From Dioscorea cayenensis subsp. rotundata (taxonomy: Eukaryota > Streptophyta > Magnoliopsida > Dioscoreales > Dioscoreaceae), in assembly GCF_009730915.1 (NCBI RefSeq), contig NC_052475.1, positions 29,759,016-29,823,015 on the forward strand: DNA of 64,000 bases, given 5' to 3'. Below, piece by piece: positions 1 to 64,000 of the stretch. A program made the translations under genes and the position numbers. The first letter of the stretch is position 1. Each line of letters starts with the position of its first letter. Below the pieces are notes generated by a model that saw only the letters and a program-made list of their open reading frames with translations, did no database searches and was not told the origin of the DNA.

Positions 1-289
1 AACTTGTATATCTCAATGTAAAGTTTGTTTGTTTTCAATTGTAAGGCAGGTTAAATTTCATTCAGTTTCATTTTATTGTTTAATTTACGTTGTAGTTGTG
101 TACATTTCCGTTTCATTGTTTAAATATACCATATATCGTTTAAACATCAGTTGAAATATTTCAAATTACAGTGTATCCGTTTAAAATAACAATGTCTCTG
201 TTTAAATACATTCAATTCGTTGTAAAGAGTAAGAGTTTAAATATGGAAACAACTCCATCAATACACAATGTTTCCACATCGTACTTCGG

Positions 290-3110
290 GCTTATTAACA
301 ATACCTAGTCGAGCCACGGTTTCATTGCAAGATCGTCGATTGTGACCCGAATCCATGGCGGTAGCTGCAATGTAACTTCGCGGGACATCAAACGCTTGCG
401 ACTCGATCCTCTTTTCGTCTAGGCCGCCCGTGTCGCCTACTCGTCACGGTGATCGCAAAGCGAAGCTCACGATTTCCCGTCGAAGGCACATCGTACGTCG
501 GGTATGGGGAATATAGCTTCCTTGTCGCATGAGTTTGTAATTGTCGACGGTGAAGTACCCGCTAATAAATCGATGTACGTTGGTGTGCATGCGTTATTGC
601 TTTAGCATAGCGTGTTTTCGCGAGGGATACCATAAACTTGCCACCTTCGACATGAACAAGTTACGATGGCGAGATCCACGGAGTTCTTTCGACTGGTCGA
701 TCACTTCCGTAGCGATCGTCGACCAGACGACCAACACGAAGATTTCGGTCGTCCTCAACAATGATCGCTACCTTGGAATGTATGTCAGGGCAGCAGTAGG
801 TCTCCCATTTGTTCAGCTTGCTCGCGTGGGTTACATAACATGCGCATCAACTTGAACACAGCAAATAAGGTTAAACAAAAGGCGAGTGATGGTTAAATAA
901 TTCAGTAAACATGTTTAAACATTATTGTAAATATTTAAAGCGAAAGGATTAATATTTAAAAGTCGAGACAAGTGTAATTAAACAAAGATTGAGAATGTTT
1001 AAAGGGTAACACTAAATGTTAAGTGTAAACCAACATTCGCGAGACCTTATGGAGTCGACCATTTTCGTCACCCTAGGTAAATGGCGAGCTTCCTTGATCC
1101 AAGCATTGAGCGACTCCGCGACGTTTGAATACATCTCACCCCAACGATCGCCTCCGAGCGGATAATTCGACCCGATGTGCCATATCAGGTTTATTAATCA
1201 ACCCGGGTGATGAGCTTCGGGTGATGTGGCTGCGAGTTCATTCAGCGGTATCATCGAAATCTTTAGCCGTGGATGCCCAGCATGATGCGGAAGCATATAG
1301 ACCCGAGCACTCCTCCCTCAATGCCTTCCCAAGTCGGACGTTGGCTTTCGTAAAATTGGCCTCAGAATGTCGAAGGCAGTATGCGTGTGGCGAAGAAGGG
1401 AAGACTCTGCGATTGCGCTCACAAGGCCCTTGGACTCGTCCGACACGAAGGTAATTATCTCATGATAATCTCCATCCTCGTATAAGGCGTCGCCCTAACT
1501 TAGATATGAACCAAGTCCATTGGCGTCGGTCTCGTTGTCGATTATCACAGAAAGCGGCGATGGAAAAAAACCATTGTTTCCATCTTTCCTGTGCGCCCGA
1601 TGAGTGTACCCGATATTTTTCCAAGGAGGTGGGTACCGTCGAGAAAGCATGACTGACTGCAAAGCCCTCTTGAATCCCATGATACACTGCTGAAAAGAAA
1701 AGAATGCACGTTTAAAAGCGATCACCGTCTCTTTCCACGATCGCCATGACTGCCGGGATTTGTCTCGGCCACCTTATCCACATACCAAAGCAAAGCGATC
1801 AGTGGCTGGAGATGTCATGCCAGTCGAGGACCACCCGGGCATGCTCTTTTTCCCAACCAAGCACGCTTGTATGGTATGTGGACACCATGTTCCCATAGCA
1901 TGTCCTTACGAATGTCGATGGCCTTGTCATGAGGGGACGGTCCTCGAGCTTCGAATCACTTTCGTGCGCTAACCCAGTTTTTGGGCGCTTTCGGATGTGA
2001 CGTCGAACCTATGCCACCACCGCAAGTGTGTGACGGGTTGATTGTCTTGATTCGAAAAGTATTTTTGTTATACTCTTTTTGATGCGTGAAGGCGCCAGCG
2101 ACAACCATCGGCAGCATTCCAGCGTCGCCCGATGTTTTTCGTTCTTTATGAAATTGAAGTCGAAAATTCCTTTTGATTGCATGATTTGAAAGTACATCCC
2201 GAAATGTTCGACAACGTCAAAAGCGTTGTCGATATCGATCGACATGACGCGAATGATCGGCGAGGAAGGAAGACATCCCAGCGCGTCGAGGTCACCATGG
2301 GGATGAATGGGAGCACTCGCGGAATCCGAATTCCTCTGACACTTGAGTCGAAATAAAAAGATCGATATGTTAAGCGGAGAATATAATGTTTAAGTGATAA
2401 TGACAATATTTAAAGCGTTAAATTAAATACTTAAGCATTTAACTAATAACGTAAGCGACTAGTACTGATATGTTAAACAATGACGGACATATTTACACAA
2501 TAATGACCCCAGACAACTGGAATAATTAAAGAAAAGGAACTTCTGACGAGTAAACCTCGTTTTTATTAGGATTCCGCAATGGCGCATTTTACGTCTCGGC
2601 GACAAGATCGACTACAGAGCACATTTGAAGATGGAGTGGGACGTGACGCATCCATTGGAAGTCAACATCGTTTTCTATTAGGGCGAAACCGTTTTATATC
2701 CATACGGTGTGATGAACTTAACCACGACAAGAGAAACTTGAGGACCCCATCAGCTCACATATCTCAGTTTAACACCAACTCCCGAAAGTGCGAGCGGTGA
2801 ACATTAGCACCCTTCCTCCCGGGTTGAATCTAGCAATACCACAAAAACTCTCCATAATATATCGATTCGAAAAACCAAATCAGTCTAAAACCAAATGAAG
2901 TGAAGAACAAAAGAAGGCGAAGAAGAAGAAGAAGTAGAAGATGTAAAGAACAAGCAATGAGTCGAGAAGGTAAACAAAAAAAGTGCATGATTGTATGCAT
3001 AGAGGTTAGACTAGGCGTGATGTGATTGGGCGGTATTTTTTTCCCTCCATCCCAAAGGGCGAAAAGGGAAATATATGTCATCGTCGCTGAGGAAGACATA
3101 TTGTCATCGT
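290..3110 (-). pseudogene. Degenerate Mutator-like (MULE) transposase
   Basis: Read on the minus strand, pieces of a plant MuDR/MULE transposase occur in correct order but in shifting frames. About 2550-3110 holds an N-terminal stretch with an acidic PB1-like run (DVDFQWM). At about 2111-2146 KNEKHRATLECC matches the conserved pre-catalytic zinc-binding segment. At 1490-1600 DGNN, DNETDAN and WTWFISKLG match the core around the second catalytic Asp. About 530-660 resembles the SWIM finger and the following Y-rich segment. About 313-430 ends with a basic GRPRRKR-like run and a zinc knuckle (GHNRRSCN). Stops and frameshifts break every segment, and AT-rich inserts at about 860-1030 and 2360-2480 may be introns. 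No terminal inverted repeats were identified, so element borders are unknown. The plus-strand open frames here are shadows of this relic. Confidence 0.7.
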
Positions 3111-4900
3111 TCGAATGAATGTTCTCGACTCAACATGAGTCTACGTGTAAATGTCGAGCTTTTTATGTTTAAAGCGGATACATATAGTGTTTTAAAAATA
3201 ATGGTTAAGCTGTTTAACTAAAAGTCTATATCATGTAAATAATATGTTATTGTTTAAATTGAATGCTTTTCATCGACATCGCGTTGAAGATGGGTACCTC
3301 TCGGGTCATTTGTTTAAACATCTTTACGTATTTTCTTAAACACTAGTTGTCGTTGTTTAAAGAGTAACTAGAGTATTGTTTAACATTTTCTATTGTTTAC
3401 ACCGTTGTCGTTGTTTAAAGAGTAACTTTTTCTTAAACACCGTTGTCATTTGTTTAAACATATTTACGTATTTTCTATTGTTTTACTAATGGCGTTCTTT
3501 TTGTTTCCCACATTGTTTGTTTTTTTACTAGGTCTATGTTTTAAATTTCGGAAGTTCACGGTCGAATAAAGCATTTTTGTTTCGTTTTTATTTATAAAAG
3601 ATTTACAACATTTACAACATTTACTGACGTCCGCTCGGGACTTTGGACACTCACGACTCGACCCTCAGTATAGCGAAACAAGTGTCCGTACATTCGAATG
3701 CTCCGGCGGTTTGCATAACATGCGCATCAACTTGAACACGCTGACGTACTGACATTAAAAAAAGGTTAAACAACACACGTTCATGAAAAGCGACTATTAA
3801 TCGATGTGTCGTGGTCGGGACTTAAAGCGAAGATCACGATAGTTAAACCGCGAGCGTAATAGTTGTACTGCTGCGTAATGTTCTTAAATGGTAGCGAGAA
3901 AGTCTCGAGTGATAAATATCAACCCCGTCTTAAAGGATGTTTCACGATCTCACTCCTCTAGAGAATCCTCCATGATCGCGAAATCGTGAAAAAAATTTCT
4001 TTTTCTTACCCAAGTCGAAATGCTCGCTAATTGCTTGCCGTCGTCCATCGTTGAAGAATCCTCTGCGTTCGAGGCGATTATGAGGCGTTTCGACTGGCGA
4101 GAAAAAAAGATAGTTTAACTTGTTGCGTGATTGCGGCTATGATTCTCAAGATAAGGAAGAAGGTTCACGAAACATCCTTTCAGATAGAGTGGTTGTCCAT
4201 GGGAAGAGGAGGACGACGAGGAGGAGGAGGATGATGAGGACGATGAGGGAGTGGTTGTCCGTAGGGGAGGGTTCTTTCTACGGTTATTTATGGTGTGAAT
4301 TCCACGGCGGTGACTCTTCGTATCAGAGAAAAAAAGTTAAGCATGCGATGGCGAGCGTTGGTGATGAGAGCGAGCGGGTGTTCGGAAAATTATGTTCTGA
4401 GTGCGTAAATTTTAATGCTGAGTCATTAATTCTTATCTGCGGGATACCATGCTTTCTTGCCACTGCCGCGTGCCGCCACTGCAATTCGGATCAAGCGAAA
4501 AAGATCACCGTTTCTGCGAGACTTTGAGAATTTACGCGTTAATATGAATAGTTATACATGTAAAGATAACGTTAAGCGGAGATGGGAAGTATTACACGGA
4601 TATGACGATTATTAAACATATTAGTAAAATATTTAAGCGTTAAACCAGCGAGAAAGCCCTTGAAAGGTTGAACATGATGTGATTTAGCGCTTTTCCTTTC
4701 CCACCATTTTCGAGGGGCAAAAATGAGATTTCATGACATGGAGCCCATTTGAAGTGAGCAGTGGGGGTAAAAGGGAAGTTAAACACTACGGAAGAAATTT
4801 GTCAGGGGTGTCTAAAAGTAGGAGGGGGTTTTTGGGAAGTTTTGAAAATTACGAAGGGTGAACAATAATTTTTCCTTTATTTTTCTTAATACTTATAAAG
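3110..4900. mobile_element. Transposon debris beside the MULE relic
   Basis: No intact gene is visible. The segment 3160-3560 is dense in GTTTAAA-type heptamers like those at 1-280 and 860-1030. A 26-bp stretch at 3714-3739 repeats 834-859. At about 4440-4490 the minus strand again shows a WQES segment like the SWIM part of MULE transposases, suggesting a second, more decayed copy. A short GGA/GAC-rich acidic-codon tract lies at 4200-4260. Borders are uncertain. Confidence 0.4.
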
Positions 4901-5237
4901 TGAAGAATCTCCTACGTTTTTCGTGTTTAATTATGAAATATTTTATTAATTTATAACCAACTTGAGCACTTCACTTCACAGTGCTACTTCGGTATTTTTA
5001 TTTTTTGAACAATTCCTTTTCCATTCGAAAGGAGGAAATTATTTCTGTGCTTATAAATTATTATATACTTTTATCACATTTTAAACAAATCAAATGGAAT
5101 AGCTTCTAATTGGGATTTGTTAATACTAAGTAAGAAAACACGTGTCAGAAACTGTGTGGTCAGGATCTTTTCCTACAATTGGCTTCTCAGCTGATCCGTT
5201 CTCGTAATCGCCCTTTCCTCTCCTTTCCGAGTTACCG

Positions 5238-5271
5238 AAACCCTAGAATTCTAGGGTTTTTCTAAACCCTA
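5238..5271 (+). promoter_or_regulatory. Telo-box palindrome upstream of the GATA-FAR1 gene
   Basis: AAACCCTA occurs at 5238-5245 and 5264-5271, and its complement TAGGGTTT at 5252-5259. The first two form a perfect 22-bp palindrome (5238-5259) centred on GAATTC. Telo-boxes are common in promoters and 5' leaders of broadly expressed plant genes. This cluster lies about 190 bp before the chosen start codon, so it marks the promoter or leader. Confidence 0.6.
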
Positions 5272-5445
5272 GATTTCCTCACTCGAGGAGCTCTTCTATC
5301 AAACCAAGGTGCAACAATGGTGTCTTATGATGGCCTAACTCTCTTGAAGTTTCGATTTTTCCCGTTTTATGTTTGATGTTGAGGTGTTCTCTTGGATGAA
5401 TTTTTTGAGAATTTGTGGGGTTTGTATGGGCGATGAGATGGCAGG

Positions 5446-8400
5446 ATGAACCGTCCCGTGGGATCTAGTATGCACATGATGCCTCAGGGGGCGCCCACTG
5501 TCCACGGCGGCCTTGGCGGTGGCGACGGTGAGATACAGTACTTGGAGGAGCAGAATCAAGGCGTTCAACAAAACAATGGTGATGAAGGGCTGGAAGGTGC
5601 TATCAGGTTAGATTTTTGAGAAAAAAAACTCGTCTTTTGATATGTTATTGTGTTTATTACCATCGTCAATGATTGAAAAAAAATAATAATAATGTCTTGC
5701 ATTTGGAACCAGTTGCTCATGCATAGTGGAAAAAAAGATGTTGTTGTTGTTGTTGTGCCTTCTTTTTCGTTGTAATTGCTGTTAATTCTGCCTTCTTGGT
5801 TCTAATTGGAACATGGGATTAATAAGTGGATCAGACCCAATTGTTTGCTTAAATTTGACAAATTGGTAGAATTATTTTGAGGAATAATGAATTCTGCATT
5901 AGTGATAATTCCTTTGTGAACATGCTGGTAAGGATTAAATATAATCATCTTAAATCCTGCATCTTAGATATCTATGGTCTTGTTACTACAGTTGATTAAA
6001 GCAATGGTATCAGTTGATTAATTGAATACTCATATCGATGTGTCTGGTTGTGCACCAAATTAATAGGCAAATGTTTGAGGACCATTCAATATTATCTGAT
6101 TGGAAGAATCTGCTAATATTTGTCATATTAAAAGAAAAAAAAAAGAATGTTAAGCAGAATTTTTGTAACTGTGCATGCTCAATGAGTTGGCTTCACTAAA
6201 ATGCAGAGTTCAGAAGCATTCTGTTCTACACAAGAGCATAACAAAGTGAGACACAGTAACACTGATTTACTTATAATGCCTTTTTAATTAAGCAATAAGT
6301 TATTGCAAGTTCACAACTTTTTACTAAATAATCATTGTTCATCTTTAAAATTGCTTGTTAACTTTCTGTTCAACTCCCTCAGATGCCTTCGCTGTGGCAT
6401 CAGTGCCAAATCAACTCCACATATGCGCCGTGGCCCTGAAGGACCCAGGACTTTATGCAATGCGTGTGGAATTGCATGGACGAAGGTGAATACTCAAATT
6501 CCATTGCCTTTTGCTTATGGGATTATTATATTTACTAATTCTCATCTTTGCTTCTATCTTTTGTAACGGGCATTTATTTTTGTCTCCTACCATAATCACT
6601 CCTAAATTAATGCGTCCCTGTTCTTATAATGCTTAAGAGTGCTTCCAGTGCTGTATCATGAACGTGAAAATCTTTTTAAATCTTCTTCACTACCATAGGT
6701 AACTCTTTTCTTTGCGAGAACAAATAGGTGGTGGGTGGAAGTGGAAGGACTCCAGTATACTGAAAAGAGTAGTTGGTGTTTAATTGTGATGGAGGATGTT
6801 AGGAGAAAGTGAAATTTTACTGTCCGAAATACATGTAGATAGGATTTCAAGGACTAATTTTTTCCTTTTAAGTTTTAGTTTTTTTCAATTTTTAATTTGA
6901 TGGAGAACCTGATGTAGAACAAATGGTGATGTTGAAAAATTAACGCAGAGTGTTAATGTTTGTTCTTTAACTAAAATTTAACCACTCTCTTGAAGATTCT
7001 TCTGAAGAATTTAAAGAGCAATGTGTAGAGTGGTCAATAGAAAATAAGCCAAAAACTCATAACATAAATAACAGAGAATAAGGGTCAAATTACTTTTTTC
7101 ATGAATAAGACTGACCCTTGCAATGATAATATTTGGTCCTTTGTTTATACTCTAAGAGAGATCCTAAATATAGCAAAAGGTCGGAACATAGAGAACATTG
7201 ATTGCAACGCAGTTTGATTGAGATTTTTGTATCATGCATAAAAATATTCTAAAATTACAACAAGCTCAGTTGGTGATTTAAAAAGATCTTGAGTTGTAAT
7301 TGTAAATATGACTATCATAAAATAGTAATATTTTTTTAATAGTGATTAAGAAAGATCAAAAAAATCCTTTTGCAGTGACCTTTTTCCTCATTGACTAAGT
7401 TCTAATGAATTTAAGATGATCATGCCTCTCCAAAAAAGATTCAATTGTATCTTCAACATTGATAGTTTCATCTAATTGGATATTGATATTGTTTTTAAGG
7501 TTTACATATATTCAACTCAATGGTTGTGGAGGGTACATGAAATGATATTGTTTTAAAGTTTCCATATATTGATCTGTTTTTAAAGTTTATCCTATGTCAA
7601 AGAAGTGAAATGAAAGGCATATGAATGTGGTATTGATGTTAATATTCCTCAGCAATATATATTTTATTATGAAGGTGGAGTTTCTCCTGACAGAACTTCT
7701 AGGCATGCTCTTCTTGTTTACAATGACTCTATGGTTGTTGTTGTTGTTCTTGGTGTTTAGTACTGTAGTTCATAATGTGGATGCTGGTTTGAGTTTTATT
7801 ATCTTGGATTGCTTATAGGTGTTGGGCAGTTTTGTGCAATTTAAAAATGGTTTAAATTTCGACAAGTCTTAATGATTGCCACTTATTGTTTGACATGATA
7901 TACTGTTGATGTTTTCTTGAAGTTTTGTAGCCTTATTGTGGTTACTTTCTGCGAACTATCAATATGGCTTTATCTAGATCATTGTAGTTCTCTTTGTAAC
8001 TCACCTGATGGTTTTCTAAAACTGTTGAATCATTAGAGTCTGAATAAACAGGGAAAATTGAGAAAAGTAATTGACTTTGATGCTCCTAGTGATGATGCAA
8101 CAAGTGAGAAAATGGTGCCAGAAGTTAACATGGAGTTTGAAAGCGAAGATAAGGCATATGAATTCTACAATAAGTACGCTGGCCATATTGGCTTTAGTGT
8201 GAGGAAAAGTTCAGCAGACAAATCTTCTGAGAATGTTATCAGATCAAGAACATTTGTGTGCTCAAGAGAAGGGTTCCGCAAGGACAAAAAGGGAGCTAAA
8301 GAAGTGAAGAGACCCAAGCCAGAAACCAGAATTGGTTGCCCTGCACGGTTGACCATCAAGCTAGTGCCAAATGGTAAATATCGTGTGTCTGAATTTGTAC

Positions 8401-10262
8401 CAGAACATAATCATCAACCAGCACCTCCTTCAACAACGCATTTGTTGAGATCGCATAGAATAACTACCGAGGTTCAGGCTGCTGAAGCAGACTTGTCTGA
8501 TGATTCTGGAACAACCCCAAGGTCTACAAATGAGCCTGCAGCTAGGCAGGTTGGAGGTTTTCGAAATGTTACTTTTCTTCCGGCGGAGTATAAAAATCAT
8601 CTAAGGTCAAAGCGGATGAAGGCCATGCAAATAGGAGATGCTGGGGGAGTGTTGAAATACTTGCAGAGCATGCAGCTTAATAATCCATCATTCTTTTATG
8701 CCATACAGGTAGACGAGGATGATAAATTGACCAATGTTTTTTGGGCAGATGCGAAGTCTATGAAAGACTTCAGCTACTTTGGTGATGTTGTCTGTTTTGA
8801 CACAACCTATAAAACAAATGGATATGGAAGACCTTTTGCACCATTCATTGGTGTCAATCACCATAAACAAACTGTTATATTTGGTGCAGCACTGATATAT
8901 GATGAAACTATTGAATCTTTCAAGTGGCTTCTTGAAACTTTCAAGATTGCAATGCAAGGAAAGCAGCCAAAAACAATTCTAACAGATCAATCTATGGCAA
9001 TAACCAGCGCAATTTCTATGGCTTGGCCTGGCACAATCCAACGTCTGTGTTTGTGGCATGTCTACCAGAACGCTTCAAAGCATCTTAATCATGTCTTCCA
9101 AGGTTCAAAAACTTTTTCAAAGGATTTTGCAAGATGTATTTATGATTATGAAGATGAGGAGGAGTTCCTTACGGCCTGGAGGATGATTTTGGAGAAGTAT
9201 GATCTTAGGAACAATGAATGGTTGGGCAAGCTTTTTGAGGACAGGGACAAATGGGCTTTGCCATACAGGCGAGAAATATTTTGTGCGGACATAAAAAGCA
9301 CATTACAAAATGAAAGCCTGAGTAATGTGTTGAAGAAGTATTTGAGCCCACAGCTAGATTTGCTGTCCTTTTTCAAACATTATGAAAGGGTAGTAGATGA
9401 GCATCGTTATGCAGAACTACAGGCTGATTTTCAAGCAAGTCAAAGTTTCCCAAGAATACCTCCATCGAAGATGCTGAGGCAAGCTGCTAATCTATATACA
9501 CCTGTTGTCTTTGAAATTTTTCGGAAAGAATTTGAGATGTTCATGGATTGCATGTTATATAGTTGTGGCGAGGTTGAGACAACATCTGAGTATAAAGTGA
9601 TTGTCACAGAAAAACCCAAAGAGCACTTTGTGTCATTTGACCCATCTGATTGCTCAGTCATTTGCACCTGCAAAAAGTTCGACTTTATGGGGATTCAGTG
9701 CTGCCACGTATTAAAAGTGTTGGATTTTAGAAATATTAAAGAGCTTCCACTGAGATACTTCTTGAAGAGGTGGTGCAAGGATGCGAAAACCGGGCCTGAG
9801 AAAGATGATAAAGGGATTACTGTTGATGGTGGTCCAAAGTCTCCTACGACAACACCCGTGATGCACGCACCGTTACCTTCACAACCTCATCTTGGTTTTC
9901 ATCCAATGGCAGAATATAGTCAGGTACGTGCCTGACCTGAACAAATGCAAGAATTGACCGATCTTTTCTTGAACTTAATGTGGATAAGTTTCTGATGCAC
10001 TGCAGGAATGTCCTGTTTCTGATCTGCATCACCAGACGGTCCATGGTGCAACTCAGCTAAGTCAGGTAGGTAACTGGACAATTTATCCAATATATATTAC
10101 ATGTTACAGGCTATTTCTTTGTTAACATTGAGACTAAGAAAAAAACCATGCACGTTTTTCACTTTTCAGGGATTCTCTAATACCGACATGCATTCGCAAC
10201 CATTTTTTGGGAGTTCCCACCTGAGCCAGAGGACAACAGAACGAGATCGTCGAGGCATTTAA
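5446..10262 (+). CDS. GATA zinc finger fused to FAR1-related (FRS) protein
   Basis: Five exons splice in frame with GT-AG borders: 5446-5606, 6383-6485, 8052-9923, 10006-10065 and 10170-10262, giving 762 residues. Residues 1-53 are Gly/Gln-rich. Residues 55-82 form a C-x2-C-x20-C-x2-C GATA finger of the x20 type. About 123-209 is the FAR1 DNA-binding domain, ending in EHNH. About 335-440 is the MULE-transposase-like domain with FDTTY (Asp338) and TDQ (Asp400). About 614-652 is the SWIM finger (CTC...CCH). Such proteins descend from domesticated transposases and act as nuclear transcription factors in light signalling and development. The ATG at 5446 is chosen because a shorter upstream frame (5425) stops at once and GCAG just before it could be the acceptor of a leader intron. 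No lesion was seen. The exact FRS subgroup and the transposase activity (probably lost) are not established. Confidence 0.88.
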
Positions 10263-10735
10263 CATTCTCTTTCCGGATCTACAAGAAGTACGCAGATCAT
10301 GTTACTATCTCACTGAAACATTTTGTAGATATTTACTTTCCTCATCTTCTGCTATTATTTGTCTCTACTTAATCATGCCACCATTGATGGTTTAAAAGTC
10401 ACTGAGTATATAGTTAGATTACCTTCACGATATTTACTTTTCCAAAGTTAATAATCCTTCTATTCAATTAAGGACTTTAAGCAGTGATTTCTTGATTTGC
10501 TATATTGTGATACTCTTTTTTACAGGACAATTATGTTTTCGGAGTTTATATCGAGAGCAGTCTTCCTTGTTTTGCTTGGGATACAAACTCAATAAGCTAA
10601 TGCCACATTCCTGTGAGATTCTACTCTGCGACGAGGGAATAACAAGCAGTACAATGAGGAAGGTAGACGATTAGCTTGGCAGATATATATATATTTTTTT
10701 TAGTGTTCTGCTGAAGTCCATTTGTAATAAAAAAT
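10263..10735 (+). other. 3' untranslated region of the GATA-FAR1 gene
   Basis: No coding sequence is seen after the TAA at 10260-10262. An AATAAA at 10726-10731 is a plausible polyadenylation signal. A small open frame at 10492-10674 shows no recognisable homology. Confidence 0.45.
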
Positions 10736-10739
10736 CACT

Positions 10740-11560
10740 CTCGGATATCTCTGTATGTATCATTGTAAAAAAAATCTGAACATATTTGCCGTGATATATG
10801 CGCTTCTGTGAACTCATTGTTTGTCTTGTAAATATGTTGAAGATTGAAGGACTCAGATAAAATGAAGCTCAAAATATACTATATAAAGTGTGGTGCATTG
10901 ATCTTATGTATAATTGTAGTGCTTCTTTGGCTAACGTGGTCTATATAATAGTTTTTTGTTACATTTTTCATATTTGCACCTGTGAATATCCATAATTTTG
11001 TCTGCCCCTTTGAATATGTTGTTTTTCATTCACAATCTCGATGGTCATTAGTTTTTTTTCCTTATCACTGTTACTACTTCGTGAGTGAATATTTTTCATA
11101 GTTAATTATTTTTTTCATGATCTTTTCCTCTATTTTTTTTTTCCCTCGGTCCGAAAGCATTCAAAGCAGGTTTTTTGGTATATTGTCTCAACTCTGAATA
11201 GGTAAATTTCTCCTCAAATTTTCATATTATCAAAGAGTAGTTTGTGATTATAACAAAGTTCAGGGATTCTTATATAATATCTTCAACCTTCTGTACTATC
11301 GGAGGTACATTATTCTATTTATTTATTATTATTATTATTATTTTTTTTTTTGCATAAGTGAACACGGCAACAACTCGTACATAATCACTTGTAATGATTC
11401 GTATATAAATCATTACTCACACTCTTACTAGACCCATTTATTTAGCCGTAAATCACCTGGTCGTTAGTGCAAGCACATCATTTTAACGGCTGATGTGAAT
11501 ACAGATAGCCTTTATAACTCGGTTGGTACAGTTTAGCTTATGTATCTCCGAAGGAACACC
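10740..11560. other. Intergenic AT-rich stretch
   Basis: T-rich and A-rich tracts, including an ATT triplet run ending in poly-T near 11325-11352. No gene or recognisable repeat boundary was seen. Confidence 0.5.
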
Positions 11561-12278
11561 GAACACAGACATGCATCTCTATCAAGAAAACCAGCCGTTC
11601 CTTGTGATGGGGCACTCCTTGGCTTAGTGGAGAAACCTCGCTAGGGTTTCCTTGATTTCTGGGGTTTCATCGTCTTCGATCCTCTCAGGAGCTAGAGAAG
11701 CAAGGAATCAATTCATAGCGTTCGATTCTCCAAGGCATGTGAGGCTCTGATGTTTTCCTTTTTGAACTCTCATTGTTGTTTACATGCTCAACCTTGATTC
11801 GTGAAGTCTCATCTCACTCTTGTTTTCCCTTACTTTTTCTTCTTCTGTGATTTGTTTGAGTTTCTATGTTTTTGTTCGTCTATGTGCAATGCTGTCTCTT
11901 GGTCTTGGGTCCTCGAAAATTGGTTCTTTTGTGATTTCTAATGTGTGTGATTCTTGGAAGATGTGCGAGGCTATTCGCTTCGCTTTCGTGTTTTTTTAAT
12001 CTTCTTTGGAAACTTTGTTAAAATGCCGACGTTTTTTGCTTGTCCATGTGTGAATCTCTTTTTCAGAATCTTGAATTTTTTTTTTAATCTCTAGCAAAGC
12101 TTCTGATTTTGCTTCTATTTCCAGATTGTTCTTGTTTTCCTTCAAACATCAGCTTGACAATTTGTATTCGGCCTTTCTGGCTTTGGGGTTTATTCTTTAC
12201 TCATTTGGGTCTTCTTTTTCTTCATTTTTCGAGCTAAAGATTCAAGTTTCTTTAATTTTTAATTAGCCCAGCCAGGTT

Positions 12279-14839
12279 TTGATGTCTGCCTTGCCTTGTC
12301 AGTGGGTGCAAAGAAGGCCCTGTTGCCCTTCTTTGAGGGACTCCGTCACTCTCCTTTGGCTTTCCAAGCTTCTCTTAGGGTGCGGACCTATGACATTGGG
12401 CAACAACAAAGGCGCTTTCGTGGCCTTATTGTCTAAGGCTGCCACAATTGTGGCTCCAAAGATATTAAAGAAAACTATCTTTGTAATGCCATATATATGG
12501 TATATATCAAGTATGTTTTGTTTTCATGGATTGTTGATTCTAAAGATGAAATGTAACCGTATTGTGGTTCCAGTTGTGATGTATGAGAATTTACAATTTG
12601 GGCGAAAGCAAGGATTCATCGTGTGGACATATAGTGAAGTTACTGAGTTCTATTGGGCTGAATCTTATGATGCCATATTTCTGTGGGTACCTTTTCAGTG
12701 TCATGCTATGAAGACTTGTTATTTTTATATGTGACAATCTATGCGTACTTAAAAGTAAACTGTAAATCATGTTTTTATGCCTTCATCCCATTTTAAAGAT
12801 TCTTTGATTTCCTTCCCACCAGCATATGGCGATCAAGCCCTTAGCTGATAGAGTTCTTGTTAAGATCAACTCTTTTTGAAGAGAAAAACAAGGGGAGGTA
12901 TATTGCTTCCAACCGCTGCTTGGGCTTAACCTCAAGGTGGTGTGGTTGTTGCTGGTGGAGAAGGCAGAACCATTGCCAAGACCAAAGTGGGCATTGGTGT
13001 GCACTATGCAGGTATTTGTCAATATTTAAGTTTCACTTAGTAGCATTTATTGAATGCAAAATTATTAGATATTCAGCAGTCAAAATCTAGTTACAACGTG
13101 ACTGTTTTTATGAATATTTCAGCTTGGCAATAGCTTCTATAATTTAATTGTTTGAATTATATGAAGGCAGAATGCAAGTTATATGAGCTACATTTATGAA
13201 TGCAGTACACAAATTATATAAGCTACATTTTTTTATCATCATCATGCCTCCCAGTGGTCGGGTCTTTATTAACTTCAATGCAGAATTGTTACTGTTATAT
13301 TGTATTTAACCTTCCCATAAGTAAATATCCTCTCTCCTTTTCATTGGGTAATTACCAATTAGGGCACATGCCCACAAAAGTTGAATCTTCTGAAGAAAAT
13401 GGTGCAATCCATGATGCGTGACATTGAGTCTTCTGTGGGATAAAGAATTTTTGCTAAGCCGGAAGTTCATGCTCACTAAGTCTGGAGAATGAAATCAGGT
13501 CCTTACAACCATATTCATTTCCTTGGTGATTTAAGGAAGATATATATGTGTGTGTGTATATATATTGATGAACCTAGTATGCGGTATCATAAGATCAACT
13601 GTGATATCAATGGTGTTCCTTCTGCTCATTGTATTCATATGAGGTGATTTCTGTTGGGATCTACATTGGTTTGCCGAAGGTGGAGTGCAACACTCGAGAA
13701 AATGCACGCGGTCTTATGGCAACTTCCAGATCTATCACATAACCTAGGAAGTTGATATCATTTGATAGGGCATTATTGTAAATGAATATTAATTTAGTTC
13801 TAGCACTATGGAAAATCTCATCCTGACCATTTATATTTCATCATGCATATTAGGTGAGGACTCTATGGAAAATCTCCTCTCTTTCATTCTTTATGGCAAC
13901 TACAAGATCTATCACATAACCTAGGAAATTGATATCATTTGATAGGGCATTATTGTAAATGGATACAATCTAATTCTAGCTCTATGGAAAATCCCATCCT
14001 GACCAGTAATAGTTCCTCATACGCATTAGGTGAGGACTATATGGAAAATCTTTTATCTCTTTCTTTCAGGGTTGACAGATTATTAATTCTATTGGCTTTC
14101 TATCTCAGATTGTGCAAGCTGAGGGGAGAACTACCAGTGGCTTGATATTGACTGAGGACAACAAGGAAAAGCCTTCTATTGGGATGGTACAAAATTATTT
14201 CCTTATATGTTTCTCTCCTTGTGTTTGAGTGCTACAGTTAAATTATAAATATTTATTTTAAAATCCTGCGTATTTCTCTCGCAAGATATTAAGATATAGC
14301 AGCATGTAAATTCAGTTTAAACAACACTTGAGGAATGTACATAATTTAACATGCGAGTGAACTAAAGGTTATTCTATATTACCCTAGCATTAGACTGGCA
14401 GTTGCATGTTCTTTTAGTGTGTTTGTTGTTGGCGTGAGAAAACAATGACAAGGAAAGAAAAACAACAGTAATATTACATTTCCTCTCGTTCTGCGTACAA
14501 CTAAGCACAAAAATAACAATTTCCTTCTTTTTCTTTCTTTCCTTCCCTCCATATTCCCTCAATCTATGCACACCCTTAAACTCAAGCTTTTATTTCAAAT
14601 GCCATCATGCAGACAAAACACTAATTGATTACAGTTCATCATCATTCATGTTGGTTAGGTGATCACCTTTGGGCCAAGTTCATTGGATGAGGAGGGACTG
14701 CAAAAGCCATTGTCGATCACCCTGGGTGAAACTGTTTTATACTCCCAAGTATTCAAGAAGTGAATTTAAGGGTGCAGATGGTGCCTGATTATTTCACCTA
14801 AAGGACATCAATGTGATGGCTGTCCTCTCAAATCAATGA
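12279..14839 (+). pseudogene. CPN20: Chloroplast 20 kDa co-chaperonin (CPN20) pseudogene
   Basis: Relics of the plastid co-chaperonin (two fused Cpn10 domains, lid of the Cpn60 cage) keep the intron-exon layout, so this is not a retrocopy. A transit-peptide exon from 12279 contains FFEGLRHSPLAFQ and then, one frame over, KAATIVAPK. Exon 12823-13011 has KPLADRVLVKI, GGILLPTAA and PQGGVVVAGGEGRT. Exon 14109-14186 gives AEGRTTSGLILTEDNKEKPS, the start of domain two. Exon 14659-14839 has LDEEGLQKPLSITLGETVLYS and ends with VMAVLS. Lesions include an extra T after the transit peptide, frameshifts around 12870-12895, an in-frame TAA after TAAWA, and several indels in the last exon. The middle exon, expected in 13020-14100, is not recognisable. 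A leader with a telo-box-like motif lies near 11635-11650. Confidence 0.8.
13715..14068 (+). repeat. 177-bp tandem duplication in a CPN20 pseudogene intron
   Basis: The stretch starting TATGGCAAC at 13715 recurs at 13892. Both copies run through matching blocks (CACATAACCTAGGAA, GATAGGGCATTATTGTAAAT, AGGTGAGGACT, TATGGAAAATC). The copies differ by substitutions and small indels. Confidence 0.85.
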
Positions 14840-14869
14840 TCTTTCAAATTTGTCATGGTGCCCGAAAGA

Positions 14870-16262
14870 GTTTTCAAGCTGAGTTGTCAATTGTATAATC
14901 CAGGACTACAAAGTTATTAGTGTTTTTTTGTTTATTTTATTTTTATTTTATTTTTGAAGCAATGTTTGGTTGGTGAGATTTCTGTCTTATGTATCTCTGA
15001 ATCCAGAACTGAGCTCAGTGTTTTGGTGTTTGACATTTTTTTCTCAAGGAATTTGATTTATCTTGACTTGATGTAAACAGAGATTCACCATGTTTTTCCT
15101 GGGATATGAAAGTTTAAAATTGGATGTAAATTCAGATATGAAAGTTTAAAATTATTGTTTTCACATCTCTGCAATCGAACACAATCGGTGTAAGGTGTTT
15201 TGTTTTGGTTTTTCACTTAATGTGAACAATTTAACATATTTGTGTTTTTTTATTTTTATGTGAGTTGAAATCTAAATGTTTTTGAATCCTATTCCAAAAA
15301 TGTTGTGGTTACACTTTTTGTTGTATTTTTGAATTACTCTTTTATGCTTAATTCATCTCATTATAAATGCTTTTATTTTCTATTTGTTATTAGTATTAAT
15401 CAAAAGGCAATGGATCAAATGAGCAGACGGGCACTAGAATTTTTCTATTCAATTTTAAAACCAAAAAAGAAATATTAGCCTTGATTGAAAAATCAAACTT
15501 CTTCTCAAAAACTAAATTAAAAAAAAAAAATAAAAAATAAAAAATGGTCCCCGGGTTCTGCAGCGACGTGCCAAAATGTTGCTATCCACCTCATTACTTT
15601 TCTATTCGCATACATACAGACCTCTTAAAATATATATATATATATACATATGTTCCAACCTAAAATTTAATCACATCCATACGTTCATAAATATCCCATT
15701 TATATTTCAATAATAAAATATATATCAACCCACTATAATCATCTTAATCATAATTACAAAATCTTTATTAATTCCAAACATACAGTTTGATTTGAATTTG
15801 TATAGATGTAAAGTCCTTTAAATGAAACTATTTTACAGCTTATCCATGCAACAATATATTTAAAATTTTTATTTTAAAAATAAAATATAGAGAGAATTGA
15901 GGAATCTCTCAAAATGTGTGAGGTTTATCTCTTATTTTTCACTTTTCAGTGATTACATAACAGGATATTTTTGTCTTGAAATTAATGTAAATAAATCAGC
16001 GGTTTTTATTGAGAATAATTCTCTCACTTAGAATTGAGGAGCAGAACAAAATACAACGAAAATGAAATAAAACATAAACACTAAATTTGTGAATACTAGA
16101 AAGAGATAAGTGAAATAAAAACAAAAATATAGAAAAGAAATTTAGCGATCTCTGTTTTTATAACTTTTGTTTGTCGATTTTATATATATTTACTTATTTG
16201 ATGATAATTATTAAATAGAATTGCGTTCATTGAGAGTCTAGAGAGAGAGATTTGCTATTGTG
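14870..16262. other. Intergenic AT-rich DNA up to the first gap
   Basis: AT-rich, with poly-A at 15519-15543 and a TA run near 15632-15648. No coding segment was recognised; in particular no upstream exons of the PIG-V-like fragment at 24729 were found. Confidence 0.5.
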
Positions 16263-17262
16263 NNNNNNNNNNNNNNNNNNNNNNNNNNNNNNNNNNNNNN
16301 NNNNNNNNNNNNNNNNNNNNNNNNNNNNNNNNNNNNNNNNNNNNNNNNNNNNNNNNNNNNNNNNNNNNNNNNNNNNNNNNNNNNNNNNNNNNNNNNNNNN
16401 NNNNNNNNNNNNNNNNNNNNNNNNNNNNNNNNNNNNNNNNNNNNNNNNNNNNNNNNNNNNNNNNNNNNNNNNNNNNNNNNNNNNNNNNNNNNNNNNNNNN
16501 NNNNNNNNNNNNNNNNNNNNNNNNNNNNNNNNNNNNNNNNNNNNNNNNNNNNNNNNNNNNNNNNNNNNNNNNNNNNNNNNNNNNNNNNNNNNNNNNNNNN
16601 NNNNNNNNNNNNNNNNNNNNNNNNNNNNNNNNNNNNNNNNNNNNNNNNNNNNNNNNNNNNNNNNNNNNNNNNNNNNNNNNNNNNNNNNNNNNNNNNNNNN
16701 NNNNNNNNNNNNNNNNNNNNNNNNNNNNNNNNNNNNNNNNNNNNNNNNNNNNNNNNNNNNNNNNNNNNNNNNNNNNNNNNNNNNNNNNNNNNNNNNNNNN
16801 NNNNNNNNNNNNNNNNNNNNNNNNNNNNNNNNNNNNNNNNNNNNNNNNNNNNNNNNNNNNNNNNNNNNNNNNNNNNNNNNNNNNNNNNNNNNNNNNNNNN
16901 NNNNNNNNNNNNNNNNNNNNNNNNNNNNNNNNNNNNNNNNNNNNNNNNNNNNNNNNNNNNNNNNNNNNNNNNNNNNNNNNNNNNNNNNNNNNNNNNNNNN
17001 NNNNNNNNNNNNNNNNNNNNNNNNNNNNNNNNNNNNNNNNNNNNNNNNNNNNNNNNNNNNNNNNNNNNNNNNNNNNNNNNNNNNNNNNNNNNNNNNNNNN
17101 NNNNNNNNNNNNNNNNNNNNNNNNNNNNNNNNNNNNNNNNNNNNNNNNNNNNNNNNNNNNNNNNNNNNNNNNNNNNNNNNNNNNNNNNNNNNNNNNNNNN
17201 NNNNNNNNNNNNNNNNNNNNNNNNNNNNNNNNNNNNNNNNNNNNNNNNNNNNNNNNNNNNNN
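16263..17262. other. Assembly gap of 1,000 N
   Basis: Exactly 1,000 N, a conventional placeholder, so true size is unknown. The right edge coincides with the left end of a 195-bp repeat that also occurs at 32975. Confidence 0.98.
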
Positions 17263-17457
17263 ATGGTGTAGAATAAATTCGCATTCCATCATGAGTGAGA
17301 GTTGTATATTACAGAGAATAATGTGATATCTACTATAATAGAAAATGATGTAGAATAAACTCGCATTCTGCTCTATATGGAATAGATGCATGATGTAGAT
17401 TCACTATCGAGACAATCATTGATACGACATGTTAGGCGGAACCGGAAACAAATTAAA
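17263..17457 (+). repeat. 195-bp dispersed repeat, copy 1 (left of virus cluster)
   Basis: Nearly identical to 32975-33170. Within each copy a 25-bp motif with GTAGAATAAA(T/C)TCGCATTC occurs twice, about 85 bp apart. Homology between the copies stops at AAACAAATTAAA; here viral Rep sequence follows at once. Confidence 0.9.
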
Positions 17458-17465
17458 AGGCAAAA

Positions 17466-18275
17466 ACGCCAGTACTACCGAGAGTTTTCAGGATTAATGC
17501 TAAGAATATCTTTCTTACTTACTCTAAATGCTCATTATCAAAGGAATACACAATAGAGAAGCTGAGAGCACTTTCCCTCTCAAGCAACAAGAAATTCATC
17601 CGGGTAGCAAGGGAATTACATGAAGACGGTACACCGCATTTACATGTTTTGATACAGTTTGAAGGTAGGATACAGGTAACAAATCAGAGATTGTTTGATA
17701 TTGTGTCTCCACATTCATCTGCTATATTTCATCCCAATATACAATCTGCTAAGTCTAGCAAAGACGTCAAGGCATACATTGAAAAAGGTGGTGATTTTCT
17801 AGACTGGGGCACGTTCCAGGAAGATCCAAGGAATTCCAGAAATAGAGGGCGAGCATTGGATGATGTTTATGATGATGCGTTGAAGTCCACATCAACAGAA
17901 GAGGCATTACAGATAATAAGAATAAATGATCCCAGAATATTCACACTGCAATATCACAATCTGAGAGCGAATTATGAAAGATTATTTTACAAGCCTCTTG
18001 ATCCTTACATATCTTTCTCGGGAATATTCTTCTTTAATATAACTAGGATTATGAATGAATGGTCGAGCATAATTTTCAGATTAATTGAGTATGCAGCAGT
18101 TGAAAAATATAATTATTCAAAGAGAAGATTAGACAGGGCCCATAAGTTCGATCGTCTGAAGGCCCAAGTCGTATTGGTAAACCCGCTGGGCCAGTCACTT
18201 GGTAAGCACAATTATATATGTGGGTCATCCGGATTTCAACCAAAGAACGTATCACGTGATGTGTCAGATATATAA
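17466..18275 (+). pseudogene. Rep: Truncated geminivirus Rep (single-deletion copy)
   Basis: Encodes the N-terminal two thirds of the replication initiator: rolling-circle motif I (FLTY), motif II (HLHV, followed by LIQF here) and motif III with the presumed nicking Tyr (KAYIEKGGD), then the oligomerisation region. The usual start codon reads ACG (17466-17468). Frame breaks precede the Walker A region (near 18165-18200). Sequence then jumps from just before Walker B to the virion-sense promoter, so the helicase end is missing. A 208-codon frame (17649-18275) stays open, but it lacks motif I and motif II is incomplete. Confidence 0.88.
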
Positions 18276-18296
18276 GGGTAAATCGATGTAGCTATG

Positions 18297-18890
18297 TAAC
18301 GGTATATTCCATGGTCAAAAGGTTACCAGTAAAGTTGGTGTAGTTAAACACATACAGTACATATGCCAGCCGTTCTACGCTTTTTGCCTCTCGGTCAGAT
18401 ATAATGTAATCTAATGATTATATATTCCATAGTGACTCCACTTTTTTGATTCATCGTCGACTTCTGGAAGAATTCAAGATGATTATTTAGACTTTTAAAT
18501 TTGAACTATCGGGAGATGTTTCGCTAATCCTTTACTAAACAAACCGTGATTCCCCGACACGCGAGCGCATCTGAGGGCCATCCGCGATCGCGGATGGCCC
18601 CTCCGCATCACGCCAGCGTCGAATCCGATCGTTTGTTCGAATTAAAGCGTTGCCAGAATCTTCCCGAAAGAAAGTTCAAATTTAAAATTTAAATAATCAT
18701 CTCAATTCTTCTCAAGAATTCGGATCGATGAATTCAAAAAGTGGGTCCCACTATGGAAATATATAATCATTAAATTACTCATATATGTACAACCAGGAGG
18801 CAAAAACTGAGAACTAACAGATGTACTTATTAAGTGTTTACTAACCCCGACACCATATGCTTTTTAGCTGCTCACCTTGACCATGGAATA
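18297..18890. repeat. Inverted duplication of viral intergenic region around origin stem
   Basis: The sequence reads similarly from both ends toward about 18592. Left and right arms share, in opposite orientation, the GGTATATTCCATGGTCA block, the GTGGGACC/CACTAT region, AAATTTAAAATTT-type runs and the origin stem. At the centre GGCCATCCGC is followed by GATC and GCGGATGGCC; the nonanucleotide loop is missing. The two arms are the same side of the origin joined head to head. Confidence 0.85.
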
Positions 18891-18896
18891 TACCCG

Positions 18897-18905
18897 CTAT
18901 AAATA
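18897..18905 (+). promoter_or_regulatory. TATA box of viral virion-sense transcript
   Basis: CTATAAATA lies about 55 bp before the ATG of the 103-codon frame at 18960. It sits on the opposite side of the origin from Rep, as expected for the virion-sense promoter. Function in the present genome is unknown. Confidence 0.5.
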
Positions 18906-18959
18906 CATCAATTTACCTCTATATAATACGATTCATTCCCTAATATCTTGTTGTGGAAG

Positions 18960-19271
18960 ATGGAAAAACAAAGATATCATGTTAGTAAATTATCTCGCTT
19001 ATGGAATACGGTCTCGCGGAGATCATCAAATGTCTCACGGCATATGTATAGCACAAGCAATCGAAGCATCCCTCGCCCACTCATCAAGTTTGTCGACGCC
19101 TCCGTAAACACGAAGAGTCTGCCTTCCGTATGCTACGTAGCCCTCGAGTGCATCCAAAGTGATGATGAAGATCTTTCTTATCGCGCTCCGCTTATTCAAC
19201 CTGATGCAAATTACAAAAATATAACCTCAGATGCTCCAGAAGTTTTGGTGCCTTCTGATCCATCTGTTTAG
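18960..19271 (+). CDS. Virion-sense viral ORF of unknown function
   Basis: A 103-residue frame begins at MEKQRYHVSK, follows a TATA box, and occupies the position of the virion-sense genes. Its first half is basic (many Arg/Lys) and its second half acidic (SDDEDLS). I do not recognise it as a coat, movement or silencing protein. It may be truncated or specific to this virus lineage. The same 5' end, in reverse orientation and with changes, lies beside the Rep fragment in the 0.82-kb units (near 21415-21440, 22240-22270 and 23045-23075), so it belongs to the ancestral genome. Confidence 0.5.
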   Translation: MEKQRYHVSKLSRLWNTVSRRSSNVSRHMYSTSNRSIPRPLIKFVDASVNTKSLPSVCYVALECIQSDDEDLSYRAPLIQPDANYKNITSDAPEVLVPSDPSV

Positions 19272-19439
19272 CAAGTATTCTGATTATTAGTAGTTTGATG
19301 TAATATCAGTGTGCAATTAGTATTCTGCAATAATTGCTATTTTAAATGAAATCCTATATGTTATCACTAAATTAAGAAAAATCAGTATCAAACTGATGAA
19401 AATTATTAAACAAGCATATCATTCATTAGTCTAAATAGA

Positions 19440-19690
19440 ATCGGACATGGGCCGAATTCTCACATCAATGATATGCCTTCAACCGCCCACGAAATGTGTA
19501 ATGTACTCGACATGTACATTAATAGAAATAACCCCGAAACTATCGAGGAAATTCATTACATTACATCTAAATACATGTAGAAAAATTCTCAAGACGTGGG
19601 ACGTAGTGTTGTCCATATACGAAAAATACAACCAAAGATTTATTTATACGTAGAGCCCTGCGAAGATTGTAGTTGAATCTTATCTCCATT
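19440..19690 (-). pseudogene. Degenerate replication enhancer (REn/C3)-like segment
   Basis: On the minus strand FNYNLRRAL (about 19650-19677) and GVISIN (about 19518-19535) match conserved positions of geminivirus REn, but they lie in different frames with stops between them. The location, just past the Rep 3' end on the same strand, is where C3 sits in begomovirus-like genomes. TrAP/C2 would overlap here; I could not recognise it. Confidence 0.5.
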
Positions 19691-20970
19691 GTGATCCTGT
19701 CCCAGTTGTTGTTGCATGGTCTCATTCGATGATCTTTTGACCCGAAATAGAGAGGATTACGTAGTTGCCATGAGAATACCCGAAAGATTTACTCGCTCCT
19801 CCGTAAGTAGTTCTCCATCCTACTCGTCCCATTTCGCATCGAGCATCCGCATGGAACGGCTAGTAATGCTCGTCTTTGGGCTTGTGCCGATCGGGAACAA
19901 AGGGTTATCTAAGAATTCAAACTTGGCATTCTTTAATGTCCAATCACGCAGCACTGTATTTTCAAGTTTTATCCAAGTATTCTTTGTAACTTGAATCAAT
20001 ACCTGGGTTACACAGTATAATAGACGGTATACCTCCTTTTATACGAATTGGTTTACCGTATTTGCAATTGGTCTGCCAGTCTCTTTGACAACCAATAAGC
20101 TCTTTCCAGTGCTTCAGGCGTAGATACGCCGGAGATACATCATCAATGACATTATACGACACATCCTCGTTGATACGTCTGTCGGATTGAAATCCGGATG
20201 ATCACTATATAATTGTGCTTACCAGTGACCTGGCCCAAGCAGCTTTACTATCACGACTTGGGCCTTCAACCATCGACTTATGGGCCTAATACAATCTTCT
20301 CTTTTGAATAATTATATTTTCAAACTCGGCTGCACAGACGACAATTAATCTGAAAATTATGCTCCAGCCATTCATTCATAATCCTAGTTATATTAAAAGA
20401 AGAATATTCCCAGAAAGATATGTAAGGATCAAGAGGCTTGTAAAATAATCTTTCATAATTCGCTCTCAGATTGTGATATTGCAAGCGTGAATATTCCGGG
20501 ATCATTTATTCTTATTATCTCGTAATGCCTCTTCTCGACTGTGGACTTCAACGCATCATCATAAACATCATCCAATGCTCGCCTCTATTTCTCGGAATTC
20601 CTGGATCTTCCCGGAACGCGTGCCCCGCCTAGAAAAATCACCACCTTTTTCAATGTATGCCTTGACGTCTTTGCTAGACTTAGCAGATTGTATATTGGGA
20701 TGAAATATAGCAGATGAATGTGGAGACACAATATCAAACAATCTCTGATTTGTTACCTGTATCCTACCCTTCAAACCCAGTATCAAAACATGTAAATGCG
20801 ATGTACTGTCTTCATGTAATTCCCTGCTACCCGGATGAATTTCTTGTTGCTTGAGAGGAAAGTGCTCTCAGCTTCTATTGTGTATTCTTCGATAATGAGC
20901 ATTTAGAGTAAGTAAGAAAGATATTCTTAGCATTAATCCCCGAAAAACTCTCCTATGGCATCTTGGGCAT
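19690..20970 (-). pseudogene. Rep: Near full-length geminivirus Rep, frameshifted
   Basis: The only copy carrying both halves of Rep. The start ATG is at 20968-20970, followed by an in-frame stop within about five codons. Endonuclease-domain segments lie at 20568-20960, the middle region at 20320-20505, and the helicase end at 19962-20162 with Walker B (NVIDDV) and motif C (CNPG). These occupy different frames. The C-terminal tail continues to about 19700. A functional protein is not expected from this copy. Confidence 0.9.
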
Positions 20971-21112
20971 TTTTGTAATAAATGGGATTACACCTCCGTG
21001 AATAGTTCCTGGACCGATGGCGCATAAGCAACACATACACACTTACACACTTATGAACAGAGATTGTAAGTGCTGTAACTATTCACAAGAGTGTAAACCC
21101 ATTTATTACAAG

Positions 21113-21420
21113 AATGCCACTACCACCAAGAGGTTTCAGGATTAATGCAAAGAATTTATTTCTTACTTATGCTAAATGCTCATTATCAAAGGATTACACA
21201 CTAGAATGGCTGGAGCATAATTTTTAGATTAATAATGCTGCGCAGCCGGTTTAAAATATAATTATTCAAAAGAAGATTGCATAAGGCCCATCGAGCTCTT
21301 GATTGTCGAAGGCCCAAGTCGATTGGTAAAAGCTGTCGGGGCTCGCTCACTTGGTAACCACAATTATATATGTGGCTATCCGATTTCAATCCAAATGATG
21401 TATCATAATATACACGGCCA
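21113..21420 (+). pseudogene. Rep: Rep fragment of subgenomic unit 1
   Basis: Starts with the N-terminal segment up to motif I (FLTY), then jumps to the mid-region (EWLEHNF) and runs out of frame through the Walker A region. No endonuclease motif II or III is present, so it cannot code for an initiator. Confidence 0.85.
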
Positions 21421-21813
21421 TGATATCTTGTTTATCCATCTTCTATAACAAGCTATAAGGGAATGGTCTTATTATATAGAGGTAAAAATGATGTTATTGT
21501 AATCGGGTATATTTTTTCCCGGTCAAAAGGTCAACGGAGAAGCCATGTGGCGTCGGGGTTAGTAGACGTTAACAAGTACATACGTAGTGCTCTACGGTTG
21601 CCTCCCAGTAGTACATATATATGAGACATAATAATAATTTTTATATTACATGGTGGGACCCACTATCTTGAATTCATCGTCAGAATTCTTGGAGAAGAAT
21701 TCGAGGTGATTATTTAAAATTTAAAATTTGAATTTTACTGAGAAAGATTCTTGGATGTATCTTTTAATTCAAATCAACCAATCGAGATATAGACGCATGG
21801 CGATGCGGAAGGG

Positions 21814-21846
21814 GGCCATCCGTAAAGTAATATTAATATGGATGGC
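21814..21846 (+). other. Geminivirus origin hairpin, unit 1/2 (decayed loop)
   Basis: GGCCATCC (21814-21821) pairs with GGATGGC (21840-21846) around a loop holding TAATATTAA (21828-21836). The canonical nonanucleotide ends in C at the nick side; here the last base is A. Confidence 0.85.
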
Positions 21847-21937
21847 GGATAAGCAACACATACACACTTACACACTTATGAATAGAGATTGTAGTGCCAG
21901 AACTATTCACAAGAGTGTAAACCCATTTATTACAAGA

Positions 21938-22240
21938 ATGCCACTACCACCAAGAGGTTTCAGGATTAATGCAAAGAATTTATTTCTTACTTATGCTAAA
22001 TGCTCATTATCAAAGGATTACACACTAGAATGGCTGGAGCATAATTTTTAGATTAATAATGCTGCGCAGCCGGTTTAAAATATAATTATTCAAAAAGAAG
22101 ATTGCATAAGGCCCATCAGTCTTATTGTCGAAGGCCCAAGTCGTATTGGTAAAACTGCTTGGGCCCGTTCACTTGGTAACCACAATTATATATGTGGCCA
22201 TCTGGATTTCAATCCAGCGACGTATCATAATATACGGCCA
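21938..22240 (+). pseudogene. Rep: Rep fragment of subgenomic unit 2
   Basis: Same deleted structure as the unit at 21113. The N-terminal frame stops after EWLEHNF. Farther on, and in another frame, a Walker A-like GPSRIGKT is best preserved here (about 22125-22160), but there is no Walker B. Confidence 0.85.
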
Positions 22241-22632
22241 TGATATCTTGTTTATCCATCTTCTATAACAAGCTATAAGGGAATGGTCTTATTATATAGA
22301 GGTAAAATGATGTTATTGTAACGGGTATATTTTTCCGGTCAAAAGGTCAACAGAGAAGCCATGTGGCGTCGGGGTTAGTAGACAGTTAACAAGTACATAC
22401 AGCCGTTCTACGGTTTTTTTTTTGCCTCCTGGTAGTACATATAACAGACATAATAATAATTTTATATTACATGGTGGGACCCACTATCTTGAATTCATCG
22501 TCAGAATTCTTGGAGAAGAATTCGAGGTGATTATTTAAAATTTAAAATTTGAATTTTACTGAGAAAGATTCTTGGATGTATCTTTAATTCAAATCAACCA
22601 ATCAGATATAGACACGTGGCGGTACGGAAGGG

Positions 22633-22665
22633 GGCCATCCGCAGTAATATTAATATGCGGATGGC
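22633..22665 (+). other. Geminivirus origin hairpin, unit 2/3 (best preserved)
   Basis: The stem is GGCCATCCGC (22633-22642) with GCGGATGGC (22657-22665). The 14-nt loop contains TAATATTAA (22645-22653). The stem is intact, but the final loop base differs from the canonical TAATATTAC. Confidence 0.9.
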
Positions 22666-22756
22666 AGACAAGCAACACATACACACTTACACACTTATGA
22701 ATAGAGATTGTAGTGCCAGAACTATTCACAAGAGTGTAAACCCATTTATTACAAGA

Positions 22757-23060
22757 ATGCCACTACCACCAAGAGGTTTCAGGATTAATGCAAAGAATTT
22801 ATTTCTTACTTATGCTAAATGCTCATTATCAAAGGATTATATTTAGATCGGTCGGAGCATACTTTAGATTACAATGTCACAGCACTGCTTTAAAATATAA
22901 TTAGTTCAAAAAGAAAGATTGCATGGCCCATCGCCCATTGCCGAAAGGCTCAGTCGATTGAAAAACTCGCTAGCTCGCTTTCATTGTAATCATATATATG
23001 TGGCCATCCGGATTTCAACCAAACTGACGTATCATAATATACTGCCATGATATCTTTGCT
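22757..23060 (+). pseudogene. Rep: Rep fragment of subgenomic unit 3
   Basis: Same deleted layout, but the most mutated of the three: many small indels follow the motif I segment and the Walker A region is barely readable. Confidence 0.75.
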
Positions 23061-23404
23061 TTATCCATCTTCATAACAAGCTATAAGGGAATGGTCTTGA
23101 TATAGTAGGTAAAATGATGTTATTGTATCGGTATATTTTTCCTGCAAAAGGTCACGAGAAGCTACGTGGGCGCCCGGGGTAGTAGATTAACAGAGTACAC
23201 CGTTTACATGTTGCTTCGGTAGTACATATAATGCATACATAATAATTTTATATTATCATGGTGGGACCCACTATCTTGAATTCATCGCCGGAATTCTTGG
23301 AGAAGAATTGCGGTGATTATTTAAAATTTGTACTTGAATTTTACCGAGATTCTTGATGTATCTCAATTCAAATCAACCACTCGAGATCAGGCAGAGGGCG
23401 ATGA

Positions 23405-23427
23405 GGCCATCCGCAGATCGCGGATGG
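23405..23427. other. Second head-to-head origin junction lacking the loop
   Basis: GGCCATCCGC, then AGATC, then GCGGATGGCC. As at 18583-18602, two copies of the same origin side meet at the stem and the nonanucleotide is lost. Flanks read as inverted repeats for several hundred bases on each side. Confidence 0.85.
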
Positions 23428-23771
23428 CCCCCTCCGCATCGCCACGCGTCGTAATCGACTGGTTTGTTTGAATTAAAGGTTAAGCCGAGAATCTTCCCCA
23501 GTAAAGTTCAAATTTAAAATTTAAATAATCATCTTGAATTCTTCTCCAAGAATTCAGACGATGAATTCGAAAAAGTGGGTCCCACTATGGAATATATAAT
23601 CATTAAATTACCTGTTATATGTACAAACTGTGAGGCAAAAACTCAGAGAACTAACAGTATGTACTTATTAAGTGTTTACTAACCCTGACACCATATGGCT
23701 TTTAGTCGCTCACCTTTTGACCATTGGAATATACCCGTTACAAATACATCAATTTACCTCTATATAATACA

Positions 23772-24580
23772 GCACATCCTGTTGATACGTTGCTGGATTG
23801 AAATCCAGATGACCACATATATAATTGTGCTTACTAGTGACCCTCGCCCAAGCGCTTTATCTAATCACGACTTGGGCCTTCAACGATCGTACTTATGGGC
23901 CTAATACAATCTTCTTTGAATAATTATATTTTTCAACCCGGTCACAAGAAGACAATTAATCCTGAAAAATTATGCTCCACCATTCATTCATAATCCTAGT
24001 TATATTAAAAGAAGAATATTCCCGTAGAAAGATATGTAAGGATCAAGAGGCTTTGTAAAATAATCTTTCATAATTCGCCTCTCGACTGTGATATTGCAGA
24101 GGTGAATATTCGGGATCATTTATTCTTATTATCCGTAATGCCTCTTCACCGATGTGGACTTCAACGCATCATCATAAACATCATCCAATGCTCGCCCTCT
24201 ATTTCTGGAATTCCTTGGATCTTCCTGGAACGTGCCCCAGTCTAGAAAATCACCACCTTTTTCAATGTATGCCTTGACGTCTTTGCTAGACTTAGCAGAT
24301 TGTATATTGGGATGAAATATAGCGTATGAATGTGGAGACACAATATCAAACAATCTCGATTTGTTACCCGTATCCCTACCCTTCAAAATCGTATCAAAAC
24401 ATGTAAATGCGGTGTACCGTCTTCATGTAATTCCCTTGCTACCCGGATGAATTTCTTGTTGCTTGAGAGGGAAAGTGCTCTCAGCTTCTCTATTGTGTAT
24501 TCCTTTGATAATGAGCATTTAGAGTAAGTAAGAAAGATATTCTTAGCATTAATCCTGAAAACTCTCGGTGGTACTGGCAT
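23772..24580 (-). pseudogene. Rep: Truncated geminivirus Rep (single-deletion copy)
   Basis: The start ATG at 24578-24580 is intact. Motif I and motif II (HLHVLIRF) fall in one frame (to 24383); motif III (KAYIEKGGD) lies in the next (24129-24386). The rest is frameshifted. It ends just before Walker B, at the same breakpoint as the plus-strand copy at 17466-18275, and joins the virion-sense promoter. The two copies are therefore descendants of one deleted molecule. Confidence 0.88.
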
Positions 24581-24728
24581 TTTTGTAATAAATGGGATTA
24601 CACCTCTGTGAATAGTTCTGGGACTACAATATGAAAGAGGAATATTCATTATTGTTTGCCATCTATCGATCTTTTTGTTTATGAAATCTTGCCTGCTGCT
24701 GATGATAATAGTGCTTATTCTCTGACAG

Positions 24729-24899
24729 GTTTCGACTAGGTTTTTGTCGGCCAGTCCCCCAATTTACTGGTTTGCTTCTTATACAATGCTATCACCGGAC
24801 CGAAATTTAGCAAAATGGAGATACTTGATCTCCACCTACTTCATCGCATACATCCTCCTCGGCGCTCTGCTCTTCTCTAACTTTTATCCTTTCACTTGA
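24729..24899 (+). pseudogene. PIGV: Orphan last exon of GPI mannosyltransferase 2 (PIG-V-like)
   Basis: After a good acceptor (TCTCTGACAG) a 57-codon frame reads [12 protein letters not shown], then KWRYLISTYFIAYILLGALL, and ends NFYPFT before TGA. This matches my memory of the hydrophobic C-terminus of plant PIG-V, the ER mannosyltransferase adding the second mannose to GPI anchors. The exon is intact, but no other exon was found upstream; the virus cluster ends about 110 bp before it. Either the cluster split the gene in its last intron and the rest lies in or beyond the gap, or only this exon survives. It is convergent with the RMC1-like gene. Confidence 0.65.
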
Positions 24900-25830
24900 G
24901 GAACTGGATTGTATTGGATTCAACAACAGGTTGATTTCTCTGATAATATTATTAACTTCTTGGAGATGTCAAATGTGCTTGCCATTTTCCAATTTGAAGG
25001 GTTCAAAGTTTTATTTCTATAAAGAGGGGAAAAGCTTTAGTGAGTGAGTTTTTGTGGCTTTGTTAAGCATCTTGATTAATGCCCCTGAATGCCTTGTAAA
25101 TTGATTTAGGTTGAAAACAAGCAATAGCGAAAATGGTTGTTTTGGTCTCTCATTTTGGTGGATGTTATTTGATGACTTCTTTCTTCAAAGAAAAAAATTA
25201 TATGGTTCTGAAATTTGAGCCTGCTTTTCAAAAATAATAATAATAATAAATAAAACATATAAAATGATTAAAAATTTTCACTGACATTTATTTAATCTTT
25301 TAATACTCAACAACACTTTATTAAAATAAATATTTCAATTATTAATTTCTTAATTTAGCTTTAAGTAGGATCCTGTCCATGGTAGTTTACCCTTACTTTT
25401 ATGAATTGCACATCCTAAAGTACTGCAACCAAACAACTTGAATGCATGAAATGATGCTGCAGTGGAAGTGTCACTTCTTAAAAAGACAAACAAAATAGTG
25501 TCAACAGATCCACTTTTCAAGGACACCACAATTCCACCATAGTCCACTAATGATATATTCTTGCTTCTCCTCCCCTTTAATTATTACTTCAAGCTAAAAA
25601 ATAAGATAATCACTCAATTGAAACAGAAAGGTCAGAAAAAAAAAAAATTATTCATGATATAAGCTACAATATTGTTCCTCTACTGAGATCTTTCAATTCA
25701 ACTATTTTAAACTATGTTCACATTACACACCAATTTCCTGCTGCTGAAGTTTCTTGCTGAAGAATCTTGTAAAATGATCAGAAAATTTTCAGGGTTGACA
25801 AGTATTGTCACTGGTGTACCTCAATTCAAT
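24900..25830. other. Convergent 3' intergenic region
   Basis: Lies between the PIG-V-like stop codon and the RMC1-like stop codon. Contains 3' UTRs and AT-rich sequence, with an ATA run near 25230-25245. No further gene was seen. Confidence 0.5.
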
Positions 25831-25832
25831 CA

Positions 25833-28800
25833 TTAACTCATTTCAACCAGAATTCGCTGGTACCTGCTGCAGTCTGATGTCTCTTTGAAGCCAGGCAGAA
25901 AATCAGAGAAAAACCTCAGCACGGCAGCAAGATTTTGAGCCTCGCGGGTGGCCAAAGCTGCCTCGAGGAATAGTGATGACCGTACTGTAATAACCTGCAT
26001 ATGATATTCCGCAAAGAACAGTAGGATATATCATAAAATGCTACTAACAGAATATTCATCTTAACCACGCACAGTTTATAGAAGTGGATAACAAGATCTA
26101 TACAAGATGATGTCTACATTATATGGAATCAAGACAAACCTTGTGCTTATGAGCGTAGCGCAAAGCTTCAAGGTAGTATCCATCTTGTAATAGTGTGGTA
26201 ACATAATCATGATGCAGTGACAGCTGTCTAAGCATATCGACTCCTAGCTTATGTGTTGCTAAGTTTTGGCGGCCCGACTCTAACAGTTGCAGAGCAACTT
26301 CTTTTGAGGGCTCCAAGATCTGCATAAGAATAATGTGTGACCAAAAAGCTATGATATTAAGAGCTTGTGAAACTTCAAATTTTGATGTTCAACAAAATTA
26401 AACAACAGCACAAATCATCTAATTCAGAGGTTAGTTGGAAAATGATGAGCAACAAATAACCCAACAGTCAAAAATAAAATTTTCTACGGCTAATAAGCAG
26501 GCATGGAGTAGAACAATGAAATAGAGTACAATTAAGAAGCTTCACAATCCGATATTTATTTCACCTTGTTCACTAAGAACATCCCGATTTCAGGATAGCG
26601 ATTGTTAAAAAGCTAGAAGTTGTATGATCATAACATAAATGTTTGGATGAACTTTTGAATTTCTTTTTGAAACACTGCAAACAGTAAGAAAATATTTGAA
26701 GTGGTAAATAAGTTAATTAGAATTCATTTGAATTCTACAGTATGTAACACTAGAACAGCATACCATAAGTCAATAGATTTCAGCAGGAAAATACAAAAAC
26801 CTATCCAATAGTTAAATGGAAAGGCTTTGTAGGTTTTGCTCTTACTAACCTCAACGATTAACATGTAAAAAGATTGAGTTATTCACACTGTAAAAGCAAG
26901 ATACAGCAGCATACCTCCGCAGAAACTCTACAATAATTGCAACTAAGTATGCAGGATCTCCACCCATTTCCTCCTCAACAACTGCAAAAACAGAGTTGTG
27001 CATGTCCTCAGGTGAAATAGCTACACTTGGTGATTGAGTTCCTTGCTGACTAGAAGCAGACGTAGATGGACCATTGTTAAGTTCTTCAGACTGTAAAGGA
27101 GATTTTCCTGAAGCAGTGTTTGAGCTTTCCACCTGAATTTCTTCTCTTTCAGTGGGAAAGGACTTCTCCAGAAACCGTCCTGAATTAGTCCCCACTGTTT
27201 CTAAGTTCAAGTCGGCCACATTTTCAGAAACAGCAAGCTTTAGTGCTCCAATTGCCACAGATGTTGAAACATCAGCGTGAGTTTTGCTTGCATCTGTGCC
27301 TATAAATTGCCGGTGCTCCTCCTTCCCGCTTGATTCTTGTTCCATGTGTCTCTGCATGTTCATTTGACTACCTGGCTCCTCATAAGAACGGCTGCCAGTA
27401 CTTTTGGGACTTCTCTGGAGCCCCTTGTCCACCTGGAAGGCCATTTCCCATTTTGACTGAATGAGCATACGAACCAATGAGTACATCTATTGCCCTTGCT
27501 ACCAGAGATACAGGTCTCTTTTCAACGATTATGGTGCGCAGAATAGCCAGGCATAACTGCTTAATCTGAATGCGAGAAGATTGGCATGGTGTCAGAAGCG
27601 GAATTGGGTTCTTTCTTAATCAGGCTAGCTGAAGATCAGATTAATGTATTGCAGAGACAGGAGTTAGTTTTACCTTGGTAGGTTCAGATTTTCGCCGTTG
27701 TAAGAACTCTAGAACCAAAGGCATGTCTGAACTACTAGCAGCGATGGCCTGGCGTGAAGGACTTGCCCATTAGAATAGAACTACAGAGCATAGCATTTCT
27801 TTGTTGTCGCAAAAATAACTCACCTCTAAATCCAAATAGATCCTCCACAATAGCCCATTGTCAACATCACATATAAGATCAGGAACAAGAAAAGTCCAGC
27901 TATCTCCATATATGGTTCCTCCATAAGCACTTATTGTATTGTCCTCCTGAAGGATTTTTTGCCTCCTACTATTTGATGAACTCCTCAACAGGAGTGGAAG
28001 TGGAGCAGAAATAGGTGCTAAAGAATCCAAGAAAATGTCATAGAGTATGACAACTTTGGCATCCACTTGATGAATAAGAAGTACATTATCAACAACACTA
28101 ACTGCAATTTTGCCAGAATAAACAGGCAGAGATCCCTGAAGTGATAGATTGAAAAGACATGAGTCATTATATATGTCTTATCAAAAGTTGACAGAATAAT
28201 TTTAAAGGGCCTTTTGCATAATAAGGCCTGCTTCTGAAAATGTGTTCCATCTATATCTATCTTGCAGTTAGTAAACGCACTTTATATATGAATCAACATT
28301 TTCATAATAAGGCATATTTCTATGGTCTATGTGTGCCTAGCACTGTGTATAAAAATGCCAATATCGCAGGGTAATACAAGGGGGGGGAAAGAAGGAACAG
28401 ATTTTCTTACAGCATAAAATAATTTGGAAAAGAATACTTTGCTGTTTGAGACTAATATAAGTGAATGTTTTAGTAGGAACTTGTACCTGTTGCACAACAG
28501 CATCTCGATAGAACCTATACAGGTAGAGTAGCATGCCAACCCTATCAAGTTGCAGGCAGTATATTCTTCCATACCTGTAGATAACAAAAGAATGTATATC
28601 AGAATCTTTTGGGGAAAATGCAAACCATACTGAAAATTCTCATAATTTATGTGTAGAATTTTAACGAGGACGACATTGTCACAATATGGACATCATCTTC
28701 AGTGAGAACAGGTTTTTGATTTGTCTCAGCCTTGGTCATTGTCATCTCAAACTTTGGCAAGCGAATGATTCCTCCAGATGAAAACTGAAGATAAGGACAA

Positions 28801-30850
28801 AAGGAGATGCCAAAGAAAATTAACAAAAGAAATTGAAGTTGTACACAAATGTGAAAATCTTGCACAAGCAAAAAAAAAAAAGAATATAAACTCAAGATTG
28901 CAGGTGAAGGCACAACAACCAAATTCCAAGGTAAAAATTTAACATTAAGCAGCTTCAGAAAATATTTTACATGTAGAAATTAGTAGCCTTAGAATACATC
29001 CTAAGAGGTGTTTGGAACTTTAGAGGCATTGTTTGGCAAGGATTCAAATTTACCTTCTTACTGAAACAAATCTAAAAATTGTGATAATCCATTCATGCTT
29101 CAATACTTTCATCACAATTTATTAAAAAAAAAAAAAAAAATTGAAATAATTCCACAAAGCCCAATAGCAATTGAGGTCAATCAAAATTACAAATATCATA
29201 GGATGAAAAACATAAATCATCATTATGAAAATCACCCATCACATCTTGTTATTGAGGATGTAGGTTTATAGAATAGTAAATCTGATAAGATGTTTTGCAA
29301 ATATCCATCGCCTCTTGCTAATAATGATTGTAGATTTATAGAATAGTAAATCTAATAAGATGTTTTGCAAATGTCCTTAGAGCTACCAAGCAAATTTTGC
29401 ATATGAAAAGGCCTTAGGTTATGATGACCTGCATTTTGTTCTCAAATCATACACAAAGCAACAATAAATCTGCCATTTAATCTATTTGCAAGACAGATAA
29501 TTTAAACTAGAGAGAAAAAAAAAATCAAAATAATTTGCATGAACATTTCCCAGAAGTGGAAAATGGAAAATGATGTCTCTAATGTAATGGGTAGACAAAC
29601 AAAAACAAGCTATTCAAGAAAGGAAACGCAAAATGAGTACATCAATCAGCTTGTTACTTGAATGATAATCAATCAATTCAGGTCATGAACTGACATCAAG
29701 TTTGAAAAAATGCGTCAAATATAATGGACACGTAATGGCTTGAACTTACAACAACGATTAATGCTTTAATGAATAAGCATGACCCTAAATGATCCCCTTT
29801 GACCAAAAACTAATTACGGTATCCATCAAGAAATAGAAAGTGGAATGAAGAAGAGTTGGAACACATCTGCATTAAGTGACTTCAAAAACTGACATAAAGC
29901 AACGACCAGAATGCAAATATCTCATGCTAGAGGATTACCTGGAAGCCATAGAAAACTGTGCATTGCATGCCAGAAGCAAGTAGAATCATCCTACTTTCAT
30001 GGGTGTAGACATACCAGCTCACGCTGAATCGTTTGGACTCCACCAAGCGGAACGTATTCAACTCATGTTCATATCGAAGTAAATCTAGACCACTGCAAAA
30101 GAAGTTCATCCATGAACTCTGGTGTTTAAGTTATGCACAATAATAGAAGCAATACATTTCATGAAGTTAGAGTTCACCCAGACATCAGAATTTGCACTGT
30201 GATCAAAATGACCAGTTGAAACTCAGTGTCAGATGTTCCAATACGCGCACTCGTGCAGACACACACAAATATATACATACCTATATATATACAATTATAC
30301 ATATATATATAAAAATTCTAGAACAAGAGTAGAGGAAATACCTTGTCTTTACTAATATAAGATCACAGGTTGGACAATCTGTCCAAAAGAAACCAAGTAT
30401 GCTTTCAGAATCTGGCTTGCATCTTCGACTGAACATCTCTCCAGTTTCTCTGTTTTTGAACTGAATCTCATGATTCGATCGCTTGATTCCTATAAATTTT
30501 CTATTCAAGGAGCATCGCATAGACAAAATAGGCCCTTCATTGATGGAGTCCGACTCAGGCGGATCAAATTGCATGGTAGGAGCAATTTTCCATGATAAAA
30601 TCTGCAAAGGCAAAACCTCTTAACAATAGATTACAAGTAAATCAAGCAGATTCATGCAAACATATCCATTTTTCATACAACCTGATCAGCAGTGGGAGAA
30701 AGAAGCAATTTGTTCCCATCATCATAATATAGCCCCTTGTGTTTCAGGAATATTGCACCGTAAAGGTGGATGCTGAATATAAACATGAGAGAGTGTGCCT
30801 GAACTGCCCAGACCAACTGGAGGATAATCACTAGATGTGCTTCCGAGCAT
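25833..30850 (-). CDS. RMC1: RMC1/Mic1-like protein, Mon1-Ccz1 complex regulator (three frameshifts)
   Basis: Eleven exons on the minus strand: 30850-30682, 30601-30342, 30092-29939, 28784-28675, 28574-28487, 28135-27824, 27748-27674, 27559-26915, 26674-26565, 26319-26140 and 25994-25833. The N-terminal WD-like half has LSHVYIQHPPLRC, SNHEIQFKNRETGE, SWYVYTHESRM, YRFYRDAVVQQ and YGDSWTFLVPDL. The C-terminal Mic1 domain has LHHDYVT and DGYYLEALRYAHKHK. The family supports Rab7 activation on late endosomes. Exon phases agree throughout if three surplus bases are discounted: one in CCCC at 30733-30736, one near 27402-27408, one in AAAAA at 26607-26611. About 753 residues would result. As written the frame is broken, so this is either a real young pseudogene or, more likely, a working gene with homopolymer errors. 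Confidence 0.85.
29251..29373 (-). repeat. Tandem duplication (about 69-bp period) in RMC1-like intron
   Basis: A block with TTTATAGAATAGTAAATCT and AAGATGTTTTGCAAAT occurs at about 29258-29304 and again at 29327-29373. Confidence 0.75.
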
Positions 30851-30859
30851 TTCTGGCTT

Positions 30860-32935
30860 TTTGTTCCTCAAGTTCAGTTGAGTTTAGCAGATCCAAGAAG
30901 TGATCTCGGGTAGTCCAGAGTAAAAGAGCCTTTTTCGCTAACAATAACATGGGTTTATAAACAAACCAACAATTATGGCGCCAATCATCCAGCATAAGAA
31001 GCATTAAGAGAATGTAATAAGATGACATTTTTATCAATCCTACTGACTGGCAATCAAACCTTGAGTTAAGGAATAGGACTCCAGGAAGGTTCCCAGATGC
31101 TTGGTTAAATTTAAACCTTGTTTCTAACCTTTAAAAAAGGAAACCAAAGAATAAACATAAACATTTGAGGATAAGAAAGTCCAAGCTTTTGTATATCAAC
31201 GAACAAATACCGTATTCTGCATGCAGGTTTTTAGTTGAAGAAATTCTTTTAGACACATGTCATGTTCAATCTCTGGGACCTTTTCTTTTATGCATCTCCC
31301 ATACTCTCTTGCCTAAAAGAGTAATAAATATAAAATCAATAAGAATAAGAATGACACTGATAAAAAAATTACCCAAGTTATTTCACAGGGATAAAAACTC
31401 ACCTCTCAATCTCAACAAAGTAGGGGTTTGTTAATTTTTCATTAGTCACACAACACATGATATCATATCATGAAAATGTCCATTTCTTCCTAATGATCAA
31501 TTAAATCATAAACAACATAGAAAGAAACCATTAGCTACTTATAATAGCTAGTCCCGCTAAATGCTTCCTTATAATTGATATTCCAGGTCACCTTTTTTTA
31601 AACTTTTTTATTTGCAAAATTATATTAACAGATTCAGCCTGTCCTGCAATTGGCAAGACATGCTATTCAAATAAACAATTGGGTACCATGCGCTACTGTT
31701 TTGAGACAAAACTGCATAACAGTTCTATTCATTGATTCATCTTCCAACCCCAAATAGTCCAACTCAGTTTCTCTTTGTGGCCTGTCCACACTGGGTCCTC
31801 AGCTCTAAAGTTAGTAAAGCTTCGGACATTACAAACTATACAACATAATTATCACACAAAACACAAGCAGATGACACTGGATATGGATCAGTCAAGCATA
31901 ATACTTGTAACTTAAATTTTAAAACTAAATATTTTCACAAAGGATCCATATACCTAACAACACATACCTTGCTGTCGTTCTTAATTGGAGGGATATACTG
32001 AGGTAAAAATTATTTGCTACAGTTAGATAGTTGCAGTGAAACAGAAGACCGTGATGGCATGATCACCATTAGAATTACAACTCCTGCTCCTTTTTCTCTT
32101 TTCTTTAGGGCAATTCAAATCATAGACACTTTGGACAAGGGATGCAATGACACTAACCTACATCTAGAGGTTTCAAAAACACTCATTATGTGCATATGGC
32201 ACTAGGGAAAGGAAAAGTTTCCGTTTTGCTGGATACAAATCATAACTAAACAATTCTTTGTCCTTATGGTAACTTTAATTGCACCAATTCTTGCTATCCA
32301 AGGAAATCAAAAGCGCTCGTAAGTTAGCTATTTGTTGAATCTATAACTTTGTTTTTCAACATTTTTGTTTTTTTCTTTCCCTAATTCGTCCATATTGCAC
32401 CCTAGACTATCAGAACATTGAATCTGTTCATCATACCACAATTCAAATGAAATCTTTGAAAATCAAATATCAAGAATAAGAAAAACATAAACGCGGATTC
32501 ACAGACCTGGGACGAACAATTGCCTAAAAATCCGCCGTAAGACCGAGGCGCTCTTCCTCTCTTTCATTTACCAAGCCACCTATCATATATATATATATAC
32601 AAATAAACGTGAATTTATAATAAAAAAATCCAGAGAAAAACACAAACAAACACAAATTATAGTCTCGGAGGAATCGAATAAAACCTTTCTAGGGTTTGGG
32701 GACGCAAGGAGGATCGATCGGCGAGAAAAATCAGGAGCAAATACGAGCTCGATCAAGTGGGAAAACGCAACAAAAAAGGAATTTTGATGCAGTTCAATGG
32801 ATTGATTTCGATCGAAAGCAGCTAGGGTTGATGCTCTTCGTCTCTGAACCTACCAGTCTTCTTGCTCGTAGCCCAGACGGGAATCGGGAAACGGGAAAAA
32901 TAATAACTTTTATAATTTTTAGAAAAGTAATTGAC
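30860..32935 (-). promoter_or_regulatory. Probable RMC1-like 5' leader, leader intron and promoter
   Basis: A candidate leader exon ends in a donor at about 32506 (CAG then GTCTGT on the minus strand). A telo-box (AAACCCTA on the minus strand, about 32689-32696) and CT-rich leader lie just upstream. A 68-codon minus-strand frame (31037-30831) overlaps the chosen ATG and could be an upstream ORF if transcribed. The assignment rests on signals only. Confidence 0.4.
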
Positions 32936-32974
32936 TAATTATTTTATTATTTTTATTAACAAACTATAATTAAA

Positions 32975-33170
32975 ATGGTGTAGAATAAATTCGCATTCCA
33001 TCATGAGTGAGAGTTGTATATTACAGAGAATAATGTGATATCTACTATAATAGAGAAAATGATGTAGAATAAACTCGCATTCTGTTCTATATGGAATTGT
33101 ATGCATGATGTGGTATTCACTATTGAGACAATCATTGACAGCGCATGGCAGGGCACGGAAACAAATTAAA
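32975..33170 (+). repeat. 195-bp dispersed repeat, copy 2
   Basis: Nearly identical to 17263-17457, with the same internal 25-bp duplication and the same right edge (AAACAAATTAAA). Here a MITE-like element, not viral DNA, begins at that edge. Confidence 0.9.
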
Positions 33171-35169
33171 GCGATGTTGTCGGACTCGGATCAGGCCCAG
33201 TTCAATCGGAAAAACCGGAGCCGTAGTGACCGGCCGGATATCTCCCATTGACCCGGGTATTAAAAAACCGGTGTTAACCCCGATGACCGGGCGGTTCAAT
33301 CGGGAGCCGGTTGACCCGTCGAGTCAATCAGTCTAATGTTTAATTTTTACAATATTTAATAATTTATTATTATTTTCTCATTAAAAACCACAAAATCGTA
33401 TATATTTATTAATATTAATTTATAATTTATAATCAATAAATAGAATTACATTATATATATGTATATACCAACAAAAATTAACATTTAAAAATAAAATATA
33501 TTAATGTATTATGTAAATACTTTCTAAAAATTTAATTTATTAAGAAAATAAAACAATAAATAAGTGTAATTTTTATTATAAAAAAATATAAAAATTAAAA
33601 GTATTCTAATTAAATAAAAATATAAGAAAATTTAAAAACAAAAATAAAAAAACTCAATTGAGATATAAAAATTAGTGAATTAAATTTCTTATTTATTTTT
33701 AATAAAATCAACCAATAAACAAATAAATAAATAAATAACAAGCGGAAGTTCGATAATCTGTATATTAATATATTAAATTTGTAAATATTTAAAAAATGTA
33801 AAAATAAATGACAAAATTAGAAAATTCTACTGTATATAAGGTCATTTATCAATTTAAGTATCAAATTTGAGTAGGTTTTATAATATAATTATGGATTTAA
33901 TATTATATTTGCTTATTATTAATTATTATAATATTTTTTTATATTTAATTATTGACCCCGGTTCAAACCCGGTTCGACCCGGTTGAACCCATTGACCCCT
34001 GACCCCTGGGCTTAGCCGGGTCATTGCCCGGGCCGGGTCTGACAACCTTGATTAAAGGGGGTGCTTATATAAAAAATTATAAAAAATTTTTTTGAAGTTT
34101 TTTCAATTCAAAAAATATAATTAGATTAGTTGAACAACATATTTATGGTAGTTTGGCCGATCCAATTGTTACATAAAAAAACAATATATTTATAATTTTT
34201 TATACAAGACAAAATATAAAATTAAGGGGCCAAACAATAATTTTTTATAAATATTTTTTAAAGAGGATCATTCTTCTCAAGGTTGTCAGACCCGGCCCGG
34301 GCAATGACCCGGCTAAGCCCAGGGGTCAGGGACTCAGGGGTCAATGGGTTCGACCGGGTCGAACCGGGGTCAATAATTAAATATAAAAAATATAATAATA
34401 ATTAATAATAAGCAAATATAATATTAAACCCATAATTATATTATAAAAACATACTCAAATTTGATATTTAAATTGATAAATGACCTTATATACAGTAGAG
34501 TTTTCTAATTATGTCCTTTATTTTTACATTTTTTAAATATTTACAAATTTAATATATTAATATATAATTATCGAACTTCTCTCGATGTTATTTATTTATT
34601 TATTTGTTTATTGGTTGATTTTGTTAAAATAAATAAGAAATTTAATTCACTAATTCTTATATCTCAATTGAGTTTTTTTATTTTGTTTTTAAATTTTTCT
34701 TATATTTTTTTATTTAATTAGAATACTTTTAATTTTATATTTTTTTATAATAAAATTACACTCATTTATTGTTTCATTTTTCTTAATAAATTAAATTTTT
34801 TTAGAAAGTATTTACATAACACATTAATATTTTTATTTTTTTAAATGTTAATTTTTTTGTTGGTATGTTTATGATATATATATATATTGTAATTCTATTT
34901 ATTGATTATAAATTATAAATTAATATTAATAAATATACACGATTTTGTGATTTTTAATGAAAAAATAATAATAAATTATTAAATAATGTAAAAAATTAAA
35001 CATTGTGACCGATTGACTCGGCCGGTCAACCGGTTCCCGATGGAACCGCCCGGTCATCGGGTTAACACCGGGTTTTTAATACCCGGTCAATGGGGAGTAC
35101 TCAGCCGACCACATGGCGGGCTTCTGTTTTCGATTGAGCCGGCGGGTCGATCCGGGTCCCGACAACCTA
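33171..35169. mobile_element. 2-kb fold-back: two inverted GC-ended MITE-like elements
   Basis: Arms 33174-34050 and 34278-35169 are inverted copies of one element, separated by a 227-bp spacer. Each arm itself has inverted GC-rich ends beginning GGTTGTC(A/G)GAC and rich in ACCCGG/CCGGGT, around an AT-rich core. The left core (about 33340-33490) matches the right core (about 34830-34990) almost base for base in reverse complement. No transposase frame is present. Transcripts through it would fold into a very long hairpin. Confidence 0.85.
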
Positions 35170-35175
35170 GATTCT

Positions 35176-35354
35176 TCTATGGATGTCCATAGATATCTAT
35201 AGATGTTCATTTATAAACAATTGGATCTCCATCTAGCAGTTAACATTGATGAGCGATGAGCTACTACGATGAATTGCTTTGCTTTATCTATGCCGTCCGT
35301 TGGATCATGATCTATTGGACATCCATAGATTTCTTATCTATGGATGTCCATAGA
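35176..35354. repeat. Short element bounded by palindromic 18-mers
   Basis: TCTATGGATGTCCATAGA, an 8-bp palindrome around TG, occurs at 35176-35193 and 35337-35354. A half copy (GGACATCCATAGAT) precedes the second. Together they resemble the ends of a small 180-bp element. Confidence 0.55.
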
Positions 35355-35612
35355 AAATGTATTTTTTTTAAAATATATATATATATATATTATATCCTAA
35401 CTAATAAAAATCACGGATTTAACTGATAAATATTTGTAATTTTTTTTATTTTTTATTCTATATAAACTAATTTGTAATAAATGAAAGCTAAATATTATCT
35501 TTTTGGAAAAAAAATTCTTTTATATTATATAAACCAATTTAAAAAACATCTAAATAATAAATATTAATTTTGTTCCAAACACAAAATGAAAATAAAAATT
35601 CAATGAATTATT

Positions 35613-35658
<46 letters not shown>

Positions 35659-35765
35659 AAGAAAGAGTGAATGAGAAGAGAGAGGGGGTGCTTCCAATTT
35701 CCTACTCCTCCCTAAGTCCCTCTAATATACATATAAACATGTATATAATATTGATTAGTTGGGGC

Positions 35766-35791
35766 CAAGGGGGTGCTCAAGCACCCCCTTG
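35766..35791. repeat. Perfect hairpin in a C/G-rich repeat tail
   Basis: CAAGGGGGTGCT and AGCACCCCCTTG are 12-bp arms with a 2-nt loop, followed by a C-rich tail to about 35815. It looks like the end of a dispersed repeat; the family is not identified. The fold-back spacer has a related AAGGGGGTGCTT at about 34055. Confidence 0.6.
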
Positions 35792-36504
35792 ACCCCCCTC
35801 CATCCGCCCCTGGACACAGAGAAAGCTATTTACACATAAACGACAAGCGTCCCCCATTTAAAGGTAAGTCAGGAACGTGCTTGTATGGAAAGTAGAATTC
35901 AACGTCTATCCACGTGCCCTCACCTTATATGGATATGAGATTTAATCTCGGGTTCTCTTCGAAACGAACGCCCTATACAAGGGATCCGGTACCAATTGAT
36001 CCAAAAGCCGTTGATAGAAAGGCATATTATTCGAGAGAACTAAGCTATTGTAAATATAGCATTATTTTTTACTAATATAGATATTACAAAGATAATGAAT
36101 ATTAATGTTAATTGAGTATTAACATAAATATTTTTAATTATCATTAAAATAAATCAGAAAATAGATTGGATTTCTCCACTAAAATCATTTTTCACAAAAA
36201 TACGAATTACCTATTTTTTATTTACAAATGTCCGCAAATTGTTGTAATACAGTGTGAGATGCATAATAATTTTTATAAATAGTAAAATAAGACGTACAAT
36301 ATTTAATAAATAGTAATTTATATAAAAATAGTAAAAAGTAAGATAAATTATACATAACATCGAATAAATTCTGGATTGTTGATATTTGAGTACAAAAACT
36401 TGAACATTGTTTATTCCCCCATTTTACTCTTTATACACGAGTTTCTTTCTGTCTCTTTCCTCTTACTTCTCTCTTTTCTTTTTTCTAATCTAACTGTTTG
36501 CTCG

Positions 36505-36720
36505 ATGTAATGATTGCAAATGAACTAATCTCTTTAGTCCCGCATCTGCTATGAATGGACCCATTGTGTGCATATAAATGGGGGACAACCTTCCCTGCGT
36601 CAGTGTCTTTATCGGTGGGGTAATGTAATGATTGCAAATGAACTAACCCCTTTAGTCCAACATCGGCTATGAGATGGACCCGTTGTATGCATATAAGTGG
36701 GTGTAATTTTCCCTAATAGA
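36505..36720 (+). repeat. 118-bp tandem repeat, LTR-like
   Basis: ATGTAATGATTGCAAATGAACTAA starts at 36505 and again at 36623. Both copies continue through TTTAGTCC and a CATATAA(A/G)TGGG TATA-like block. TTAGTCC(C/A)(G/A)CATC resembles promoter parts of plant LTR retrotransposons, but no LTR pair was found. Confidence 0.55.
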
Positions 36721-37820
36721 TCAGTTTTTTGAGGTACGTTTTTCCCTCTACTTGTGTGCATTACATTGTTAGGTTATATTCAATCTCAAACTTAAATTTA
36801 CAGCGATGGACACGAAATTGGAAAGCTTACAAGGGTTTATATGCAAAAACGATGGGACACGCCACGTGCACCAGTAATGACCCAGGTTTGATTAGATCTA
36901 ACTGTGAATGCACCGCCATGTGTACCTTAAAGGACGGGACACGCCACGTGCACTCTCTGCTTCATTGTAAGAGCCTTTTCGCAAATACATCCCCAAAACT
37001 TTCATATTTGTGAAGAACTTTCTTTCATATCTTCATTTTGCCCCTAAAAGAACTTAAGTTAGATTAATTCAATATAAATAATTAAATGTGGTTAGTTACT
37101 TACAGAACTTACAAAAGAAATGAATTAGGTGGGTTTTGTCAATTATTTTTTATATTGATCGAATAATACATATTTTGCGTTTGTCAAAATACCGTGCAGT
37201 GAAATGTTATAAAAATAGTGAATGGACAGACTTATAGTTAAATTTATGGGTCATTAAATTAGTGTAATTAGTGTATCTTGTCTTTTTCACACTCATTTAT
37301 AGAGCAGCATTTGTCACCTTTATAAAATAATAATAATAATAATAATAATGAGTATTTTTTGCATCAAAATAAAACCAAATTTTATTTTTACACAATTGTA
37401 ATTGTCAATCATTATAATTTGCTTGTGTGGCTTTTGAAATCATATGAACAAGTAAAAATATTTAATGAGGGTAAATACATAAATATGGTAGTTAAAAAAA
37501 AAGTCAAACCAAAAGGACTAGTCCTCATCTTCTGATTGACTACGTGTACGGCTATGATCTGGATTGCCGAAGATTGCCGGAGATCGCCGGAGCTATCCAA
37601 CCGACACTTTGCCCTTTGGCGCGGAAACCGTTTCCGTATCAACTATGGTGCTATGCCGTACTCACGCGTATCACTGCATTATTTTATTTTACTAATTTTT
37701 TTATGATGAAAATATTTTGTATTTGGGAGCTATTTTTTAAATATTAAAAAAAATAAAAACACATTAAAAAAAATCCAATTTCAAAAATAGTTTTAATTTT
37801 AAATTCTACTTATATATATA

Positions 37821-38134
37821 TGGGTAAACATCATCTACGGACGTTCGTTGAACGTCCGTAGTGTGAGCACATTACCAAATTAATTTCTACAGTGAAACAT
37901 AATGAAGGGTTAGCTGGATTAATTAATCTTGGTTTCGGTTATAGTTTCGTTGGACGGTTCAGATTTGTTTAGTAGCTTTACAAAAATTGATTGAACGGTT
38001 CAGATCAAATCACTGTGCATCCCATTTTTTTTACTGTGCTACTATCCATAAGCACAACAATACTGTGCATGAAACAGTTGAGAGCAATATTTGTAGATTT
38101 CAAACCTACGAACGTTCTCAGATGATTCATTCTC
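37821..38134. mobile_element. Micron-like element inserted in a (TA)n microsatellite
   Basis: A 313-bp segment sits between TA runs (37811-37820 and 38141-38162). Its left end has AACATCATCTACGGACG and its right end reads similarly in reverse (GAATCATCTGAGAACG). Just inside the left end is a perfect hairpin, CTACGGACGTTC with loop GTT (37835-37861). Rice Micron elements likewise lie inside TA microsatellites. Confidence 0.55.
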
Positions 38135-38164
38135 AATATAGATATATATATATATATATATATT

Positions 38165-39690
38165 GAAATATAGAATTCATCTAGATTTGAATTATTGTTA
38201 TTATTATTTTTTTGGGGGAAATATACAAATCATAAATCAAGGACTAGAGCATCATTAGGAATTGATTGTTTACTTAATATGCACTCATCCGACAGACGAG
38301 AGAATTTGTACGTAAGCCACTCATGAACAAGTAGCTCAAGCAGATTATTAATTTTGAGTGAACTCTTTGTAGCTATGGAACAGATGCACAAAAAAATTAT
38401 GATTGTATTTTATAACGTGTATCTCGTCTCTCAACTTTATATTCTTCAATTGTTGTGCTCTAGACCGTCAAAATGAAAACAAGTGATCAATTATTATACT
38501 ATTATTGTTATTATTCTTTAATTATCGTTATATTTTTTTCTACGGTTGTCTTTAATAAATGGGCAACTTTTAAATTCAGGGTAAATGTATTACTAAAGTA
38601 TTAAATAGTTACATCAAGCCGTGTCACTGTGATTGTCTTGCAACAACTCCCATCAAATTCAAGAAAAATGCACATTAAATCATTAGGTCGCTGAACTTAT
38701 AAAATAGTACAAACCAATAACATCTTGTTATGTACTCAGGTGACAATGGAGTATATCATATCATAATATACGCCATTAAAACATTAGAAATTTGCATCAA
38801 ATTAATAAGATCATTTCATGATTGTCGTGCAATAATGAAATCTTATTAGTTAAAAAAATCTATAACTACATAAAATAATAAAAATTTTATAATATTATTT
38901 TTAATTATTAGAATTACTATCATATATGTATTTTTTTTAATAAAATGGATAAACTACAAATTTATTAAAAAAACAGAGTACGGAGTCAATATTCTACATT
39001 AAATTTTAGATAAATATTATTCAAGTTAACAAATATAACATCAAAAATTAGATAAAAATAATAATAATTTATGAACACCATGTGTAAAATATATATGATC
39101 AATAAAATTAATATATATAGACCTTATAAAATGGTAGTTAAAATAGTTGTGATCTAATTAAGGGTATGTGATTGGGACCTTCCACCACATCTTAAAGCAC
39201 TCTTCTTATGAACACACAACTAAAACACTGGATGTCATACCATGATCATCATGTAACAAAATTCATGGTCAAACTACCATTAAAGAAGGTAGTACATGCA
39301 CCGAAAAGAATAGTACAAATCCTTAAAAAAAAAAGACATTATGTACTCCATGACTATAGTACTTGACTACTTGTGATTGTAATCTGACACATCTTAAAGT
39401 ATCCATATATATGATGGGAAATGAACTTATTTATATATAAAAAGTAAAAACATGTTCTGATAATTATCTTATAACATCTATATTTGTTGTCAAACTCATG
39501 CGTGGTAGCAAGCGCATGGGATCAAAAAGGTCCCATCAACCGTCCTTCACTCCATCTCCAAAGGATTTAAAAATTTTGTTTTGAGTTATGAGTGGTAATT
39601 GCAGTGGTATCTAATAAAGTATTCACACTTGCACAAGACTAAAAATACATTGTGTATCAATAATCTTAGAATCACTAAAAATGCTCTGAT
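38165..39690. other. Intergenic AT-rich DNA
   Basis: No gene or clear repeat border seen. Low-complexity ATT and TA tracts are frequent. Confidence 0.5.
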
Positions 39691-40640
39691 GACAAAATGT
39701 TTTTTCATTACTTTAATTCTATGAATAAAATTTGGGTGGATCTTTTGAAATTGAAATATGGTTACTTCAATTTGTGGAGCTATAATGCTCTAATAAATTG
39801 CTCTTGGTTAGATTCTTGTGTAGAATGGTTGATATCATATATCAACCTTCACATATGGATTTGTTTGTTTTTCTTTCTAATAATAAATGTTTCATATATG
39901 ACCTTTGGTCTCTTTCCCTTAAACTAATATTTTTCAATATATATATCTCGATGTTAGTAGCCTGGAATTATTAGATCTTATGAATAATGCTAGATTATTA
40001 GATATAGAAAAACTGACAAGTTAAGAAATAATTTGTTAAAACAAATGGCCCAATGAGAAAGTAGGAAGTTCTCTAATTAAAATGTCACGGAGAAAAAGGT
40101 AAACTTAAAAAAAAAATTTAACAAAAATATTATGTAATGATATATATGTGCTTCACTTATCTACTTCTTTGACCTTTGATAGAGCAACGTGGAAAAGAAT
40201 GATTCATGTGGCTTACCCCCAAATAGTTGGGACTAAATCCATTAATTAAGGTTAATTTTTGTTTTTCCTTAGAACTTGTCTTTTCTGGCATTGTGAACCA
40301 TTAATACAACTAATAAATTAAGATCCTCGGGTTTGGTTTAAGATTAAGACCTACGAATTTTTGCATGCTATCAATTTTGGGCTTGTGTAATTTTGTGCGT
40401 TCTGCGGACTAGAATATATAAAAATAATAATAATAATGCCAAGCATCTTTTCCATTCCTATCATAAGACAAAACTAATATGGAATTTAGTTGGTAATTTG
40501 ATTAGATGCCATATATATTACTTTTTTGTTGATAGTGGGTCAAACAATATATGGTTGATTAATACCCACTATTTAGATCCTAAACTAATTGCGTTTGTGA
40601 TTATTGTTGCTATTAATTTGACTTCTCTGGAATGAATATC
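39690..40640 (+). pseudogene. LINE (non-LTR retrotransposon) 3' remnant, zf-RVT region
   Basis: Two frames read like the C-terminal zinc-binding region of plant LINE reverse transcriptases. The first has IWVDLLKLKYGYFNLWS and NCSW (39724-39850). The second has CAFCG (about 40395-40410), then HLFHSYHKTKLIWNLVGN (about 40440-40500). The order is right but the frames are broken, and the reverse transcriptase and endonuclease parts were not found. Confidence 0.6.
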
Positions 40641-41286
40641 TACCTTAATTTTCAAATATATCAGTATGATTTTGAATGGATTGTTAAACATGCCACTGAT
40701 CATGTGATTGAATATAGAAATGTAACAAAATGCAAATGACAAAGCTGTTCCTCCTTAATTTTAAAGTTTATGCATCCTCTAAATTTTTGTTGTTCTCAGA
40801 TGCATCTAATTAATTAGATGTTTAAAATTTCTGGTGGCATACTAGATTCTTCATTTTGAATACTAATAATAAATTCTACTTGTAGGTTGCAATCAAATTA
40901 GGACTTATATAATCTAGCTTAATTAGTTACAGAAGTTATAACAATGGAAGTGGCTTCAATCTGAGCCTGGGAGTGGAATTTAAAAATTAATCATGTTTTC
41001 GTTGACTCTGCTAGACTATGTTAAGCTATAATTCACAAAGAGTTTTATTCTAGTTAATTGGAGATTTGTTTGATAAGATTACCACTATTCATAATCAAAT
41101 GGTCCTAAACTTGAATATAGACGCTTGAGATAATTCCAAGGGATTGAAACTAATTCATGAAACGATTAGTTGTTCATGACAGGAGCTTTCCAAAGCTAGT
41201 GAATCTGTCAGTTTCTGATTTTAATTAAGACTGTTTTTCATTAATTCTTTATTTTTTGCCTGTTAATTATTTTGATGTCAGTCTCA

Positions 41287-41335
<49 letters not shown>

Positions 41336-41783
41336 AACTTTCTTATTTTTTTATTTTTTATTTTTTAAAAAAAGATCAAGGTCCCCATCGGAGTGTGAAT
41401 GTGAAAGATTAGGTTTGTGCAAGAGATGCACATGAAGCAGCATTAAAAGAAACAGATGTTTGAAAATGAAATACAAGTCCTTTTGTGGTGCCAATGAAAG
41501 GACAGATGCTTAAATATTGGCTTGACCACATAACCACAATATATATATATATATATATATATAGCACAATAAGATCGATGCATCCACTAGCTAGCAATGT
41601 CCATGTGCATTTGAGAAGATGAATGTGGAGACCAATAGAGGGATAAATGCTACTGTGTCCCAAAAGATGAGCACAAGTACAACCATAACCATCATTTCAT
41701 CAGTGATTTCAAGCCATTAGTCTTTTGGTAGATGAAGAGACAACAACCAATTTCAAACTCACTCTCTCTCTCTCTCTCTCTCA

Positions 41784-41814
<31 letters not shown>

Positions 41815-43260
41815 TGTTTAATTAAGTTTAACTACTTGTGTTATTAATTAATATTCATCATCTTAAAGTTTAATCAGTTACACCTCTATGAAAGATTAAT
41901 AAACTCATACTTAACTGATCCCTTTTGAGTGATTCATTTCTAGAATATTGGTAGAATGATACAATATATATATAAAAGTTTATGTAGATGGAGAAATATC
42001 AACCAATTTCATACCATAAATTTATAGGTGGATATATATTAAGGGGATAAATAAAAAAACGTCTCAATATATATTTACCAATATATCAATATATCATTAC
42101 TGTTTAATTATTTCCTTGTTGTACCTTTCTCGTTAATGCAATGTGTTAATAAATATTTAGGTTGATATGAAGTGGTGAGCCAACCAATTTCAAGTTAATG
42201 CATAGTTAGACTTGATTTGAAAGTTCAAGCTGATATTTAATCAATACTAAAAGGATGTCATTATATATAGAAACATCAATGAGTATTTCAAGACATGAAT
42301 GAATTTGATGAAATCTAAAAGTTTAATCCAATAGAAAGAGAGACATCTTAATTAATTTAACCAATTTTGAAATGACACTCCTTAATTATTTATTTCTTGA
42401 TTAGTACAATGAGTGCTTAAGTTTAATAATTAAAAAATTAAAACATCCGTTTGAACATATATATAATAATCAATTTAAACTTTTAGGTTGGATGGAGCCA
42501 ATAAAACCATAGGAAAATGTCAAACAATGTGGTGAACTTTATCCTTGGAAATTGCTCACCAAATCACACAAAACCTCTCACAACATTGATCAGCAATTGG
42601 CAGAAGAAGGCTGGCATGTGAGCATGCAGATGAAGATAAAAGAAAAAAGATTTGTTATTCTATGGAAAGGACATTTCTCCTAAACATTTTATTGACTCTT
42701 ACATGCTTCATTGAATGATGTGCAGCAATCTGAAGACATAATCAGGTTGGATATTCAGACTTTCTGACCCACCATTGCAGTTCATCAGTATTTAATTTCC
42801 CATCCTCTTTTTTTTTTTTTTCTGTATATATGCTTGATCTTTTTACAAACATATATATATATATACATGTATATAAATATATATATGCATATAAAGTTAA
42901 TTTGATTTTGTGTGTGTGTGTGTGTTTAAGAGTTCATATATAATTAGGCAAAAAATTAATAACCAATATAATGAGAAGTTGGTAGTACTGAAAGTACAAT
43001 CCATTAGATCAGAGGGAGAGATTCTTGCTGTAGAGAGGATAGGAGACAAAACAGTCTGAAAAATCAACTTCTAAATGTAATGATCCTGATCCATATATAT
43101 GATGCAATGATGCATGATGATCATATAAGAATACTTAATTAATTAATCAAGAGGTTTGAATTCCCTGCATGTTTGATGTTGAAACAACAAACAAGCTCTC
43201 CATTAATTTCTTCCAAACAATAATTAATAATTAACAAGATAGAGACTAGGGTTTCAGTGT
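40640..43260. other. Gene-free AT-rich stretch with microsatellites
   Basis: Holds (AT)n at 41295-41330 and 41541-41563, (CT)n at 41762-41782 followed by (TA)n to 41811, and (GT)n near 42910-42925. It includes the 3' flank of the zinc-finger gene. No coding sequence was recognised. Confidence 0.6.
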
Positions 43261-43273
43261 TTAATTCTTCAGA

Positions 43274-44146
43274 TCAAAGATGAAGATCTAAACTTACATT
43301 ATCTTTTGAAGTGGAAGGTGGTGTAGAAGATGATGAAGAGGAAGAGGTTGAAGAAGAAGTAAGAAGAGTACTCACTGGAATTCTTGAGTAATCCCCGGAG
43401 AAGAGAGGGAGAGGAGAAGAGTGGTCCCGGTGAGTTGCACCACTGTGGGAGGTGGTAGGAGGTCTCCAGAGTGCCGGTAAAGGGTTACCGGTTATCGGTT
43501 GAGAGACGGTGCCGATACCAGAGCAAAACCTAGCTGAAACATTAGGGTTATTGTTAATGGTGGTGGTGGTGGTGGTGGAGTTGGTCCAGTGAGGGTAATG
43601 AACTGAGTGAGGTTGTTGATCAAAAGCGAAGCTGAGACGGGAGTGAGTTGGTATGAGTGAATTGAGCCGATGGTGGTAGTTCAACAGACCATAAACATGC
43701 CCATCAGTGATGCCCGGAGGGTGGTGGTGGTGGTGATGGTGAGCGGTAGCCATGGCTGATTGAAGGTGAGCTCGCTTCGCATGTTGCCGTTCTCGTTTGT
43801 GAGCGTTTTGGTGCCCGCCAAGAGCTTGAGATGTCGGGAAGTTTCGACAGCAGTAATGACACTCAAACTTCCGACCACCACCTTCGACTCCGGCGGTGGC
43901 GGCGGCGGCGGCGGTGGCGGTGGCGGCGGAAGAAGATTGGTCTTTAGTAATGATCTCAATGTCTTCAGTCGGAGAATCAGTGTCGGAGGGGAACTCAAAG
44001 CCAAATAGACGAATGCCGGAGTTAGAAGTGGTGGATTGGGACGGGGACAATGGCTTGTCACGACCGGGGACCGGGCGACCGATGAATGGGAGCTGAGAAA
44101 AAGAGTCCACACTCATGAAGTCATGTGTTTCTCTATCACTAGTCAT
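43274..44146 (-). CDS. Single C2H2 zinc-finger transcription factor with EAR-like motif (GIS/ZFP type)
   Basis: An uninterrupted 290-residue protein. Residues 44-52 (GIRLFGFEF) match the short conserved motif of the GIS/ZFP5/ZFP6/ZFP8 clade. Cys96, Cys99, His112 and His116 form one C2H2 finger with the plant-specific QALGGH helix (107-112), followed by basic AHKRERQHAKR. Histidine, Thr, Ala and Ser runs follow, and the C-terminus SLDLHL is an EAR-type repression motif. In Arabidopsis such factors act through gibberellin and cytokinin signals in trichome initiation. The start at 44146 (MTSDRETHDF) is chosen because the longer frame to 44416 begins with low-complexity sequence typical of a leader. 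No intron is needed. The exact paralogue cannot be named. Confidence 0.88.
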   Translation of the reverse strand: MTSDRETHDFMSVDSFSQLPFIGRPVPGRDKPLSPSQSTTSNSGIRLFGFEFPSDTDSPTEDIEIITKDQSSSAATATAAAAATAGVEGGGRKFECHYCCRNFPTSQALGGHQNAHKRERQHAKRAHLQSAMATAHHHHHHHPPGITDGHVYGLLNYHHRLNSLIPTHSRLSFAFDQQPHSVHYPHWTNSTTTTTTINNNPNVSARFCSGIGTVSQPITGNPLPALWRPPTTSHSGATHRDHSSPLPLFSGDYSRIPVSTLLTSSSTSSSSSSSTPPSTSKDNVSLDLHL

Positions 44147-44349
44147 CACTAACAGGAAGAAGAAAAAGAAGACACAGAAAGAAGAAGAAGAAGAGTAAGG
44201 AAAGCTAGAGAGTTCTTCTGATGTTACATAAATATATATATTTACAACTAAAAAGATTTTGAGTTGAATTGAGTCCAAATAATATATGTGTGGTTGTTTC
44301 GGTAGAAGTGGGGCACACGAGAGGGCTGTGGGGGACTGACAATAGCAGC

Positions 44350-44350
44350 A

Positions 44351-44382
<32 letters not shown>

Positions 44383-44383
44383 T
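44350..44383 (-). repeat. CAG/CTG trinucleotide repeat in zinc-finger gene leader
   Basis: About ten GCT units on the plus strand (CAG on the sense strand), 200 bp before the chosen start codon. A (CT)n/(TA)n tract at 44445-44480 lies farther upstream. Confidence 0.8.
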
Positions 44384-44445
44384 GGTGATGGAGGCTTTTG
44401 GCTTCTCAAACAACAACCAAGTACCAATCCTACTTCTCTCTCTGA

Positions 44446-44479
<34 letters not shown>

Positions 44480-44480
<1 letters not shown>

Positions 44481-45129
44481 GATCTCTTTGTTAATATATT
44501 TTTAATTTTTTTATATGTCTAGCTTTCATGGATATGTAACAATCAGTCAAGCAGGGAGGAATGGATAGGTGTGTGACCAACTCTGTTGGTGGGTCTCTTT
44601 CTCTCAATCTCACTGAATTTAATAGTGAGTGAGTGTATTATGGGTAATGTGGAAATGTGCATCTACCACCACCACCACCACCATCTTTGTACTGGTTGGT
44701 TGCTGTGGAAGGGCTCTTTATAGCTGTTGGTTTCTTTATATCTGGTTGTGCAGGGGTTGTAAGTGGTCCTGAGAGACAAGTGTTTGTTGATTACCTGAAT
44801 AGGAGCTTAGATATGTACATGGGACTTGGGTGTTTTTAACCCTTGTCTTTTGTTTCAATTCCAATTCCAATTCCCATGCCCATTCCCGGCTTTTTAATTA
44901 CCTCTTCTCACCCTCCCTAATTAATTAACAAATTCTATTATATTTTATTTGCCATACATGATATATATATGTATATATATTATATAGTGTATTGACACCG
45001 GTTCTCTGTACCAAAACGCTACAAGTGTATGACTCAGAGAAAAATAAAAGCTAGTGCACATCTCTAACAAATAGTTTATCCATATTTAATAAAAAAATAG
45101 AAAATAGATTAGATGAATAAGGCTCATTG

Positions 45130-45169
<40 letters not shown>

Positions 45170-48100
45170 AGTGGTAGTTTGGGTAATGGTAAGGAAGCCC
45201 CACAAGTTGATTTATTTGTACTTGAAAAAAGATTCTTGATTCAGATAGATCAAGAGAGAGAGCTGTTGATTGATATGGACTTGTGTTGAATAATTTTGCA
45301 TTATATACTTTGATAACAATATATATATATATATATATCTAAGTTAACAGTGATAAAAACCAGAAAAGGACATAGTTGTCATTTTTAGGTAATGACCAAC
45401 ATATAATTCCCTCTCACTCTCTCTTTCTCTTCAATGCTTGACCTTTTTACCTCTCTTTCATGTGGTGAAGAAAAAGGGCTTTGGTTTCTCTTTCCCTTAT
45501 GAGAGCAGTGAGAAGATATAGATTGATATAAATAAGGGTATATGTGAATTGTTTGTTTGTTTGTTTTCAGTTTCCTTCCACTCATTTCTAGGGTTTTTGG
45601 TATCTGAGTGCTTGCAAGGGTCTGGGCTAAAATAGTAATTTAATGATTAAGACATGGGACCTCTCACATAGACAACTACCAGAAACCCTAGAACCTATAA
45701 AACAAACATAGGAAGAATCAAAATGTACACTAAAAAAAAATTAAAGTTTTCTTTAGGGTTTAGGTTTAGCCTTTGTTTTATTTTATTTTATTTTTTATTA
45801 GGTTCATGAAGGAGTTTTATTGTTATTTATCAAGTTGAGCCAATCAATTTAGATCTTGGTATGAATCATTATTGGACATTTATTCTGCGTTGTCTCAAAA
45901 TCTTTCATAAATTTATTGTACAAAGAAATTGTCTTTTGAGTCTTAAAATATGTACTTTCATTTGTATATATTTATAGTTGACGTCTAAAATTGTTGATAT
46001 CCTCTTTTCAAAATGATTTATTTATTTATTTATTTATTTGTATTTCTAATTGTTAATGATATACATTTAAAGATTATTTAACTCTAAAAGCCTAATTCCA
46101 TATTATAGTTTTTTTAAATAAAAAAATAAAAAATAGTTTTTATCGTCATACATTATTTAAACTATTCATTGTTTTTGGAGTTCCTTTTGGTGTTGCTATT
46201 GTTGGTTTTTTGTTTCTTTGTTTTGTTCCATTTTTCTGCTCCCGCTTTTTTAATGAATCCGTGATTTATCCATTTTTAAAAAAAAAATTCCAAACTATAC
46301 AATCTTTTTTACTCAAGAAGTTGAAATTAATTTTTTCCCATAAAAAACCAATTAATACACATAAAAAAATTCAAAAATAATTAGAAAGAGATAGTGGACT
46401 TAAAGTAGAACATATTTTAAGACACAAACATTTAAAAATAATTATGTTATGAATTATACAGACACTTTAGATTTATAATTATGGGTTTTAATAAATTTCA
46501 ATTTAATTGGATTAGAATTTGAGTTATCTTCTCCTATAATTTAATTTTAATCGATTTTTTCAAGGGGGAAAGAAATCAATAAATCAAATAATCCTTGAGA
46601 ATGAGATGGTATAGTAGGCCCTGCATTGTTGGCACAACATGAAATTTTTGAAAATCTAAACATTTATTAAATATAATAAATTAAATAATGTCTAATAAGA
46701 TGTAATTTTTCACAATCACAACCATTGATTAGCCCAATGGTGAGTTATCAAGTGGTGCATTGACAAGGTGCAAGATCTAATTTTTGCGCTGAAGTACTGT
46801 AGTGGCACTGTAACAATATTATTCATATACTACTCCGAATCCAAGTACTGGTTATTGGATTTGGGTGGGTCTCATGTGGGAGATGGTGTATCTCTCCCCT
46901 TCAGAGTTGCATGTCAGAAGAGTTTTTAAGTCATTTATGGTGTATCTCAAGAAGTTGTTAAACCATCATAACTGATATATTTGTACTTGCTTGTCCCTTA
47001 ACAAAGCTTGTCATTTAAAAAACAAAAAAACACAATCACAAATGAGAAATAAACAATTTTGACAAATGGAATAAATCCATTGGAATAAAAATTGTATCTT
47101 GGCAAATAAAAAATAATAATTATAATGAATGAATATATAAATAACTCCTACAACTAAATATGCTCAAGCAAACAAAAAATCAAGAAAAAAAATCCATAAC
47201 TATCCGATATATATATATATATATACATACTATTGAACTTTTATATTTTATCATCACATGTAACATCTCAAATAATTATGATTCAATAATTTAAATCTAT
47301 AAGGACATAAACATAACCGTATAAATAAACAATTAAAAAAAACCACAAAGATGCACATAATTAAATAAATAGATAAAAAGAAAAAAGAGGAGAAAAGAAA
47401 TGAAGGAAAAGGAAGGGCATGGCCCTTAAAAAGGGTTGGTGGTGTTCTCAAGGCAAAGGCAAAGGCAAAGGAGGGGGATGATAGTGTTGTCGGATAGGAG
47501 ATCTTATAAACTTAGGACCACAAAAGAGGGAGCATCTCCAACCTCCTTATGTGACACTGCTACGTTACAAACCCTAATAAATTAAAATGGAAGGCTTTTT
47601 TTTTTAATATATAAACCTTGTAATTATGTGTGTGCCCTATAAAAATAATGTCTATGCTATATCTTTATAAAATATATGAATATTTATACATATATTTTTT
47701 TCGGTTAATTTGTTAAGGAATATAAACTCAATACAGTTAATTACTGTAAGAATTATTTAAAACAGTATTGATAACTCTTTTCACCTACACAAGTTTTAAA
47801 AATATTTAAGAATTTGTATATAAATCATAATTATTTTTTTACATTTTTTTATTTATTTGTTTAATACCACTGAATATGAGTTGTTTGTCCGGGTGTACAA
47901 ACATTCATGTTTTTATATACTTGTAAATATGATTTTTTTTTTAGGGTATATATATAAATATTTGTGTGATTTTTCAAATTATCATTTATGAGTGTATGAG
48001 TGTATGAGTGGGACTAGGGATCTCTTTCTTTTCACATGTTTGTGTTATCAATGTTTTCTTGGAGCTTGGAGTGAGTGTGTTTTTCCATTGGCCCACTCCT

Positions 48101-50280
48101 CTTACTAGTACTCTTTATCTTTTCATAAATTTTCATTTTTTTTTTGTTAACATTATTATTATTATTGAGAGTATATTCTTTAAATATATCTTTAAGTAAA
48201 GAAAAAATTATCTTTTGTCAGAATATTTAAAAGGTTAAGGTAAATAAATAAAAATATTTTTTCAATACGAAAGAAAAGGATGTTTTCATGACACTCAAAG
48301 AAACAAACAAAGTAATAATAAGTTTTTATATTTGAATTTATTGGTAGATTTTTAAACATTGTTTCATTTTGTTGTGCCACGGCATTTTCACCCGTTTCCT
48401 TAATACATCTTGCCAGGTCTTTTTTTTTAAAAAAAAATTGTTACATTCTCATTTTTTTTAAAAGAGTTATTCAAATAAATATATAAATATATATTTATAT
48501 ATTTTTTAATATATACTGATAGTATTTTATTTTATTTTTTAAAATATCTTTGATTCACAAGTTTGTTTAAGTGTTAGGGTTCTTAACACATTTGCTTAAG
48601 CGACCATTTAGATTAACTCTCATTGACCGTGATGATCGATGACTTGAGAATGATGATTTCAACCTAAACAATTATTTCATAATTGAACAATAACAATAAG
48701 CAAAAACAACTAATTTATATTTATTATATATATATATATATATATATATCACTTTTTTCTAGTTGCCCATATGATAGGGGGCTTGCCTCTTTTACTACCA
48801 TTTGGACAATGTCAAGTGTTATATATATTTATATATGTGGCTTATGTTGTTGGACCACAAACATCACACCACACACCACACACACTCACACACACACACA
48901 CACACACAATGTTCTTCTTGCTCATCATCATAACTTCGATAAGGAATGTGTGTATGTGTGCTTTGATGTGATCCGGTTGCACCATCTTTTGTGTGACACT
49001 CACACATGTACCTTTCATTGGGAGTCACCAAAACCTTCAAAATAATTAACACACTAAATTAAAACAAACCTTATTAGTTTCAATGACATGATTGATATCT
49101 ATCATATCAAACCCATCAATAATTCCATATATATATATATATATATATATATTTATTTGAGAGGATATATATGTGTGTGTGTCTCATGGCTATGACATGA
49201 CTGATCTTTATCAATAATTTTAATTAGGTTGTACCACTTGGGAAATAGAATGATTGGGTCACGGCAACATGTTTAACATATTAATTTGTCATTTCTTATT
49301 ATCAAATATTATAATATTTTACTCTTGTTCTTTAGTAAGCTTATATATTATTTATAAAACATTATATAAAACAGATCAATACAGTATTATATCTTATCAA
49401 TTAATGATTAGTAAAATAAACTATTTACTAAAATAATGCTAGTTTCCATCATATGTATATGGTCACAAGTGAGTTTTGCAAATTTTTATTCAAAGAAATA
49501 CATAAAATAAGTTATAGAAATGTCTGTTTTCAGTTACCTCTGAACAAGCATGCACATAATTAATTATCACTTAACTAAAGATCATCAAGTGTTAATGTAC
49601 ACCAAATCCATGGAGAGGAATAACTTTATAATATGTCAAATGAGTTGTCATTAAGTGATGCTGGTTGTTATATGTGTTAAGGAGGCATGATATTATATTA
49701 TTTAAGAAGAAAGATGGAATATGCATTGGTTAGAGAGCTTAGGACTATGCCACACTGGACTGAAAGAAGGTCAGAATGGGATAACAACTTTTGTTTGTAG
49801 TATATATATATATATTTCATATGAGCTGGAGTCAATTGTTACTCAATCACAAGCACACTCCTTTATATTTCCTAATCACTTGCACAGTTATCTTTGCTTG
49901 GCTACTGTGCATGTTATCCCACCAACACTGTTGTTCTTGTTTCTTAAGTCTTTCATATATATATATATATATATTGCATGGTAAATATAATTTAAAACCA
50001 TTAAATATATACATTCATAGGGATAATATATATATATATATATATATATATGGTTGTTGTTTTGATTGGTGGTGAGAGATTGAGAAGGGAGGCATGCCTC
50101 ATAAAGAGTGACAAGGAGATTGGAACTATTGGTTCATGTGTTGATTGATTTACACTAGTGTTTGGTGTACATGAAACAAGTGGCCTTCTTCTTTTGGTGT
50201 CATGTTATTCAATGTTCTGGTTGGCATTTATATACACTTTGCCCCCCATTTACCATTGTATTATGGAGTATATATATATA
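44480..50280. other. Gene-poor region dense in TA microsatellites
   Basis: (TA)n tracts at 45132-45164, 45320-45339, 47204-47224, 48726-48750, 49129-49152, 49957-49975 and 50026-50051; a (CA)n tract near 48885-48907. Open frames are short and low-complexity. I recognised no gene; promoter elements of the zinc-finger gene would lie near the left end. Confidence 0.6.
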
Positions 50281-50285
50281 TATAT

Positions 50286-50526
50286 GGAAAACATCATCTA
50301 GGGACGTAGGGATGTTTTTAAATCTAGTTCGCCGGATTGGATCATCCAATACGTGATCGATTATATAAACAGCGCACATCTTTTCTTATCATGACATCGC
50401 ATAACACGCGGTGTAACGCGGCTTTCATCGTTTCATAATGACAAGCATGGCCGATTATCCGTCGGCTACTGGCAGACGTCTCAGATTTGGAAATCCAGCG
50501 ACGTCCCTGGTAATGGTTTATTCTCA
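50286..50526. mobile_element. Second Micron-like element in a (TA)n microsatellite
   Basis: About 241 bp, flanked by TA runs at 50268-50285 and 50527-50540. The left end GGAAAACATCATCTAGGGACG resembles the element at 37821 (AACATCATCTACGGACG). The right end reads similarly in reverse (AATAAACCATTACCAGGGACG). The interior is GC-richer than its surroundings and differs from the other copy. Confidence 0.5.
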
Positions 50527-50540
50527 TATATATATATATA

Positions 50541-51575
50541 GATCTGCATGTATGTGTGTGTAGAATATAATAGTGTGAATATTAGACAGTCTTATTTAAT
50601 TTATAGTTCTACATGCAGAAGCATTTATATGAGCTAAGACTAAGAGTTAATTATCAGAGTTTGAACTTGAAGAGAGGTTATAGGTTTAGTAGCCTAAAAT
50701 ATGGTTTTATGGATATTTTATTCTGAAATGAATAATTTATACAATATATAATAGTTTAATTAACTTTTTAAAATAAGAGAAAATTGTTAAAAAAGAATGA
50801 TAGCACTTCTATATTTTTGAAACAAGATCATTTGGAGTAAAAAAAATAGAAAAAGTAGAAAAAAAAAGGTTGATGAGATGTAGTTTTTGGATATTGAATA
50901 GAAGTACACTGTCTGAACCAGAGAAAAGTTTTATGACAAGGAATGGACATTCCATTAATACTTGCCCTCATGTATCACCTTTGGATGTAATATATATATA
51001 TATATACCACAAAATAAAATATATAAACATATATAGTAGGTCGAGGTTAAAATATATCAACTCCAAGTAAATATGGCCCCCTAGCCTCTTCTTTTATTGT
51101 TCAAGCAGACATGATAAAGACATATTTAAAAGCCTCACCATATTGAGTACAGATATTTATTTATTTAGCTTTTGGTTCAAGTTGCCGATAACACATGTTT
51201 CTAGATTTATTCTTTAGCTCTTACATATATTTAGATAACATGCAATACTTGGTTAAAATTCAGTGAAGTTAGTGTTTATTTTATAAAAGTAGATAAATCA
51301 CTGGCTAATTAAAAATAAAAGATAAACATATGATGGTATTGAAAATATGCCACATAATCCATTAGCTATGATGAAAGACTGTTCTAAATAAATATTAATT
51401 AATAATTTAGGCAGGGGTAACATTGAAAAGATAATTATTAGGGAGGAATCATCTTTCTTTTATGCCACGTATTTATTTAAAGAGTTAGCCGCTTCAATTG
51501 AATTCCATTTAAGGGGTTGGTTTATGTTGGTACAGGGATCCTTAACCTTGATTAAAATTTAATATATGTATATAA

Positions 51576-51626
<51 letters not shown>

Positions 51627-54600
51627 AATGGTTAAGGTAAATGAGATATAGACTTAATAGTTATGTTGGAAACTCAGAAGGATGCATAAGATATTCTTGA
51701 AATGATATTGTGGTGGTTCATTTGTAGGTGACTTTTGTAAGTAGGTCCCATACACACTCAAGTGTTTAAGTTAAAGTCCATGCATTTGGTAGGCCATGCT
51801 GTTTCCCTTCTTAAACCACCTTTGGCATCATCACTTTTATCTACTTAGTGGTCCCAAATTTAAAGCCACTCTCTCCATCTCTCATTCTCTCCCTTTCCCT
51901 CTTTCAACCTAATACCAACTCAAATGGGACACTTCTCTATCTTTTATTAATTCCATTTAACTAACACACTGAATAACTCTTACACATGCATTTACAATGT
52001 TATATATATATATATATATATATATATAAGCATATATATATAGTGTGAAGGTGGGGTAGGGTCATTGATGTGCACAAGAGTTTCCAAAGCTAGATGACAT
52101 AGAATTTAGCTTTCCACCAACCAAAGAAGAAGATATATATATATATATATATACACAAAGGTCCTAAAACACAAACACAAACAAAAAGGAATATGCTCAT
52201 AAAAGCATTTATAGGGTATAATGCAAAGTCATGCAGTTCAGCTTAGCATTAAAAACTTTTTTGCCACTCCTGATGGGAACCCTAATGGAACTAACTAGCT
52301 GAAAAGGAAGCAAGTGTTATGCTTTCATGCATTGGGGCCACTAATGCTTTTATGCTCTTTGGCTTTGGGTGGGAGACTATGCTCCATTAAATGGAGAACA
52401 ACAAGGTGGCCATGCAGGTCCATTACTACTGCTTGGCCTTCAACTAGACACGCTTACCTTCACATTGCCACGTTTCATGCATCATGAATCCATTTCATAT
52501 ATATACATATACACAAACATATATATAATGGTTGTGAATGAAACTTTAGTGTTTGTATAAATTATAACAGTTATGAACATGCCTTAAATGTTATCACCCG
52601 TGACCACCTTTAAGTTATTGTTTGTTGTCATTTTTAAACGGAAAATTGAGAGCTTGATTTTTTTAGAGTTTGTGATTTGTTCACTTTATAATATATATAT
52701 ATATATATATATATCACGTGCATATTAAATATATAAACTAATGACGGTAAACATGTATATATATACATTAATAATTGTTAATTTAAACAAGGATATATAT
52801 ATATATGTTCCAAGAAATTAAGAGTAGTTAAAATACAAAGTTAAAAGTATCAATCACTGTCAAGGACATGCATGATGCATCTATCAAGTACTAGTGAACA
52901 TGACATGAGACTCATTCTTTGGTTGTAATGAGAACTAGTAGTTGATTCATGAGTTTGGGCCACCATCACCTTTTGGAGATGAAAGACACACACATTAGAT
53001 GTAGGGATATCACATCAACATGTAGGACTGCAAGGATACCCGCAACCCCCTTCTCTAAAGTAAAAGCATTGAATGGACAAAACATTAACACGATTATCTT
53101 CACTCTACCACAAATGATATGATCATCATCCTATCATGCTTCAACAGTCTTTGAAAGATACCTTATTTGTCTTTGTCTTTGTCTTTATACTTACTTATTA
53201 GTGTCTGCTTTTCTGCTTTTTTAATATTCCCTTTAATTTTTCTCATGTTAATTTATATATACTTTAGTATTCATAATTAAAAATAGTTAACCATTATTAT
53301 TAGATAAAATATTATGTTAAAAAATTTATATACCATAAACATTTGCATTAATGTATATAAGCTTACAGAGATTGCTACAATATATTATTTTTATTCTCTT
53401 TTTCTTTTGTTGTATTTTTTATAACTTTAATTAGTGAGGAGCATACATTGGCAATTAATTAAACATTGTTATTGGATTGGATGCTTTGATAAGTAAAGCA
53501 GCTCTAGCTCTCTATAGTTCTAATCAAGAGTTAATATATTGACAGAGATATATATGGAGATCTAATTAGATATTGCTGATTTTTACTTAAATAGTTCAAT
53601 TATTTTGAAAACAAAAAAAGGTACATATCATTCTCATCAGTGTGTGAAAAAGATAGCAATAGAGTTAGAAAAAGAAAATTGGAGTATTGATAAGATGGGT
53701 GGTTGAGATATATTTTTAAATTATCATCACTTATTCATAACTATGACAAGATATACTCATCAACTTGTTCTAGTCTAACATCATGTCAAATCCTATATAT
53801 GAAACTCACCTCACATGCATATATATAATATTAAACTAATGATCAATAAAGAGAAGATCATTTTGATCCCCTTAATTTGATCACAATGATGTGTGAACTT
53901 TTGGAATGTATGGTGAAAAGGAGATGAGGTACAAAATTACAAAAGATTAGTTGTGGTGTTCTCTTCTCTCAATCTAATATGTCCATCTTTGCATCTTCAT
54001 GAATTCTAGCAACAAGGACCACAAACAAGCATACATTAATTTACATGTGTGCATGTATAAATATTATATATATATATAGTCTTGGACCACTGTTTTAGAA
54101 GAGATGGTAACAGTAAAAGAGAAACATTTACAGGTAGATATATATAGTCACAAGTTACCAACCATCAATGCATTGAGACTGTATTGTAGACAACAAGTGA
54201 AGCTCCACATGCAACAGGCTTGAAGAGTGAGTACTGAAGGGAACATCATTTAGTTTGGTTCATGGGACCATGGCTAGCTATAACCATTCTCTACTGTGTA
54301 TCTTTATCTAACTTGGTGTCAAATTATTCAAGTCGGTGTATATATATTTAAATAGATTCAATCCTTAACATATATACATTTTTTTTTTTTAAGTTAGTAA
54401 AGAGATAAAAAAACAGTATATATATGACCAATATTTTAACCTTTTAATAAGTTTAGTCCAGCATATATATTGGTATATGATATTATAAGTGATTGTTGTT
54501 TGAGATATATATGATTTTGTTTTTAAATTTTTATCGTATCATTATTAAATTTAAAAATGAAAAAGATGGCAGAAAAAAGAAACATGATGCTACATCCATG

Positions 54601-57400
54601 ATTTTTTTGAATATCTTCTGCACATAAGGTTATATATATATATATAATGTTTTCATTTTTTTTTTTTGGGTACATTGAAGTACACTAAAACAATGGTTCA
54701 GCATATGCTCACATGAGAAACATCAATGTACTGTCTCTTTGCCTACCCACAAAAGTTCTCCTTTCTGATTCCATTCCATTCAAAGGAGATTAATTAATGA
54801 CTTTCATATGTTTACAAACTGCTTAATTATTATACTTTTTTTTTTATTAGTTTTTTGATAAACTTAATTGTACTTTGGATAAACCACTCGTGCATTATAA
54901 AAATACATAAAATACAATAAGATGACAATGATCGATAGACTCCGTCGTCAAGCTTCTCGGGCTCTTTGGTTTCACTTGATTATACCTGGATTAAATCAGA
55001 GGAGTAAAAAATCAAATTTGGTTAAGTAATCATACATGCAAGAAAAAGAAAAGAGTTCAAAATTAATAACAGTCAAAGAGAATGAATTCTCTTAATTATT
55101 GTCTTTCTCTTGATTCTTCTTTAATTAAATCATTACAGCAAGAAAACAAATGATGTTTAGCCATTCCATTATTTCTTTAAAGAAAAGAACAAATCTTTTT
55201 CCCTCAAATAAAACACAAGAAGAAGACAATGCTAGCTACTGTCATCCACACCATCATATAGCTTTTGACTCTTAACACTTAATTAATTAAAACCACTTTT
55301 AGATTCAAAGATAATTAATTCCACATATACATATATATTTTGTCTTAAATTCAACCTCACAATTGATTTGAGTTTGAGGTTTAAATTCTTCAGTCATTCA
55401 TCCAAATACTATATGATCTTTATTTTTTTCCAGACAATGTGTACTTGTTTAGCCCCTCAGGCTCATCATAAGTCACCTCTTTGGAGGTGCAATGAAGGAC
55501 AAAAGGGTACCCAAACCAGACTGGTTGTGGCTCCCCACACAGTCCTTCAGATCTGAATGAGTTTCATGCTTCATCACTTGTTTTGGTTTTCAATCTCACT
55601 GTGCCCACAAAAGTCCTCTCTATCATCAAATGAATGTATGATCAGTAACATGTGTTCATGCATTGAACTAAGTACTTATTCCCCTTCCCCTTCCCTAAAA
55701 ATAGGACCCCTCCCCTCCTAAAAGAGTGAAGAGAAATCTCAACTTTTTTAAAAGGATATGTGTAGAGAGGTTGAGTGCAACTTGCACAGGAAAAGTGACA
55801 AAGACTATGACTCCAGTTGAGCCATTTGGTCTCCATTGTATGGTCCCCTAGTCTTTTATTTCTTTCTTTTCTTGGCTCTTGATTTTTCCCTAGTCTTTAA
55901 TGAGGTTTTATTCTTTTCTAAGTATTCTTAATTTCTTTCAGAAAACATCACAAAATCAAGCACACATAGCTAGTATTTAACTGTGCAGAGTTCAATATAT
56001 AGATTTGAATATAAGATTTGTTTTAATTGACTCTAGGCACTAATTAATAACAAATTAATGGTCTTGTGAACAGCTTGCTATAGAACAGTGACCAAAGTTG
56101 GCCAGCTCTGATCTCCACTATAACCAAGTCATTGTAATATCAATTGATCTGACTTGTAAATGGCAGGCAGGGAGTGTGAGGAGATATAGGAAGTACTGTT
56201 ACACTCTTTGGATGGATGAAACAAAAGTGTATCCCAATTTTGATTTTGTAGTGGATGTTAGGCAACAGGCATCATGTTAAAGCTTTTTTTTTTTTCCTCC
56301 CACTCTGTTTTGATAGTATAGGTAAGGACAATATCATGATTGTGTTCTACTAGTAAAAACAAATGGGAAATCATAATGCACTTTAATTTATAATTATGAT
56401 TTGCTTCTATGTCTTGTTTTTCAACTGGTGTAAAGTTGCAACTTGCAACCAGTCACAATCACAGTGTTAGGATAAAAAAGGGTCTGGATTTCATCCCAAA
56501 AGAAAAGGAACGGTTCTCTAAATGTCCACCATGATGAGGCCACCAATGATTCAATGGGTAAAGTTATATAGCCTGTGTTTATAATTTTGTTATTTATAAT
56601 TCTAAATTTCATATTCATGATAGCATAAAACTGTAAGAGATCCTAATAGATGTGTGCAATAGTTAATTTAATAAATATAAATTACAGACATATAACCTAC
56701 ATGTGTTTAGTTTGCATCAATTGGAACAATTCCGTTTGTTTTCTTTGAAGAGTTTCATGTGGTGCAGAACTTCCTCTCTACAATGATATTTGTCTGAGGG
56801 AATGCATTGCAAATAAAGGGAGAAAAAGACGTAGTTTTATATCAACAACCATAAGAAAGTTAGTATAGCAACACATTAATCTTTGGTCCTAAAACCTTAT
56901 GAGTAGTCTAAGTAACTTTATAATATTTCCTGTATAACTTAACCATGCAGTGGATTTTTATTACTTCCGGGTAAGATTCATTAATAATATTATGAATTTT
57001 TATCATTTGATTTCTGCAGTATGGTGATCACCAATACTCAGATGATGAATCAACCATTAATTGAAGCAGTTTCTAAGTTGATGCCACAATTGTTTCTAAT
57101 GCACAACTCCCAATTTGACATGATCCATCTAAATGGTCAGAAGAATTTATGCAAAGACATTTATTCAGTTCAATTAGTAACAGATATATGATAAAAATTT
57201 AGATACCTGTTTTTCTGATGTGATGATTTTCAACAAGCAACATGAAGGCATTATCCCAATAATTTCAGCACTGAATGAACAAATATACAGAACTTAGTTT
57301 ACAACTTCATTAGAAATAAATAGAGTGAGAACAAATCTCATGCCAAGTTTTTAATTGATGCAGTAACCATTCTAAATAGTCACAAGGAAAATTGCATACA
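50541..57400. other. Gene-free AT-rich stretch with microsatellites
   Basis: (GA)n at 51579-51620 and (TA)n near 52003-52027, 52137-52153 and 52690-52714, with many short TA runs to 54650. No convincing coding segment was seen; small frames lack homology and codon bias. Confidence 0.55.
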
Positions 57401-58203
57401 ATCTGGTCTTTTATAAATCATTCAAATCATAATTAGTAAGCTATATATATTTATTGATGAAAGTGGAGTACACACACACACACACACAAATGATTGGTGG
57501 TCTTTTCTTGATTAGATATAACATTCAATTGATTTCATAAGACAGAAATAGCAAAACAGAATGCTTAAAAGAGATAAAAAAAGATGATTACATTACAGGA
57601 TAACTGTGTGTACATAGCAGGATATAATGTTATTGATTCATCAGTTGATGAAAATATTAAGGATGAACTTTGCTGTTCCATATGACGGGTAACAATTTTA
57701 AGTATTATTATGAAAAGGATGAACTAAAATCAAGAAATCTGAAGCTATTTCATCATCGACACCAATCTATATATCCCATAAGTTCAGTATACAGCAAGCC
57801 GGTTTCACTTTCTAGGTTCAAGCAAACACTCTGACTTCTCAAAGACAGGTCTAGAGCTTTGCTTGAACATAACCAAAGAAAACTAACTAATGGGGATAAA
57901 AACATATCTCACACTGGAAAATAGTATCAGCAATGCAGAACCAATTGTTGCAGCATGGTTCTCTTCACATGTGTTTCAGTTATATCACTATCGCACTGAA
58001 ATACAAATTTTATATGAACCATAAAATGTTCAAAAAATTGCAAAAGAATAATAATATTGCGGGATAGTTAAATATAAATTGTTGGGTGAATTGGCATTGA
58101 GACATCTGTTGATAAAGATATCAAACTGACAAACTCTGCCATATCATATGATTAGTAAAAATTCAAGTAACATTATGAGAAGCATGAATAAGAATGAAGA
58201 AAC

Positions 58204-59203
58204 NNNNNNNNNNNNNNNNNNNNNNNNNNNNNNNNNNNNNNNNNNNNNNNNNNNNNNNNNNNNNNNNNNNNNNNNNNNNNNNNNNNNNNNNNNNNNNNNN
58301 NNNNNNNNNNNNNNNNNNNNNNNNNNNNNNNNNNNNNNNNNNNNNNNNNNNNNNNNNNNNNNNNNNNNNNNNNNNNNNNNNNNNNNNNNNNNNNNNNNNN
58401 NNNNNNNNNNNNNNNNNNNNNNNNNNNNNNNNNNNNNNNNNNNNNNNNNNNNNNNNNNNNNNNNNNNNNNNNNNNNNNNNNNNNNNNNNNNNNNNNNNNN
58501 NNNNNNNNNNNNNNNNNNNNNNNNNNNNNNNNNNNNNNNNNNNNNNNNNNNNNNNNNNNNNNNNNNNNNNNNNNNNNNNNNNNNNNNNNNNNNNNNNNNN
58601 NNNNNNNNNNNNNNNNNNNNNNNNNNNNNNNNNNNNNNNNNNNNNNNNNNNNNNNNNNNNNNNNNNNNNNNNNNNNNNNNNNNNNNNNNNNNNNNNNNNN
58701 NNNNNNNNNNNNNNNNNNNNNNNNNNNNNNNNNNNNNNNNNNNNNNNNNNNNNNNNNNNNNNNNNNNNNNNNNNNNNNNNNNNNNNNNNNNNNNNNNNNN
58801 NNNNNNNNNNNNNNNNNNNNNNNNNNNNNNNNNNNNNNNNNNNNNNNNNNNNNNNNNNNNNNNNNNNNNNNNNNNNNNNNNNNNNNNNNNNNNNNNNNNN
58901 NNNNNNNNNNNNNNNNNNNNNNNNNNNNNNNNNNNNNNNNNNNNNNNNNNNNNNNNNNNNNNNNNNNNNNNNNNNNNNNNNNNNNNNNNNNNNNNNNNNN
59001 NNNNNNNNNNNNNNNNNNNNNNNNNNNNNNNNNNNNNNNNNNNNNNNNNNNNNNNNNNNNNNNNNNNNNNNNNNNNNNNNNNNNNNNNNNNNNNNNNNNN
59101 NNNNNNNNNNNNNNNNNNNNNNNNNNNNNNNNNNNNNNNNNNNNNNNNNNNNNNNNNNNNNNNNNNNNNNNNNNNNNNNNNNNNNNNNNNNNNNNNNNNN
59201 NNN
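58204..59203. other. Assembly gap of 1,000 N
   Basis: Exactly 1,000 N, placeholder length. It may conceal C-terminal exons of the LCB1-like fragment. Confidence 0.98.
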
Positions 59204-60313
59204 CTTAGGCCCATTTATCTAAGGAATAATTATTGATAGTGGAACCACTGACCTACTGGCTGATTGATATGTTTCTGAAAGAATTAACATGAAAGGAAAA
59301 TAAATAGGTTTTTTAGTAAATAAATAAAACAACTATCCAACTTTTCCTAATTTTATTCCTTTCTTTCTTTTCACTTAAATCTAAATCTAATATGTGGGAA
59401 AAAACAACCTTAGATCATATCTCTATTTCAAGTCTTAATAAACAATTTGGAAATTACTAATGAAATTAAACACTACATGTTGTTCATTTGATTGTATTTA
59501 GTCATTATAATTCTATTAAGTTATTATTGTGAATTTAAATTGGTCTCAATACTATAAAACAAACATAATGAAATAAATATCAAGTAATTTGTTTAACTTA
59601 AAAGAAATCTATAATGCAAGACATATGAAAGTTTGTAAGTATAAAATATACCTGATTGCAGATAATCTCAATCTATCAACCTATACCCAAATTTTATTTT
59701 AGAGTAAAAAGATGGATCTTGTTACACAATGCATCATATACTTACATACTTTTATAACCAAAGGATAATTGTTTTTTTTTTAATCTAATTTACTGTATAA
59801 GAGTAAACAAAAAGTTAATATAAATCCAATGAATGTGGAAATGCTAACAGATGGCAGTATAGCATCAATTCTATAGTCCCAAAGTCAATAATTATGTCTT
59901 ATCTTCATCCAAAAGTGAGACCTGCACACATGAATTCAAATAAAAATGACTGGATTTTCAAAGATGCTTAAACTAACCTATCATTTTATATCTTATCTGT
60001 TCAAAAGGATTGGATTTTCAAAGATGCTCAATTGATTTTTTTTTATCAAAAGAGTACTAATCTATCATTTTATATCTTGTCATTTAGATATTAGTTATAA
60101 TTTATTTGTAATATGTATTATTCCAAACTTGATTATTGTTATAAGTTCATAAGCTCATTTCTCTGCTAGGTCATAACACTGCAACTACCTTTTTATAGAA
60201 CAAATGGAAAGCTCACGGATCAAAATAATTATTATTCAAGATCAATCATTGTAGTGTTTGGTTTTCTTTTCAGTTGAGTTGTTGAAGGTAAAGAGTTTCA
60301 TGCATCAACTTAC
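59204..60313. other. AT-rich stretch with a short duplication
   Basis: A block containing GGATTTTCAAAGATGCT and TCTATCATTTTATATCTT-like sequence occurs at 59948-59995 and again at about 60009-60082. No gene was recognised. Confidence 0.5.
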
Positions 60314-61509
60314 CTTGTCAACGATATCGTCAAGTAGCTGCATATCACTCTTGAAGGAGCCTGTTGAATTCTTCAACTTTAGAAAAACTATGGGTGACTG
60401 AGGATGGCTTGAAATAGTAAGCCCGGGAACATCGAAAAGACTCGCATTTATCGACCAAGGCATTTAAGAATGGTAAGGAATAATAATTGGCCTTAGTTGT
60501 TCATGAAAAATAGTTTTATTGTGTTAAAGATTACATTTCCACGGAAAGAGCAATGTTATTCCTCAATGATGCAAGGATGGTTGGGTTCTCTTCCAAGTAA
60601 TTGGTGCATTCTCTATGTCCGCATATGGAATTCATGGCTCTATCTCAACTATCATAAACTTTTTTCTTCTTCAACTCTCCAAAGAAAGAAAGCCTTTGTG
60701 AACTTGGGAAAATTTTTTAATAAAAGTGAAATCTGGAAGGTGGATGTGAAATCATCATTATTATATATATATATATATATATATTTATATGATATAGAGT
60801 AAATGAGAGATCGAAAAATGGTCATAGATTCTCATGTTTCTCTTGACCAAGTGAGAGTGTGGACAAAGTCGGGCTCGGGTGTTTCGTTTGTAATATTTTA
60901 CTAAAACTTTGGTTTGTTTGGTAGTAATACAAAGTTTTGAAGGCAAAGACTTTTATTCCTTGGTCTCATCATCATGGACAATGGCACACAACCATAAATG
61001 ATCAGTGGCATCACAATTTGACAAAAATGGCAAAGATTCAAAGATGGCAGACCATCAATAGGGGATAAAGAGAAAAACACTAAAGACATTTTTAAAATTT
61101 TTTTCTGTTAACTTCTAGTGCTAATCTACTCGAGATATCAAATGGAACATCATTTGGCAATAACATCGAAATTCTATCGAATTATCGGTTATGGAAATTG
61201 AAAGCACAGAGCTTTCCTTCGTTCATTCATTCATTCAATCTTTCTTTCTCATAGAGAAAATTCATTGGAAAACATAATGAAGATGTGAAGAAGAAGAAGA
61301 AGAAGAAGAAGGTGCACACCTTTTTGAGATCCCATGAATGATCTCAAAGTCGGTTGCTTTTGCATCACGTATACAACGAACAAATAGAAGTAGTGAAAAG
61401 AATAATTTAAAGAGAATCAAAGGACATACCGGAACATCACAATATTCAGCAAGCTCTTATCCATAATAAGCCGAAAATGGTATCTTTCCCAACAATCCAG
61501 TGGGGCTAC
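60314..61509 (-). pseudogene. LCB1: Serine palmitoyltransferase LCB1 fragments
   Basis: Two exon relics on the minus strand in correct order. Exon 61509-61430 reads VAPLD, then ERYHFRLIMDKS, corresponding to the conserved IAPLDE...KYRFR...DES segment of the LCB1 fold. Exon 60440-60314 reads DVPGLTISSHPQSPIVFLKL and ends at a good donor after DIVDK. LCB1 is the non-catalytic subunit of the ER enzyme that condenses serine and palmitoyl-CoA, the first step in sphingolipid synthesis. The first exon is shortened, the exon expected between them and the N-terminal exons were not found, and downstream exons would fall near or in the gap. A decayed copy is likely; a split real gene is possible. Confidence 0.6.
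61287..61311 (+). repeat. (GAA)n microsatellite
   Basis: About eight GAA units between the two LCB1-like exons. Confidence 0.8.
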
Positions 61510-61559
61510 CTGACCAGGATTTTGCAACAGAGAAATACCATCATAAATAAAAGAGTAAT

Positions 61560-62290
61560 CACAACTTAGAAAAGTCCATCAAAAGAAAAAGAAAAGGAAT
61601 TGGGATGGAGTGTAAGTGAGCATGAGAGAGAAGGAATCAAGAGCTCGAGAGAAGTCACCGTGAACCTGGAAATTGCGGGTGAGGTCAGGTCAAGGAGGTT
61701 GAGGGCCTCGTTGACGCGGAGAGAGAGGTCGGTGCTGCTATTCTTCTCGGACTCCAAGATAGGGTTGAAGGGCCGCAAAGGGGAGACGGTAAGGAAGGTT
61801 AGAAGAGGGAGGAATGCAGCTCCAACGACGGCGGGAAGGGTGGCCGGGAGGGGAGAGAGAAGAACAGAGAAAATGGTTCACATGTCTCATGATTTTCAAT
61901 GGAAGTAGAAGGAATGGCCACACATGAGTTGCCTCCTGATTAGTATCAGAGTCTTCAGCACCATGCATCTTCATCATCGCCCTCTCCTTTGGTGTATCAA
62001 GGTCCTCTCCATTTTTTTGGAGAGTTAGGGTTATGTCAAGTGTTAATTGGTTGTGTGAGTAAGAAATGGATTGTGTTTGCTAATCTTTAATATTAACCGT
62101 CGGATAAGATGGTGATAAGATTGTACTTTTTTTGATTTCAACCCTAGCTTAAAAAAAACGAATAGGAAAAATGTGTTCAATGGTATGCTCACTCGCAGGT
62201 TATGAGTGTTAATGTGGACCAGCGGCCAACACACCCAATCACAGCAAGCCAAATGTTAAAACTATGAGAAATAGTGATTTTTAGGGGATA
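61560..62290. other. Uncharacterised GC-richer segment
   Basis: A minus-strand frame from about 61880 to 61566 begins without ATG in a hydrophobic run and continues as ESEKNSSTDLSLRVNEALNLL. A donor-like GTTCAC follows SPAIS. It could be an exon of an unrecognised or decayed gene. I cannot assign it. Confidence 0.25.
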
Positions 62291-62747
62291 GAATTAAGAT
62301 GCAGTATATATATGGGATGACTATTAAAAAAAATTAACCATATTATACCAGAAACATATGATTGCGAGCCAACGCAAACAAACAAATACTAACACGCTTA
62401 ATTGTTGTGGTTTATTTCTTCCCTCTCCGTCTCCGCGGGTGAATCGTGTTCCTCTTCGCGAGATCTCTTCAAAACCCTAACACTAGAACTCGCCCTGAGC
62501 TCCAATTCCAGGTTTGTTTCTTCATTGTTTTGGTTTATATTCCAATGTTTTAGATCCTGGATCGCTGATTTGAGTGGGGGTTTCTTATGATTTGATTTGA
62601 ATCCGTGCTCTTCAACAGCTTTGTTTCTGTTCTTAGGATTCATTTGCTTATCCGATGGAATTCTAATCGAGAGTAACCTAATCCTCTTGTTTTTCTTCGC
62701 AGAACGAGCTTATTAAATCTTGTAGGGTTTCTGGATTTGGTTTAGTG

Positions 62748-63422
62748 ATGAATTCGAGAAGGCTGCTTCCCAAATCTCTCCATTTTTCTGTTTTTTGAAT
62801 GAGAAATCTTGATTTACGTTTTCATTTTGCGATGTATTAGCTATTTGTGTTATATAATCTAACCAAGTCTTTGATTAATGTTGCGATTTGTGATTTTGTT
62901 TTTCTTGGTATTGACGATGTTTTGCTAGTTATGCTGATCAATAGGGACAGTTAATAGATGGGTTTCTTGTGTCAAGTATCAGATGCTTAGCTTATTCACT
63001 AGTGGATGTTTAATATCCACTGTTCTAATAAATAGTTGTTGATATTGTGTTTTCCGAACTTGAAAATGTGAGGCATGTGTGATTTATATTTTGTATTAAT
63101 TGATCAAAATGTCACTCAAGTGAATGGAATCTTATGGGAGGATTCTTCTGTTTGACTTGCATGGATCTGATGAAAAATGAATTTTTGGGGTGAGATGTGA
63201 TAATCTGCGTCAGCATTGTTATTCACCATAAGCTCTTCAATTACTTACATGTGATTTGAATATTTGCAGGGACTACCATAATGGCAGAGCTGCTTTATTT
63301 GATGGCATTGAAGAAGGTGGGGGTCAGAGCCTCATCCTATTCTTCTCTCGTGAAATAGATGAGCATGAAAAATAAGAGAGCTATTGATGGGCTCCAAGAT
63401 TGAGTCAATTTCTCTTAAGAGA
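62748..63422 (+). pseudogene. Bet1-like SNARE (BS14 family), broken 5' part
   Basis: Exon 1 (62748-62761) codes MNSR plus a split Arg codon. Exon 2 (63270-63422) follows a TTTGCAG acceptor and reads DYHNGRAALFDGIEEGG, the N-terminus of plant Bet1-like Qc-SNAREs, which drive fusion between ER and Golgi membranes. The rest of exon 2 matches the family only by changing frame: surplus bases in the GGGGG run (near 63318), TCTTCTCTCG (near 63345), GAAAAAT (near 63370) and TTTCTCTT (near 63410), plus an in-frame TGA in place of an Arg codon. The exon 1 donor reads GC, not GT. A telo-box (AAACCCTA, about 62473-62480) and CT-rich leader mark the promoter. The SNARE helix and anchor would lie beyond the window. 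Recent pseudogene or heavily misassembled real gene. Confidence 0.7.
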
Positions 63423-64000
63423 GTAAGTCATTATTTCTGTTGTTGAGTCATGCATGTGTTTTGATTGATGGCTTTGTAGAGAATGTGTAGAAATTCTTTA
63501 AATTAGTTTGCCTCATGGAATTGTTTTTTCTACTATTTTTTAGTCACCTTTAGGTGCGACAATAAAACTGCTAAGTTTTGTACATTCACTTTTTTTTATT
63601 TTTATTTTTATGTGCAGACATTATTTTAGTTTCCTAGTGTAAACTAGAAAATCATGACTTTTTGTTGGAATTGAAGTTAACTTCTGTGCTACTTTTAGTA
63701 GCTACCTATTCAGTATGATTTTATCAGTTAATACTGGGATTACTAGCAACTATTATTCGAGAATTGCTCAGTGTAGTTTCCTCATCCTTTATAGATTCTG
63801 AGATTGACTATTCTTCTATGATTTGTATCAAATTTGTCAAGGTCGCTATATTGGCTTGAAGTTTCACATTAGGTACTGGACTGCCACAATTGCTAAACGT
63901 ACAATCAATTTTCATTATGATCCTCTAAATTTAGCTCCCACCCAACTGCAAATGTAAGATATCCTAGCGGTAAACTTTATTGCTTTTTGACTTTTCTTTG
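63423..64000 (+). other. Intron of the Bet1-like gene, continuing past the window
   Basis: Begins with a consensus GTAAGT donor. No further exon was seen before the window ends. Confidence 0.5.

What the first reader, a model, noticed from the sequence alone, without database searches (positions are those of the whole stretch)
21013..23410. Tandem array of 0.82-kb origin-bearing defective geminivirus units fixed in a plant chromosome
Rep start codons repeat at 21113, 21938 and 22757 (spacing 825 and 819 bp). Every unit carries the same two deletions: one inside Rep, one from the Rep Walker A region to the first codons of the virion-sense ORF. Each keeps an origin hairpin. This is the expected footprint of a minimal circular subgenomic molecule, like the defective DNAs known from geminivirus infections, replicated as a rolling-circle concatemer and then integrated. 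A fixed DI-like concatemer could give small RNAs or, if Rep is supplied in trans, be released. That last part is speculation.
Basis: partly seen in the sequence, partly recalled or inferred. Interest (0 to 1): 0.88.

Follow-up and report, generated by a model that had tools for sequence, protein, structure and literature searches.

The report
Yam chromosome fossil of geminivirus minicircles
A yam chromosome carries three head-to-tail copies of a one-third-size, origin-bearing remnant of an ancient geminivirus, inside a larger viral cluster whose joints sit at the virus's replication origin; it is a new variant of a known kind of viral fossil.

Summary
The array exists as assembled: three head-to-tail units, U1 21016-21840, U2 21841-22659, U3 22660-23406, spaced about 825 and 819, lacking the same two stretches. 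Corrections: TAATATTAC hairpins lie only at the U1/U2 and U2/U3 boundaries, and the array is part of a 7.2-kb endogenous geminivirus cluster (17458-24630) with a near genome-length inverted unit (F) and two shorter forms (A1, A3) with another deletion. The host is Dioscorea cayenensis subsp. rotundata.

The same genome holds at least four more arrays of 819-864-bp units, of two further deletion types, and genome-length arrays of about 2.49 kb. Five joints of the origin-stem type were found; two read exactly as two nick-site ends fused. This favours DI-like rolling-circle products joined at nick ends before or at integration. Tandem truncated-rep-plus-origin repeats are already known from Nicotiana GRD, genome-length tandems from yam EGV1. 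Copy differences in this window look largely like unpolished assembly error, so age and exact junction letters are unsafe. Fixation, expression and release were not tested.

The parts
17263..17457 (.). left flank: dispersed host repeat (second copy at 32975-33170), between the assembly gap and the viral cluster
   Evidence: 91% identical copies, homology ends at the viral edge
17458..18588 (+). A1: shortened geminivirus unit with only the second deletion; Rep frame open 17457-18272 but out of the Rep family match after the middle domain
   Evidence: Gemini_AL1 E=5.3e-50, AL1_M E=1.1e-9; R98-904 and R2131-2390
18576..18601 (.). A1|F head-to-head joint at the origin stem, GATC-type centre, no nonanucleotide
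18590..21014 (-). F: near genome-length unit with broken Rep and REn remnants
   Evidence: collinear with R67-2409; AL1, AL1_M and AL3 matches in pieces
21016..21840 (+). U1: 825-bp minimal unit, both deletions
21841..22659 (+). U2: 819-bp minimal unit, both deletions
22660..23406 (+). U3: third minimal unit, noisy copy, right edge at the origin stem
21827..21835 (-). nonanucleotide TAATATTAC in the U1/U2 hairpin
22644..22652 (-). nonanucleotide TAATATTAC in the U2/U3 hairpin (10-bp stem, 12-base loop)
23403..23430 (.). U3|A3 head-to-head joint at the origin stem, GATC-type centre, no nonanucleotide
23421..24630 (-). A3: shortened unit with the same second deletion as A1
   Evidence: Gemini_AL1 in two pieces; R54-915 and R2128-2478

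Best explanation
This is an endogenous geminiviral (EGV) cluster in yam (Dioscorea cayenensis subsp. rotundata). Deletion derivatives of a geminivirus-like genome of about 2.5 kb (about 1.28 kb and 0.82 kb, both origin-bearing) were multiplied by Rep-driven rolling-circle replication into head-to-tail concatemers. Linear products ending at the Rep nick were joined to each other, head-to-tail and head-to-head at the origin, and the mixed molecule was integrated. Shown by sequence: the units, their deletions, their origin-centred edges, the host flank on the right, and sister arrays elsewhere in the genome. Inferred: the episomal concatemer stage, Rep nicking as the source of the ends, end joining, and integration as one event. 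The units encode no working Rep (frames of 29-37 codons) and are most likely inert apart from possible small RNAs.
For: Array edges at the origin: U1 starts about 12 bases and U3 ends about 1 base from the nick position; two random-phase edges would both fall within 12 bases with probability about 0.0009 (analytic value). The other edges of A1, F and A3 also lie at the stem or within about 100 bases of it. The genome has four more minimal-unit arrays of two other deletion types (819-864 bp) and genome-length tandems of about 2.49 kb with origin hairpins. Head-to-head joints of the origin-stem type occur at five places; two read exactly as two TAATATT^AC ends fused; reversed-pattern control 0.
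Against: The window's own two joints do not have the exact nick-fusion letters (GATC-type centres). The C18 and C16 joints combine the same two lineages and may be one event copied. The array is 195 bases from a gap in an error-rich stretch. No reads, small-RNA or population data were available. Tandem copies could also arise after integration.
Confidence: 0.68

Rival explanations
1. Post-integration amplification: one deleted EGV copy was integrated and later multiplied in the chromosome by unequal crossing-over or slippage; the inverted units came from later rearrangements.
For: Such growth is common for plant tandem repeats (general knowledge). The C13 array is flanked by 1.73-kb direct repeats of 96.6% identity, a sign of local duplication there. 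The C18 cluster carries two similar joints.
Against: Random-phase edges would rarely fall at the nick on both sides (about 0.0009). Minimal-unit arrays with different deletions occur at several loci, and joints sit at the origin at four loci on three chromosomes (C5 twice, C16, C18 twice, of which C16 was placed from hit orientation only).
Confidence: 0.2
2. Assembly artefact: the order of units is wrong because repeated, inverted viral DNA was assembled from few noisy reads at a contig end.
For: Gap 195 bases away. About one indel per substitution between copies (0.86-1.44), clustered (0, 0 and 5 of 2000 permutations for U1-U2, A1-A3 and F-A3). The host palindrome 33176-35166 and the gap-side array L009 are similarly noisy.
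Against: The arms of the inverted joints carry different deletions, so they are not fold-backs of one strand. Cleaner arrays and exact joints of the same kind exist elsewhere in the assembly. The single-base indels are not enriched in homopolymers (7 of 18, 14 of 27, 18 of 38, against base fractions 0.46-0.48), so the error reading itself is not fully proven.
Confidence: 0.1
3. The retained Rep frame is a selected miniature protein and the repeats are a coding array.
For: 2 of 6 units of the clean C10 array L010 keep a 175-codon frame.
Against: U1, U2 and U3 stop after 37, 37 and 29 codons; 11 distinct 819-type units in L038-L040 stop after 3-6 codons, with the start assumed at the homologous place.
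Confidence: 0.02

Closest known systems
Nicotiana geminivirus-related DNA (GRD5, GRD53, GRD3)
   Same: Multiple direct repeats in plant chromosomes, each with a degenerate truncated rep and an intergenic fragment with a v-ori-like sequence (passage of PMC5014472).
   Different: Different host order; here unit lengths, lineages and orientations are mixed and head-to-head joints sit at the origin. GRD sequences were not compared (not held; PMC40128 not held).
Yam EGV1 and EGV2 (Filloux et al. 2015, PMC5014472)
   Same: Same genus, Rep and REn, no coat protein reported; EGV1 is tandem with an origin hairpin, 2,642-bp repeat.
   Different: A1 Rep frame is 55% identical to a D. persimilis Rep (P0002) and 46-47% to three other yam Reps (P0008, P0010, P0028), so it is a separate lineage; units here are 819-825 bp and about 1.28 kb as well as near genome length.
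Geminivirus defective (interfering) DNAs and minicircles
   Same: Deletion derivatives keeping the intergenic region and origin; about half genome size, also 500-1,500 nt (passages of PMC3499829); 1,241-1,572 nt minicircles in PMC6293997 (passages).
   Different: These are chromosomal; U is about one third of genome length; trans-replication and interference are unknown.
LOC120256894 locus, contig C1701 of the same genome
   Same: Same lineage as A1/A3: P0001 is 95% identical to the A1 frame over 73%; DNA 91-93% to A3.
   Different: Has a normal origin hairpin with TAATATTAC; no minimal units found on it.

Membership tests
Endogenous geminiviral element (EGV) | Geminivirus Rep homology | tested here: met
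   Gemini_AL1 E=5.3e-50 in A1; AL1_M and AL3 in F
Endogenous geminiviral element (EGV) | Joined to host chromosomal DNA | tested here: met
   Gap-free from 17263 to 58203 with a host RMC1_C gene and a zinc-finger frame to the right; left only 195 bases before a gap
Endogenous geminiviral element (EGV) | Origin hairpin with TAATATTAC | tested here: met
   Two of the boundaries, 21827 and 22644
Nicotiana GRD-type repeats | Direct repeats of truncated rep plus v-ori | tested here: met
   U1-U3; definition from a passage of PMC5014472
Nicotiana GRD-type repeats | Sequence kinship with GRD | not tested
   No GRD sequence was compared
Yam EGV1/EGV2 | Close Rep identity to published yam EGV Reps | tested here: not met
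   55% (P0002) and 46-47% (P0008, P0010, P0028); which of these is EGV1 or EGV2 was not stated in the call
Geminivirus defective interfering DNA | Origin kept, rest deleted relative to a genome-length form | tested here: met
   Unit map on a 2496-base genome-length unit
Geminivirus defective interfering DNA | About half genome length | tested here: inconclusive
   A1/A3 type about 1.28 kb by the R map fits; U (819-825) is about one third
Geminivirus defective interfering DNA | Episomal circle replicated with helper Rep, interferes | not testable with these tools
   Needs plants or circle sequencing

The most novel reading that the evidence does not exclude
Yam chromosomes preserve, more than once, the end products of Rep nicking: virion-strand ends at TAATATT^AC fused head-to-head, joined to concatemers of independently deleted minicircles that converge on about one third of genome length and spare the same roughly 120-nt piece of the Rep middle. 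That piece would be a cis-acting element needed for minicircle replication, and nick-ended linear DNA would be the form in which geminiviruses integrate. The inverted layout would also make the locus a natural long-hairpin source of small RNAs against geminiviruses.
Probability: 0.25. Interest if true: 0.72.

Novelty: new variant of a known kind. Interest (0 to 1): 0.5.

Why it matters
[quoted passage not shown] Joints at the nick site, repeated at several loci of one genome, would make that a testable mechanism. The arrays would also be a deep-time record of defective geminivirus minicircles, and their inverted layout raises the question whether they feed antiviral small RNAs in a staple crop.

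Tried and rejected
Chance repeats: rejected. Fold-back read artefact for the inverted joints: unlikely, the two arms carry different deletions. Shared second deletion between the U and A types: rejected; breakpoints differ (A-type at a TCGTAT microhomology seen by eye, U-type elsewhere). So U is not A with one more deletion. Miniature Rep protein: looked for because the Rep-internal deletion of U seemed in frame (my arithmetic); not supported (see rivals). The 12 rows of 3-6 codons there are 11 distinct units, one being seen in two overlapping loci. Captured host DNA in the 819-bp units: rejected; the about 300-base block recurs at spacings 2492, 2494 and 2637 in another C18 array, so it is taken as viral. 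Fusions of two 3' ends at the nick: no exact match; 56 hits against 47 in the reversed control, uninformative. Relatives in viral contigs: 3 pattern hits, none confirmed. Virion-sense frame 18927-19268: no Pfam family, no homologue; only 1 candidate. Shared Rep middle: three types share at least 120 bases with probability 0.012 under random placement (0.0087 for at least 150 bases with slightly different lengths). This is post hoc, and U's left edge was set by eye, since the alignment runs further left. The simulated line for array ends was miscoded (it printed 0); only its analytic value is used.

Full report
WHAT IS THERE. Self-comparison confirms three head-to-tail units spaced about 825 and 819: U1 21016-21840, U2 21841-22659, U3 22660-23406. 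They lie within a 7.2-kb cluster, 17458-24630. In order: A1 (+, 17458-18588), F (-, 18590-21014), U1-U2-U3 (+), A3 (-, 23421-24630). Pfam finds Gemini_AL1 in A1 (E=5.3e-50) and in F and A3 pieces, marginally in U2 and U3 pieces; AL1_M in A1 and F; Gemini_AL3 (REn) in F at 19570-19788. No coat-protein family was seen in the frames scanned. The genome-wide coat-protein search did not complete.

HOST. The zinc-finger frame at 43277-44464 is 94% identical to a D. alata protein over 71% of the query. The best Rep hit, P0001, is named D. cayenensis subsp. rotundata and sits on a 7,238-base contig. The window's own assembly (584,211,761 bases, 2249 contigs; window at C5:29759016-29823015) has a contig C1701 of 7,238 bases that encodes P0001 at 215 of 215 residues. 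I therefore take the window to be from D. rotundata.

DELETIONS. One genome-length unit (2496 bases, hairpin to hairpin) of the C18 array served as a ruler, R. U = R1 to about R198, the Rep middle up to R894, then R2065-2496. A1/A3 = R54-915 and R2128-2478, without the Rep-internal deletion. F = R67-2409, collinear. The second deletion of U and that of A1/A3 differ at both ends, so they are separate events. The piece kept from the Rep middle matches residues 198-266 of the yam Rep P0002.

ORIGINS AND JOINTS. TAATATTAC in a hairpin occurs at U1/U2 and U2/U3. A1|F (about 18588) and U3|A3 (about 23414) are head-to-head, virion-side arm to virion-side arm, with GATC-type centres and no nonanucleotide. 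Both stems fold better than shuffles (z -3.8, 0 of 200; z -3.4, 2 of 200); the F|U1 joint forms no stable hairpin (z 0.5). In the assembly, exact arms with a 2-9-base centre hit four places: C5 twice (these two), C16:8630460 and C18:7817374; reversed control 0. A three-mismatch search adds C18:7839998. One search confirms the inverted virion-side arms for the two C18 joints; for C16 I infer it from hit orientation. The two C18 joints read CAGT|ACTG, what two TAATATT^AC ends give when fused; C16 lacks one base of that. The nick position within the nonanucleotide is recalled knowledge. C18 and C16 combine the same two lineages, so they may descend from one event. The window's joints sit at the same place but are not exact; with the error level there I cannot tell decay from error. 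Another inverted EGV pair, L042 on C10, is centred away from the origin, so not every inverted joint is at the nick.

SISTER ARRAYS. The genome has at least 140 Gemini_AL1 matches (150 of 163 candidates scored). Genome-length tandems of about 2.49 kb lie on C18. Minimal-unit arrays: C10:7.07 Mb (hairpin spacings 849-863) and C10:9.12 Mb (843-844, with one gap of 1483), mapped units R1-368, 591-815, 2241-2496; C13:3.70 Mb and C18:7.84 Mb, mapped units 819 bases, with other-lineage sequence in place of two R stretches. I mapped two units of each array, not all. That makes three minimal types (U, C10, C13/C18) of 819-864 bases, near one third of 2496, with different breakpoints. All keep the origin and a shared piece of the Rep middle (P=0.012 under a crude random-placement model, chosen after seeing the data). 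U-type units continuous over both deletions were found only at C5 among the places listed (40 of 125 candidates scored).

ASSEMBLY QUALITY. Within-lineage differences in the window have about one indel event per substitution (0.86-1.44), mostly single bases, while U against A in the 5' part has 0.06-0.20. Other U-A stretches are in between (0.33, 0.41, 0.65), as expected if the A-side copies carry the errors. Gap openings per mismatch: window 0.51, against 0.043, 0.025, 0.012, 0.019 and 0.062 in L010, L011, L039, L040 and L053; L038 0.16; gap-side L009 0.45 and palindromic L042 0.57. Three host direct-repeat pairs in the window have 0.10-0.17, the host palindrome 0.51, the repeat touching the cluster 0.45. 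Differences are clustered, but single-base indels are not enriched in homopolymers, which a simple nanopore-error model would predict. I read most copy differences here as unpolished read error, with that reservation. The 10.5-15% divergence of U from A in the 5' part is substitution-rich and taken as real. I give no integration date.

HOW IT LIKELY WORKED. Shown: origin-edged units, deletions, joints, host flank. Inferred: deletion derivatives multiplied by rolling-circle replication; linear products cut at the nick; joining in both orientations; integration. PMC3187698 describes v-ori hairpins as recombination hot spots in most circular ssDNA viruses (passages), which fits. Present function: U frames stop after 29-37 codons, so no Rep is made from them. 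EGV1 small RNAs were reported in D. alata (passages of PMC5014472); none were tested here.

WHAT IS KNOWN. Direct repeats of truncated rep plus v-ori are known from Nicotiana GRD and genome-length tandems from yam EGV1 (passages and section 3.2 of PMC5014472). PMC7758297 (parts 1-2 of 4 of its results) counted 148 rep copies in D. alata and clusters of unexplained origin. 'Head-to', 'inverted', 'defective' and 'concatemer' do not occur in the main text of PMC7758297; 'head-to', 'inverted', 'minicircle' and 'subgenomic' do not occur in that of PMC5014472. In the listings I saw no title or abstract start describing nick-site head-to-head EGV joints or sub-kilobase EGV arrays in yam. Inversions in defective geminivirus DNA are in print (a title in the reference list of PMC3187698). 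Most subscription papers, including the 1996 GRD paper, are not held, so this is weak evidence of novelty.

Noticed in passing
window 33176-35166: A 2-kb host palindrome (85% arms) directly follows the second copy (32975-33170) of the repeat that flanks the viral cluster on the left.
   Followed up: no
window 8037-9932: 632-codon open frame with FAR1 and MULE transposase domains.
   Followed up: no
window 26854-27486 (-): RMC1_C-type gene about 2.2 kb to the right of the viral cluster; exon limits not worked out.
   Followed up: partly
L038 353-2085 and 5885-7626: The C13 819-bp array is flanked by 1.73-kb direct repeats, 96.6% identical, without TG..CA ends in the stretches printed.
   Followed up: partly
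L042 2181-6566: 4.4-kb EGV palindrome on C10, 97% arms, centre away from the origin; indel-rich.
   Followed up: partly
C18:7817373-7844844 (L053, L011, L039, L040): About 27-kb EGV cluster: genome-length arrays of two lineages and an 819-bp array, with exact nick-site head-to-head joints at 7817373 and 7839998.
   Followed up: partly
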